From a virus, in the IMG/VR virus record IMGVR_UViG_3300048813_000122, positions 1 to 35,155 of that record: a stretch of DNA of 35,155 nt; one strand, 5' to 3'. The notes beneath the pieces were generated by a model. That model worked only from the letters and a program-made list of their open reading frames with translations. It had not been told where the DNA came from and made no database searches. Below, piece after piece: positions 1-35,155 of the stretch (position 1 is the first letter of the stretch; every line of letters starts with the position of its first letter). The position numbers and the translations under genes are program-made.

Positions 1-594
1 CGCGAGGGGGATGTTGCCCGCGCTCAACGTCGGCAGCGCGGGGAAGGTCGTCGGCCCAACAACAGTGAGCGTTGGGGCGTTCGGGTCCACTTCCTTGGTG
101 AGCGACTGCGCTTGAACTGAGTTGCTCGTGACCACCCACACGTTGCGCGACTGGTTCGTCTGGGGGGCGGCGTTGTCGATCGCCTGCACGAGGTAGCAGT
201 TGGAGCCACTTCCAGGTGACGCGAACGGGGGGCCAGCCAGCGTTGCGCCGGTAGTGCCCGCGTCGACGCGAATCCACCTGAAGGCGCTCTGGCTTGCGGC
301 CTCACCCGTACCCAAAGCTGGCGGTGAGGTGTTGATGTCGAAACCGAGCCCCGGCTGGACCACAACCGTCAGAAGGCCACCAGGAGCGACGGTCAGACCT
401 GTGAGCACACCGCCAGAGGCGACGTTGCCGAGACCTGCGAGAACACCCGTAAATGCGCCTGACAAAAAGTCTGAACTTACGAGCCGCGCCGTCAGATCTG
501 ACAGTTCCTGGCCAGCAAACCCCTGCAGGTTGTTAAAGTCGCTGGAGAGAATTTGCTCACCAGGATTGAACTGTACTTGTCTCGCGTAGCTCAC
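1..594 (-). CDS. Phage tail/baseplate-distal structural protein, C-terminus beyond the window
   Basis: The reading frame is open from a GTG at 594 to the window edge, giving 198 codons without a stop. The start is set by a strong Shine-Dalgarno (GGAGGAG at about 602-608) a few bases upstream of GTG. The N-terminus reads VSYARQVQFNPGEQILSSDF, followed by Gly/Val/Thr-rich beta-type sequence and a segment with many Asn, Gln and Ser. It is the last gene of the tail run and follows a baseplate protein by 26 bases, so a tail fibre, fibre-attachment or peripheral baseplate role is likely from position alone. I do not recognise a catalytic motif or a named family. Confidence is high that it is a gene and low for its exact role. 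Confidence 0.75.
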   Translation of the reverse strand, partial: MSYARQVQFNPGEQILSSDFNNLQGFAGQELSDLTARLVSSDFLSGAFTGVLAGLGNVASGGVLTGLTVAPGGLLTVVVQPGLGFDINTSPPALGTGEAASQSAFRWIRVDAGTTGATLAGPPFASPGSGSNCYLVQAIDNAAPQTNQSRNVWVVTSNSVQAQSLTKEVDPNAPTLTVVGPTTFPALPTLSAGNIPLA

Positions 595-620
595 GGTCTC
601 ACTCCTCCTATCACAGGTTC

Positions 621-2498
621 TTACGGTCCAACAGTGATCTCAAACCCAACGCCTGCGGCAATCATCTGGATGGTGTTGTTGTAGATCTGACCTGCCACCT
701 TGCTGGTCGGCGACTGTGGCAGCTCGAAGTACGGCGGCCCAGGGTCCGCAGGGAAAGGTTGCTTACTGACGATCTGGGCGTCGCCCGCGTAGCTTCCGTT
801 GTCGAAGAAACCCACACCTGGGATAGCGTAGGGGTAGTCGCCAAGTGGCACATTGCCGCCCGTGTAGGAACCCTGCGTGGGGTAGAGCAGGTCAGCAGGA
901 GACTGCGTCCCTGTGGAGCCCATGAACGCAAAGCCAAGTCCCGGGTCAACGTTGGTGACCCAAGGGATCTTGAGCCGGAAGAACCCCCGAGAGGTCGGGT
1001 CACTTTCGTCGGAGGGGCCGAGCATCCCGAGCGAGACTGTGCTGCCAACTGGAACAACCTGGTTGAGCCCGGGTCCGACGAGTGGCTGGTTCAGAAGCTG
1101 GAGCTGCCAGGTGACCGCGTTGTCGATGACCGTCGCCCCAAGCGTCTTCGGCCAGTCTGGCTCGGTCGGCCCGGTGTAACCCGAGTTGAGCGCAACGAAG
1201 ATGTTGCCGTCGCTCGTGAGCGCGATCTGGGTTGGGTGGACCGCGTTGTTCTGCGCGAAAAAGAAATTCTTCTGCCAGAGCATCCCAGGCTGGTCCATGT
1301 ACCAGAGCCCGATTGCTTCGGGGAGAACGGCGCCATTGACCGGGAGCGGGTCGACGTCCATGAATCCGACAAGGATGCCAGAGTAGCCATTAGGCGATGG
1401 GAGAGCCCCGATGCCGAGCGGTTCCTGCTCTTGCGCGGTCGCCAGGTAGGGAGCAAGCAAATCGTTGGCCGCGGTCAAGATGTCCTGTGGCGTGATGGTG
1501 TTCGGCAGGGTGCGAATCCGTTGTGCAAGGCTGATGTCGCTCTCTCCCTGCTGGCGGGTGAGCCCCTGGTCTGCCGCGATTTGGTCAAGGATTGGCGGTC
1601 GGCCACCAGTCGTCGGCGCCGAGTTCGTCACCGTGATCGCTGGGTCGTAGATGAGCTGCTGGACGAAAACCACAGCAGCGCCGGTCGACATCACGCCTTC
1701 AGCGCCGTTTGAGTTGCAGCCTTTGAACGACGTCGAGTTGGTGTCCGTGTAGGTGATGGTCCAGGTGCCAGTACTCGTGACAACCGTCACCTGCCCGGAT
1801 GTCGTGAACCCCGCGGTCGAGGCGACGTGCAAGATGCCTGCACCTTGAAACGAAGCGATGTCGACGTTGTTCGAGCCCGCAGCCACAGTTGTCGACGCCT
1901 GCCCACAGTAGACGAGCGGGAGCACCATCGTGTCGATGTCGCCCGGAATGACCACCCCAGCCGCGGTGACGCTGTTGCCTGGCACGTTCCACTGGTAGTC
2001 CTGGACGATTGCCTGCACAGGAATCGACGTCGAGTAGGGCGGATTGACGTCTGTTGCCGTGGTGCCGGTGGCAGTGAAAATCGCGTCGTCGAGGGTGATG
2101 AAGATGCGATTGCCGTTGCTCGTCGTGACGAGCGTGCCCGCCTTGATCGTCTCGACGCCCATGTCGACCACTGAGCGGCTGAACTGGACGAAACCCTGTG
2201 CAAATGCGCCGCCCTGGCTCGACAAGGTGAAGACGTTGAGCGAGTTCACCGCGGCTTGCGAAACCCGCAACCACATCGACGCGAATGCCTGCAGGACCTC
2301 GTAGCCTGGCCCCGGCTGCTTCAGCGGGAGCAGGTAGTTTGGGTCGAGCACGCGGTCGAAGACTGACAACAGGACAGCCTGGCTGAGCGGCTGCTCGGCA
2401 GGCGTGAGCGTAATCGGCGCAGGCGGTGGCGCTCCCGGAACCAGGATCTCTGGCGCTGGGAGGGCTGTCGGCGAGCTGAGCGGAAAAAGGGGGATCAT
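621..2498 (-). CDS. Baseplate-associated structural protein (gpJ-like portion plus inserted beta module)
   Basis: This is a 625-residue protein with a Pro-rich N-terminus (about 1-40). Residues about 120-200 resemble the core of Mu gp47/P2 gpJ-type baseplate proteins: a segment around VPVQAIV is followed by N-V-x-A-A-G-V-V-I-P. Residues about 202-277 form a Gly/Thr/Ser/Val beta module that closely resembles one in the sheath protein encoded at 13492-13710. The C-terminal half is low-complexity beta-rich sequence without a recognisable enzyme motif. The ATG overlaps the TGA of the upstream gene by four bases (ATGA). It lies after the clear gpJ gene, where phages place wedge-tip or fibre-connecting proteins. 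The gpJ-like assignment of the N-terminal part is inference; a structural role in the baseplate is likely. Confidence 0.7.
   Translation of the reverse strand: MIPLFPLSSPTALPAPEILVPGAPPPAPITLTPAEQPLSQAVLLSVFDRVLDPNYLLPLKQPGPGYEVLQAFASMWLRVSQAAVNSLNVFTLSSQGGAFAQGFVQFSRSVVDMGVETIKAGTLVTTSNGNRIFITLDDAIFTATGTTATDVNPPYSTSIPVQAIVQDYQWNVPGNSVTAAGVVIPGDIDTMVLPLVYCGQASTTVAAGSNNVDIASFQGAGILHVASTAGFTTSGQVTVVTSTGTWTITYTDTNSTSFKGCNSNGAEGVMSTGAAVVFVQQLIYDPAITVTNSAPTTGGRPPILDQIAADQGLTRQQGESDISLAQRIRTLPNTITPQDILTAANDLLAPYLATAQEQEPLGIGALPSPNGYSGILVGFMDVDPLPVNGAVLPEAIGLWYMDQPGMLWQKNFFFAQNNAVHPTQIALTSDGNIFVALNSGYTGPTEPDWPKTLGATVIDNAVTWQLQLLNQPLVGPGLNQVVPVGSTVSLGMLGPSDESDPTSRGFFRLKIPWVTNVDPGLGFAFMGSTGTQSPADLLYPTQGSYTGGNVPLGDYPYAIPGVGFFDNGSYAGDAQIVSKQPFPADPGPPYFELPQSPTSKVAGQIYNNTIQMIAAGVGFEITVGP
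1668..1895 (-). repeat. Beta module shared with sheath protein (copy in baseplate protein)
   Basis: Second copy of the module described at 13492-13710, here inserted after the gpJ-like part of the 625-residue baseplate protein. The shared residues are mostly Thr, Gly, Val and Tyr at matching positions, including the end blocks TTVAAGS and STG-A-AV. Confidence 0.7.
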
Positions 2499-3169
2499 GG
2501 GAACGTCGAAAGCCCTCCAACGTCATCCGAGGCGTAGGTCGCGAACTGCGGAGATCCAAGCCAGCCGCCAGTTCTTAGCACGACGAACTGGAAGCCGTCT
2601 GCAATCGGCGCAACCGTCGAGTTGGGGGCGTAGAGCGGGGAGAACTCCTCGCTGTCGTAGATCACCTCGGGAGCAGCGCCACCTGGGAACTTCACAGTGA
2701 TGACGACGCGGCTAAGCACCGCGCCACTGTCCGTCACCTGAATCCCGATCGGTGTGAAGACGGTGACGGGGACCCCCGGCGAGGGGGTGTACTCGACCTC
2801 GATGCCCGAGGTTCCTCCCGACCAGGAACCGTTCGACATCGTCCCGCTGTCTGGTGACCCCACCTGGGTCCAGACGAGGTAGACGTACTCGAAGAACTCG
2901 TTCGCTTCCGAGAAGTTGAAGGTCTGCGTCTGCCCCGAGGCGACGTAGACGGACTGCAGCGAGCCCGCAAGCGGCGAGTAAGTGATGCCGTCGTTGCTCA
3001 CCCAGAGCTGGAAGTTGCCTGCGATGCCTGAGCCACCTGAGCCTGTGACTTTCAGGACGAGCGACCAGCCAACCGAAGTGCCAGGGATGAGAAACGGGTC
3101 ACTGATGATGGACGACGCCATCGAGACCGAGGTCTCAGAACCACTGGCCCACGTGAGCGGAGTTCCCAT
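2495..3169 (-). CDS. Unknown baseplate-region protein, 224 aa
   Basis: The 224-residue protein is rich in Gly, Ser, Thr and Val, with regularly spaced aromatic residues (for example FQLWVSNDG near residue 53 and FFEYVYLVW near 90). This is typical of an all-beta sandwich. There is no signal peptide, membrane segment or catalytic motif. It lies between the gpJ gene, four bases upstream, and the 625-residue baseplate protein, with which it overlaps by ATGA, so all three are probably translated together. The position matches where P2- and Mu-like phages encode gpI-type or other baseplate edge proteins, but I see no convincing sequence match to gpI. The start at ATG 3169 sits directly behind the gpJ stop. 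Confidence 0.6.
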   Translation of the reverse strand: MGTPLTWASGSETSVSMASSIISDPFLIPGTSVGWSLVLKVTGSGGSGIAGNFQLWVSNDGITYSPLAGSLQSVYVASGQTQTFNFSEANEFFEYVYLVWTQVGSPDSGTMSNGSWSGGTSGIEVEYTPSPGVPVTVFTPIGIQVTDSGAVLSRVVITVKFPGGAAPEVIYDSEEFSPLYAPNSTVAPIADGFQFVVLRTGGWLGSPQFATYASDDVGGLSTFP

Positions 3170-3173
3170 GCGT

Positions 3174-4370
3174 TTAGATGTAGGTCACGAGAGCGAGGGT
3201 AGTGCGGAAGACCTGGGTGACGGAGGTCACGTCGTAGGGTCCAGCAGGCAAGAGAATCTGGCTGGTGGGGTATGCCAGAAGCCCGGCGACTGTGGGGAAG
3301 ACTGCCTTGGCTGCGGCAACAGGGTCGAAGTTCTGCCCTGGGCTAAAGCTGTTCACGTAGGCGACCATCGCAGCCTGCGCCAAAAATGCGGTCTGGCCAG
3401 TGTTGTCGTTGTTCGAGGGATAGGCGAGCGCCATCACGATCGGCAGAAGCTGCACGTTTGCCACGATGACGTCGACGTAGATACCCGCTGCGCGGACGCT
3501 GAGCAGCGCATTTGCAACATTTTGCGCGAGCACTTGCGACTGCGGTTGGTAGTTCACCGGCAGAAGCGTGCCGGTGGGTGAGTAGTTGATGAGCAACTGG
3601 GTGAACTGGTCAGCGATGATCAGGTCGACGAAGCGCGATGGGATGCCTGCACCGTCCGTGATCTCGATGGCCGTCGCCGTTTGCACACCAGCTACCGCAA
3701 GCGCCCCCTGTTGGATTGCAGAGAGGGTGCCCTTCTGCGCCGTCTGAAAGAAGTTGCGCGCTCGCGAACGAAGGCTGTTGTCGCTCTCCGCGTCAGAGGC
3801 GCCAGCGGTCGCAAGCGAGTTCACCACCTTCAGTGGGCCAACCACCCCCGCGGGGAGCTGGATCGCCGTGACCATGTTCTCGATGGAACCGACACCAGCT
3901 TGCTGGTTGGCCCCCGCCTGCACGCTGCGAACTGGCGCCGAGATCAGAGGGAGCGGCGCTACACCGTTTGTGTTGGTCGCGAATGTGACGGGTGATGTCG
4001 TGATGTACTGTGTGCCGTTCGAGGACGAGACGATGGTTCCCGCTGGGATGTTGAAGCTCGTCGCAGGGACCGCGGGCAGGTAGAAGTTCACCGTCCCGAG
4101 AGCTGCCGCGGCTGGCTTGCGCACGAGCCCATAGCGGTCGAAGACGAGCCGGTCGAGGGCGGCGTTCTTGGCACTGTCGAGGAAGAGACCAGCGGCGAGC
4201 CGCGTGACCTGCCCAAGCACTTCGTCACCAGCAGCCACCGAGCCCGCCAGGAGCACGTTCGAATCGCTGCCGGGCCGCTCGACCGCCGTCACCGTCAAGT
4301 TGGCGTTGAGGGTCAGGATCTCATTGCGTGCAATCTCGAAGAGGTCCTGTCTGTTTGGAACGTCACTCAT
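3174..4370 (-). CDS. J: Baseplate assembly protein J (Mu gp47 / P2 gpJ family)
   Basis: This 398-residue protein has the family hallmarks. The N-terminal helical region is followed by a segment with FNIPAGTIVSSSNGTQYITT at about residues 108-127, then by V-R-S-V-Q-A-G-A-N-Q-Q-A-G-V-G at about 150, and then by ATAGASDAESDNSLRSRARN at about 185-205. In gpJ proteins these form the beta core and the conserved G-x-D-x-E-x-D-x-x-L-R-x-R motif. gpJ proteins build the wedge ring around the hub in contractile tails. The length is usual for the family. The gene follows the gp25-like gene with one base between stop and start codons and precedes two further baseplate genes. Confidence 0.93.
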   Translation of the reverse strand: MSDVPNRQDLFEIARNEILTLNANLTVTAVERPGSDSNVLLAGSVAAGDEVLGQVTRLAAGLFLDSAKNAALDRLVFDRYGLVRKPAAAALGTVNFYLPAVPATSFNIPAGTIVSSSNGTQYITTSPVTFATNTNGVAPLPLISAPVRSVQAGANQQAGVGSIENMVTAIQLPAGVVGPLKVVNSLATAGASDAESDNSLRSRARNFFQTAQKGTLSAIQQGALAVAGVQTATAIEITDGAGIPSRFVDLIIADQFTQLLINYSPTGTLLPVNYQPQSQVLAQNVANALLSVRAAGIYVDVIVANVQLLPIVMALAYPSNNDNTGQTAFLAQAAMVAYVNSFSPGQNFDPVAAAKAVFPTVAGLLAYPTSQILLPAGPYDVTSVTQVFRTTLALVTYI

Positions 4371-4371
4371 G

Positions 4372-5214
4372 TCATGCTCCCTGGTTCGTCGGGGCGCCTG
4401 TCAGCGGAATCCCGATTGAGAAAGTGGCGCCCTGCGTCGTCTGCACGGCAATCTGCACCTGGACGACAACTCCAGCCTGCACGGTGACTTGCGCCGCTGC
4501 CTTGGCCACCCCGGTCTCCTTCTGCACTTGCTGGACGATGTTCTGCTGAAACTTCACGACCTCGCCGAGTGGGAGAGGTGACTTGACGGCGAGCCCCGCA
4601 CCATAGTCGGGCAGGTGGTAGAAGCCGCCGAGCGAGGTGAACAGCCTGCGAATGATGAGCTTCTTGAGCAGCGTGATGCCTGTGTCCGAGACGTAGTCGC
4701 CGTCGGGGCCGACCTGGAGTGTGCCGCCACCCGTGAGTCCACTGAAGGGCGGGTTGGCGATGTCCGTCGGCGACAGCGACATTGACGATGCCAGCTCGTC
4801 GGGGTTGGACACTGCGACTGCAATCAGGCCAGGGCAGGTCGCGGTGAAGGGGGTTCCAATGGTCGAGCCGTCGGCCGCGAGAAGGGTCGGAGTCGCCGCC
4901 TGGAGCGTGACGGAGAAGTCAGGGAACGTCCCGTAGATGCTGACGAGAAAGTCTACTGGGCTGACCTCGTCCTCATTGAGCGGGACGACTGAGACCACCG
5001 GAAAGGTTGCGCCCGTGTCGAGCCGCGTGAGGGTCCAGCTCTGAGGGTTCAGCGCGTCGTTCGTCCCGTTGGGGGACTGGGCGAGCGGGGGCGACGAGAA
5101 GGTGACCTGCACGGTGCCCGTCGCAACGGCGAGCATCGACGCCATGGTCATCTGCGTGCCAGAGCCCCCACCGTAGGGGGCTGTGCCGTAGAGCGATGTG
5201 CCGTAGCCTGGCAT
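4372..5214 (-). CDS. Baseplate wedge protein with C-terminal gp25/gp46-like domain
   Basis: The frame stays open upstream, but ATG 5214 is the better start because it overlaps the TGA of the spike gene by one base (TGATG), the coupling seen throughout this run. That gives 280 residues. Residues 1-25 are Gly/Tyr-rich. Residues 25-165 form a beta-rich extension absent from small gp25 proteins. Residues about 171-270 match the gpW/gp25/Mu gp46 type: a short Gly-Asp-Tyr lead, a helix LLKKLIIRRLFTSLGGFYH, then LPDYGAGL, then a long helix with FQQNIVQQVQ. gp25-like proteins contact the sheath and wedge and help start sheath assembly. The order spike, gp25-like, gpJ matches Mu and P2. Confidence 0.85.
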   Translation of the reverse strand: MPGYGTSLYGTAPYGGGSGTQMTMASMLAVATGTVQVTFSSPPLAQSPNGTNDALNPQSWTLTRLDTGATFPVVSVVPLNEDEVSPVDFLVSIYGTFPDFSVTLQAATPTLLAADGSTIGTPFTATCPGLIAVAVSNPDELASSMSLSPTDIANPPFSGLTGGGTLQVGPDGDYVSDTGITLLKKLIIRRLFTSLGGFYHLPDYGAGLAVKSPLPLGEVVKFQQNIVQQVQKETGVAKAAAQVTVQAGVVVQVQIAVQTTQGATFSIGIPLTGAPTNQGA

Positions 5215-6038
5215 CAGAGTCCGATCTGTCCCGAGGTGGAGAGGAAGTTTTGGTAGCCGCTGGCTGACATTTCGTAAGTCGTCAGCGCCAATTTCAAGTC
5301 GGTGGCGGCTGTACTGATCGCTGCGAAGGCAGCACCGATTGCCGTCGCTCCCGTTGCCGCTGCCGCCGCGTAAGTCCCCGCCGAAGGCCCTGGGGCACCA
5401 GCCCAAGTTGTGGCTGCGGTTGCCAGTACCCCGGCAGCCTTCACAGCCGTCGCCATCGCAGTAATAAGGGTAGTGTAGGCTGTTTCCTCGCTCGTGTGCT
5501 CGGTGCTCTCCGCGTTCCGCCAGTTGGTCCCGAGGACAATCGTGTCGGCGTAGTCGACGCTGGCCCCGGGGGCAGTCCCCGATGGCTGGTTCCCAATGCG
5601 CACCTTCGGGGAGACAAGCTGGATCGGGAGCGTCTCCAGCAGCGTCACCGAGTCATTGTTCCACCCTGGCGGCTGTGGATCGGAGGGAGACCAGAGCTTC
5701 GCCACGATGACGAGCCCCTCGTCGGGGTCACCCGACGGCGCCTCGACCAGCACCTCATCGCCGTCGCGAATGGGGCACATCAGTCCTACCCCGACGCCAG
5801 CGTGCAGCGAGCCCAGCCGCGCGGTGTCCGTGTGGCCGCTCGGCATGAGGTAGACGCTTACGAAAACTCCGCCAGTGCCAGCCTGGTTGTCGATGCCGAC
5901 GCCAGGGGGGCTTGTTGTCAGGTCACCCATGACGGTCCCGAGGGACACCCAGATGCGAGTGTCTACCCCAGGCCCACGGATGGCATTCCCAATGGCTAGC
6001 GTGTCGGGAACCCGACTGATGTCAGATCGCATGCTCAT
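5214..6038 (-). CDS. V: Baseplate spike protein (gpV / Mu gp45 type)
   Basis: The 274-residue protein has an OB-fold-like domain at about residues 28-116. Its signature is GDEVLVEAPSGDPDEGLVIV at about 93-112, the usual G-D-E/x-V-x-V segment of gpV/gp45 central spike proteins. The spike trimer sits under the tail tube and pierces the outer membrane. After the OB fold the chain continues with a polar stretch and a C-terminal region very rich in Ala and Thr (about 190-255), probably helical. I do not see a clear metal-binding tip motif such as HxH. It overlaps the hub gene by ATGA and the gp25-like gene by TGATG. Confidence 0.85.
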   Translation of the reverse strand: MSMRSDISRVPDTLAIGNAIRGPGVDTRIWVSLGTVMGDLTTSPPGVGIDNQAGTGGVFVSVYLMPSGHTDTARLGSLHAGVGVGLMCPIRDGDEVLVEAPSGDPDEGLVIVAKLWSPSDPQPPGWNNDSVTLLETLPIQLVSPKVRIGNQPSGTAPGASVDYADTIVLGTNWRNAESTEHTSEETAYTTLITAMATAVKAAGVLATAATTWAGAPGPSAGTYAAAAATGATAIGAAFAAISTAATDLKLALTTYEMSASGYQNFLSTSGQIGL

Positions 6039-8020
6039 GCGCTGGTCGTCTGTGGGGAGGGGGTGGTGAGGGCTGGAGTGTTGGTCGGCGACTGAGGCAC
6101 TGTCGGGCCAGGCACTGTGGTGGTGACCACAGCGGGGGTCGCGTTTGCCGTCTGGGCCGTACCCGCGGTGAGCGCCGTGACGTAGTTCTGGAAGTTGGCC
6201 GAGATGATGACGCCTTCCCCGTGCGACCAGGTGAACTTCACGTTGGTGACCCGGTAGAAGTTCTGCATGCCAGGCACACCAACTTTCTTGGTGCGCGCGA
6301 GTGCGTCGGCCGCCGTAGCCTGAAGACCGAGCCGCTTCATGTACTCCGTTTGCGCTGTCCCTGTGAGCTGTCGCTCAAGGCGGATCAGTTCAGCGTTCAC
6401 AGGTGACTGCGACAGTGCCACGTCTGACCGAATGAGAATCTCGACGGGGTCACCGGGGCGCAAGCGCAGCAGGTCAGGGTCACTGTTGCCGCCACCGAGC
6501 GACGAGAGGTCGCGCGTGGTGAAACTGCCGCCCAGTTCCTGGTAGGCAATCTCCGTCCAGATGTCCTGCGCCATCTGGTCAAGGCGCGCCTGGCTGGAGA
6601 TCCCATGCACGGGAATCCGCAGGATGTCGGTCATCGCGTTGTTGCCGGTTGGCGAGACTTTGGTGCTGCGCTGGTGCTTCTGGATCTGCGTGGTCGGCGC
6701 GCCCTTTGGGTTCTGCGGATACTGCGAGACCAGGAGTTTCGCGGGCGTCTTCGTGTTGGTCGACGGGTTGGTTGCCATGCCACGCTGATTCGAGCTGGTG
6801 TTCATGCAAACCAGCTCGATGACGGGCTTCGTGACGCCGCCAATCTTCCGCTCCATCTGCAGGTCGAGGATGTCTTGCCCGTAGACGAGCCGCCGCACCT
6901 TGAGCTGCTCCACCGTGTTGGCCGTGGTCCAGGTGCGCGTTCCATGGAAGGGCTGATCGCGGTTGGGGTCGATGACCGTCTGTGGGCTCTTGTTGAGCGT
7001 GTCGAAGAGGTTGCGGGCTCGCCGAATCCAAAGCACTTGGCCGACGAAGTAGGGCACCGCGCCAACCAGGAAGCAGTAGCGCGTAATCATGTCCCACATG
7101 TTCACGTTGTTGGGGGCACCAGGAGCCGACATACCCGGGGTCGCGCCGCTCGGGTTTCCAGTCGATCCGTTCACACCAAGCCGCACCCGTGTGACGTCCA
7201 GTGCGAGCCCAGACGTCGTCTGCTGGGAAGCCGCGGGCGCCAGTGGTGTGTTGTTGTCCCACTCAGTGAGAATGGGGTCAGTGCCGATTACCGAGTTGGG
7301 ACGGACGTCAACAGCCTGTCCGATGAGCTGGTTGAACGAGAGGATCTGGCGGACGACCTGGTCGATGGGCAGCTTCAGCTTGAGTTGCGCGAGCTGCTCG
7401 GGGCGAATAGGGCAGTCGAGGAGAAGGCCAGTCAGGTCACGCCCCGAGATGGTGAACTCGCTGCACTCCTTGTCGTGCTTGAAGCTGACGTCGTCTACGG
7501 TGCCGACCTGCAGCAACGTTGCGGGGTTCGGTTGCCCACCAACGTCCTGAATCCTGAGCACACTCGACCGACCACCGAGCGCAAGCGGGGCCACAATGCC
7601 CTGAGCAAAGTCGTAGCCAGACACCGTACCCAGGTGGATTTGGGTGCCGATGGCCCGAATCTGCCGTGGGTCCATGGGCAGGTCGCGGTAGTCGAACGTC
7701 ATCGAGAACCTGCCCGCCTTGCGGTAGCCAGGCAACTCGATGGAAGCGGTCTTTGGTATGCGGTCGATCTGGAAGGTCAGGTCGTCGCGGCCACCAGCAC
7801 TCTGCGAGGTCGGCAACGTCGTCGCGCTCGGTGACAACGTCTGTGTGGTGGGATTGAAGATGGCGTCGTCAATCGACAACGGCGTGGGCATCGTCTGCTG
7901 CTCAGGCTGAAAAGTCTCCTCCAGCCGCACGACGAGGCGCGCCACGCACGAGGGGTAGAAATATTGGTCAACGCGGTTGGACGCGCCCTTGAAAACTGGC
8001 TGGTTTGGAAGCGTTGGCAT
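6035..8020 (-). CDS. Baseplate hub protein (gpD / Mu gp44 type)
   Basis: This 661-residue protein contains the hub-type segment around 187-203, with FTISGRDLTGLLLD. It corresponds to the G-R-[DS]-L-T/x-D motif of Mu gp44 and P2 gpD hub proteins, preceded by a beta-rich domain where a short sequence around GTVDDVSF sits. Hub proteins connect the tail tube to the spike. The protein is longer than typical gp44/gpD (about 350-400 residues). The extra length is a central insertion and a C-terminal tail rich in Pro, Thr, Ala and Val after about residue 620. The gene lies directly before the spike gene, as expected, and its start overlaps the TAG of the upstream gene by one base. Confidence 0.82.
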   Translation of the reverse strand: MPTLPNQPVFKGASNRVDQYFYPSCVARLVVRLEETFQPEQQTMPTPLSIDDAIFNPTTQTLSPSATTLPTSQSAGGRDDLTFQIDRIPKTASIELPGYRKAGRFSMTFDYRDLPMDPRQIRAIGTQIHLGTVSGYDFAQGIVAPLALGGRSSVLRIQDVGGQPNPATLLQVGTVDDVSFKHDKECSEFTISGRDLTGLLLDCPIRPEQLAQLKLKLPIDQVVRQILSFNQLIGQAVDVRPNSVIGTDPILTEWDNNTPLAPAASQQTTSGLALDVTRVRLGVNGSTGNPSGATPGMSAPGAPNNVNMWDMITRYCFLVGAVPYFVGQVLWIRRARNLFDTLNKSPQTVIDPNRDQPFHGTRTWTTANTVEQLKVRRLVYGQDILDLQMERKIGGVTKPVIELVCMNTSSNQRGMATNPSTNTKTPAKLLVSQYPQNPKGAPTTQIQKHQRSTKVSPTGNNAMTDILRIPVHGISSQARLDQMAQDIWTEIAYQELGGSFTTRDLSSLGGGNSDPDLLRLRPGDPVEILIRSDVALSQSPVNAELIRLERQLTGTAQTEYMKRLGLQATAADALARTKKVGVPGMQNFYRVTNVKFTWSHGEGVIISANFQNYVTALTAGTAQTANATPAVVTTTVPGPTVPQSPTNTPALTTPSPQTTSA

Positions 8021-9327
8021 TAGTTGCCCGCCCGCCGAATCGGCACGAAGACGACCTGGCCAGCCGAAAGCGCGCTGGAGAACAGCCCGTTGAACTGCAT
8101 GAGCGAGATCCAGTCATCGGGCGTGCCGTAGAACTGGGTCGAGACGTAGCGGAGGTCCTGGTTCTCAGCCGCGACAAACGCAACGATGATGTCGGGTTGT
8201 GAAGTCGCCTGGAGGAAGCTAAGCGCCTGGTTGGCAGCCTGGTAGCCCAGATCCCTCGCCGAGTCTTTGATAGCTCTCGTTGCGAGTTTTGCCTTTAGCG
8301 CCTGCCCTGCGGTGAGCGTGTTCCAAGTCATGACCGACGCGAGGAGCCCAGCAGCGGTGGGCGTAGGTGCGTAGATCTCCTGCGCGCTCTCGCTCTCCAT
8401 CAGAGACTGGTAGTCGAGCGCGCTGTTTTGGATGAGCTGCGCGAGCGCCGCGACACGCTGTGACGATTGGGTCGCCGTGAGCGTTCCCACCGCCAGGTTG
8501 TTTGAGGTGTCGCCAAAGCCTGTGACGCCGTTCTGGTAGGCGTTGATGTCCGAGTTGACCAAGTTGTTGAGGTCCTGATCGGCGAAGGCAGCGGTCGTCG
8601 CGAGGTTGTTCAGCGCATTCGCGTCTTCCTTAAACTCACCACCCGGGAGCGACGCAGCATCTTGCAGGGCATCACTCGCCTGGAACATGGCAGCCGACAC
8701 GCCATTGATCGCGCTCTGAATGAGCCCCTGGCCACCGAGAATGTCGGGGAGCTTTGGGGCGTTCGGTGGCACATCCTGGTCATCCTGGGAAATCCAGGTG
8801 AAGTTCATCGTCCACTCGATGTCCTGGTGGCGCTGCGGCTTGAACCGAAACTCGGTGAGATAGCCGACGCGCACCACCTGGTCCCAGGTCAAGCGAACCG
8901 GGAGCCCCTGGCGGCGGAACTGGTCGAAGAGGAGGCAGAGGTTGTAGGCCCCGTCGACCGTCTGGCCGTCGTAGGTCGCAGGCGGGTTGACGTTGCTGAC
9001 GAACCCGCCCGACACCGCAGCACCAATGAATCGGTCCTTCCACATGCCGTGGAAGTCGCTGGGGCTCTCCTCGGGGCCGAGCACCTGCGGCGTGGCGACG
9101 GGGTTGCCTGGGTACCATGTCGTGATGAGGCGCAGCTTCCCGCCAAACTCCGCGGGGCGGTAGGGCAGCGCCCGTCCCGTCAGAACGATGGAGTGGGTGG
9201 GGTTCAGCGTCGACGGGTCGAACTGATCGACGCGAAACGTCGTGGCGCTGGAGAATGGACCAAGGCCCAGTGCTCCGAGAACTGCTGTCGACGGGTCGAT
9301 CCCGCCTGCGAGGTCGGTCAGGCCCAT
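8020..9327 (-). CDS. Baseplate/tail protein with C-terminal LysM-like domain
   Basis: The 435-residue protein has an N-terminal beta domain (about 30-190). Its middle part, around TVDGAYNLCLLFDQFRRQGL, has the look of Mu gp43/gpN-type tail proteins that follow the tape measure. The C-terminal 55 residues resemble a LysM domain: DLRYVSTQFYGTPDDWISLM, then a loop with FNGLFS, then GQVVFVP. LysM-like domains occur in T4 gp53 and in P2 gpX-type tail proteins, where they position the hub against wedge parts rather than bind cell wall. The central region (about 215-360) is helical and rich in Ala, Asn and Gln. It starts immediately after the tape measure stop (TAA-ATG on the coding strand, reading toward lower coordinates). 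Confidence 0.75.
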   Translation of the reverse strand: MGLTDLAGGIDPSTAVLGALGLGPFSSATTFRVDQFDPSTLNPTHSIVLTGRALPYRPAEFGGKLRLITTWYPGNPVATPQVLGPEESPSDFHGMWKDRFIGAAVSGGFVSNVNPPATYDGQTVDGAYNLCLLFDQFRRQGLPVRLTWDQVVRVGYLTEFRFKPQRHQDIEWTMNFTWISQDDQDVPPNAPKLPDILGGQGLIQSAINGVSAAMFQASDALQDAASLPGGEFKEDANALNNLATTAAFADQDLNNLVNSDINAYQNGVTGFGDTSNNLAVGTLTATQSSQRVAALAQLIQNSALDYQSLMESESAQEIYAPTPTAAGLLASVMTWNTLTAGQALKAKLATRAIKDSARDLGYQAANQALSFLQATSQPDIIVAFVAAENQDLRYVSTQFYGTPDDWISLMQFNGLFSSALSAGQVVFVPIRRAGN

Positions 9328-11031
9328 TTAGATGCTCGTGGTCCCAATGTGTGGGGCGCCAGTGCCCTGCACCTTCTTGCCTGTCGCAGCAGCCAAGTCC
9401 TTGGTGAAGGCAACGGCAATCCGGTCTGGATCGAAGCCAGGAGCGAACTGCTGCATGATGTCGAAGCGGGCGTTGTTGAAATTGATCGTTGGATTCCCGA
9501 TGCCTTTGTCAGTCATCGCGCCTGCGGGGCTCGCCCCTTTTTGGCGGTCCCACCACTGCTTGACTTCCAGGCCCGTGAGGCCCGTCCCAGGTAAGCCGCC
9601 TTGATCTGCCCTGGCTGCGATGTCCTCCATCTCCATGCGGCGGGCGATCTCCAAGTTGGCCTTGCCCTTGCCGAGGTACTTCATGTGATGCTCGATGTTT
9701 TTCTTCACCTCTGACGACCCAAAAAGTAACTGCATCTGAGTGTCGACCCTGTCGGCCACAGCTTTCGCGTATTCTGGCGACTCAGTTGTCTGCGGTGGCG
9801 GGGTGTGTTTGATCCCGAGCAGTTCATCGAAAAAGCCGGAAGAGATGGCTGCGTAGAGAGCACCAGCAATCGCAGCGCCGATGGCGACGTAGGGGATTGC
9901 TTCGGCGAAAGTTGCCGCCATCGCACTAGCGCCTGTCTTCAGCGCGGTGGCTGCTTCTGCGCCAGCAATCGCCTTGGCGAAGCCGCCACCAGCCATTGCA
10001 GCGATACCGCCTGCCGTTGAAGCGCCAATGCTTGCGATTTTGGTGGCTGCAAGGGTGGCGGAAATCACCAAGATGGTGCCCTTCACCGCGTCCAGGTGGT
10101 CGGAGAGGAACTTCGTGATCGACACGACCTTGTTGAAGCCAGCGACGAGATTGCCGACGATCTCGCCCTCAATCTCTTTGACCTTTGCCTCGTTCTTGTC
10201 GAGCCAGTCAGCTAGCTCACCTGCAGCCTTGGCCGCCTTCTCGAAGAGGGGCCTACCCGCCTTCTCAGCGATGATCTCTAGGGTGTTCTTCACCCGCTGC
10301 ATCTTGTCGTTGAGCGTCTCGTGCTCGTGCATCCACTTGATGGTCTCGGGCGTGATGCGCTTCTGGAGCTTCTCCTGCAGCATCTGCAGGCGCTGCTCGG
10401 CCGTCATCTTGGTGTAGATGCGCCCGCGCAAGCCCAATTGCGAGACCAGCGAGTTGCGGCCTGAGATGCCGTACTGGAGGAACATCGACATCGACTGGCC
10501 GCCCTCGCCGATGTTCTTCCCAATCATCTTCGTGAACAGCGCAACCTTCGATGTCACGTCAGCGAGCTGTGCCGTCGAGGTGCGAGTTGCCGCCATACCA
10601 GGCGCCAGCGCTTTCGCTGTTTCAGCGAGGGCCTTTAGCGGAACGCCAGTCCGAAGGGACGTCTCCTCGAACTCCTTCATCATCTGGGACGCGCGAGCTG
10701 TGGAGCGCTCCAGGTTCTTGAGCGGGTCACCACCCGTGCCCGAGAACTTGTAAAGCCCCTGCAGCAAGCCACCGAGAGAAGACGTCGCGTCCTCGATTGC
10801 TGCATTCGAGTCAACGAACATCTCCTTGAACTCGTGCAACCCGAAGCCAACGCCAACCGCGGCGCCGACCGTTTCTGCAATCGACTTGAACTTCTCGAAA
10901 CCGTGGCTCAGCAGCTCGGTGGCGTGCTGGGCCTTCTCAATCGCCTTTGCGGTGCGCTCCGCGTACTGCTCGACCCGCTGCAGCGGGCTGCTGGCTTTGT
11001 CCTGGGCTTCGAGTACGGCGGTGACGTCCAT
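9328..11031 (-). CDS. Tail tape measure protein
   Basis: This 567-residue helical protein begins with coiled-coil-like sequence (about 5-60), contains hydrophobic helices at about 330-375 and 390-415 (for example IPYVAIGAAIAGALYAAIS), and ends in a polar tail with NFNNARFDIMQQ. That layout is typical of tape measures, which set tail length and are ejected into the host envelope. At about 0.15 nm per residue the predicted tail tube would be roughly 85 nm, a short tail for a myovirus. The gene lies between the tail chaperones and the LysM-like baseplate protein, as in Mu and P2. Its Shine-Dalgarno (GTGAGG) overlaps the stop of the upstream small frame. Confidence 0.9.
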   Translation of the reverse strand: MDVTAVLEAQDKASSPLQRVEQYAERTAKAIEKAQHATELLSHGFEKFKSIAETVGAAVGVGFGLHEFKEMFVDSNAAIEDATSSLGGLLQGLYKFSGTGGDPLKNLERSTARASQMMKEFEETSLRTGVPLKALAETAKALAPGMAATRTSTAQLADVTSKVALFTKMIGKNIGEGGQSMSMFLQYGISGRNSLVSQLGLRGRIYTKMTAEQRLQMLQEKLQKRITPETIKWMHEHETLNDKMQRVKNTLEIIAEKAGRPLFEKAAKAAGELADWLDKNEAKVKEIEGEIVGNLVAGFNKVVSITKFLSDHLDAVKGTILVISATLAATKIASIGASTAGGIAAMAGGGFAKAIAGAEAATALKTGASAMAATFAEAIPYVAIGAAIAGALYAAISSGFFDELLGIKHTPPPQTTESPEYAKAVADRVDTQMQLLFGSSEVKKNIEHHMKYLGKGKANLEIARRMEMEDIAARADQGGLPGTGLTGLEVKQWWDRQKGASPAGAMTDKGIGNPTINFNNARFDIMQQFAPGFDPDRIAVAFTKDLAAATGKKVQGTGAPHIGTTSI

Positions 11032-11038
11032 CGAAACC

Positions 11039-11287
11039 TCACTGATTCTCGGATGCGCGCGTTATGGCATCCTCTTTTTCCAACCGCCGACTGAGAGCCG
11101 CGGTGAAGCGAGAGAGATGCTTCAATGGCCGGTTTAGGAATCCCTCCACCGGCTGGTGTCCGTACCGCCCCGAAAAAGCGAGGAGGTCCCAGATTGCTTC
11201 AAGTCGCTCCATGGTCTGCTGGGCGTCCCCGGCGAGGTCCGAAACGGTTGGCGGGAGGGTTCGAATCTCGCGGGGTGCTACCCGCAA
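11039..11287 (-). CDS. Second tail chaperone frame (gpT-like), probably reached by -1 frameshift
   Basis: Eighty-two residues follow a TTG at 11287, but that start has only GGAG touching it, a poor ribosome site. The same frame is open far upstream, through and beyond the last 110 bases of the preceding chaperone gene, and it stands in the -1 position relative to it. In contractile- and long-tailed phages the two frames just upstream of the tape measure are normally gpG and a -1 frameshifted gpGT fusion. The sequence is helical and charged (VSDLAGDAQQTMERLEAIWD, then RFTAALSRRLEKED), which fits a T domain that recruits the tape measure. I therefore expect it to be made mainly as the C-terminal part of a fusion of about 225 residues. 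The exact slip site is not certain. Confidence 0.6.
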   Translation of the reverse strand: MRVAPREIRTLPPTVSDLAGDAQQTMERLEAIWDLLAFSGRYGHQPVEGFLNRPLKHLSRFTAALSRRLEKEDAITRASENQ

Positions 11288-11325
11288 CTCCGAATACCGC
11301 CCGCCCCCGATGGAGCGCCTGAAGA

Positions 11326-11724
11326 TCAGGACACCACTACCTCCTCGCTCAGGAGAAAAGCATCGACATCCCCATCGTTCGGGAGGTGGAGCTTGTTGTA
11401 GGCCATCAGGACGAGGCTGCGCACTTTCGGGGGCATCGTGGCCCAGGCGATCTCTCGGCTGTCGTTCGCGTCGGTGACAGCCTTCCCGTCAACCTCGACG
11501 AGCGTGGCCTTCGCGAGCGCAAGCGGGAGACCCGTGCGCTTCCCGGCGTGAGCATCACCGATCTGCTGTTCCTCGGTGATCGTGAGCTGCACGAGCCCCA
11601 CGGACGAGATGGTGCCTTCCCCCGATTCCTTGGGGACCTTGAAGCGGTGAACCGGCCGCTTGACGTTGGCCGCTGCGGCCAGTCTTTCGAGTGCGCTGCC
11701 TTCTGCTGCGGGTGCGTTTGCCAC
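11326..11724 (-). CDS. Tail assembly chaperone (gpG-like)
   Basis: This is a 132-residue acidic-to-neutral protein started by GTG 11724 behind a strong AGGAGGAG. It contains the segment VGLVQLTITEEQQIGDAH and a C-terminal helical region with AWATMPPKVRSLVLMAYNKL, then a short acidic loop. Size, composition and position (after the tube gene, before the tape measure) are those of a gpG-type chaperone that coats the tape measure during tail assembly. The downstream end carries a U-run (GCU UUU CUC, about 11354-11361) where the P-site codon could re-pair in the -1 frame. Confidence 0.72.
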   Translation of the reverse strand: MANAPAAEGSALERLAAAANVKRPVHRFKVPKESGEGTISSVGLVQLTITEEQQIGDAHAGKRTGLPLALAKATLVEVDGKAVTDANDSREIAWATMPPKVRSLVLMAYNKLHLPNDGDVDAFLLSEEVVVS

Positions 11725-11775
11725 TGGAGTTCTCCTCCTGGTTGGCGGGGACGGGAAATCCGACCCCGTGCTGCG

Positions 11776-12216
11776 TTAGCCTGGGATGATGCCCACGTCC
11801 GAGCAGCCGCCCTCGATGGGGAAGGCGACGTACTGGCTGCGCTCGGGGATGTGCATCGGGAGGGGGCCGAAGAACGTGTCCTTGAGGCTGACACGCGGCC
11901 GATCTCCGTTCGGGAAGTTGAGGGTCGTGCGGATGTTGATGACCGTCGACGGGTTGCGCCGCACAGCTCGGTCATGCACTGCCTGCCAGAACACCGTGAG
12001 GATGTCCTGGTTCTCGGCGTGCAGCTCGCCGCGGAAGGAGAGCCCCTTCAGGATCTCGTCGTACCGATCCGACGTCTCCCCGAGGTAGCCTTCCTGGAGC
12101 AGCTCCGTTTTGAGGGTCACTTCGAAATTGCGCACATCCGTAATTGTGCTCAAAGGAGTGCCATTAACCACAATGATAATTTGGCATTCCTGCCCTTTGA
12201 TTCTTGGTTGGCTCAT
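11776..12216 (-). CDS. Tail tube protein
   Basis: The 146-residue protein follows the sheath gene and precedes the chaperones, the standard position of the tube gene. The sequence suits the gpFII/Mu gp40-type fold. A short N-terminal strand (QECQIIIVVNGTPLSTI) leads into ITDVRNFEVTLKTELLQEGY, the usual segment where tube subunits have a D-V-x-x-F-x-x-x-x-x-T/K-E pattern with a loop, and is followed by RYDEILKGLSFRGEL. Hexameric rings of this protein form the channel for DNA. ATG 12216 is preceded by a purine-rich AGGGG-type site and by an AT-rich stretch with a promoter candidate at 12233-12261. Confidence 0.85.
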   Translation of the reverse strand: MSQPRIKGQECQIIIVVNGTPLSTITDVRNFEVTLKTELLQEGYLGETSDRYDEILKGLSFRGELHAENQDILTVFWQAVHDRAVRRNPSTVINIRTTLNFPNGDRPRVSLKDTFFGPLPMHIPERSQYVAFPIEGGCSDVGIIPG

Positions 12217-12232
12217 AGCCCCTATTGCCTTT

Positions 12233-12261
12233 CTTATTTAACTAATTGGGGTACCTGTCAA
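12233..12261 (-). promoter_or_regulatory. Candidate sigma-70-like promoter for the tail tube gene
   Basis: On the minus strand a perfect TTGACA (12261-12256) is followed after 17 bases by AATAAG (12238-12233), or after 15 bases by TAAATA (12240-12235). It sits in the 177-base gap between the sheath and tube genes, the most AT-rich patch of the tail region, 17 bases upstream of the tube ATG. The -10 element is imperfect, so this is a candidate only. A separate promoter would help make the many tube copies needed relative to other tail parts. Confidence 0.35.
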
Positions 12262-12393
12262 AAACCGTAAATTGCCCAGCGTTTAGCAAAGCGCACTTCT
12301 CCTGTTCTGGTTGGGAGCGCTGACCTATCCCGCGCGACTTCCGCGGTGCGACAGCGGGTACTTCAAACCTGGGTACTACACGCCCCGGCAAAA

Positions 12394-14850
12394 CTAGCCA
12401 GGGAAAGTCACCGAGCTGGTAATCACGCTCGGGCCGACCTCGTCCTGGAGGACGATGACATCTGCGGTCGGCACCATTTGGACCTTCGTGATGACCACGT
12501 ACACGCCCACAGCTTCCTGGGCCTGCGTGTTCCCACTCACACTGTCGACCGAGTAACCGACGATGCGCTGTTGCGCAGGGTTGTTCGGTGAGAGCAGGGT
12601 GTCGAGGAACGCATCGATCTCGGTGTCGATGGTGTCCATCAGCGCATCGGTGAGCGGGAGCTTGCTCATCGGGGCGATGGTCTGAGCCAGGGTGTCGTCG
12701 ATGAAGAACTGGAACCGCTGGCGGTTGATGAGCCCGAGACTCGGGATGACCGGGTAGTACGTGGTCACGCCGCTCTGGAAGATCGGCCCGAGGACCGAAT
12801 CGATGCGGGGGCCACAGATGCCCGCCGCCTTCAAGGCGATGTAGTCGTTCATCCCGAGGGGGACGACGCCACGCTGCAGCCCGAGCACCGGGGCCATGAC
12901 CTGGGGCACTGGAGCTGCGCCCTGGCCAGGGTTGTTCTCGGGGTTCAGGTTCGAGAGGATGGCTGCAAGCCAGCCGTTCGACTGGGTGTCGATAACCCCG
13001 TTGGTGACCACGCTGCCGTCCGAGCCTGCGACCGCGATGCCCACCAGCTCGGGGACCTGGGTCATCAGACCCGGCCACGAGTAGATGACGTACTGGTCGC
13101 GAATCGCCGGGACCGCCTGGTCGAACTGGCCAGCGCTGGTGCCATTCGGCCCGAGCACGCTGCTCTCGGTGATGGTCGTCGTGCCGTAGCCTGGGGTGGC
13201 GGCGCCCGAAGCGAGCGGCGGGGAGATGCAGGCCATGCGGCCGATGCCCTGGGAGCTGGCGCTGTCGACGAAGAGTTGCATCGACTTGTTGATCGACGCG
13301 CTCGACCGAGCAGCGAAAGCGATGTTGACGGTGTTCTGCGGGGTCGTGTTCTGGAGCAGCGACTGGATCGCCGTGTTGTAGTTCGCGTCCATCGCTGCAT
13401 TCGGCGTGCCCGAGCCGCTGACCACAGCAGGGTCGGTCGGGTTCGCGCTCGTGATGCCCAAAATGTAGACCGGGGCGGGGTTCGCGGTGAGTACGGCACC
13501 GCCCGTGGTGACTACGCCAGAGTACAGCGAAGCCGTGCCCGTCAACGTGCCTGAGCCCTTGCCGGTGTAGGTCATCGGCCAGACGCCTGTTGAGGTCTGC
13601 ACGTAGGCGACCCCGCCACCCGTGGCGAAGTTCGTGCTCGCAGCCACATCGAGCGTGGTGGTGGTGAGCGCGTTGATGTTCTGGCCGGTCGAGCCCGCGG
13701 CGACAGTCGTAGCCCCGGTACCGCTCGCATACGGCTGGACCATCATGATGAGCCCGTTGGAGGGCAGCCACGTGGCGTCCTGGGTGTTCGGAACAGCCGT
13801 CTGCGGCGTCAGGTCGGTCGGCGTGGCCCCGCTGAGTGCCGTGGCATCGAGCGCTCGGGTGGGGACCGTGTAGCCGATAGCCTGCTCGGAGTAGGCGGCA
13901 ACTCCCGCCACGCCCGCGCTGTCTGCGTCGCTGGCGCGGTGGATGCGCCAGGGCTGAGCAGCCCACCCTGCCGACAGCAGATCGAAGCTCGACCCGTCCA
14001 TCAGTTCGACAGTCACCGTCGTTGCACCAGCCGAGAACGCGCCGATTGCCGTCACACGGAACTGCAGGACGTTGGGACTGGCGCCGACTGCATTGACTGG
14101 CAGGGTTGGCGCGGAGCCCAGGAGCCCCGTGCTTCCCCCAATGCCGCCGACCGTCGACCCGACGACAACGATGTCGCCGACCGAAGCAGCCGCAACCGCA
14201 TTCGCGGTGAGATTGGCGTCCAGGGACAACGTCTGGGTAGCCGCAGAAGTCGTCGATGCCGCTGCCGTCGCGTTCACACCCGTCGCGTATGCCACGCCAC
14301 TCGTGAAGCCGAGGGCTCCCGCGGAGTTGAAGCGATGCCCTGAACTGTCGAGGAACTGCGTGGGAGCGACGACCGTGAAGCCCGCGTTGGGCACGATCGG
14401 CTGGGCACTGATGGCGCCCGTGGTGGCGTTCGCGCAGCCCGGGAGCAACCGCCAGACGCGGGTCGCGTAGTTCGAGGGGGTGACGGTGCTCGTGAGGAGC
14501 GAGACGCCCGCCACGATGAGCGAGGAGAAGCTCTTGTTGCGCAGGGCGACGAAGCCGCTGCCGCCGCTCTGACCGAAGTCGCCGATGGTCTGGTCGAAGT
14601 TGCCTGTGAGCTGCAGCAGATCCTGGCTACCGAAGATCGACTGCGGTTGACAGAAGGCTGTGACAACACCGTTCTTGACTGCCGTTGCATACGTCTGATC
14701 TGCGAACTCGCCGACACAGCAAACTGTCCCGGTGCTGACACCTGTCGGGATGTTCGGTGGCGGCACGTCGACGATGACGATGCCTTCGATTGCGGTGAGC
14801 GTGCTGAGCGGCGGAAAGTACTGAAAACGCCTCGTGAAACCTGCAGCCAT
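12394..14850 (-). CDS. Tail sheath protein
   Basis: This 818-residue protein has the contractile sheath layout: an N-terminal arm, surface domains, then a conserved C-terminal half. The latter holds residues around GQGAAPVPQVMAPVLGLQRG, then YIALKAAGICGPRI, and near the end VGVYVVITKVQMVPTADVIV, the strand that handshakes with neighbouring subunits. It is long for a sheath (T4 gp18 has 659, Mu about 500). Part of the extra length is a Gly/Thr-rich beta module at residues 381-453 (13492-13710) that recurs in the baseplate protein at 1668-1895. The ATG follows GAGGTAGG, and a terminator-like hairpin lies just upstream. Large reading frames on the other strand and in other frames here are shadows. 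Confidence 0.92.
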   Translation of the reverse strand: MAAGFTRRFQYFPPLSTLTAIEGIVIVDVPPPNIPTGVSTGTVCCVGEFADQTYATAVKNGVVTAFCQPQSIFGSQDLLQLTGNFDQTIGDFGQSGGSGFVALRNKSFSSLIVAGVSLLTSTVTPSNYATRVWRLLPGCANATTGAISAQPIVPNAGFTVVAPTQFLDSSGHRFNSAGALGFTSGVAYATGVNATAAASTTSAATQTLSLDANLTANAVAAASVGDIVVVGSTVGGIGGSTGLLGSAPTLPVNAVGASPNVLQFRVTAIGAFSAGATTVTVELMDGSSFDLLSAGWAAQPWRIHRASDADSAGVAGVAAYSEQAIGYTVPTRALDATALSGATPTDLTPQTAVPNTQDATWLPSNGLIMMVQPYASGTGATTVAAGSTGQNINALTTTTLDVAASTNFATGGGVAYVQTSTGVWPMTYTGKGSGTLTGTASLYSGVVTTGGAVLTANPAPVYILGITSANPTDPAVVSGSGTPNAAMDANYNTAIQSLLQNTTPQNTVNIAFAARSSASINKSMQLFVDSASSQGIGRMACISPPLASGAATPGYGTTTITESSVLGPNGTSAGQFDQAVPAIRDQYVIYSWPGLMTQVPELVGIAVAGSDGSVVTNGVIDTQSNGWLAAILSNLNPENNPGQGAAPVPQVMAPVLGLQRGVVPLGMNDYIALKAAGICGPRIDSVLGPIFQSGVTTYYPVIPSLGLINRQRFQFFIDDTLAQTIAPMSKLPLTDALMDTIDTEIDAFLDTLLSPNNPAQQRIVGYSVDSVSGNTQAQEAVGVYVVITKVQMVPTADVIVLQDEVGPSVITSSVTFPG
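13492..13710 (-). repeat. Beta module shared with baseplate protein (copy in sheath)
   Basis: Sheath residues 381-453 begin TTVAAGS, contain T-L-D-V-A-A-S-T-N-F, then V-Q-T-S-T-G-V-W-P-M-T-Y-T, and end T-T-G-G-A-V. The module aligns over its length with residues 202-277 of the baseplate protein (1668-1895), which begins TTVAAGS, contains L-H-V-A-S-T-A-G-F, then V-T-S-T-G-T-W-T-I-T-Y-T and ends S-T-G-A-A-V. It is probably a surface-exposed beta domain. Confidence 0.7.
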
Positions 14851-14864
14851 CGCCTACCTCGCCC

Positions 14865-14904
14865 TCAAAAATGAGAAACCCCCTACGCCATGCGGCGTAG
14901 AGGG
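14865..14904 (-). terminator. Rho-independent terminator-like hairpin before the sheath gene
   Basis: On the minus strand CCC-T-CTACGCC (14904-14894) pairs with GGCGTAG-G-GGG (14889-14879), with a four-base loop and one mismatch, and is followed by TTTCTCATTTTT. It ends the head-tail joining operon, whose last stop is at 14971, and lies only about 15-30 bases upstream of the sheath start. It could therefore also act as a 5-prime stabilising hairpin on sheath mRNA. Confidence 0.7.
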
Positions 14905-14970
14905 CTCTGGTGTCCAGACAACCCCTGCTCGAAGTTGTTCCTTGTCGGCCTCTAAACTATCAGCCCCGCT

Positions 14971-15723
14971 TCAGGGGTCAAGGGTATCGACCGGGGGTGG
15001 CACAACGTAGCCAGGGCCAAGAGTCTGCGAAGTGGAGGTTGTAGCGGTCGCTCGCGGCTTGGCGCCGGGAATCTCAGCGAGGCGGAGCACCGAAATTTGA
15101 CCTGAGACGACGAAGTGGATCTTGCGGATCCGCTCCTTGGCCAGTTCCGCCGAATCGATGTACCCCATGTCCTTCAGCTCGTAGATGCCCACCGAATTGA
15201 AGTAATGCGGCAGCAGGAGCTTGACGCCATACATGAAGTTGGACGCCGTCAGGCCAGTCTCCACCATGGCGGCAACGGCCATGCGCTGCTTGTTGTCGGT
15301 GCACCACAGCTCGCCGACGAGGTCCTGTGTGAACTCCGCCGTCTTGATGATGAACCTGCCGTCAGGAGCTGGGACAGCCTCCTTGAGCACAGCTTCAGGG
15401 GAGAGACGGCTGGCGTCGTAGTGGCCAATTTCGGGGGCGTAGATGCAGCCACATGGGTAGCACGCCTCCTTCTCTGGCTCGCTCCAGGTCTCCGCCACGT
15501 CAATGAGGCGGATGTCACGCCCGTCGGCGAAGGAGCCCGTGCTGAGGGTTCGGAGGTACTGTGCAAGCCCCCGGGTGAGCCCCGTGTGGGCGTCGGTGGC
15601 TTGGTTGGCTGTGAGCGGTGGCGGTCTCTGCCGAGCGCTCGTAAACAGCACCACGGGCTGGTGCGGGGAGAGCGTTGCGGTCGGTGGGCCGAGAACTGGG
15701 GCGTTGAGCTGGTCGTCACTCAT
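14971..15723 (-). CDS. Unknown head-tail joining protein, 250 aa
   Basis: ATG 15723 overlaps the upstream TGA (ATGA) and is preferred to longer, Arg-rich readings in the same frame. The 250-residue protein has a Pro/Thr-rich N-terminus and a central mixed segment with CYPCGCIYAPEIGHYDASRL (about 90-110). The C-terminal half contains FIIKTAEFTQDLVGELWCTD and MYGVKLLLPHYFNSVGIYEL, and the tail is Pro/Thr-rich. Three cysteines stand close together (C-x2-C-x-C). It is the last gene before the sheath, where P2-like phages encode a tail terminator or completion protein, so a role in capping the tail or connecting it to the head is plausible from position. I do not recognise the family. Confidence 0.65.
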   Translation of the reverse strand: MSDDQLNAPVLGPPTATLSPHQPVVLFTSARQRPPPLTANQATDAHTGLTRGLAQYLRTLSTGSFADGRDIRLIDVAETWSEPEKEACYPCGCIYAPEIGHYDASRLSPEAVLKEAVPAPDGRFIIKTAEFTQDLVGELWCTDNKQRMAVAAMVETGLTASNFMYGVKLLLPHYFNSVGIYELKDMGYIDSAELAKERIRKIHFVVSGQISVLRLAEIPGAKPRATATTSTSQTLGPGYVVPPPVDTLDP

Positions 15724-16262
15724 GGGTGTGCCGCTGCCTCGTCTGCGATCTTCTGCATGGCCTTGTCGATCTCTTCCTTGGCGATGGTCTTCAACCTGGG
15801 GAGCATGTCGGTCGCCACGAACTTGCCCTGTATACCATCGCGGGCGATCTTTCGGGCAATCAGGAAAGCCGCCTGCTTCACCGCGGCGTCGACGTCGGAT
15901 TTGCTGACTCGCTTGCGGCCGGTGCGAGCTTTCACCGACTGCTTGATCTGGCCACCGAGCTTGCGCTTCACCCAAGCCTCGATGGGGGCCCGCGGTGGGA
16001 ACCTGCTCCCCGGCCTGCGGCCAAACTCGATGACGCCCGCGTAGGGCTCGGCGTTGGTCACGGCTGCACCGCGGGCGTGCGAGATGCCCCGCCAGGCGCG
16101 AGCGTAGACGCCGTAGTTGAAGATCCTCATCGCGATGCTGCGCTGGGTCAGCTCAGTGGCACCACGACGGGCGGCAATGAGGAGCGCCGTGCGGATAGCT
16201 TGGCTCTTGCCAACGTTGATCTTCTTGTAGACCTTGGGTAGCTGCGCAAAGGTGAGCTTCAC
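15720..16262 (-). CDS. Tail completion / neck protein (HK97 gp10-like)
   Basis: GTG 16262 overlaps the TGA of the upstream 63-residue gene (GTGA), giving 180 residues; a longer reading in this frame is an Arg-rich shadow. The protein is basic. It contains a helical N-terminal half with KKINVGKSQAIRTALLIAAR, then AEPYAGVIEFGRRPGSRFPP at about residues 70-90, followed by RAPIEAWVKRKLG. The Y-A-x-x-I/V-E-F-G-R-x-P-x-x-x-x-P-P-x-x-P/A-I pattern is the signature of HK97 gp10-like and Mu gpG-like neck proteins, which close the tail end or join it to the head. Neighbours before and after are small joining proteins, consistent with that job. Confidence 0.8.
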   Translation of the reverse strand: MKLTFAQLPKVYKKINVGKSQAIRTALLIAARRGATELTQRSIAMRIFNYGVYARAWRGISHARGAAVTNAEPYAGVIEFGRRPGSRFPPRAPIEAWVKRKLGGQIKQSVKARTGRKRVSKSDVDAAVKQAAFLIARKIARDGIQGKFVATDMLPRLKTIAKEEIDKAMQKIADEAAAHP

Positions 16263-16450
16263 CCGGCGTTCTCCTGCCACCACTTCAGCACGTCTGCAAC
16301 GCTCTCTTTGAGCTGGTAGAACGTGCCGCCCGTGTAATCGACCCAGGTCTGCCCCGCGGGAAACTCCTTCACGTTGACGACCTGCTTGGCGTCGAGCGGG
16401 CACGGAGTGCCATTGTTCGCCTCGGTCCAGACGTGGATGCGGTCGCTCAT
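16259..16450 (-). CDS. Small unknown joining-region protein, 63 aa
   Basis: The 63-residue protein (MSDRIHVWTEANNGTPCPLD and so on) has an acidic C-terminus ending in VADVLKWWQENAG. It has one Cys and no membrane segment. It is coupled on both sides: its ATG overlaps the upstream TGA by one base (TGATG), and its own TGA overlaps the next GTG (GTGA). The coupling and the typical start context support a real gene. The family is not recognised. Confidence 0.6.
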   Translation of the reverse strand: MSDRIHVWTEANNGTPCPLDAKQVVNVKEFPAGQTWVDYTGGTFYQLKESVADVLKWWQENAG

Positions 16451-17034
16451 CAGTCACTCTCTTCGGTGATGCGAGAGCGATCCTGCCGGGAGCGGCGAAG
16501 CTCCATCTGCCACATCACGTCGTCTGCAACCCAAACTGGCAGGTTCTCCAGGACGAAGCGCCGCCGACGTCCAGGTCGGCCGTCGAGGCGCCGGAACTCA
16601 ACCTCGAAGAAGACGCTCATGTTGGGTGGCGCGGGATTGCCAAGTGCGTCGCGCCCGAGGAACCAGTCTTCCTCGAACCTGCCCGAGATCTCTTTGACGC
16701 GGATGCTGCCGTGCTCGTCAGTACCAACCGCCTGAACCATCTCTTCCAACGTCGAGATGTTCTCCAGGAGGGGGGTCGGGAGGATCAGCTCTGAATCGAT
16801 CTCAGTCTCCTGCCCGAGCCCAATCTCGCCCCCCGACCAGCTCGTCCGCACCCGCTTGACCTCGTAGGGGCGGACCCCGAGTTGGGTGGCGATGTCGCGG
16901 ACGCCATCGACAGCCGTCACCAGTGACTGCGAGAGTGTGAGGTCCATGAGGACGCCACGGATTCGCGTGTAGTTGTCCTGCGCGGGGAGCGGCTGCTCGT
17001 TCTCTGGGTCTGGACGGGGAACAGGCTCGGCCAT
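16450..17034 (-). CDS. Unknown connector-region protein, 194 aa
   Basis: The 194-residue acidic/charged protein contains an Arg-rich stretch near residue 155 (GRPGRRRRFVLENLPVWVAD). The middle part has LVTAVDGVRDIATQLGVRPY and SVFFEVEFRRLDG, suggesting a mixed alpha/beta fold. ATG 17034 is preceded by a pyrimidine-rich TTTTCCCC without a clear Shine-Dalgarno, which is unusual here, and the upstream 100 bases are non-coding and AT-richer, so translation may begin on a short or leaderless mRNA. Position between connector-type genes suggests an adaptor or neck protein. The family is not recognised. Confidence 0.6.
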   Translation of the reverse strand: MAEPVPRPDPENEQPLPAQDNYTRIRGVLMDLTLSQSLVTAVDGVRDIATQLGVRPYEVKRVRTSWSGGEIGLGQETEIDSELILPTPLLENISTLEEMVQAVGTDEHGSIRVKEISGRFEEDWFLGRDALGNPAPPNMSVFFEVEFRRLDGRPGRRRRFVLENLPVWVADDVMWQMELRRSRQDRSRITEESD

Positions 17035-17134
17035 GGGGAAAAGTTTAACTGCTCACGCCTAAATAAACCAGAGATGCACAAGACAAGGGGGTAAGAGCGA
17101 TGACGTACCACGCCACACCCCAACCCGACGCGGG

Positions 17135-17527
17135 TCAAACCCCGTTTGCGAGGTAGACCTGAACGTCGGTGGCAACCCCGGGCTGCCGGGTCAGCGAGAG
17201 CGCGGTGTACGGCACCGTGCTCGACGAAATGATGGCGATGCGATCGCAGGGGATGACCTGCGCTGTGCCATCCGCGCTCGTCAGCGTCAGGTCGATTGAG
17301 CCACCAACCGGGGTCACCATGACGAGGGTCGCCTCTGCACTCGGCAGTCCCTCGAAGGAAACGGCTTGCGGGGAATCCGAGGCGAGCGCAAAGTTCGCGT
17401 TGATGCCCGCGGCGCTGAGCAACCAGCTCGCGCTGATCGGGATCATGTTCGTCGGGGCGCCCGAGGGGCTCCCAGTGGCAGGTTGGTCGGTGAGGGTGCC
17501 GACAAGTGTGAGAGACGCGGCGCTCAT
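17135..17527 (-). CDS. Small beta-rich virion protein, paralogue of the gene at 22723-23109
   Basis: The 130-residue protein starts SLTLVGTLTDQPATGSPSGA, has a central block PQAVSFEGLPSAEATLVMV, then IDLTLTSADGTAQVIPCDRI and a final strand VQVYLANGV. The same blocks in the same order and spacing occur in the 128-residue protein at 22723-23109, so the two are paralogues. The pattern of short strands fits a beta sandwich, such as a decoration, neck or fibre-base protein. It sits next to the connector gene at 17528, whose stop abuts its ATG (TAA-ATG). No enzyme motif is seen. Confidence 0.65.
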   Translation of the reverse strand: MSAASLTLVGTLTDQPATGSPSGAPTNMIPISASWLLSAAGINANFALASDSPQAVSFEGLPSAEATLVMVTPVGGSIDLTLTSADGTAQVIPCDRIAIISSSTVPYTALSLTRQPGVATDVQVYLANGV

Positions 17528-18021
17528 TTACAGGCTCCTGACCTTGATGTTCTTGATCTGCGCCATGCCCATCCCGAGCCCCTGGTTGCGCTCGGCGAAG
17601 GGGTAGCGGGCGACACCCAGTTGGTCGCAGAGCCTGCCGCTCCAGCGGTGGTACTCCTTCTCCAGCAGGTCGCCTTCCGACTGGCTCGCCTGCCCACCGC
17701 GGAGCTTGATGCTGCCGACGGTGTCAGCCTTCAACCGGATGAGCCCGTCGACCATCTGCAGCTCGATCTTGTCGAGGATGCCGAGCATGTTGCGGATGCG
17801 TGGGATCGCGATCTCCAACACGAGGTTGAAGGCGTTCTCAATCCAGAAGAGGGTCTCTACTGGGCGTGGCACACCGAAGAGAAGAGATGACGCATTCCCG
17901 GGCGTGTTCGGTGTCGGGTAGGTCTCAGGTGACAGACCAGAGGCGTTGGCACCAACATTGAGCCTCAAAGATACCCGCAATGGTAGCGACAGCGCTCTCT
18001 ATCGGCTTCCGTTAGGGGCAT
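17528..18021 (-). CDS. Head-tail connector/adaptor-like protein with an apparent frame break near its N-terminus
   Basis: Most of the product reads in one frame from about 17970 to 17528, with VPRPVETLFWIENAFNLVLE, RNMLGILDKIE and LEKEYHRWSGRLCDQLGVAR. The only starts in that frame are TTG codons (17980, 17971) with no good ribosome site. A better start is ATG 18021, behind GAAGGGTGGTG. From it the chain reads MPLTEADRERCRYHCGYL and meets a TGA at 17967-17965. I recall phage adaptor-type proteins that begin like this (L-T-E-x-D-R-x-x-x-R-Y-H-L-G-Y-L) and continue into a G-V-P-x-P-x-x-T-L-F segment, so the two frames probably form one gene. Joining them needs a -1 (or +2) shift, or one missing T in the TTT run at the break. 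Protein identity is moderate, and the frame break is directly visible. Confidence 0.6.
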
Positions 18022-18102
18022 CTTTGGAATCACCACCCTTCAGGTTACTGCGAGTCCTTTCCGGTGGGTCCATTCGGAGAGGAGCTTGTCGTGCTTGCTG
18101 GT

Positions 18103-18624
18103 CTACTCGTCGACAGGTGTCTCTGCCGCTTCTTGCTCCGCAGGGAAGACCTTCTTCAAGGTCACGCCGTTGCGCTCCATGTCCCGCTTGTACTCGGGCT
18201 TGTGGCAGCCGAAGTCGACGCGGTCGCCAGGGAAGAAGTCCACCCGCTTGCCGCCTCGGAGCGAGACCGTCACCTTGGTGGTGTTCGTGACCTCGTACAA
18301 CCACTCGGTTGACGGCGGCTGGAGCCGCAGGTTGCGCAACAGGGGGATGGCCTGGGGGTTGACGGCCACAGGAGCCGACCGGGGGCCAACCTTCGACCCT
18401 GGGAGGTCCAGGAGCGGCGGGGTGCCCGCCAGCTCACCCTCGGGGGTGAGGCTCATCCGATTGCCCTGGGGAGGGTGCCGAGCGGGGTCGCGGTCGGGGT
18501 CGGCGGTGGCCATGACGGGCTCGGTCAGGCCGATGCCCATGCGGGAGGGAACCTTGCCCTTGCTGGCCTCGGGTGACGGGGTCTTCAGCGCTTCGACGAT
18601 GTCCTGTTGCTGTGTGGTGGCCAT
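18103..18624 (-). CDS. Unknown head/joining protein, 173 aa
   Basis: ATG 18624 has a strong GAGGAGG nine to ten bases upstream. The 173-residue protein has a disordered, Pro-rich first 100 residues. The C-terminal part is compact and beta-like: STEWLYEVTNTTKVTVSLRG, then KRVDFFPGDRVDFGCHKPEY, then NGVTLKKVF. F-F-P-G-D-x-V-x-F suggests a small beta barrel, but I cannot name the family. It follows the AT-richer hairpin region and precedes the connector gene by about 80 bases. A structural role is likely from the neighbourhood. Confidence 0.65.
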   Translation of the reverse strand: MATTQQQDIVEALKTPSPEASKGKVPSRMGIGLTEPVMATADPDRDPARHPPQGNRMSLTPEGELAGTPPLLDLPGSKVGPRSAPVAVNPQAIPLLRNLRLQPPSTEWLYEVTNTTKVTVSLRGGKRVDFFPGDRVDFGCHKPEYKRDMERNGVTLKKVFPAEQEAAETPVDE

Positions 18625-19025
18625 GGAGTGCCTCCTCTAGGCTGGGGTGAGGGTGAGTGCTGCGAAAAATTGACGGTGATCAATGACAGTGCGAACGGAA
18701 TTTGACCGAGACTTAGCCCGTCTCGTAAGGCGTCCGTAAACGCAAGTGTTGTCGATCAGGTTCGCATAGCTAAACCGCTGGCCATTAAGACCGATAGGCT
18801 TTTGCAAGCAATCCCGCAGTACGCTAGGTACAGGCCGTCGAAATGGGCCGAAGCCCGAATGCCAACTCAACTGACCATCGTGGCCGGAAAGTGTTGGCAA
18901 GGTATCGCCCCCTGAAATGGTCGGAACCGAAGTTCTAACCGAAGGCGATTGAGTCGCTCGTGCAGATTCAGTCCGCATGGGAGCGAGGCTCATGGTCGCC
19001 ACTGTACCGAGGAGGGCTAGGAGAT
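18625..19025 (-). other. AT-richer, hairpin-rich stretch of about 400 bases, probably non-coding
   Basis: This is the longest interval without a convincing gene. A frame of 130 codons (18637-19029) starts at a TTG that overlaps the upstream TGA (TTGA), but its codon third positions are much less GC-biased than in neighbouring genes and the protein looks random. The minus strand contains a series of small perfect hairpins: GCGA-N5-TCGC (18945-18957), GAAC-TTCG-GTTC (18924-18935), GGGC-TTCG-GCCC (18845-18856), GCGT-N6-ACGC (18730-18743) and GAGAC-N7-GTCTC (18708-18724). Two of them have the stable C(UUCG)G tetraloop typical of structured RNA. It may be a structured leader or small RNA. A diverged gene is the alternative. 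Confidence 0.4.
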
Positions 19026-19307
19026 TCAAGACTTCCGAAACGTACTGGAACCCTCCGGCAAGGGCAAGAGTTGCGCAAGTGCCCGAATGCGCGCAGCGTC
19101 CAATCCGCGTTTAGTGCAAAAGTCATCAAGCGACTTGGCGTGCTCAGGGTTGGCCTTCTGCCACGCGACCGCCTTAGCCTTCAAGCAGGCAACACAGTAG
19201 CCAGAAAAGCCGTCTCCCGTGGCACGGCGAACTCGGTAGAAGTTCCCCTCGGCAAGCTTGGCCTCGCCACAACGGGGGCACCGCTTGTTCCCTTGAGGGT
19301 CGAGCAT
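19026..19307 (-). CDS. Small zinc-ribbon protein, 93 aa
   Basis: The 93-residue protein contains C10-P-R-C13 and C38-V-A-C41 in the pattern K-x-C-P-x-C-G-E-x-K...F-Y...G-Y-C-x-x-C, then AWQKANPEHAK. This zinc-ribbon pattern is common at the N-terminus of phage HNH-type homing endonucleases and in small free-standing phage DNA-binding proteins. Here no HNH motif follows; the rest is a short helix-rich tail. The gene begins only a few bases after a good promoter (-10 at 19319-19314), so its mRNA may be leaderless or nearly so, and it lies just behind the capsid terminator. A small transcription factor or a truncated endonuclease are the two main readings. Confidence 0.7.
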   Translation of the reverse strand: MLDPQGNKRCPRCGEAKLAEGNFYRVRRATGDGFSGYCVACLKAKAVAWQKANPEHAKSLDDFCTKRGLDAARIRALAQLLPLPEGSSTFRKS

Positions 19308-19313
19308 GCTGCG

Positions 19314-19342
19314 ATTATACCGCGGATATAACCGCGCGACAA
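19314..19342 (-). promoter_or_regulatory. Promoter for the zinc-ribbon gene, giving a nearly leaderless mRNA
   Basis: On the minus strand TTGTCG (19342-19337), a 17-base spacer and a perfect TATAAT (19319-19314) form the best sigma-70-type promoter in the window. The predicted transcription start falls at or within a few bases of the ATG at 19307, leaving no room for a Shine-Dalgarno. Confidence 0.65.
19321..19336. promoter_or_regulatory. Operator-like palindrome inside the promoter spacer
   Basis: CGCGG-ATATAA-CCGCG is a perfect inverted repeat of five-base arms with an AT-rich six-base centre. It lies wholly between the -35 and -10 elements, where a bound protein would block RNA polymerase. 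The zinc-ribbon protein encoded just downstream is a candidate for autoregulation, which is inference. Confidence 0.45.
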
Positions 19343-19377
19343 AACAAGAAGGGGCTCTGAGCGAACCCAGAGCCCCT
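19340..19377 (-). terminator. Rho-independent terminator after the major capsid gene
   Basis: GGGGCTCTG (minus strand, 19376-19368) pairs perfectly with CAGAGCCCC (19359-19351) around an eight-base loop. An A-T pair extends the stem, and TTCTTGTTTTG follows. It starts about 25 bases after the capsid stop at 19401. The T-rich tail overlaps the -35 box of the next promoter. Confidence 0.85.
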
Positions 19378-19400
19378 CCGAGAATACGTCAGCAGTTACA

Positions 19401-20804
19401 CTAACTTGAGATGATCGGGGCGAAGCGCTTGTAGCGGCTCGCGTTGCCAACCAGCGAATCGGTGCGGAGCGCCCAGCCGAAGACGCCGTAGCTGGTCGCG
19501 GACACCTGATCCTGGGTGCGGTTGAGCGACTCACGCAGGATGATCTTCGCGTGGTCGACGTAGACGTCGATGCCGTTGTTGACGATGCGGAAGTCCCCGA
19601 CGCGGCCAGCGATACCGGCCTCGGTGAGGAACAGCGCCTGGTCAACCCAGAACTCGAAGAAGCCGTCCTGGCCCGTGAAGAGGGTGTACTGCATCTGCGT
19701 CGACGCGCTGTTCTCCAGTTCGCCTCCGAAGTAGTCCTGCGGCTGGTACGCGGCCGACGAGTTGACCACGGTCCCGAGCGTCGGGGCCTCGGTGTTCTCG
19801 TAGAAGATGGCGCCCTGCAGCTCGCCCACCGCAAACTCCCGGTACATGTAGTAGTCGGGCAGCGCGGTCAGCATGCGCTGGGTCTCGGGGTCGCCGAAGA
19901 TCTCTTCCTCGGCAACCGGCGAGAGGTGAGCGTGGTAACGCCCATCCGGGTGCTTCGGCACGTTCTGCGTGCGGAGCCCGGCGATGGCCTGCCGAATGCT
20001 GGCCAGGGTGAGCGTCGACGTGGTGGTGAGCGCGTCGATGGTCAACGCGCTGGGCTGCTGCGCGTAGTAGACCTGCGAAGCGTCGGCACTGATGACCGCG
20101 CCGCGGGTGCTTGCGGTGGCCGCCGTGCCCAGCGTCAACGTGCCCGGACCCGTGGTGTCGGGAACCCCGTTGATCAGGTAGTCGGCCGTGTAGCCGGTCA
20201 CCGTGGTCGTGGCGGGGGTCGATCCGTTGTAGACCTGGATCGTGAGCGGGTTGGTGCTCGACACCGGAGCGAAGAGGGTGTTGGCCCCCGACGTCTGGTT
20301 GCGGGCCGTGGTGAACCCGTTGAGCCGCTGCACGTGCAGCGAGGTGCTGGACGACGTCGAGGTCGTCGCCACCGTGTTGCCCGAGAGGGCCGCGTTGAAC
20401 ATGTAGTCTCGCGCGATCCGGTTGAGCGACTGGGCGGCGTGCAGACCGAGCTGGTGGCAGTTGCGGAGGAACAGATCCGCAGCGGCGAGCGCGCTCGACG
20501 GCATGTCGGTGTCCATCGTCGCCAAGGGGTACTTGGAGATGACGGTGCTCCACTGCTCGAACCCGTAGGTCGAGGGGAGCGGGTCCTGGCCCGGAGGCAG
20601 GGGCAGGAGGTTCGGCGTCAGCAAGCCCGCCGCGGTGAAGACCGGCGTATCACCGGCATTCCCAGGATACTTCTTGTCGATGGCCTCGCCCCGGTACAGC
20701 AAGAGCGGGAAGAGAGCGTCGTGGTACGCACGCTCCAGAAGACCTTCCTGAACGACGCCACGCACCTGCGGGGTCTGAATCGCTGCTGAGACGCTGATGG
20801 CCAC
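19401..20804 (-). CDS. Major capsid protein
   Basis: This 467-residue protein starts with GTG 20804 behind GGGAG. The order scaffold then capsid, and the sequence itself, identify it. Features are an N-terminal arm, EGLLERAYHDALFPLLLYRG near residue 20, DGRYHAHLSPVAEEEIFGDP near 290-310, then YREFAVGELQGAIFYENTEA, and a C-terminal strand region with GFFEFWVDQALFLTEAGIAG. The G-x-Y-x-A-x-x-S-P...G-E-x-x-G-x-x-F-x-E-N-T pattern resembles N4 gp56-type HK97-fold capsid proteins. Residues about 150-270 are a Thr/Ser-rich insertion, probably a surface domain. A terminator follows directly, as expected for the most abundant virion protein. Confidence 0.92.
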   Translation of the reverse strand: MAISVSAAIQTPQVRGVVQEGLLERAYHDALFPLLLYRGEAIDKKYPGNAGDTPVFTAAGLLTPNLLPLPPGQDPLPSTYGFEQWSTVISKYPLATMDTDMPSSALAAADLFLRNCHQLGLHAAQSLNRIARDYMFNAALSGNTVATTSTSSSTSLHVQRLNGFTTARNQTSGANTLFAPVSSTNPLTIQVYNGSTPATTTVTGYTADYLINGVPDTTGPGTLTLGTAATASTRGAVISADASQVYYAQQPSALTIDALTTTSTLTLASIRQAIAGLRTQNVPKHPDGRYHAHLSPVAEEEIFGDPETQRMLTALPDYYMYREFAVGELQGAIFYENTEAPTLGTVVNSSAAYQPQDYFGGELENSASTQMQYTLFTGQDGFFEFWVDQALFLTEAGIAGRVGDFRIVNNGIDVYVDHAKIILRESLNRTQDQVSATSYGVFGWALRTDSLVGNASRYKRFAPIISS

Positions 20805-20856
20805 TTGACTTCTCCCTGCGCCCGAGGCGCGCTACTCGTTCAAAACCTTTTTCAGC

Positions 20857-21813
20857 TCAGGACAACCCGCCCCGGCTGACCATCGTGATCCCATGGCCGA
20901 AGTCGGGGGTCAGACCGTTGCGCTTGAGCGCCTCGGCGAACTCCTCCTGGGTCATGTCCATCCCGTTCTTCGTTCCCGCTGCGCTGCCGGTCCCGGCTGG
21001 CCCAACTGCGCCAACCCTCCGAAGGTACGCTTCTCGCTCCGCGGCAGCCTTTGCGTCGGCGACGGACTTGCTGTCCCCGGCCTGGCCCGCGCCAGCACCA
21101 GCACCAGCGACCGTTCCCGTGGTGAGGAGCTTCTTCTCGCCCGCTCCGCGAAGATTGGGGAGCTGGTCGCCCAGCGCCGCGAAGAACTTCTTCTCGTCGA
21201 GCGCCTGAACCTCTTCCGGGGTCATGCTCGCCGCAGCCTTCTCCAGCGCGAACAGTGCGAACTGCACGTTCTGGGAGCCGCTGATCCCCGCCTCTTGAGC
21301 CTTCAGAGCGAGAGTGAAGAGAGCATCGGAACGCTCCTTGTCAGCCGTTGCGCGCGCCGCGGCTCGCCGATTCTTCTCGGAGTCGGCCTGCAGCTTGGCC
21401 ATGTCCTTGCGGTACTGCTCCTCGCGTTGCCGCGTGCGGTAGTCAGGCTTGTCGGCGGTGGTAGCGGCTGCAGCCGCTGCAGCGTCGGCCGCCTTCTTCT
21501 CGGCCAGGACCTGAGCGGAGGTCTTCCCACCGTTCTTCTTGAGGTCGCCCATGAAGGCGAGCGCCTCAGCGTGAGACTCGAAGCCGTGCTGCTTGGCGAC
21601 CGCGTCCAGCTCGGCCACCGCGGCCTTGCGGCCCCGCTCGCGCTCGTCCTTCTTGATGCGGCCGATGGCGTTGGCGGGGATGGTCACGTTGCCCGAGGCA
21701 GCGCGAACTGCGGCGTCCGTTGCGAGCTTGTCAGCGGCGGCTGCATCGGCGGCTGCTTTGTCCGCTGCGGCCTTGTCAGCCGCGGCCTTCGCGGCAATCT
21801 CTTCTGGTGTCAT
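20857..21813 (-). CDS. Capsid scaffold protein
   Basis: This 318-residue, highly charged Ala/Lys/Asp/Glu-rich protein starts with Ala-Asp-Lys repeats (residues about 5-36). A long predicted coiled coil spans about 120-180 (with PDYRTRQREEQYRKDMAKLQ), followed by a Gly/Ala-rich linker near 235-250 and a short amphipathic C-terminus (MTQEEFAEALKRNGLTPDFG). A coiled-coil, low-aromatic protein immediately before the capsid gene is the usual scaffold. The C-terminal helix would be the capsid-binding part, as in other phages. No protease domain is fused to it. ATG 21813 has AGGAGG ten bases upstream. Confidence 0.85.
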   Translation of the reverse strand: MTPEEIAAKAAADKAAADKAAADAAAADKLATDAAVRAASGNVTIPANAIGRIKKDERERGRKAAVAELDAVAKQHGFESHAEALAFMGDLKKNGGKTSAQVLAEKKAADAAAAAAATTADKPDYRTRQREEQYRKDMAKLQADSEKNRRAAARATADKERSDALFTLALKAQEAGISGSQNVQFALFALEKAAASMTPEEVQALDEKKFFAALGDQLPNLRGAGEKKLLTTGTVAGAGAGAGQAGDSKSVADAKAAAEREAYLRRVGAVGPAGTGSAAGTKNGMDMTQEEFAEALKRNGLTPDFGHGITMVSRGGLS

Positions 21814-21837
21814 ATGGCTTTCGCCTCCTGGTCCAGG

Positions 21838-22398
21838 TTAGTGCTGGTTGAAATCGCTGAAGTTCGTGCTCATCGCGGTGCCGGGCCGCGGGATGTAGTC
21901 GATCACGAAGCCGGTCTGCACGTTGCCGAAGGTGAGAGACTTGCCGTCGGTCGACAGAAGCACGGTGCCGGGATACGTCGCGGTCGCGGACACCGCGGTC
22001 ATCGCAGTCCCCGACGTGTTCTTCGGGGTCGTGACGATGCAGGCGTAGCCGCCAGCCTGGTCGCTCAACGCGATGACAGACAGAATCGGGGGCAGCGTGT
22101 TGCCGGTGCCGCCGACGATGGCAGTCGTGCCCGCGTAGACCCCGCCCACCGGGGCGTTGGTCAACACCACCGTGCCGCCGCCGAGGTTACCGGCTGCAGC
22201 CGCGACGCCGCTCGTGATGTTGATCGGGGTGGTGGTTCCTGCGGAGGTGATGCCAGTCACTGTGGCTTGCACTGGCGTCAGCACGGAACCGAGCTGCACG
22301 AGGTTGAGCAGCGCGACGACTTGCGTGTCGGTTGCGTTGTCGAGGGCCGACTGAATCGTCTGGAAAGACTGCGTGAGTCCGAAACTGTCAACCGCCAT
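21838..22398 (-). CDS. Head protein, probable decoration or capsid-accessory protein, 186 aa
   Basis: ATG 22398 behind GAGGGAG is the likely start. The frame is open farther upstream, but that part runs through the terminator-like hairpin at 22432-22459. The product starts with a helix (MAVDSFGLTQSFQTIQSALD), then becomes Gly/Thr/Val-rich beta sequence with VTGITSAGTTTPINITSG, GTVVLTNAPVGGVYAG and a late strand LLSTDGKSLTFGNV. It is the first gene of the capsid transcription unit, before scaffold and capsid, where phages often encode decoration or stabilising proteins. I do not recognise a named family. Confidence 0.65.
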   Translation of the reverse strand: MAVDSFGLTQSFQTIQSALDNATDTQVVALLNLVQLGSVLTPVQATVTGITSAGTTTPINITSGVAAAAGNLGGGTVVLTNAPVGGVYAGTTAIVGGTGNTLPPILSVIALSDQAGGYACIVTTPKNTSGTAMTAVSATATYPGTVLLSTDGKSLTFGNVQTGFVIDYIPRPGTAMSTNFSDFNQH

Positions 22399-22419
22399 CT
22401 TCAACTCCCTCGCGCTTTG

Positions 22420-22459
22420 CGCAAAAGAAAACCCCACAGAGATTTCCATCTCGGTGGGG
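22420..22459 (-). terminator. Terminator-like hairpin before the capsid unit
   Basis: CCCCAC-C-GAGAT (minus strand, 22459-22448) pairs with ATCTC-T-GTGGGG (22443-22432) around GGAA, with a 12-position stem and one mismatch, followed by TTTTCTTTTGC. It lies between the small-protein genes and the head gene that starts at 22398. Confidence 0.8.
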
Positions 22460-22546
22460 CTCAGGTTTCCTGACGACCCAAACTGCGAAAAACTTTCGAA
22501 GACCAAGCTACTCTGTTGCGGAAACACCCGTCAAGGGTTGTGTACG

Positions 22547-22723
22547 TCAACCTGGAAGTTCGTCTGGCTTCCGCGTGGCGAACTCTTCTGCCTGTTTGAT
22601 CTCCCCTGCCTGCAGCGACAGTGTGATCTTGCCGAAGAAGCGCGTGCGGCGAGCCCACACCAGGTAGCGAATCCACCGCCGCAGTGCTTCCTCTTCCGCC
22701 TCTGTGATACCAGCAATCGCCAT
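22547..22723 (-). CDS. 58-aa protein resembling DUF2292/YezD-type small proteins
   Basis: ATG 22723 overlaps the TGA of the upstream gene by one base (TGATG), giving 58 residues. The N-terminal helix is ITEAEEEALRRWIRYLVWAR. The second half, FFGKITLSLQAGEIKQAEEF, matches the pattern aromatic-G-K-I-T-[LI]-x-x-x-x-G-x-I-x-x-x-E seen in YezD/DUF2292-like small proteins of phages and bacteria, whose function is unknown to me. It is the last gene before the terminator at 22420-22459. Confidence 0.55.
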   Translation of the reverse strand: MAIAGITEAEEEALRRWIRYLVWARRTRFFGKITLSLQAGEIKQAEEFATRKPDELPG

Positions 22724-23109
22724 CACGCGGTCCCGAGAAAAACGAAGACGTTGATCGTTTGCGCCGCTTGCCCGACCAAAGTGATGGCAGTGATCGGCTT
22801 CGAGAGACACGCCCAGGTGAATGCTCCGCCAGCGTCGATGGGGATGATTTGGCTGGCGCCGTCGACGGTGGTGATCTCGATGTCGATGACGCTCGCGTCG
22901 ACGACGATCTGCACGACCGTCGCCTGAAGGAGCCCGCCGAAGTTCACAACCTGCGGCGTGTTGGTGGTGAGCATGTACTGCTGCTGGCTCGTCTGCTGGA
23001 GCGTCTGCTGCACCACGTTCTCGAACGTGATGTCAGAACCTGCCTGTGGCGAGCCAGAAAAGGGCGTCACCGTCAGCGTGCTGACGAGCTGAAGTGAGCC
23101 GGTGGCCAC
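22723..23109 (-). CDS. Small beta-rich virion protein, paralogue of the gene at 17135-17527
   Basis: The 128-residue protein starts at GTG 23109. Blocks SLQLVSTLTVTPFSGSPQAG, NTPQVVNFGGLLQATVVQIV, IDIEITTVDGASQIIPIDAG and a final NVFVFLGT correspond in order and spacing to the protein encoded at 17135-17527. The most similar parts are the N-terminal S-L-x-L-V-x-T-L-T-x-x-P-x-x-G-S-P and the central I-D-[IL]-x-[IL]-T-x-x-D-G-[AT]-[AS]-Q-[IV]-I-P. A Gln-rich insert (about 33-46) is specific to this copy. Both are probably virion surface or neck proteins. Confidence 0.65.
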   Translation of the reverse strand: MATGSLQLVSTLTVTPFSGSPQAGSDITFENVVQQTLQQTSQQQYMLTTNTPQVVNFGGLLQATVVQIVVDASVIDIEITTVDGASQIIPIDAGGAFTWACLSKPITAITLVGQAAQTINVFVFLGTA

Positions 23110-23120
23110 TTAGTTGGTGC

Positions 23121-23324
23121 TCAGCCGCCGTTGCGGTCGGACTTCGTCCCGAGGTCGAAGGGCATCGGGTCCGGGCCCTTGGGGAGCGCGGAGAGACCGA
23201 GCATTGAGTCCTCGTCCATCGGCGTGAGCGGGTCCTTGTAGTCGCCGAGCTTGGCGTGGATTTCCTTCATCACGTCGTGAGCCTGGTTGCCGTTCGCGTC
23301 GGGGACTTTGAAAGAGAAGGCCAT
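23121..23324 (-). CDS. 67-aa small protein with YKDPLT motif (paralogue A)
   Basis: ATG 23324 has AAGGAG at good spacing. The 67-residue chain is polar and Pro/Asp-rich, probably disordered. Residues 27-34 read GDYKDPLT, and the same octapeptide type stands at exactly residues 27-34 in the adjacent gene at 23355-23534. The bases behind it are conserved as well (17 identical bases, 23224-23240 and 23434-23450). It belongs to a run of small genes between the acidic protein and the capsid unit. Function unknown. Confidence 0.6.
   Translation of the reverse strand: MAFSFKVPDANGNQAHDVMKEIHAKLGDYKDPLTPMDEDSMLGLSALPKGPDPMPFDLGTKSDRNGG
23224..23240. repeat. 17-base direct repeat, copy 1 (copy 2 at 23434-23450)
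   Basis: GTGAGCGGGTCCTTGTA occurs identically at 23224-23240 and 23434-23450, 210 bases apart. In both cases it lies in the codons for Y-K-D-P-L-T of two neighbouring small genes. Confidence 0.85.
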
Positions 23325-23354
23325 GGTCAACTCCTTGTTGAGGACTGCGAGGTG

Positions 23355-23534
23355 TTACTTCGTGGACGAGCCGACGGCGCCGAAAGGCGGGGGGCCAGCA
23401 ATGCCCTTGTGGTCGGTGCATCCGTCCCACATGGTGAGCGGGTCCTTGTACTCGCCGTACTCCTTCTGCGCGACGCAGATACCGGACTCGGGGCCAGTGA
23501 CCTTCTTGCTGATGTCGGTGATCTTCGGGTTCAT
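23355..23534 (-). CDS. 59-aa small protein with YKDPLT motif (paralogue B)
   Basis: ATG 23534 overlaps the upstream TGA by one base (TGATG); a GTG one codon earlier is the alternative start. The 59-residue chain has KITDISKKVTGPESGICVAQ, then GEYKDPLTMWDG at residues 27-38, and two cysteines (20 and 39). It shares position and octapeptide with the neighbouring 67-residue protein. Function unknown. Confidence 0.6.
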   Translation of the reverse strand: MNPKITDISKKVTGPESGICVAQKEYGEYKDPLTMWDGCTDHKGIAGPPPFGAVGSSTK

Positions 23535-23737
23535 CACGTTGAACTCCTCTTCTGGTCGGGGAGCGGCATGGCGTCTTCGAAGCCCGCCCCGCCGACGTTG
23601 TCGTTGTAGGTCATCCCCGCGCCGGGAGCCACGGTGGGGATGACCCCGCCGAGGCTGCCCTTGTCGGTCAGGTTCGGCGAGACGTTGCCGTTGGCATACC
23701 GACGGAGAGCTGCGCGACCTGTCTTCGGCTCGGCCAT
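23534..23737 (-). CDS. 67-aa small protein, probably disordered
   Basis: ATG 23737 is preceded by AAGGG. The 67 residues are rich in Gly, Asn, Pro and Thr, with a basic N-terminus (MAEPKTGRAALRRYANG), a middle with VIPTVAPGAGMTYNDNVGGA and a polar C-terminus. It is coupled to the next gene by TGATG. No fold or family is recognised. Codon use and the ribosome site support a real gene. Confidence 0.55.
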   Translation of the reverse strand: MAEPKTGRAALRRYANGNVSPNLTDKGSLGGVIPTVAPGAGMTYNDNVGGAGFEDAMPLPDQKRSST

Positions 23738-23740
23738 GAC

Positions 23741-23989
23741 TTACCCTTTCCCACTGACGAGGTTGGCAAATGGAAGGCCCGGGTGGGTGAGCGCGCCGCT
23801 GCCGGGCAGCTCGCGGCCCGGAGGAGCCTCATCGATGCCGATGTCGCCCTTGGCACGCCGCTCGGGGCTGTCGGGCATGGCTGCATCAGGTGCGAAGTCG
23901 CCGGTCATGGCCGCGCGCTCCGAGATGGGAGAACCTGGCCGCCTGTGCGGCTGGTCGACTGGAACGTTGAAGAGAACGCTGCTCGCCAT
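23741..23989 (-). CDS. 82-aa small protein, probably disordered
   Basis: I place the start at ATG 23989 (82 residues); GTG 23995 would add two residues. The chain is rich in Pro, Gly, Asp and Arg, with short parts VLFNVPVDQPHRRPGSP and DIGIDEAPPGRELPGSG. It ends three bases before the next gene. No enzyme or membrane signature. Possibly a packaged internal or linker polypeptide, judged only by its neighbours. Confidence 0.5.
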   Translation of the reverse strand: MASSVLFNVPVDQPHRRPGSPISERAAMTGDFAPDAAMPDSPERRAKGDIGIDEAPPGRELPGSGALTHPGLPFANLVSGKG

Positions 23990-24043
23990 GTCCACACTCT
24001 ACGGGCGGCGCCATGTAAGCGTCAAGGATTGTGCTCGACGGCC

Positions 24044-24394
24044 CTACTTGTGCTCGTAGACCTTCTTGCCGCTCGGGCCGAGGTGGAAGATCCCACCACG
24101 GGTGCCAGTCTGCGTGGTAGCTCCAAACGACTTGCCGGACGTCGACCGCGTGGCGCCTGTTGCGAGGTCTGTCATCTGCGTCGTGTCAGGCCATGGACCA
24201 GGCTTGGTCACAGTCCCACTGTGCCCCGAGGCGTGGCCGCTGATCTTCGTGCAGCCAGGTGTCGAGCAGGCTTTCGGCATGTCGAGCATGGTCTGCATGT
24301 TCACCTGGCCAGCGCGCTCGAACCCTGGCAGGTGTCCGCCAGCCGTCCAGTTGGGTGGCGGTGGCTTGCCCTGGAAACCTCCATTGTGCGCCAT
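24044..24394 (-). CDS. Tag-bearing protein 1 (C-terminal GGxFHL...GKKVY motif), 116 aa
   Basis: ATG 24394 behind GAGGAGG gives 116 residues; a longer reading would lack a ribosome site. The N-terminus is Gly/Pro-rich. The middle has a possible zinc site: C43 and C48 followed by H54 and H58 in KACSTPGCTKISGHASGHSG. The chain ends GTRGGIFHLGPSGKKVYEHK (97-116). The same terminal pattern ends the two genes just upstream (24405 and 24722) and occurs near the N-terminus of the protein at 34348. I read the end as a shared tag for virion packaging or binding. The family is not recognised. Confidence 0.65.
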   Translation of the reverse strand: MAHNGGFQGKPPPPNWTAGGHLPGFERAGQVNMQTMLDMPKACSTPGCTKISGHASGHSGTVTKPGPWPDTTQMTDLATGATRSTSGKSFGATTQTGTRGGIFHLGPSGKKVYEHK

Positions 24395-24404
24395 GACGAC
24401 CTCC

Positions 24405-24719
24405 TCAAACGTTGTGTTTGTAGACCTTCTGGCCTGATGCACTCAGGTGAAACTGCCCACCACGCGGGCCAGATGTGAAGTCAACGCCGTGGTGCTGAGC
24501 ACGAAGTGCTTCAGTTCTAGCGCACAGCCCTTTCGTGGAAAGTCCCGCCATCGAAATAGCCTGCTGCATGTTGAGCGCTCGGTGATGGAGCACTGGATCG
24601 TTCTTGAGCGCGCCACCAATCATCGCGAGCATTGCTGGGGAGACTGGACTGACGTCGTTGGTCGGCCAGGTCTCTGGCGGGTCGACCAAGTCATAAAAAT
24701 CCTCGTCGTACAGGGCCAC
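24405..24719 (-). CDS. Tag-bearing protein 2, 104 aa
   Basis: GTG 24719 has GGAGG upstream. The first 66 residues are mostly helical with an acidic N-terminus (YDEDFYDLVDPPETWPTND), then a helix-rich part with PAMLAMIGGALKNDPVLHHR. Residues 67-101 are almost identical to residues 163-197 of the next gene upstream: 34 of 35 match, including GPRGGQFHLSASGQKVYK. The DNA behind these 35 residues differs at many positions, nearly all silent, so selection keeps the peptide. Function unknown; the tag suggests a common partner or location. Confidence 0.65.
   Translation of the reverse strand: MALYDEDFYDLVDPPETWPTNDVSPVSPAMLAMIGGALKNDPVLHHRALNMQQAISMAGLSTKGLCARTEALRAQHHGVDFTSGPRGGQFHLSASGQKVYKHNV
24417..24521 (-). 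repeat. Duplicated 35-residue C-terminal tag, copy 1
   Basis: Codes for residues 67-101 of the protein at 24405-24719. It matches copy 2 (24731-24835) at 34 of 35 residues, while the bases differ at many synonymous positions, including serine codons switched between TCN and AGC. Confidence 0.8.
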
Positions 24720-24721
24720 AG

Positions 24722-25321
24722 CTACCTCCGCTTGTAGACCTTCTGACCGCTCGCGCTCAGATGGAACTGGCCGCCGCGCGGCCCGCTCGTGAAGTCTACA
24801 CCGTGATGCTCGGCTCGGAGGGCTTCGGTGCGGGCGTTGCCTGATGTCATCGAGTCAGCAGGAATACCGCGTGCGGCCCCGTAACCGAGTGCTCGGCCGA
24901 CTTCGGTAAGCCTCTGCGCCTTCAACTCCGCAACCACCCGGTCACTCGGGTTCTTAGCCCGTTGCGCCATTTCGTGCTCGTGGTTGTCAGCCATGTGCGC
25001 GCCCAAGTTCATCGTGGGCTCATTGCACAGTGGGCACGATTTACCGAGCCCCAACGGGGTCATCCCAGAGAGAGCTGGAACTTGTGGGGTGCGGGCGAAC
25101 TTCTGCTCTCCGAGCTTCTTGTACAGGTCAGCATGCATCCCCATGCCCATCTTGCGGTACTCGGCGGCTTTCTGCTCGTAGCCCGCCTTCGTCGAGAACT
25201 GCTTCTCGCTGGCCATGCGCTCGTGCTGCTCAGCTTCTGCGTGGTGGCCCTGGCCGAGCTGATACTTGGCCTCGTCCTCGTGGTCCTGCGGGCTCCACTT
25301 TGTGTAGGGATCCTTGGCCAT
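24722..25321 (-). CDS. Tag-bearing protein 3 with C2H2-type zinc-finger-like site, 199 aa
   Basis: ATG 25321 starts a 199-residue protein. Residues 10-70 are helical and charged, with GHHAEAEQHERMASEKQFST. Residues 96-116 hold C96-P-L-C99, H109 and H114 (C-x2-C-x9-H-x4-H), a spacing near classical C2H2 zinc fingers, in CPLCNEPTMNLGAHMADNH. A basic linker follows, then the tag at 163-197 ending GPRGGQFHLSASGQKVYKRR. C2H2-like fingers are uncommon in phage proteins. The protein could bind DNA, RNA or a protein. It overlaps nothing; its stop is two bases before the next start. Function inferred only from motifs. Confidence 0.65.
   Translation of the reverse strand: MAKDPYTKWSPQDHEDEAKYQLGQGHHAEAEQHERMASEKQFSTKAGYEQKAAEYRKMGMGMHADLYKKLGEQKFARTPQVPALSGMTPLGLGKSCPLCNEPTMNLGAHMADNHEHEMAQRAKNPSDRVVAELKAQRLTEVGRALGYGAARGIPADSMTSGNARTEALRAEHHGVDFTSGPRGGQFHLSASGQKVYKRR
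24731..24835 (-). repeat. Duplicated 35-residue C-terminal tag, copy 2
   Basis: Codes for residues 163-197 of the protein at 24722-25321; see copy 1 at 24417-24521. Confidence 0.8.
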
Positions 25322-25324
25322 GGC

Positions 25325-25588
25325 TTACTTGCTCGGCCCGCCGAAGGGGTTGGACTTACCGTCGCCCGGCGTTGCGCCGTCCCCAGGCTTGCCCTTCTTC
25401 CGCTTCGCGAAAATGCCGTGCTTAGTGGGTGCGGCCTCGTGCAGGCCCGCGGCGATCGCCTTCTTGTGGTCGCCGTCGCCACCGTCAGCGTTGGCGGCGT
25501 CGAGGGCGGCGGAGATGTGGCCAACGGCGGCGTTTTTCTCAACCTTCGAGAAGGTCGGAAAGCCGGGAGACTTTTTCTTCTGGCTCAT
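25325..25588 (-). CDS. Small basic protein, 87 aa
   Basis: ATG 25588 overlaps the TGA of the acidic gene (ATGA). The 87 residues are Lys-rich at both ends (MSQKKKSPGFPTFSKVEKNA; GIFAKRKKGKPGDG), with a small Ala/Asp/Gly-rich helix in the middle (GHISAALDAANADGGDGDHK). Positive charge beside a hyperacidic partner made from the same message suggests an interaction between the two, which is inference. No known family recognised. Confidence 0.6.
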   Translation of the reverse strand: MSQKKKSPGFPTFSKVEKNAAVGHISAALDAANADGGDGDHKKAIAAGLHEAAPTKHGIFAKRKKGKPGDGATPGDGKSNPFGGPSK

Positions 25589-26199
25589 TCGTCGTCGTCC
25601 TTGTCGTCCTCGTCGTCATCCGAATCCTTGTCGTCTTCGTCATCTTCCTCGTCGTCGGAGTCCTTGTCTTCGTCCTCGTCGTCCCCCGTGTACCCCTCGT
25701 CATCATCCTCGTCGTCGTCATCCTTCTCGTCGTCGTCATCCTTCTCGTCGTCGGCGTCGAGTTCTGCGTCATCGTCGTCAGCGTCGTCAGCATCATCGTC
25801 GCTGCCGCCGTCCATGCCCTCGACGTCGGAAGCATCGAGGTCAGCCTTGATGCCGTGACCAGAAAGCGCGTCGGTCAGGTGCTCGACGGCCTCGACAAGC
25901 GCCTCGTGGTCCTTGGACTTGTGGGCGTCGGCGATGGCGTTGACGGCCTCCCCGACGTCGGGCCACTCCTGGCCCATCGCATCGAGGTCGAGCGGCTCGC
26001 CATCCGAGCCCTCGGCGGCGTCCATGATGTCGTCCATCCCGTTGGCGAGATCGTCGTCATCGTCACCCGCGTGGTCGGGGGGCGGCTTGTTGGCCTCCTC
26101 CATGGGGCGCAGCCTGGGAACACCGGACTTGCCTCCGCCACCGGCTGGGGTTGTCTTCCCGTTGCCAAAGGCGTTGCGTAGCAGGTTCTGGTCAGCCAT
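25585..26199 (-). CDS. Hyperacidic protein with long Asp/Glu C-terminus, 204 aa
   Basis: I start at ATG 26199; a TTG three codons earlier is weaker. Residues 1-35 are Gly/Pro/Lys-rich. A compact helical middle (about 60-125) contains ALVEAVEHLTDALSGHGIKA. From about residue 125 to the end almost every residue is Asp or Glu with a few Lys and Ser, ending in DDDEDDKDDDE. The codons are mostly GAC/GAT/GAG, a microsatellite-like tract liable to slippage. Poly-acid tails occur in DNA-mimic, histone-binding and phage internal proteins. It lies between coiled-coil genes and a basic protein. The serine-rich reading on the opposite strand is a shadow. Confidence 0.75.
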   Translation of the reverse strand: MADQNLLRNAFGNGKTTPAGGGGKSGVPRLRPMEEANKPPPDHAGDDDDDLANGMDDIMDAAEGSDGEPLDLDAMGQEWPDVGEAVNAIADAHKSKDHEALVEAVEHLTDALSGHGIKADLDASDVEGMDGGSDDDADDADDDDAELDADDEKDDDDEKDDDDEDDDEGYTGDDEDEDKDSDDEEDDEDDKDSDDDEDDKDDDE

Positions 26200-26244
26200 G
26201 TGCCCCAAAGTACGCTCGGGGCGGCTGGGTGTCCAGAGTTGCGC

Positions 26245-26685
26245 TTACTCGCCGCCCTTTCGCTTCTCCAGTTCTTTGAGAGCCCGCTGCCGCTCGGCCT
26301 CGCGCTGAATCCAGCGATCCTGCGCGCGTTCGAGCAAGCCCGATTCCTCCATGCCTTTGAGCTGCGCCAGCTCGTGCTGGTACTTGAGCCGCGCCTCGTT
26401 GACGGCGTTCTCGTAGCGCCAGAAGGCGTTCTGCTCCAACGCGCTGAACTTGCGACGGCCGACTTCAAGGTCAGCCGCGGACTTGGCTGCCGCTTCTTCA
26501 GCAGCCACTCGGGCAGCGTTGGCCTCGGTCAGCAGCTTCTGCAGCTCTCCCTGCCCGTCGAGCGCTGCCTTGAGCCGCTCCAACGCACTATCGCGTGCGC
26601 CCCGAAGCTGGAAGAGGCGCACCACCGCATAGGCCAGTGCGACCCCCGTGATGATGAGCTGGATGACGAGAAACTGTGGGTTCAC
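26245..26685 (-). CDS. Membrane-anchored coiled-coil protein, 146 aa (i-spanin-like architecture)
   Basis: GTG 26685 overlaps the upstream TGA (GTGA), giving 146 residues; an earlier start would add Arg-rich shadow sequence. Residues 5-24 form one transmembrane helix (FLVIQLIITGVALAYAVV), followed by Arg and then a continuous charged coiled coil to the end, with long Ala/Glu/Lys/Arg heptads. One N-terminal membrane helix plus a coiled coil of about 120 residues is the architecture of Rz-type inner-membrane spanins. No outer-membrane lipoprotein partner or endolysin is visible nearby, so a spanin role is only a possibility. Confidence 0.65.
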   Translation of the reverse strand: MNPQFLVIQLIITGVALAYAVVRLFQLRGARDSALERLKAALDGQGELQKLLTEANAARVAAEEAAAKSAADLEVGRRKFSALEQNAFWRYENAVNEARLKYQHELAQLKGMEESGLLERAQDRWIQREAERQRALKELEKRKGGE

Positions 26686-26930
26686 TCGTCTTGCGCGTTC
26701 AGCGCCTCTTGCGTGTCGTGCAGGTTTCGCAACGTCTGCGCGTACCTGTACTCCCAAAAACTGCGCACGTGGTTGGCCTGCCCCGTGGCCTCTTCCAAAC
26801 GGAGCGCGCCAACCTCAATCTCGTGGCGCTTGCGTTTATTGTCGGCCTCAAGCTGGTCGTTGCGCCGCTTGAGTGCGATAACCTCACTGTGCAAGCGCGC
26901 CAGTTCTCTGCGAGCATCTGTCAGCGTCAT
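26682..26930 (-). CDS. Small coiled-coil protein, 82 aa
   Basis: ATG 26930 is preceded by AAGGAG and, farther upstream, by the palindrome at 26949-26961. The 82 residues are one charged helix: LTDARRELARLHSEVIALKR, then NDQLEADNKRKRHEIEVGAL, then aromatic-rich VRSFWEYRYAQTLRNLHDTQ. It has no membrane segment. It is coupled by GTGA to the membrane coiled-coil gene, so the two may form one complex. Family not recognised. Confidence 0.6.
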   Translation of the reverse strand: MTLTDARRELARLHSEVIALKRRNDQLEADNKRKRHEIEVGALRLEEATGQANHVRSFWEYRYAQTLRNLHDTQEALNAQDE

Positions 26931-26948
26931 AGTTCAATTTCTCCTTGC

Positions 26949-26961
26949 CCCTAGACTAGGG
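26949..26961. promoter_or_regulatory. CCCTAG-A-CTAGGG palindrome, copy 1
   Basis: A perfect inverted repeat with six-base arms and one central base. It lies 14 bases after the stop codon of the upstream gene (TAA, 26978-26976) and about 18 bases before the ATG at 26930, touching the Shine-Dalgarno. The same element stands at 34321-34333 with the same distances. Confidence 0.7.
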
Positions 26962-26975
26962 CAGCGTCGGTCGCT

Positions 26976-27932
26976 TTAGCCCTCGAACGGCACGCGATCG
27001 CCGTCGCGGAAAACCCACCCCGGGATTCCCCAGTCGGGACGCCAACTCACCAGACATTCGCGCCCGTTCGGACGACAGGGAGTTTCTGTCCACGACAGGC
27101 CAGCCAGCGAAGGGGGCACGTCAAAGCGGCCCTTGGCGTCGGGGAAGGGTGCCGTGTCGGGCATGGTGAAGGGCTCACCTGGAGCTGCCACCTGCCCGTG
27201 CATGGCGATGCTGTCTACTGCCACGCGGTCGTCCAGCGGGGTTCCATCTGGCCCACACAGCTCCTGCCACATAAGCATGAGGTCTGGGATCTCTTCGCGC
27301 GCTTCAAGTGCGCTATCCACGGTCGAGGCACTCGCAGCGTATGACAACTCGGTGCGCGCGATGCGCTCAGCCTGCCACCACTCGTTGTCAGCGACGTCCT
27401 GGATTCTGTCGATTGCCTGGTGCGGCGTCTCGTCGGAGATCAGCGACACCGCCAGCTCGTCTTCCATCTTCGTGGCCAACGTGTCGCCGTACCTGTGGAG
27501 ACTGCTCTGGTGCATCCGAATCAGGCTGGTCTCCCGTTTGCCAACTACGCCCGCGAAGATGGCGGCCTCTTCGGTGGGCAACGAGATCTCCGCGCCCGTA
27601 AAGTGCTTCTCCAGTCGGGTGACATCACGAGAGAACCCGCGCACAGCCTCGACACGGGTGCCCACCGACGCCTGAGTGAGCCCTTGCCCGAGCTTGGCGG
27701 CGATGATCTTCTGCCCGTCCCTCACCTGCGCGAGCACGATGCGGTGATGGTGAGCGGTGAAAGTGTCACCCTTCCCCGAGCGCACCGAGCTTCGCAGCTT
27801 GCGGGCCAGCTCGTCTTGCGCCTGGTCGTAGACCCGCTTGAGCCGCCCCACCCCGCCCTGCTCGACGACCCGCAGCAAGCGAGCGCGGTGCTCGTTCACC
27901 GCCTCCACGAACGGGTCAATCGACTTGGCCAT
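26976..27932 (-). CDS. Minor head protein (Mu gpF / SPP1 gp7-like)
   Basis: ATG 27932 overlaps the methyltransferase TGA by one base (TGATG), giving 318 residues. The N-terminal two thirds are helical. The conserved C-terminal region shows IARTELSYAASASTVDSALE (191-210), MWQELCGPDG (221-230), then D-R-x-x-x-D-S-I-A-M-H-G at 235-246 and GEPFTMP. The A-R-T-E...R...H...G...P-G-E-P-F pattern marks the phage head morphogenesis family (Mu gpF, SPP1 gp7). These proteins enter the head near the portal and help assembly or DNA delivery. A portal gene would be expected upstream but is not in the window. Confidence 0.8.
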   Translation of the reverse strand: MAKSIDPFVEAVNEHRARLLRVVEQGGVGRLKRVYDQAQDELARKLRSSVRSGKGDTFTAHHHRIVLAQVRDGQKIIAAKLGQGLTQASVGTRVEAVRGFSRDVTRLEKHFTGAEISLPTEEAAIFAGVVGKRETSLIRMHQSSLHRYGDTLATKMEDELAVSLISDETPHQAIDRIQDVADNEWWQAERIARTELSYAASASTVDSALEAREEIPDLMLMWQELCGPDGTPLDDRVAVDSIAMHGQVAAPGEPFTMPDTAPFPDAKGRFDVPPSLAGLSWTETPCRPNGRECLVSWRPDWGIPGWVFRDGDRVPFEG

Positions 27933-29476
27933 CAGTGATGGTGTGACTGCAGGATGGGGGCCACCCCACCGTCGTCGAGGTGCATCGCCCTGACCTGGGA
28001 CTCGATGTACCCCTGCTCTTCCCGCGTGATGCCATACTTCGCGTATAGATCCTCGTCGGTCCAGGTACGGTTCCAGGTCTGCATCGGCACCCAGGCGTAG
28101 GTGGAGTGCGTCGCGTGTTGAGTGATCTTTCGCAGAGAGACGAGGAAGCGAAAGAACCGCGTCGCGTAGTAGGACTGAAGACTCTTGGCAGCGGCGCGCG
28201 AGCCTACGTAAAAGAAGAGGAACGACTGGGTGCAGACTGACGGCGCCGGAGCGATTAGCGGCTTCCCCACTATTTGATGTGGCAGTGAGTCCCCGCCATT
28301 GAACGCCTCCGGGACAAGGAGCTTCCAAGTATCTATCAGGTGATCGCTCTTGGTCACCGCTTTGCGGGCGATGTGGCCAACCCCACGCTTCATCTTCCGG
28401 ATGTAATAGAGCGGCAAGTCCCCAGGACGCTCTTGTTCGTGGAAGCCATCGAAGTTCGAGGTCCAACCGAATTCCTTGTCCCGCGCCAGGATCGTGTTGA
28501 TGGGCGACTCGCCTCGTCCCAGGACTTTGTGCAAGATCAACACCGCGCGCGCATCCCGGACAAAAACGTCGTATTCACCCAGCTGCCGCGGAATCGGCCC
28601 AATGACCTCCCCTCCACGGAAGGTCGTCACCTTGCAATCGCCTTCGTAGGCCGCGTCCCAGAGGAAGTAACACACCCCTGCTTTGACTTCGACACCTGGA
28701 AACACGTCGTCTGCTGCCGGGTAGTCGACAAGCTCTCGAATGCGGCGATCTCCAAGCATTGTTTGTCGGAACTCGCTGAGGCCGAGGCCCGACGCCATCC
28801 ACCGTGACGGAATAACCATTACGAGATATCGCGGTTGGATCATCTTCGCCTGCTCGATGAAGTGCTGATAGATCGGCACGTCACGGGTTCCTCCGTCGGA
28901 GCCGAGTTGATACGGAGGATTTCCAATTATGACGTCGAACTGCATATCGCTCCCGACCGCTGATTGGGTGAGGATGTCGAAGCGGAAGTCGCGCCGCTGG
29001 AACCTGCCCTTGCCCACGTAGCCCCACTCGGCAAATGTGATTGGCTGGCCCTCGCGGGTGCGCATCGTCAGCGTGTCGCCGTGAACGAGGTTCTGTGACA
29101 GCACGTAGGACGCGGCGCGGTGGAGGTCGTCCGACAGGTCCAGGTTCAAATATTCGGCCAGGATCTCCAGCACGCTCGCGCGGCACTCGGCGATGTTGTC
29201 CGCGAGCAGCTCGATGCCATAGATGCACATCAGCGCAAGCAGCGCATAATGCCGCCGCTCGAAGTCGGACTTGCCGTACTTGAGTTCCACAGCGCCGAGT
29301 TTCCGCCGCAGGATTTGGACGAGGAAGTTGCCGCTTCCGCAAGCGGGCTCCAGGAAACGCGAGTCGATGCGCTCCGTCTCGTCCTTCACCAGATTGAGCA
29401 TGGCCTCGACGATCCAGGCTGGAGTGAATACCTCCCCGTGGTCGGCGACGCGTTGTTTGGACCTGATGGCGTTCAC
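27932..29476 (-). CDS. N6-adenine DNA methyltransferase (Eco57I-like)
   Basis: I start at GTG 29476, which overlaps the TGA of the upstream 47-residue gene (GTGA); a TTG nine codons earlier would overlap that gene more deeply. The 514-residue protein has D-H-G-E-V-F-T-P near the N-terminus, motif I FLEPACGSGNF (41-51) for S-adenosylmethionine, and motif IV NPPY (186-189) for adenine flipping and catalysis. A C-terminal half typical of target-recognition domains follows (for example LIDTWKLLVPEAFNGGDSLP). It would methylate adenine in a specific sequence, most likely protecting phage DNA from host restriction. No nuclease domain is fused. Its place inside a head operon is unusual. Confidence 0.9.
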   Translation of the reverse strand: MNAIRSKQRVADHGEVFTPAWIVEAMLNLVKDETERIDSRFLEPACGSGNFLVQILRRKLGAVELKYGKSDFERRHYALLALMCIYGIELLADNIAECRASVLEILAEYLNLDLSDDLHRAASYVLSQNLVHGDTLTMRTREGQPITFAEWGYVGKGRFQRRDFRFDILTQSAVGSDMQFDVIIGNPPYQLGSDGGTRDVPIYQHFIEQAKMIQPRYLVMVIPSRWMASGLGLSEFRQTMLGDRRIRELVDYPAADDVFPGVEVKAGVCYFLWDAAYEGDCKVTTFRGGEVIGPIPRQLGEYDVFVRDARAVLILHKVLGRGESPINTILARDKEFGWTSNFDGFHEQERPGDLPLYYIRKMKRGVGHIARKAVTKSDHLIDTWKLLVPEAFNGGDSLPHQIVGKPLIAPAPSVCTQSFLFFYVGSRAAAKSLQSYYATRFFRFLVSLRKITQHATHSTYAWVPMQTWNRTWTDEDLYAKYGITREEQGYIESQVRAMHLDDGGVAPILQSHHH

Positions 29477-29616
29477 CGGCCAGCGCCTGCACAGGTCTTG
29501 CAAACGTTGTACGTCTCGCCATCACGCCGCACCCCAGTGCCGTCGCACTTCTGGCAGTTCGGCAGCGCGCGGGGGCGGAAGACCTTGTTGCACTTCGGCG
29601 AAATCGCAGCGTACAT
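29473..29616 (-). CDS. 47-aa DnaJ-type zinc-ribbon protein
   Basis: A short gene from ATG 29616 to TGA 29473. The 47 residues end NCQKCDGTGVRRDGETYNVC and then KTCAGAGR. The two C-x2-C-x-G-x-G knuckles are the zinc module found in DnaJ. It starts two bases after the stop of the upstream gene and overlaps the methyltransferase start by GTGA. This tight coupling supports a real gene and suggests co-expression with the methyltransferase. A similar C-x2-C-K-G-T-G knuckle occurs in the protein at 34887-35135. Confidence 0.7.
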   Translation of the reverse strand: MYAAISPKCNKVFRPRALPNCQKCDGTGVRRDGETYNVCKTCAGAGR

Positions 29617-29619
29617 GGG

Positions 29620-29838
29620 TTACCCGTTCTTGCTGATGATCTGGACGTGGTCCTGGTGGAGCGAGAGCACCTGGCTCGCAGCGCGCGTCAGGTCGGCAGT
29701 CCAGCCCTTGCTGTCGATGGCCTCGATGAGCGACTCGACGCGGTGCATGCGAACTGCATCCTGGTCAATCATCGCTTGGCGATAGGACTGCTGGAGACGC
29801 TCGTACATCGGGGACTGATCTGGTCGGCCTACGGGCAT
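29620..29838 (-). CDS. Small helical protein, 72 aa
   Basis: ATG 29838 with AAAGGAG upstream gives 72 residues; a longer frame lacks a ribosome site. The sequence is helical and charged: MYERLQQSYRQAMIDQDAVR, then VESLIEAIDSKGWTADLTRA, ending HVQIISKNG. No motif or membrane helix. It stands between the 102-residue Cys-rich protein and the zinc-ribbon gene. Function unknown. Confidence 0.6.
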   Translation of the reverse strand: MPVGRPDQSPMYERLQQSYRQAMIDQDAVRMHRVESLIEAIDSKGWTADLTRAASQVLSLHQDHVQIISKNG

Positions 29839-29884
29839 GCGAAACTCCTTTGAGCGAGGTGGCTCGGTTTTACACCTGGTGCTG

Positions 29885-30193
29885 CTAGTTCTCCAAGCCC
29901 CAATCCCGGTCGGCCGTCTCACCAGGACCACCGTGGTCGGCGCAGCAGGCGTACTCGCGCTGCCACTTCCAGCGGAGCTTGTCGGACATGTCCCACATCG
30001 AGAGACCGTCAGGCAGCACGAAGGCTGTCGGGGACTCGAATCCGCTGAACTCTACCCAGCAGCCGCACGCGAACACCCAGCGATGGCGAGACTCGCGGCG
30101 CCCGAGCGCCTTGACACGTTGGTATCGCGGCTGCCCTGGTTCCTTTTTCGGGAGAGGGTCGCGCACGACTGGTCTGAAATGCGTGGCGATCAC
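29885..30193 (-). CDS. Cys-containing unknown protein, 102 aa
   Basis: GTG 30193 overlaps the upstream TGA (GTGA). The 102 residues have a basic first third, then HRWVFACGCWVEFSGFESPT with two cysteines, and EYACCADHGG near the end. C-x-C...C-C-x-x-H could bind zinc. Trp is frequent. No known family recognised; the coupling and codon use support a gene. Confidence 0.6.
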   Translation of the reverse strand: MIATHFRPVVRDPLPKKEPGQPRYQRVKALGRRESRHRWVFACGCWVEFSGFESPTAFVLPDGLSMWDMSDKLRWKWQREYACCADHGGPGETADRDWGLEN

Positions 30194-30330
30194 TGACCGC
30201 GAGCGTGTTTCGCGATTTGAATCGCGGCTTCCTGCTTGCGGACCTCGGTGAATGACTTCGCTTTCTTGCTCAGCGGCTTGCCGGTTTTCTTCGAGTAGAG
30301 CTTGAAGCCGCCGCCTACTTTCTTGACCAT
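30190..30330 (-). CDS. 46-aa basic protein of the GGFKLYSKKTGK type
   Basis: ATG 30330 behind GGAGGG gives 46 residues: MVKKVGGGFKLYSKKTGKPL, then KAKSFTEVRKQEAAIQIAKH and a short end. Very small phage proteins of this shape (K-x-V-x-G-G-[YF]-K-[VL]-x-S-K-x-T-G-K...A-x-x-Q) are common as free-standing genes of unknown role. Its G-G-x-F-x-L-x-x-x-x-G-K core resembles the tag motif seen at 24044-25321 but lacks the K-V-Y end. Confidence 0.65.
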   Translation of the reverse strand: MVKKVGGGFKLYSKKTGKPLSKKAKSFTEVRKQEAAIQIAKHARGQ

Positions 30331-30340
30331 TGTGGCCCTC

Positions 30341-30844
30341 CTACGCAGGTGCAACAGGCTTGTCGCCGTGGTCTCGTTTTGTGTCGACATCACCCTTCGG
30401 CAGCACCTGCGAACTATCGGTACCCTTTTTGTTCGCGAGCTTGTGCATCTTGTCGTGGCATGACTGGCAGATCGCGATGAGGTTCTGCATCGAGTTCTCA
30501 TGCCCCTGCTTCGACAGTTTCGCGGTCGCAGGAATGCCGCCGAGGTGGTGAACCCCAATCCCGCCGTTCTCCTGGGTCCCAAGCTCATCGTGGGTCTTCC
30601 CCGGAGTGTCCTTGTTGAGGTCGACGTTCGCCTGGCAGCGGTAGCCGTCGCGCTGGAGAACGTGCAACACGAGCCCTGGATCGAGCCCGCCCTTGCCGCC
30701 GCTTGTGAGGAACGAGCCCTTGGCCTTGGCTTCCTTCTGAATCTGCTTCAGGAGCCGCTTATCGCGGCTGCTCTCACCCCGCGGGAGGTCGGAGCGCTTG
30801 CCGCCGTTGTCCTTGGCGGCAATCTTGGCGCCGAGGTCGCTCAT
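30341..30844 (-). CDS. HNH endonuclease
   Basis: ATG 30844 overlaps the upstream TGA (ATGA), giving 167 residues; longer readings have no ribosome site. The C-terminal half shows the HNH layout: C70, then G-V-H99-H100-L-G-G, then N121-L-I-A-I-C126-Q-S-C129-H130-D-K-M-H134. The first histidines and asparagine build the metal site. The final C-x2-C-H resembles the structural zinc site, although its partner pair is reduced to C70. The N-terminal 60 residues are Lys-rich. HNH proteins in phage head regions act either as homing endonucleases or as packaging-associated nucleases; without a terminase here I cannot decide. Confidence 0.8.
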   Translation of the reverse strand: MSDLGAKIAAKDNGGKRSDLPRGESSRDKRLLKQIQKEAKAKGSFLTSGGKGGLDPGLVLHVLQRDGYRCQANVDLNKDTPGKTHDELGTQENGGIGVHHLGGIPATAKLSKQGHENSMQNLIAICQSCHDKMHKLANKKGTDSSQVLPKGDVDTKRDHGDKPVAPA

Positions 30845-31122
30845 GCGCGAACTATGTCGTTGAAAGGCGTCGAGAGCCGCAGAGCGCGAAGGCACTCGTA
30901 GCACAGTGGCATCTCCACAGGCGTGAAGTACGCGGTCGCCGTCCTGTACGAGTGCTCACGCATGTGGACCTGGCAGAGGGACATCGCGAACTCAGCAAAC
31001 TCCTGGTCGAGCGTCGCAATCATCCGCTTGACCGTTAGGTCATCCTGAGCACGCAGCAGGTGCGCCTTGACCAGAAGGTTGAGGTAGGTCTCGTACTTCT
31101 CTTTGAGCTGCTCGTGTGTCAA
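30841..31122 (-). CDS. Cys/His-containing helical protein, 93 aa
   Basis: The start is TTG 31122, overlapping the TGA of the previous gene (TTGA); longer readings would be Arg-rich shadow. The 93 residues are helical, with QLKEKYETYLNLLVKAHLLR, then FAEFAMSLCQVHMREHSYRT, then MPLCYECLRALRLS. Cys and His residues stand in C-x2-H-x3-H and C-x2-C groups, so a zinc site is possible. It is tightly coupled to the HNH gene by ATGA. Family not recognised. Confidence 0.6.
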   Translation of the reverse strand: MTHEQLKEKYETYLNLLVKAHLLRAQDDLTVKRMIATLDQEFAEFAMSLCQVHMREHSYRTATAYFTPVEMPLCYECLRALRLSTPFNDIVRA

Positions 31123-31682
31123 CTCACGCCCCGGCCGTGGGCATCTACGAGCCCTGACCGTGGGCCCGTGGGTTCCTTGATCACGTGACCGCGCATCTGC
31201 TCGAAGTCGGAGCCGACACGCTCCATGACCTTCTTGGTCAGGGTGCCGGGCATCTGGAAGACAGGCACGTCGTGACCCGGCTCGCCAGCCTTCTCGACGA
31301 GCACCCAACTCGGCCCCTTCGCCAGCTCCTTCTCGATGGTCTTGCAGCACTGCTCGCAAGCGTAGACGTTCGAGACGATGGCGTAGTCGCCGTCGGGGAA
31401 GCGCGTGGTCGGGAAACCGCCGTCTGGGTTGGAAGCCATCACCTTGGCGACCAGGTGCGGCTGCTTGGCCAGCAACTCCTTGAACGGCCAGAAGATGCGG
31501 TAGTGGTGGTGCGCAGAGCCGCGGCAACCGATGTTCATGCCTGCGAACCCTGTCGCGTGATTGACCTCACCGCAGCGGTGTGGGGCGAGGCTGGCACGAT
31601 AAACATCCTCGGCCGTCTTCACGCCACCCCACAACTTGTTGCGGTGAAGTCTGCGCTCCTCTTTGATCTTTGCCTGCCCCAT
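31119..31682 (-). CDS. Cys/His-rich unknown protein, 187 aa
   Basis: ATG 31682 with GGAGG upstream gives 187 residues, starting MGQAKIKEERRLHRNKLWGG. Cysteines and histidines are grouped: HRCGEVNH (about 35-42), CRGSAHHHYR (about 53-62), and VYACEQCCKTIEKEL near 105-120. This suggests one or two metal sites. It lies after the ADP-ribosyltransferase pair and overlaps the next gene by TTGA. No known domain recognised. Confidence 0.6.
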   Translation of the reverse strand: MGQAKIKEERRLHRNKLWGGVKTAEDVYRASLAPHRCGEVNHATGFAGMNIGCRGSAHHHYRIFWPFKELLAKQPHLVAKVMASNPDGGFPTTRFPDGDYAIVSNVYACEQCCKTIEKELAKGPSWVLVEKAGEPGHDVPVFQMPGTLTKKVMERVGSDFEQMRGHVIKEPTGPRSGLVDAHGRGVS

Positions 31683-31732
31683 GCGCACAACCTCCAGGTT
31701 TAGTGGAGACAATCATGCGCGAAGGTGTCAGG

Positions 31733-32566
31733 TCAACTGTGAGCTGCTGTCTCAGGAAGTGCAGCAGAGCGCGCCTCAGCTTCGGCAGCCCACTGCGGCT
31801 TTACTGACTCAGCCATGGACGGATCGTTGTAACCCCACACGTCCTCTTTTTTGATCTTGATACTGCCACCACCGAGCAACGTCACCTCGTGCTCGTGCAT
31901 CGCATCCAGTGACGGCACCGCGCGCCACGACATGACGATTGAACTACGCGACACCCTGGTACGCACGATGATGTGTGGCTTGGTCTTCGCCTCGTCGTTG
32001 GGCCCGCCAGTGCCGTGGCCCTCGCAATACTGCTTGGCGGTGTGGATCTTCTCGGTGAAGCTCACCAGGTCGTGCAGCCCCAGTTCGGCCTCGCCGTTCT
32101 TCGCGATGGCATCGAGCACCTGCTGCGCCTGACCGTTGTAGACCCCTCGATACACCTCGACCTCGTCGCTCTGGTAGACGGCTTGGGAAACAGAAGCCAT
32201 GGCCTCCAGTGTGGGCTCATGTTGGCCCGTGACCTCATTGTGGGCAACTTTGGTCATTTCGGTGAGCGTCTCAGTGCTGCTGCTGCTCACAACAGTCTCG
32301 CCCTCGTCAGTCTTCACCCGGGTCTCGGTGTGCTGCCCAGCGTGCGTGTAGGACTCGGCCCAATCGACGGCCTTCTTGCCGTCACCGCCAACGACCTTCA
32401 CCGTCCGCATGAACGCACTGTGTTGCTGCTCGACCTGCGTCACGCCGAGCTTGTGCATCTCGTCGATGTTCTTGCGCAACTGCTCAGTGCGCACCCAGTA
32501 GGTCTCGTCGAAGGTTGTGCCTCCGCGGGTGACGCTCTTGACGACCGCTGTCAGTCCCTCAGCCAT
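31733..32566 (-). CDS. ADP-ribosyltransferase (R-S-E class), copy 1
   Basis: The 277-residue protein has the three catalytic elements of arginine-type ADP-ribosyltransferases in order: VEVYRGV with R140, VSFTEK with S169-F-T171, and MHEHEVTLLGG with E225-H-E227 (E-x-E). Such enzymes move ADP-ribose from NAD to a protein. Phage T4 Alt and ModA/ModB are examples that alter host RNA polymerase and other proteins. The N-terminal 75 residues, with FDETYWVRTE and GGDGKKAVDWAES, are conserved in the neighbouring copy and may target the enzyme. The ATG overlaps the end of copy 2 by eight bases. No secretion signal; delivery with DNA or expression in the host are both possible. Confidence 0.82.
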   Translation of the reverse strand: MAEGLTAVVKSVTRGGTTFDETYWVRTEQLRKNIDEMHKLGVTQVEQQHSAFMRTVKVVGGDGKKAVDWAESYTHAGQHTETRVKTDEGETVVSSSSTETLTEMTKVAHNEVTGQHEPTLEAMASVSQAVYQSDEVEVYRGVYNGQAQQVLDAIAKNGEAELGLHDLVSFTEKIHTAKQYCEGHGTGGPNDEAKTKPHIIVRTRVSRSSIVMSWRAVPSLDAMHEHEVTLLGGGSIKIKKEDVWGYNDPSMAESVKPQWAAEAEARSAALPETAAHS

Positions 32567-33452
32567 TGGGGTCTACCTTGCCAGAGACGTTCACCCCACC
32601 CGCGTTCATGGGTAGCTTGTCCGCAGCTTTCTCTGCGGCTTCTGCCCAGTCAGGCTTGTTGGTTTTCTCGCCTTTGGACGGCACGAAATCGTAGGCCCAG
32701 GCGTCGTCCTTCTTGATTGTGACGCTTCCGCCAGTGAGTACGGTGACCTCTTTCTCCGACATGAAGTCGAGTGACGGGACTGCCCGCCAAGACATCGCGA
32801 TGGACTCGCGAGGCACCTGCACGCGAATCACCAGGTGCGGCTTGGACGAATCGTAGTTCTCCCCGCTGCCGACACCTTCAGCGAACCCCTCGGCAGTCCA
32901 GATTTTCTCACTGAAGCTCGTCAACTCGCGCAAACTCACCTCAGCGTTGCCGTGCTCTCTGATCTGGTCGATCACCGCCTGAGCCTTCTTCCCGTAGAGA
33001 CCACGGTAGACCTCCACCGTGGGCTCCTTGTACATGGCCTGCGAGAGCGTCGCGATAGCTGAGAGTGTCGCGTCGGGCTTGCCCGCAGCCGTGTCGCGAG
33101 CGGCCTGGCGAATGTCCTGCAGACCTTTTGCGCTTCCCTGAGCGACCACTTCCTGCTTCTCGGGGTGGTCTGGGTCAATCTCTACGCTGCGAGCGTGCGA
33201 CGCAGACGCTGCATTCTGCCCCCACGCAAACGACTCAGCCCAGTCAGCAGCCTTTCGGCCGTCACCACCCAGCTCTTTGACGGCCTCAGAGAAGACTGGA
33301 TACTGCTTGTTCGAGAGCGCGCCAACCTGGTGCATCTTGTCGACGTTGGCGCGCACCGCCTCCGTCTTGACCCAGTAGGTCTCGTCGAACACCTGCGCGC
33401 CGCGGTGAACGGTCTTGACCAGTGGGGTGAGGGCGCCAGTGATGGTGCTCAT
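32559..33452 (-). CDS. ADP-ribosyltransferase (R-S-E class), copy 2
   Basis: This 297-residue paralogue of the downstream gene is similar along its whole length. Catalytic elements are VEVYRGLYG with R150, LTSFSEK with S179-F-S181, and FMSEKEVTVLTGG with E233-K-E235. Shared N-terminal parts are FDETYWVKTE, DKMHQVG and GGDGRKAADWAES; shared later parts are SWRAVPSLD and the Gly-Gly-Ser-[IV]-x-I-K-K segment. The middle part before the catalytic domain (about 78-125) differs strongly from copy 1 and is richer in Ala, Ser and His, which may change target choice. ATG 33452 overlaps the HAD gene stop (ATGA). Confidence 0.82.
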   Translation of the reverse strand: MSTITGALTPLVKTVHRGAQVFDETYWVKTEAVRANVDKMHQVGALSNKQYPVFSEAVKELGGDGRKAADWAESFAWGQNAASASHARSVEIDPDHPEKQEVVAQGSAKGLQDIRQAARDTAAGKPDATLSAIATLSQAMYKEPTVEVYRGLYGKKAQAVIDQIREHGNAEVSLRELTSFSEKIWTAEGFAEGVGSGENYDSSKPHLVIRVQVPRESIAMSWRAVPSLDFMSEKEVTVLTGGSVTIKKDDAWAYDFVPSKGEKTNKPDWAEAAEKAADKLPMNAGGVNVSGKVDPNG

Positions 33453-34123
33453 CGTGCCCGCCGATGGAGGAAGTCGTTCCAGTCAGCGTCGTCGAGCTGG
33501 ATAGCGTTCGGCGAGGCTGGCGAGCCCAGCGGCGTGAGGATCACTGGCCGCTGGCCGGGCTTCACTGGCTGGGGAGCAGGCTTGCTCCGCAAGAAATCTC
33601 CCCACTCGTCATCGTCGTCGAGCGGGATGGCCCGCGGTGTCGGGGGGTCGCCGAGCGGCTTGAGCACACCCCAAACGGGCGGCGGTGCAGGGGGCAGCGG
33701 TGCGCCGTAGAGCGCCGCAATCTCATGCCAGTCGACGGAGTGGCCGCAGCGGTCCTCGATGAAGAGGTCGACAGGGCTCGGCTTGCCCTGGGCACCGTCG
33801 TCAATGGCCGCGAAGACGCCAGGCAGCTCGCGGTTCACGAAGTCGACCATCTGGTCGTAACGGGCCCAGTTCAAGTCGCGGCTCGCGTCCCACCGCTTCT
33901 GGTTGAGCTTCAGCACGCCAGCACGGACGAGCGGGTTCAGCTCAGGGTTGAACAGGAGCGAGCGGCTTGCGCGAGCGCTCCACAAAACCAGGTCGTGGTT
34001 CGCTGCCTTGAGCGAGAGCAGTCCCTCCTTGGCGAACGGGAGGAAGTGCAACGGCGCTGCGAGGTCGGCGTAGTCGTGGTCTTGCAGGACGATGGTGTCG
34101 TCGTAATCGATGTAGATGACCAC
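33449..34123 (-). CDS. HAD-type phosphatase with duplicated C-terminal motif, 224 aa
   Basis: GTG 34123 starts a chain whose first strand is IYIDYDDT. D6-x-D8-x-T10 is HAD motif I, with nucleophile and acid/base aspartates. S49 in VLWSAR is motif II, K114 in GKPSPVD motif III, and D124 in LFIEDR motif IV, completing the family. The cap is small. Substrates could be nucleotides, nucleic-acid ends or phosphoproteins. After about residue 140 a Pro-rich linker carries two similar motifs: LKPLG-x-P...AI-x-LDDDDEWGDFL (154-178) and LTPLG-x-P...AI-x-LDDADWNDFL (196-219). The gene is coupled to the ADP-ribosyltransferases by ATGA, so they probably act together. Confidence 0.78.
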   Translation of the reverse strand: MVIYIDYDDTIVLQDHDYADLAAPLHFLPFAKEGLLSLKAANHDLVLWSARASRSLLFNPELNPLVRAGVLKLNQKRWDASRDLNWARYDQMVDFVNRELPGVFAAIDDGAQGKPSPVDLFIEDRCGHSVDWHEIAALYGAPLPPAPPPVWGVLKPLGDPPTPRAIPLDDDDEWGDFLRSKPAPQPVKPGQRPVILTPLGSPASPNAIQLDDADWNDFLHRRAR

Positions 34124-34129
34124 GGGCGC

Positions 34130-34303
34130 TTACTTTTCGTCGGGCTCGTCTTCGGCGTCGTCCGCCTTCGGGTTGAGCTTGGTTGCGGGCTTGGCGTTCT
34201 TGGCGTCGATTTTCTTTACATGCGCCTGAATCGCATCGGCGATCTCTTGGTCGGTGGCGGTGGGCTCGAAAACGAGATCTGGTGCTCGGTCTGGCTTTGG
34301 CAT
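34130..34303 (-). CDS. 57-aa charged small protein
   Basis: A short gene from ATG 34303, behind a strong GGAGGT, to TAA 34130. It encodes 57 residues: MPKPDRAPDLVFEPTATDQE, then a short helix IADAIQAHVKKID, then a Lys/Asp/Glu-rich tail. It lies between the palindrome copy 2 and the HAD gene. Function unknown; the ribosome site and spacing support it. Confidence 0.65.
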   Translation of the reverse strand: MPKPDRAPDLVFEPTATDQEIADAIQAHVKKIDAKNAKPATKLNPKADDAEDEPDEK

Positions 34304-34320
34304 GGTGTGTTACCTCCTAC

Positions 34321-34333
34321 CCCTAGTCTAGGG
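34321..34333. promoter_or_regulatory. CCCTAG-T-CTAGGG palindrome, copy 2
   Basis: A perfect inverted repeat with six-base arms and one central base. It is 14 bases from the stop at 34348-34350 and 17 bases before ATG 34303, next to the GGAGG. Compare copy 1 at 26949-26961. Confidence 0.7.
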
Positions 34334-34347
34334 CGCCCGGCTTCGCT

Positions 34348-34890
34348 TTAGCGGGGAATCTTCGAGACCTTCAGGGCAGGTCTCGGCCTATCCCAAGCCT
34401 TCGACACCAAGTTGGCCTTCTGGTAGCCGGTTTTGACCTCATGGCCCTCGTTCAGGTCCCAAATGGCGATCTGTTGGTGCGAGCGGCCGAGGTCGAGCGC
34501 CTTCTCCCTGGTGTCCTCAACTTGCGAGACATCCAGATAGACGTTGCCGTCCTTCTCGTTGTACCACATGCCCAACTTGGCCCCGGGCTTGGTGAGCGCT
34601 TCCTTGGCGCCAGGGCCATTGCGGTACTCGTTCACCGCCGCGGCGTCGCACAGGGCCTTGGCGACGGGTTTCTCCAACCCCTTGTTCACCGACACGACGT
34701 AGCCCTTGGTCACGAGCTTGCCCGTCGAGGGCTCAATGGTCGCGCCGCCCTGCTTGATGCCCTGTTGGATGCTCTCGTTCATGGCTTCCGCTGGTTTGAC
34801 GGTCACGTAGTACTTCTTGCCGCCCTTGCTGATCGTGAAGTGCCCACCTTTGGGACCGATCTGCTGAATCTGCTGCGAGAGCTTGCTCAC
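34348..34890 (-). CDS. Protein with N-terminal tag motif and unknown C-terminal domain, 180 aa
   Basis: GTG 34890 overlaps the TGA of the upstream gene (GTGA); longer readings are shadow. Residues 12-28 read GPKGGHFTISKGGKKYY, a close relative of the terminal tag of the proteins at 24044-25321 but placed at the N-terminus. The rest has a conserved-looking fold with KGYVVSVNKGLEKPVAKAL, then LGMWYNEKDGNVYLDVSQVE, then QIAIWDLNEG. I have a vague memory of phage and plasmid proteins with a similar Y-L-D-V-S...Q-x-A-I-W/F-D-L end, but I cannot name a family. No membrane or enzyme motif is clear. Confidence 0.65.
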   Translation of the reverse strand: MSKLSQQIQQIGPKGGHFTISKGGKKYYVTVKPAEAMNESIQQGIKQGGATIEPSTGKLVTKGYVVSVNKGLEKPVAKALCDAAAVNEYRNGPGAKEALTKPGAKLGMWYNEKDGNVYLDVSQVEDTREKALDLGRSHQQIAIWDLNEGHEVKTGYQKANLVSKAWDRPRPALKVSKIPR

Positions 34891-35135
34891 GATACGACGG
34901 TGCCGTCGGGCCCGAGGATGAACTTCTTCCCCTCGGTGTTCGGCGCGGCCTGCACGATGATGGGGTCGAGCGACGGCGGCTTGATGGGCGACTGGCCAGA
35001 GAGCATCTTCCAGTTCGCCTGTGCGCACTTGCAGATGACCGCGCGAAAGCCGCCGCGCTTCCAGCCCGAGATACCCGTGCCCTTGCATCGGTAGCAGAGC
35101 GGCTTGGCGCACTTCTTCAGCCCGTCAGCGGCCAT
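34887..35135 (-). CDS. Small zinc-ribbon protein, 82 aa
   Basis: ATG 35135 starts an 82-residue protein with C-x-x-x-x-C-Y-R-C-K-G-T-G near the N-terminus and a second pair, AVICKCAQ, about 18 residues later. Together these form a DnaJ-like zinc module (C-Y-R-C-K-G-T-G) similar to the 47-residue protein at 29473-29616. The end, GKKFILGPDGTVVS, is reminiscent of the tag motif. There is no clear Shine-Dalgarno before this ATG, so the gene may be coupled to one beyond the window. Its TGA overlaps the next GTG. Confidence 0.65.
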   Translation of the reverse strand: MAADGLKKCAKPLCYRCKGTGISGWKRGGFRAVICKCAQANWKMLSGQSPIKPPSLDPIIVQAAPNTEGKKFILGPDGTVVS

Positions 35136-35155
35136 GGGTGCAACGTGGTAGGCGC

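Follow-up and report, generated by a model that had tools for sequence, protein, structure and literature searches.

Two phage systems are known in which a short terminal peptide, common to injected proteins, suffices for packaging: the capsid targeting sequence of T4, found on Alt and IPI-III, and the N-terminal signal of DarB in phage P1 (PMC9026906, PMC9024508). Both signals are located at the N-terminus, and that of T4, which is about 10 residues long, is removed by the prohead protease. Polyvalent proteins, in which several disparate effector domains occur in one polypeptide, form another point of reference: ParB-like, zincin-like and InPase domains are found in them near head genes, and phage proteins with domains of this type have been argued to be packaged and injected (Iyer et al., 2017; PMC5512222). 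Then there is a Pfam domain, PF08789 (PBCV_basic_adap, 'PBCV-specific basic adaptor'), which is fused to unrelated enzymes, including the kinases A278L and A282L of chlorovirus PBCV-1; these are annotated with the domain, number about 400-530 copies in each virion and are found with the viral DNA (PMC3281028). We found no tested function for PF08789 in the literature, and the term 'PBCV' does not occur in the text of Iyer et al. (2017).

The locus to be compared with these systems lies in a stretch of viral DNA of 35,155 nucleotides (IMG/VR record IMGVR_UViG_3300048813_000122; hereafter the window), in which the pattern G-x-[RK]-G-G-x-F-x5-G-x-K-x-Y occurs exactly four times, always on the - strand; a profile of diverse tags likewise gave four matches in the window and none besides (E 3e-16 to 4e-14). 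An initial annotation had placed the motif at the C-termini of three adjacent genes (24044, 24405 and 24722) and near the N-terminus of a fourth (34348), an arrangement that was borne out. Tagged gene 1 (24722-25321, - strand) encodes 199 aa, with a His/Ala-rich, helical-looking body and its 17-residue C-terminal core at 24734-24784; tagged gene 2 (24405-24719, - strand; 104 aa) has its C-terminal core at 24420-24470 (GPRGGQFHLSASGQKVY), and tagged gene 3 (24044-24394, - strand; about 116 aa from the ATG at 24394) has its own at 24056-24106 (GTRGGIFHLGPSGKKVY). The start of gene 3 is probably this ATG, which has an AGGAGG ribosome site, rather than the GTG at 24442 where the reading frame opens; a start at the GTG would mean overlap with the next gene. 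The fourth tagged gene (34348-34890, - strand; about 180 aa) carries its core at 34807-34857, N-terminally (GPKGGHFTISKGGKKYY). Its probable start codon is a GTG near 34890, which overlaps the preceding reading frame (GTGA); the tag would then be close to residues 11-28.

Likeness among these four proteins is confined to an extended block around the tag, so the earlier description of the parts ahead of the tags as unrelated holds, and no Pfam domain was found in any of them. They are small (about 104-199 aa) and, unlike polyvalent proteins, none has several disparate effector domains: here the activities are spread across separate, mostly small proteins that share the tag. The fourth protein's body shares homology with part of large proteins annotated as internal virion proteins in the cyanophages Syn5 (gp45) and P60, a likeness that is suggestive only, because small free-standing actinophage proteins are homologous to it as well. 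A search of IMG/VR for close relatives of the 24722 protein gave none, and a stringent pattern written for the FHL variant of the tag that the window itself carries had zero matches; when the bare tag was compared with GenBank phages by tblastn, weak matches alone were obtained (e.g. to proteins of Acinetobacter phage SH3).

The tagged genes lie on both sides of a gene for a MuF-like head morphogenesis protein (26976-27934, - strand; about 318 aa if translated from the ATG near 27934 that lies within a reading frame open from 28466). The trio is between this gene and that for the major capsid protein (19401-20804, - strand; phrog_1357), a relative of gp7 of Streptomyces phage Kromp, and the fourth tagged gene is beyond MuF. 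Between MuF and the trio are two small untagged reading frames on the same strand (25325-26208, comprising 25325-25588 and 25585-26208), and between the trio and the capsid gene a 128-aa protein (22723-23109, - strand), with 34% identity to its counterpart in a syntenic relative, L084, serves as a synteny marker. The window also matches a tape measure and a baseplate hub, and no portal gene was identified in it. Three neighbouring genes may be mentioned in passing. The product of 25585-26208 is extremely acidic and Asp-rich, and L084 has an acidic protein in the same slot. A gene for an Eco57I-type adenine methylase (27932-29503) is situated inside the head module, its end meeting the start of the MuF gene. 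An untagged candidate for a DRAT-like ADP-ribosyltransferase (32559-33452, - strand; Pfam DRAT, E 9e-4) has homologues within the head cassettes of L084, L322 and L337, that of L084 standing among the tagged genes of its locus.

According to the initial annotation the tag had no named function that its author knew of. It does at least have a name, since PF08789 describes the same motif (G-x-[RK]-G-G-x-[YF]...G-x-K-x-Y). Taken singly, the tags of the window are to be regarded as relatives of PF08789 and not as formal members, because they score below its curated cut-off of 20.4 bits (13.7 bits for the tag of 34348, no hit for the other three); the tag of the syntenic relative L084 (= L348) exceeds the cut-off at 25.2 bits. 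More widely, PF08789 was matched by 12 of 18 diverse tags (E <= 1) and by 54 of 147 tagged proteins (E <= 0.01). The tag is likewise a small basic module on varied proteins: its net charge (0 to +8) is nearly always positive, and clustering by sequence separates the 32 tagged bodies, those of the window among them, into 29 groups. It departs from PF08789 as described in two respects, the carriers here being phages and bacteria in spite of a name that specifies PBCV, and copies often being clustered in one head operon. The C-terminal ends of phrog_2459 and NF007464 (PRK10040.1-4) also match the tags (16/18 and 18/18 members, respectively); these are whole-protein families of unknown function that end in the module, and the window proteins are not members of either. 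From an alignment of 87 tags, AlphaFold predicted a beta-hairpin, with a pLDDT of about 80-85 over the tag and, for the whole 43-residue piece, a mean pLDDT of 68 and a pTM of 0.39. A sequence search of the PDB with the tag gave one chance match, to a surface-layer repeat protein, and searches with the hairpin model by Foldseek and VIA-align gave no fold match and no pointer to a ligand.

The comparison was extended to 80 contigs that encode a relative of the window's capsid protein, which were searched in six frames with the tag profile (E < 0.2). This revealed 29 tags in 16 loci, with up to three per locus. All 29 are on the capsid sense strand (P about 2e-9), and 28 lie in the 45% of the sequence that is upstream of the capsid gene (P about 4e-9); near-duplicate loci were counted separately in both tests, and the counts are slightly inflated because a few loci are such near duplicates (L309/L310, L318/L319). 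Most of the tags (23) are within five residues of the C-terminus, four are within 35 residues of it and two are N-terminal, so that they do not conform to the short N-terminal peptide of T4 and P1; unlike those signals, the tag is mostly C-terminal, comprises some 20 residues with a predicted fold and occurs also outside phages, and the analogy is one of working only. Tags were found 0 to 5.1 kb from MuF in 14 of the 47 relatives with a MuF match, and the gap between tag gene and MuF, where MuF was found, has a median of 1.6 kb and a maximum of 5.9 kb (that of the window's fourth tag). Of 38 relatives in which the sequence extends 8 kb or more upstream of the capsid gene, 11 have a detectable tag, which marks the tags as optional. 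In L084, whose capsid protein is 46% identical to that of the window and whose other genes are syntenic with it, the tag slot is retained, and the tagged bodies resemble those of the window in the tag only.

A second, unrelated portal lineage, defined by phrog_64, shows a comparable arrangement: N-terminally tagged proteins are encoded directly behind the portal gene in 4/4 informative contigs (only two of them new, as the other two had been starting points of the search, and one of the four having a tag that is a weak, degenerate copy), and up to three tagged genes with differing bodies are in tandem. A profile search of the kind proposed in the initial annotation has thus placed the tag on many unrelated bodies, clustered around MuF and in the portal-capsid interval, in two lineages.

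What the tag is attached to is diverse. The tagged bodies include a topoisomerase IB (PF01028, 5e-16), ParB-like proteins, a GNAT-like protein (a weak match), zincin-like proteins with HEMAH, HEMMH or HEYGH motifs, as read from the sequence, a polyvalent-looking InPase protein (in L025) and small His/Ala-rich, helical-looking proteins.

The tag is also widespread beyond these loci. A degenerate DNA pattern yielded at least 121 copies each in viral and genome collections; among the matches listed, the copy ends within 10 residues of the C-terminus in 111/121 viral and 116/121 genomic cases. Positions that the pattern leaves free are conserved as well, position 9 for instance being mostly I, L, Y or V. 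The bacterial matches, to judge from the record titles of those listed, span many phyla, and most of the listed bacterial copies form the C-terminus of exported proteins: by a crude rule, a signal-peptide-like start was present in 83 of 104 listed carriers; among about 590 untagged neighbours, which had additionally been passed through a membrane-segment filter, 92 had one. Since these carriers are exported, the ligand of the tag in bacteria would not be a phage head. In 24 bacterial genomes, all selected for containing one or more tags, there were 29 tags, or about one per genome. Partner domains on tagged proteins comprise SH3, SNase, Excalibur, HNH and NUC1. Enrichment of nucleases on tagged proteins was considered as evidence and rejected, because untagged secreted neighbours hold nucleases equally often, so that fusion to a nuclease does not by itself indicate DNA binding. 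Proximity is a separate matter: across the 24 genomes, three tags have an SNase gene no more than 1.2 kb away, compared with 0.017 expected, a whole-genome test that was prompted by an earlier result on neighbours and concerns three cases (in the genomes of L137, L149 and L166, i.e. G040, G046 and G049).

The reading that we prefer, to which we would assign a probability of roughly 0.55, is that the tag is a portable basic hairpin of the PF08789 type, carried by fast-changing proteins of the head operon and loading them into heads, perhaps via DNA. A small basic beta-hairpin, attached C- or N-terminally to accessory, effector-like proteins, would bind a single ligand, the same for all of them, within the head as it assembles; the tagged proteins, loaded in this way into the virion, would then enter the host together with the genome. 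That the common ligand may be DNA itself is put forward with less confidence; it is suggested by the charge of the tag, by the association of the chlorovirus kinases with virion DNA (PMC3281028) and by the tags near SNase genes in bacteria. If loading into heads does take place, the tag would be a new, mostly C-terminal address for it; a profile of 20 residues would list candidate head-packed proteins, most of them otherwise unannotated, of many uncultured phages; a named Pfam domain would have acquired a testable role; and cargo loading in phages would be linked with that in giant viruses. The initial annotation had proposed a sorting or docking signal, for instance for packaging internal proteins in the head, and the part of this proposal that stands is that unrelated proteins encoded near the portal/gpF region share a terminal signal of a portable kind. 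Head packaging appears, from gene context, to be the best-supported use of the tag; it cannot be the whole function of a module that is not specific to phages and is present on exported bacterial proteins. A broader idea, which is distinctly more tentative, is that hairpins of the PF08789 type serve as a cargo address across domains: a terminal tag with a fold, common to tailed phages, chloroviruses and exported bacterial proteins, would bind its carrier, whatever that protein may be, to DNA or some other polyanion, the carriers in viruses being packed and delivered with the genome.

Other readings of the same evidence may be weighed against loading by a portable hairpin. The basic composition of the tag, its DNA-acting partners (topoisomerase IB and ParB-like proteins), its SNase neighbours in bacteria and the occurrence of the chlorovirus kinases with DNA might all be expected of a general nucleic-acid-binding mini-domain, whose carriers would act on the DNA of the infected cell (in the nucleoid, in replication or in packaging) and would not be virion cargo. 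This alone would leave unexplained why, in two lineages, the tagged genes are so strictly located in the portal-capsid interval and flanking MuF, and many of the bodies (zincin-like, GNAT-like and small helical ones) do not obviously act on DNA; we therefore think it unlikely. We are similarly doubtful that the tag acts as a protein-protein signal resembling that of T4 and anchors the proteins bearing it to one particular head component (the portal, MuF, the scaffold or the inside of the capsid). Such docking would accord with cassettes that encode several unrelated tagged proteins and are situated in a head operon, around MuF, but the tag accompanies two or more portal or capsid lineages that are unrelated, and the module is found also on exported bacterial proteins and in chloroviruses (PMC3281028), which are without such a partner. 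The view that the repeats are products of recent gene duplication or DNA mosaicism, the tag having no function of its own, might draw on the two most similar tags of the window (24731-24835 in gene 1 and 24417-24521 in gene 2), which are identical in 34 of 35 residues, with a single E/Q change, but is highly improbable given that the same blocks show 29 base differences over 105 positions, affecting 24 of 35 codons and including two serine codon-class switches (AGC/TCT and AGC/TCA), and that the motif is kept, nearly always terminally, on unrelated bodies and across many phyla. Duplication without selection is ruled out by this codon divergence, and the contention that the tag peptide is under selection and was not freshly copied, which had been based on silent differences between these two tags, is upheld by the same figures.

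Finally, we draw attention to a second short motif, K-K-L-[KA]-A-F-A, which is located near the N-terminus of other proteins encoded in the same head-gene slot (in L303, L309, L313, L320, L335, L368, L372 and L376; e.g. L309:5792-6553 and L320:1649-5178). It may be another terminal signal, and in several L320 proteins it directly precedes the tag.
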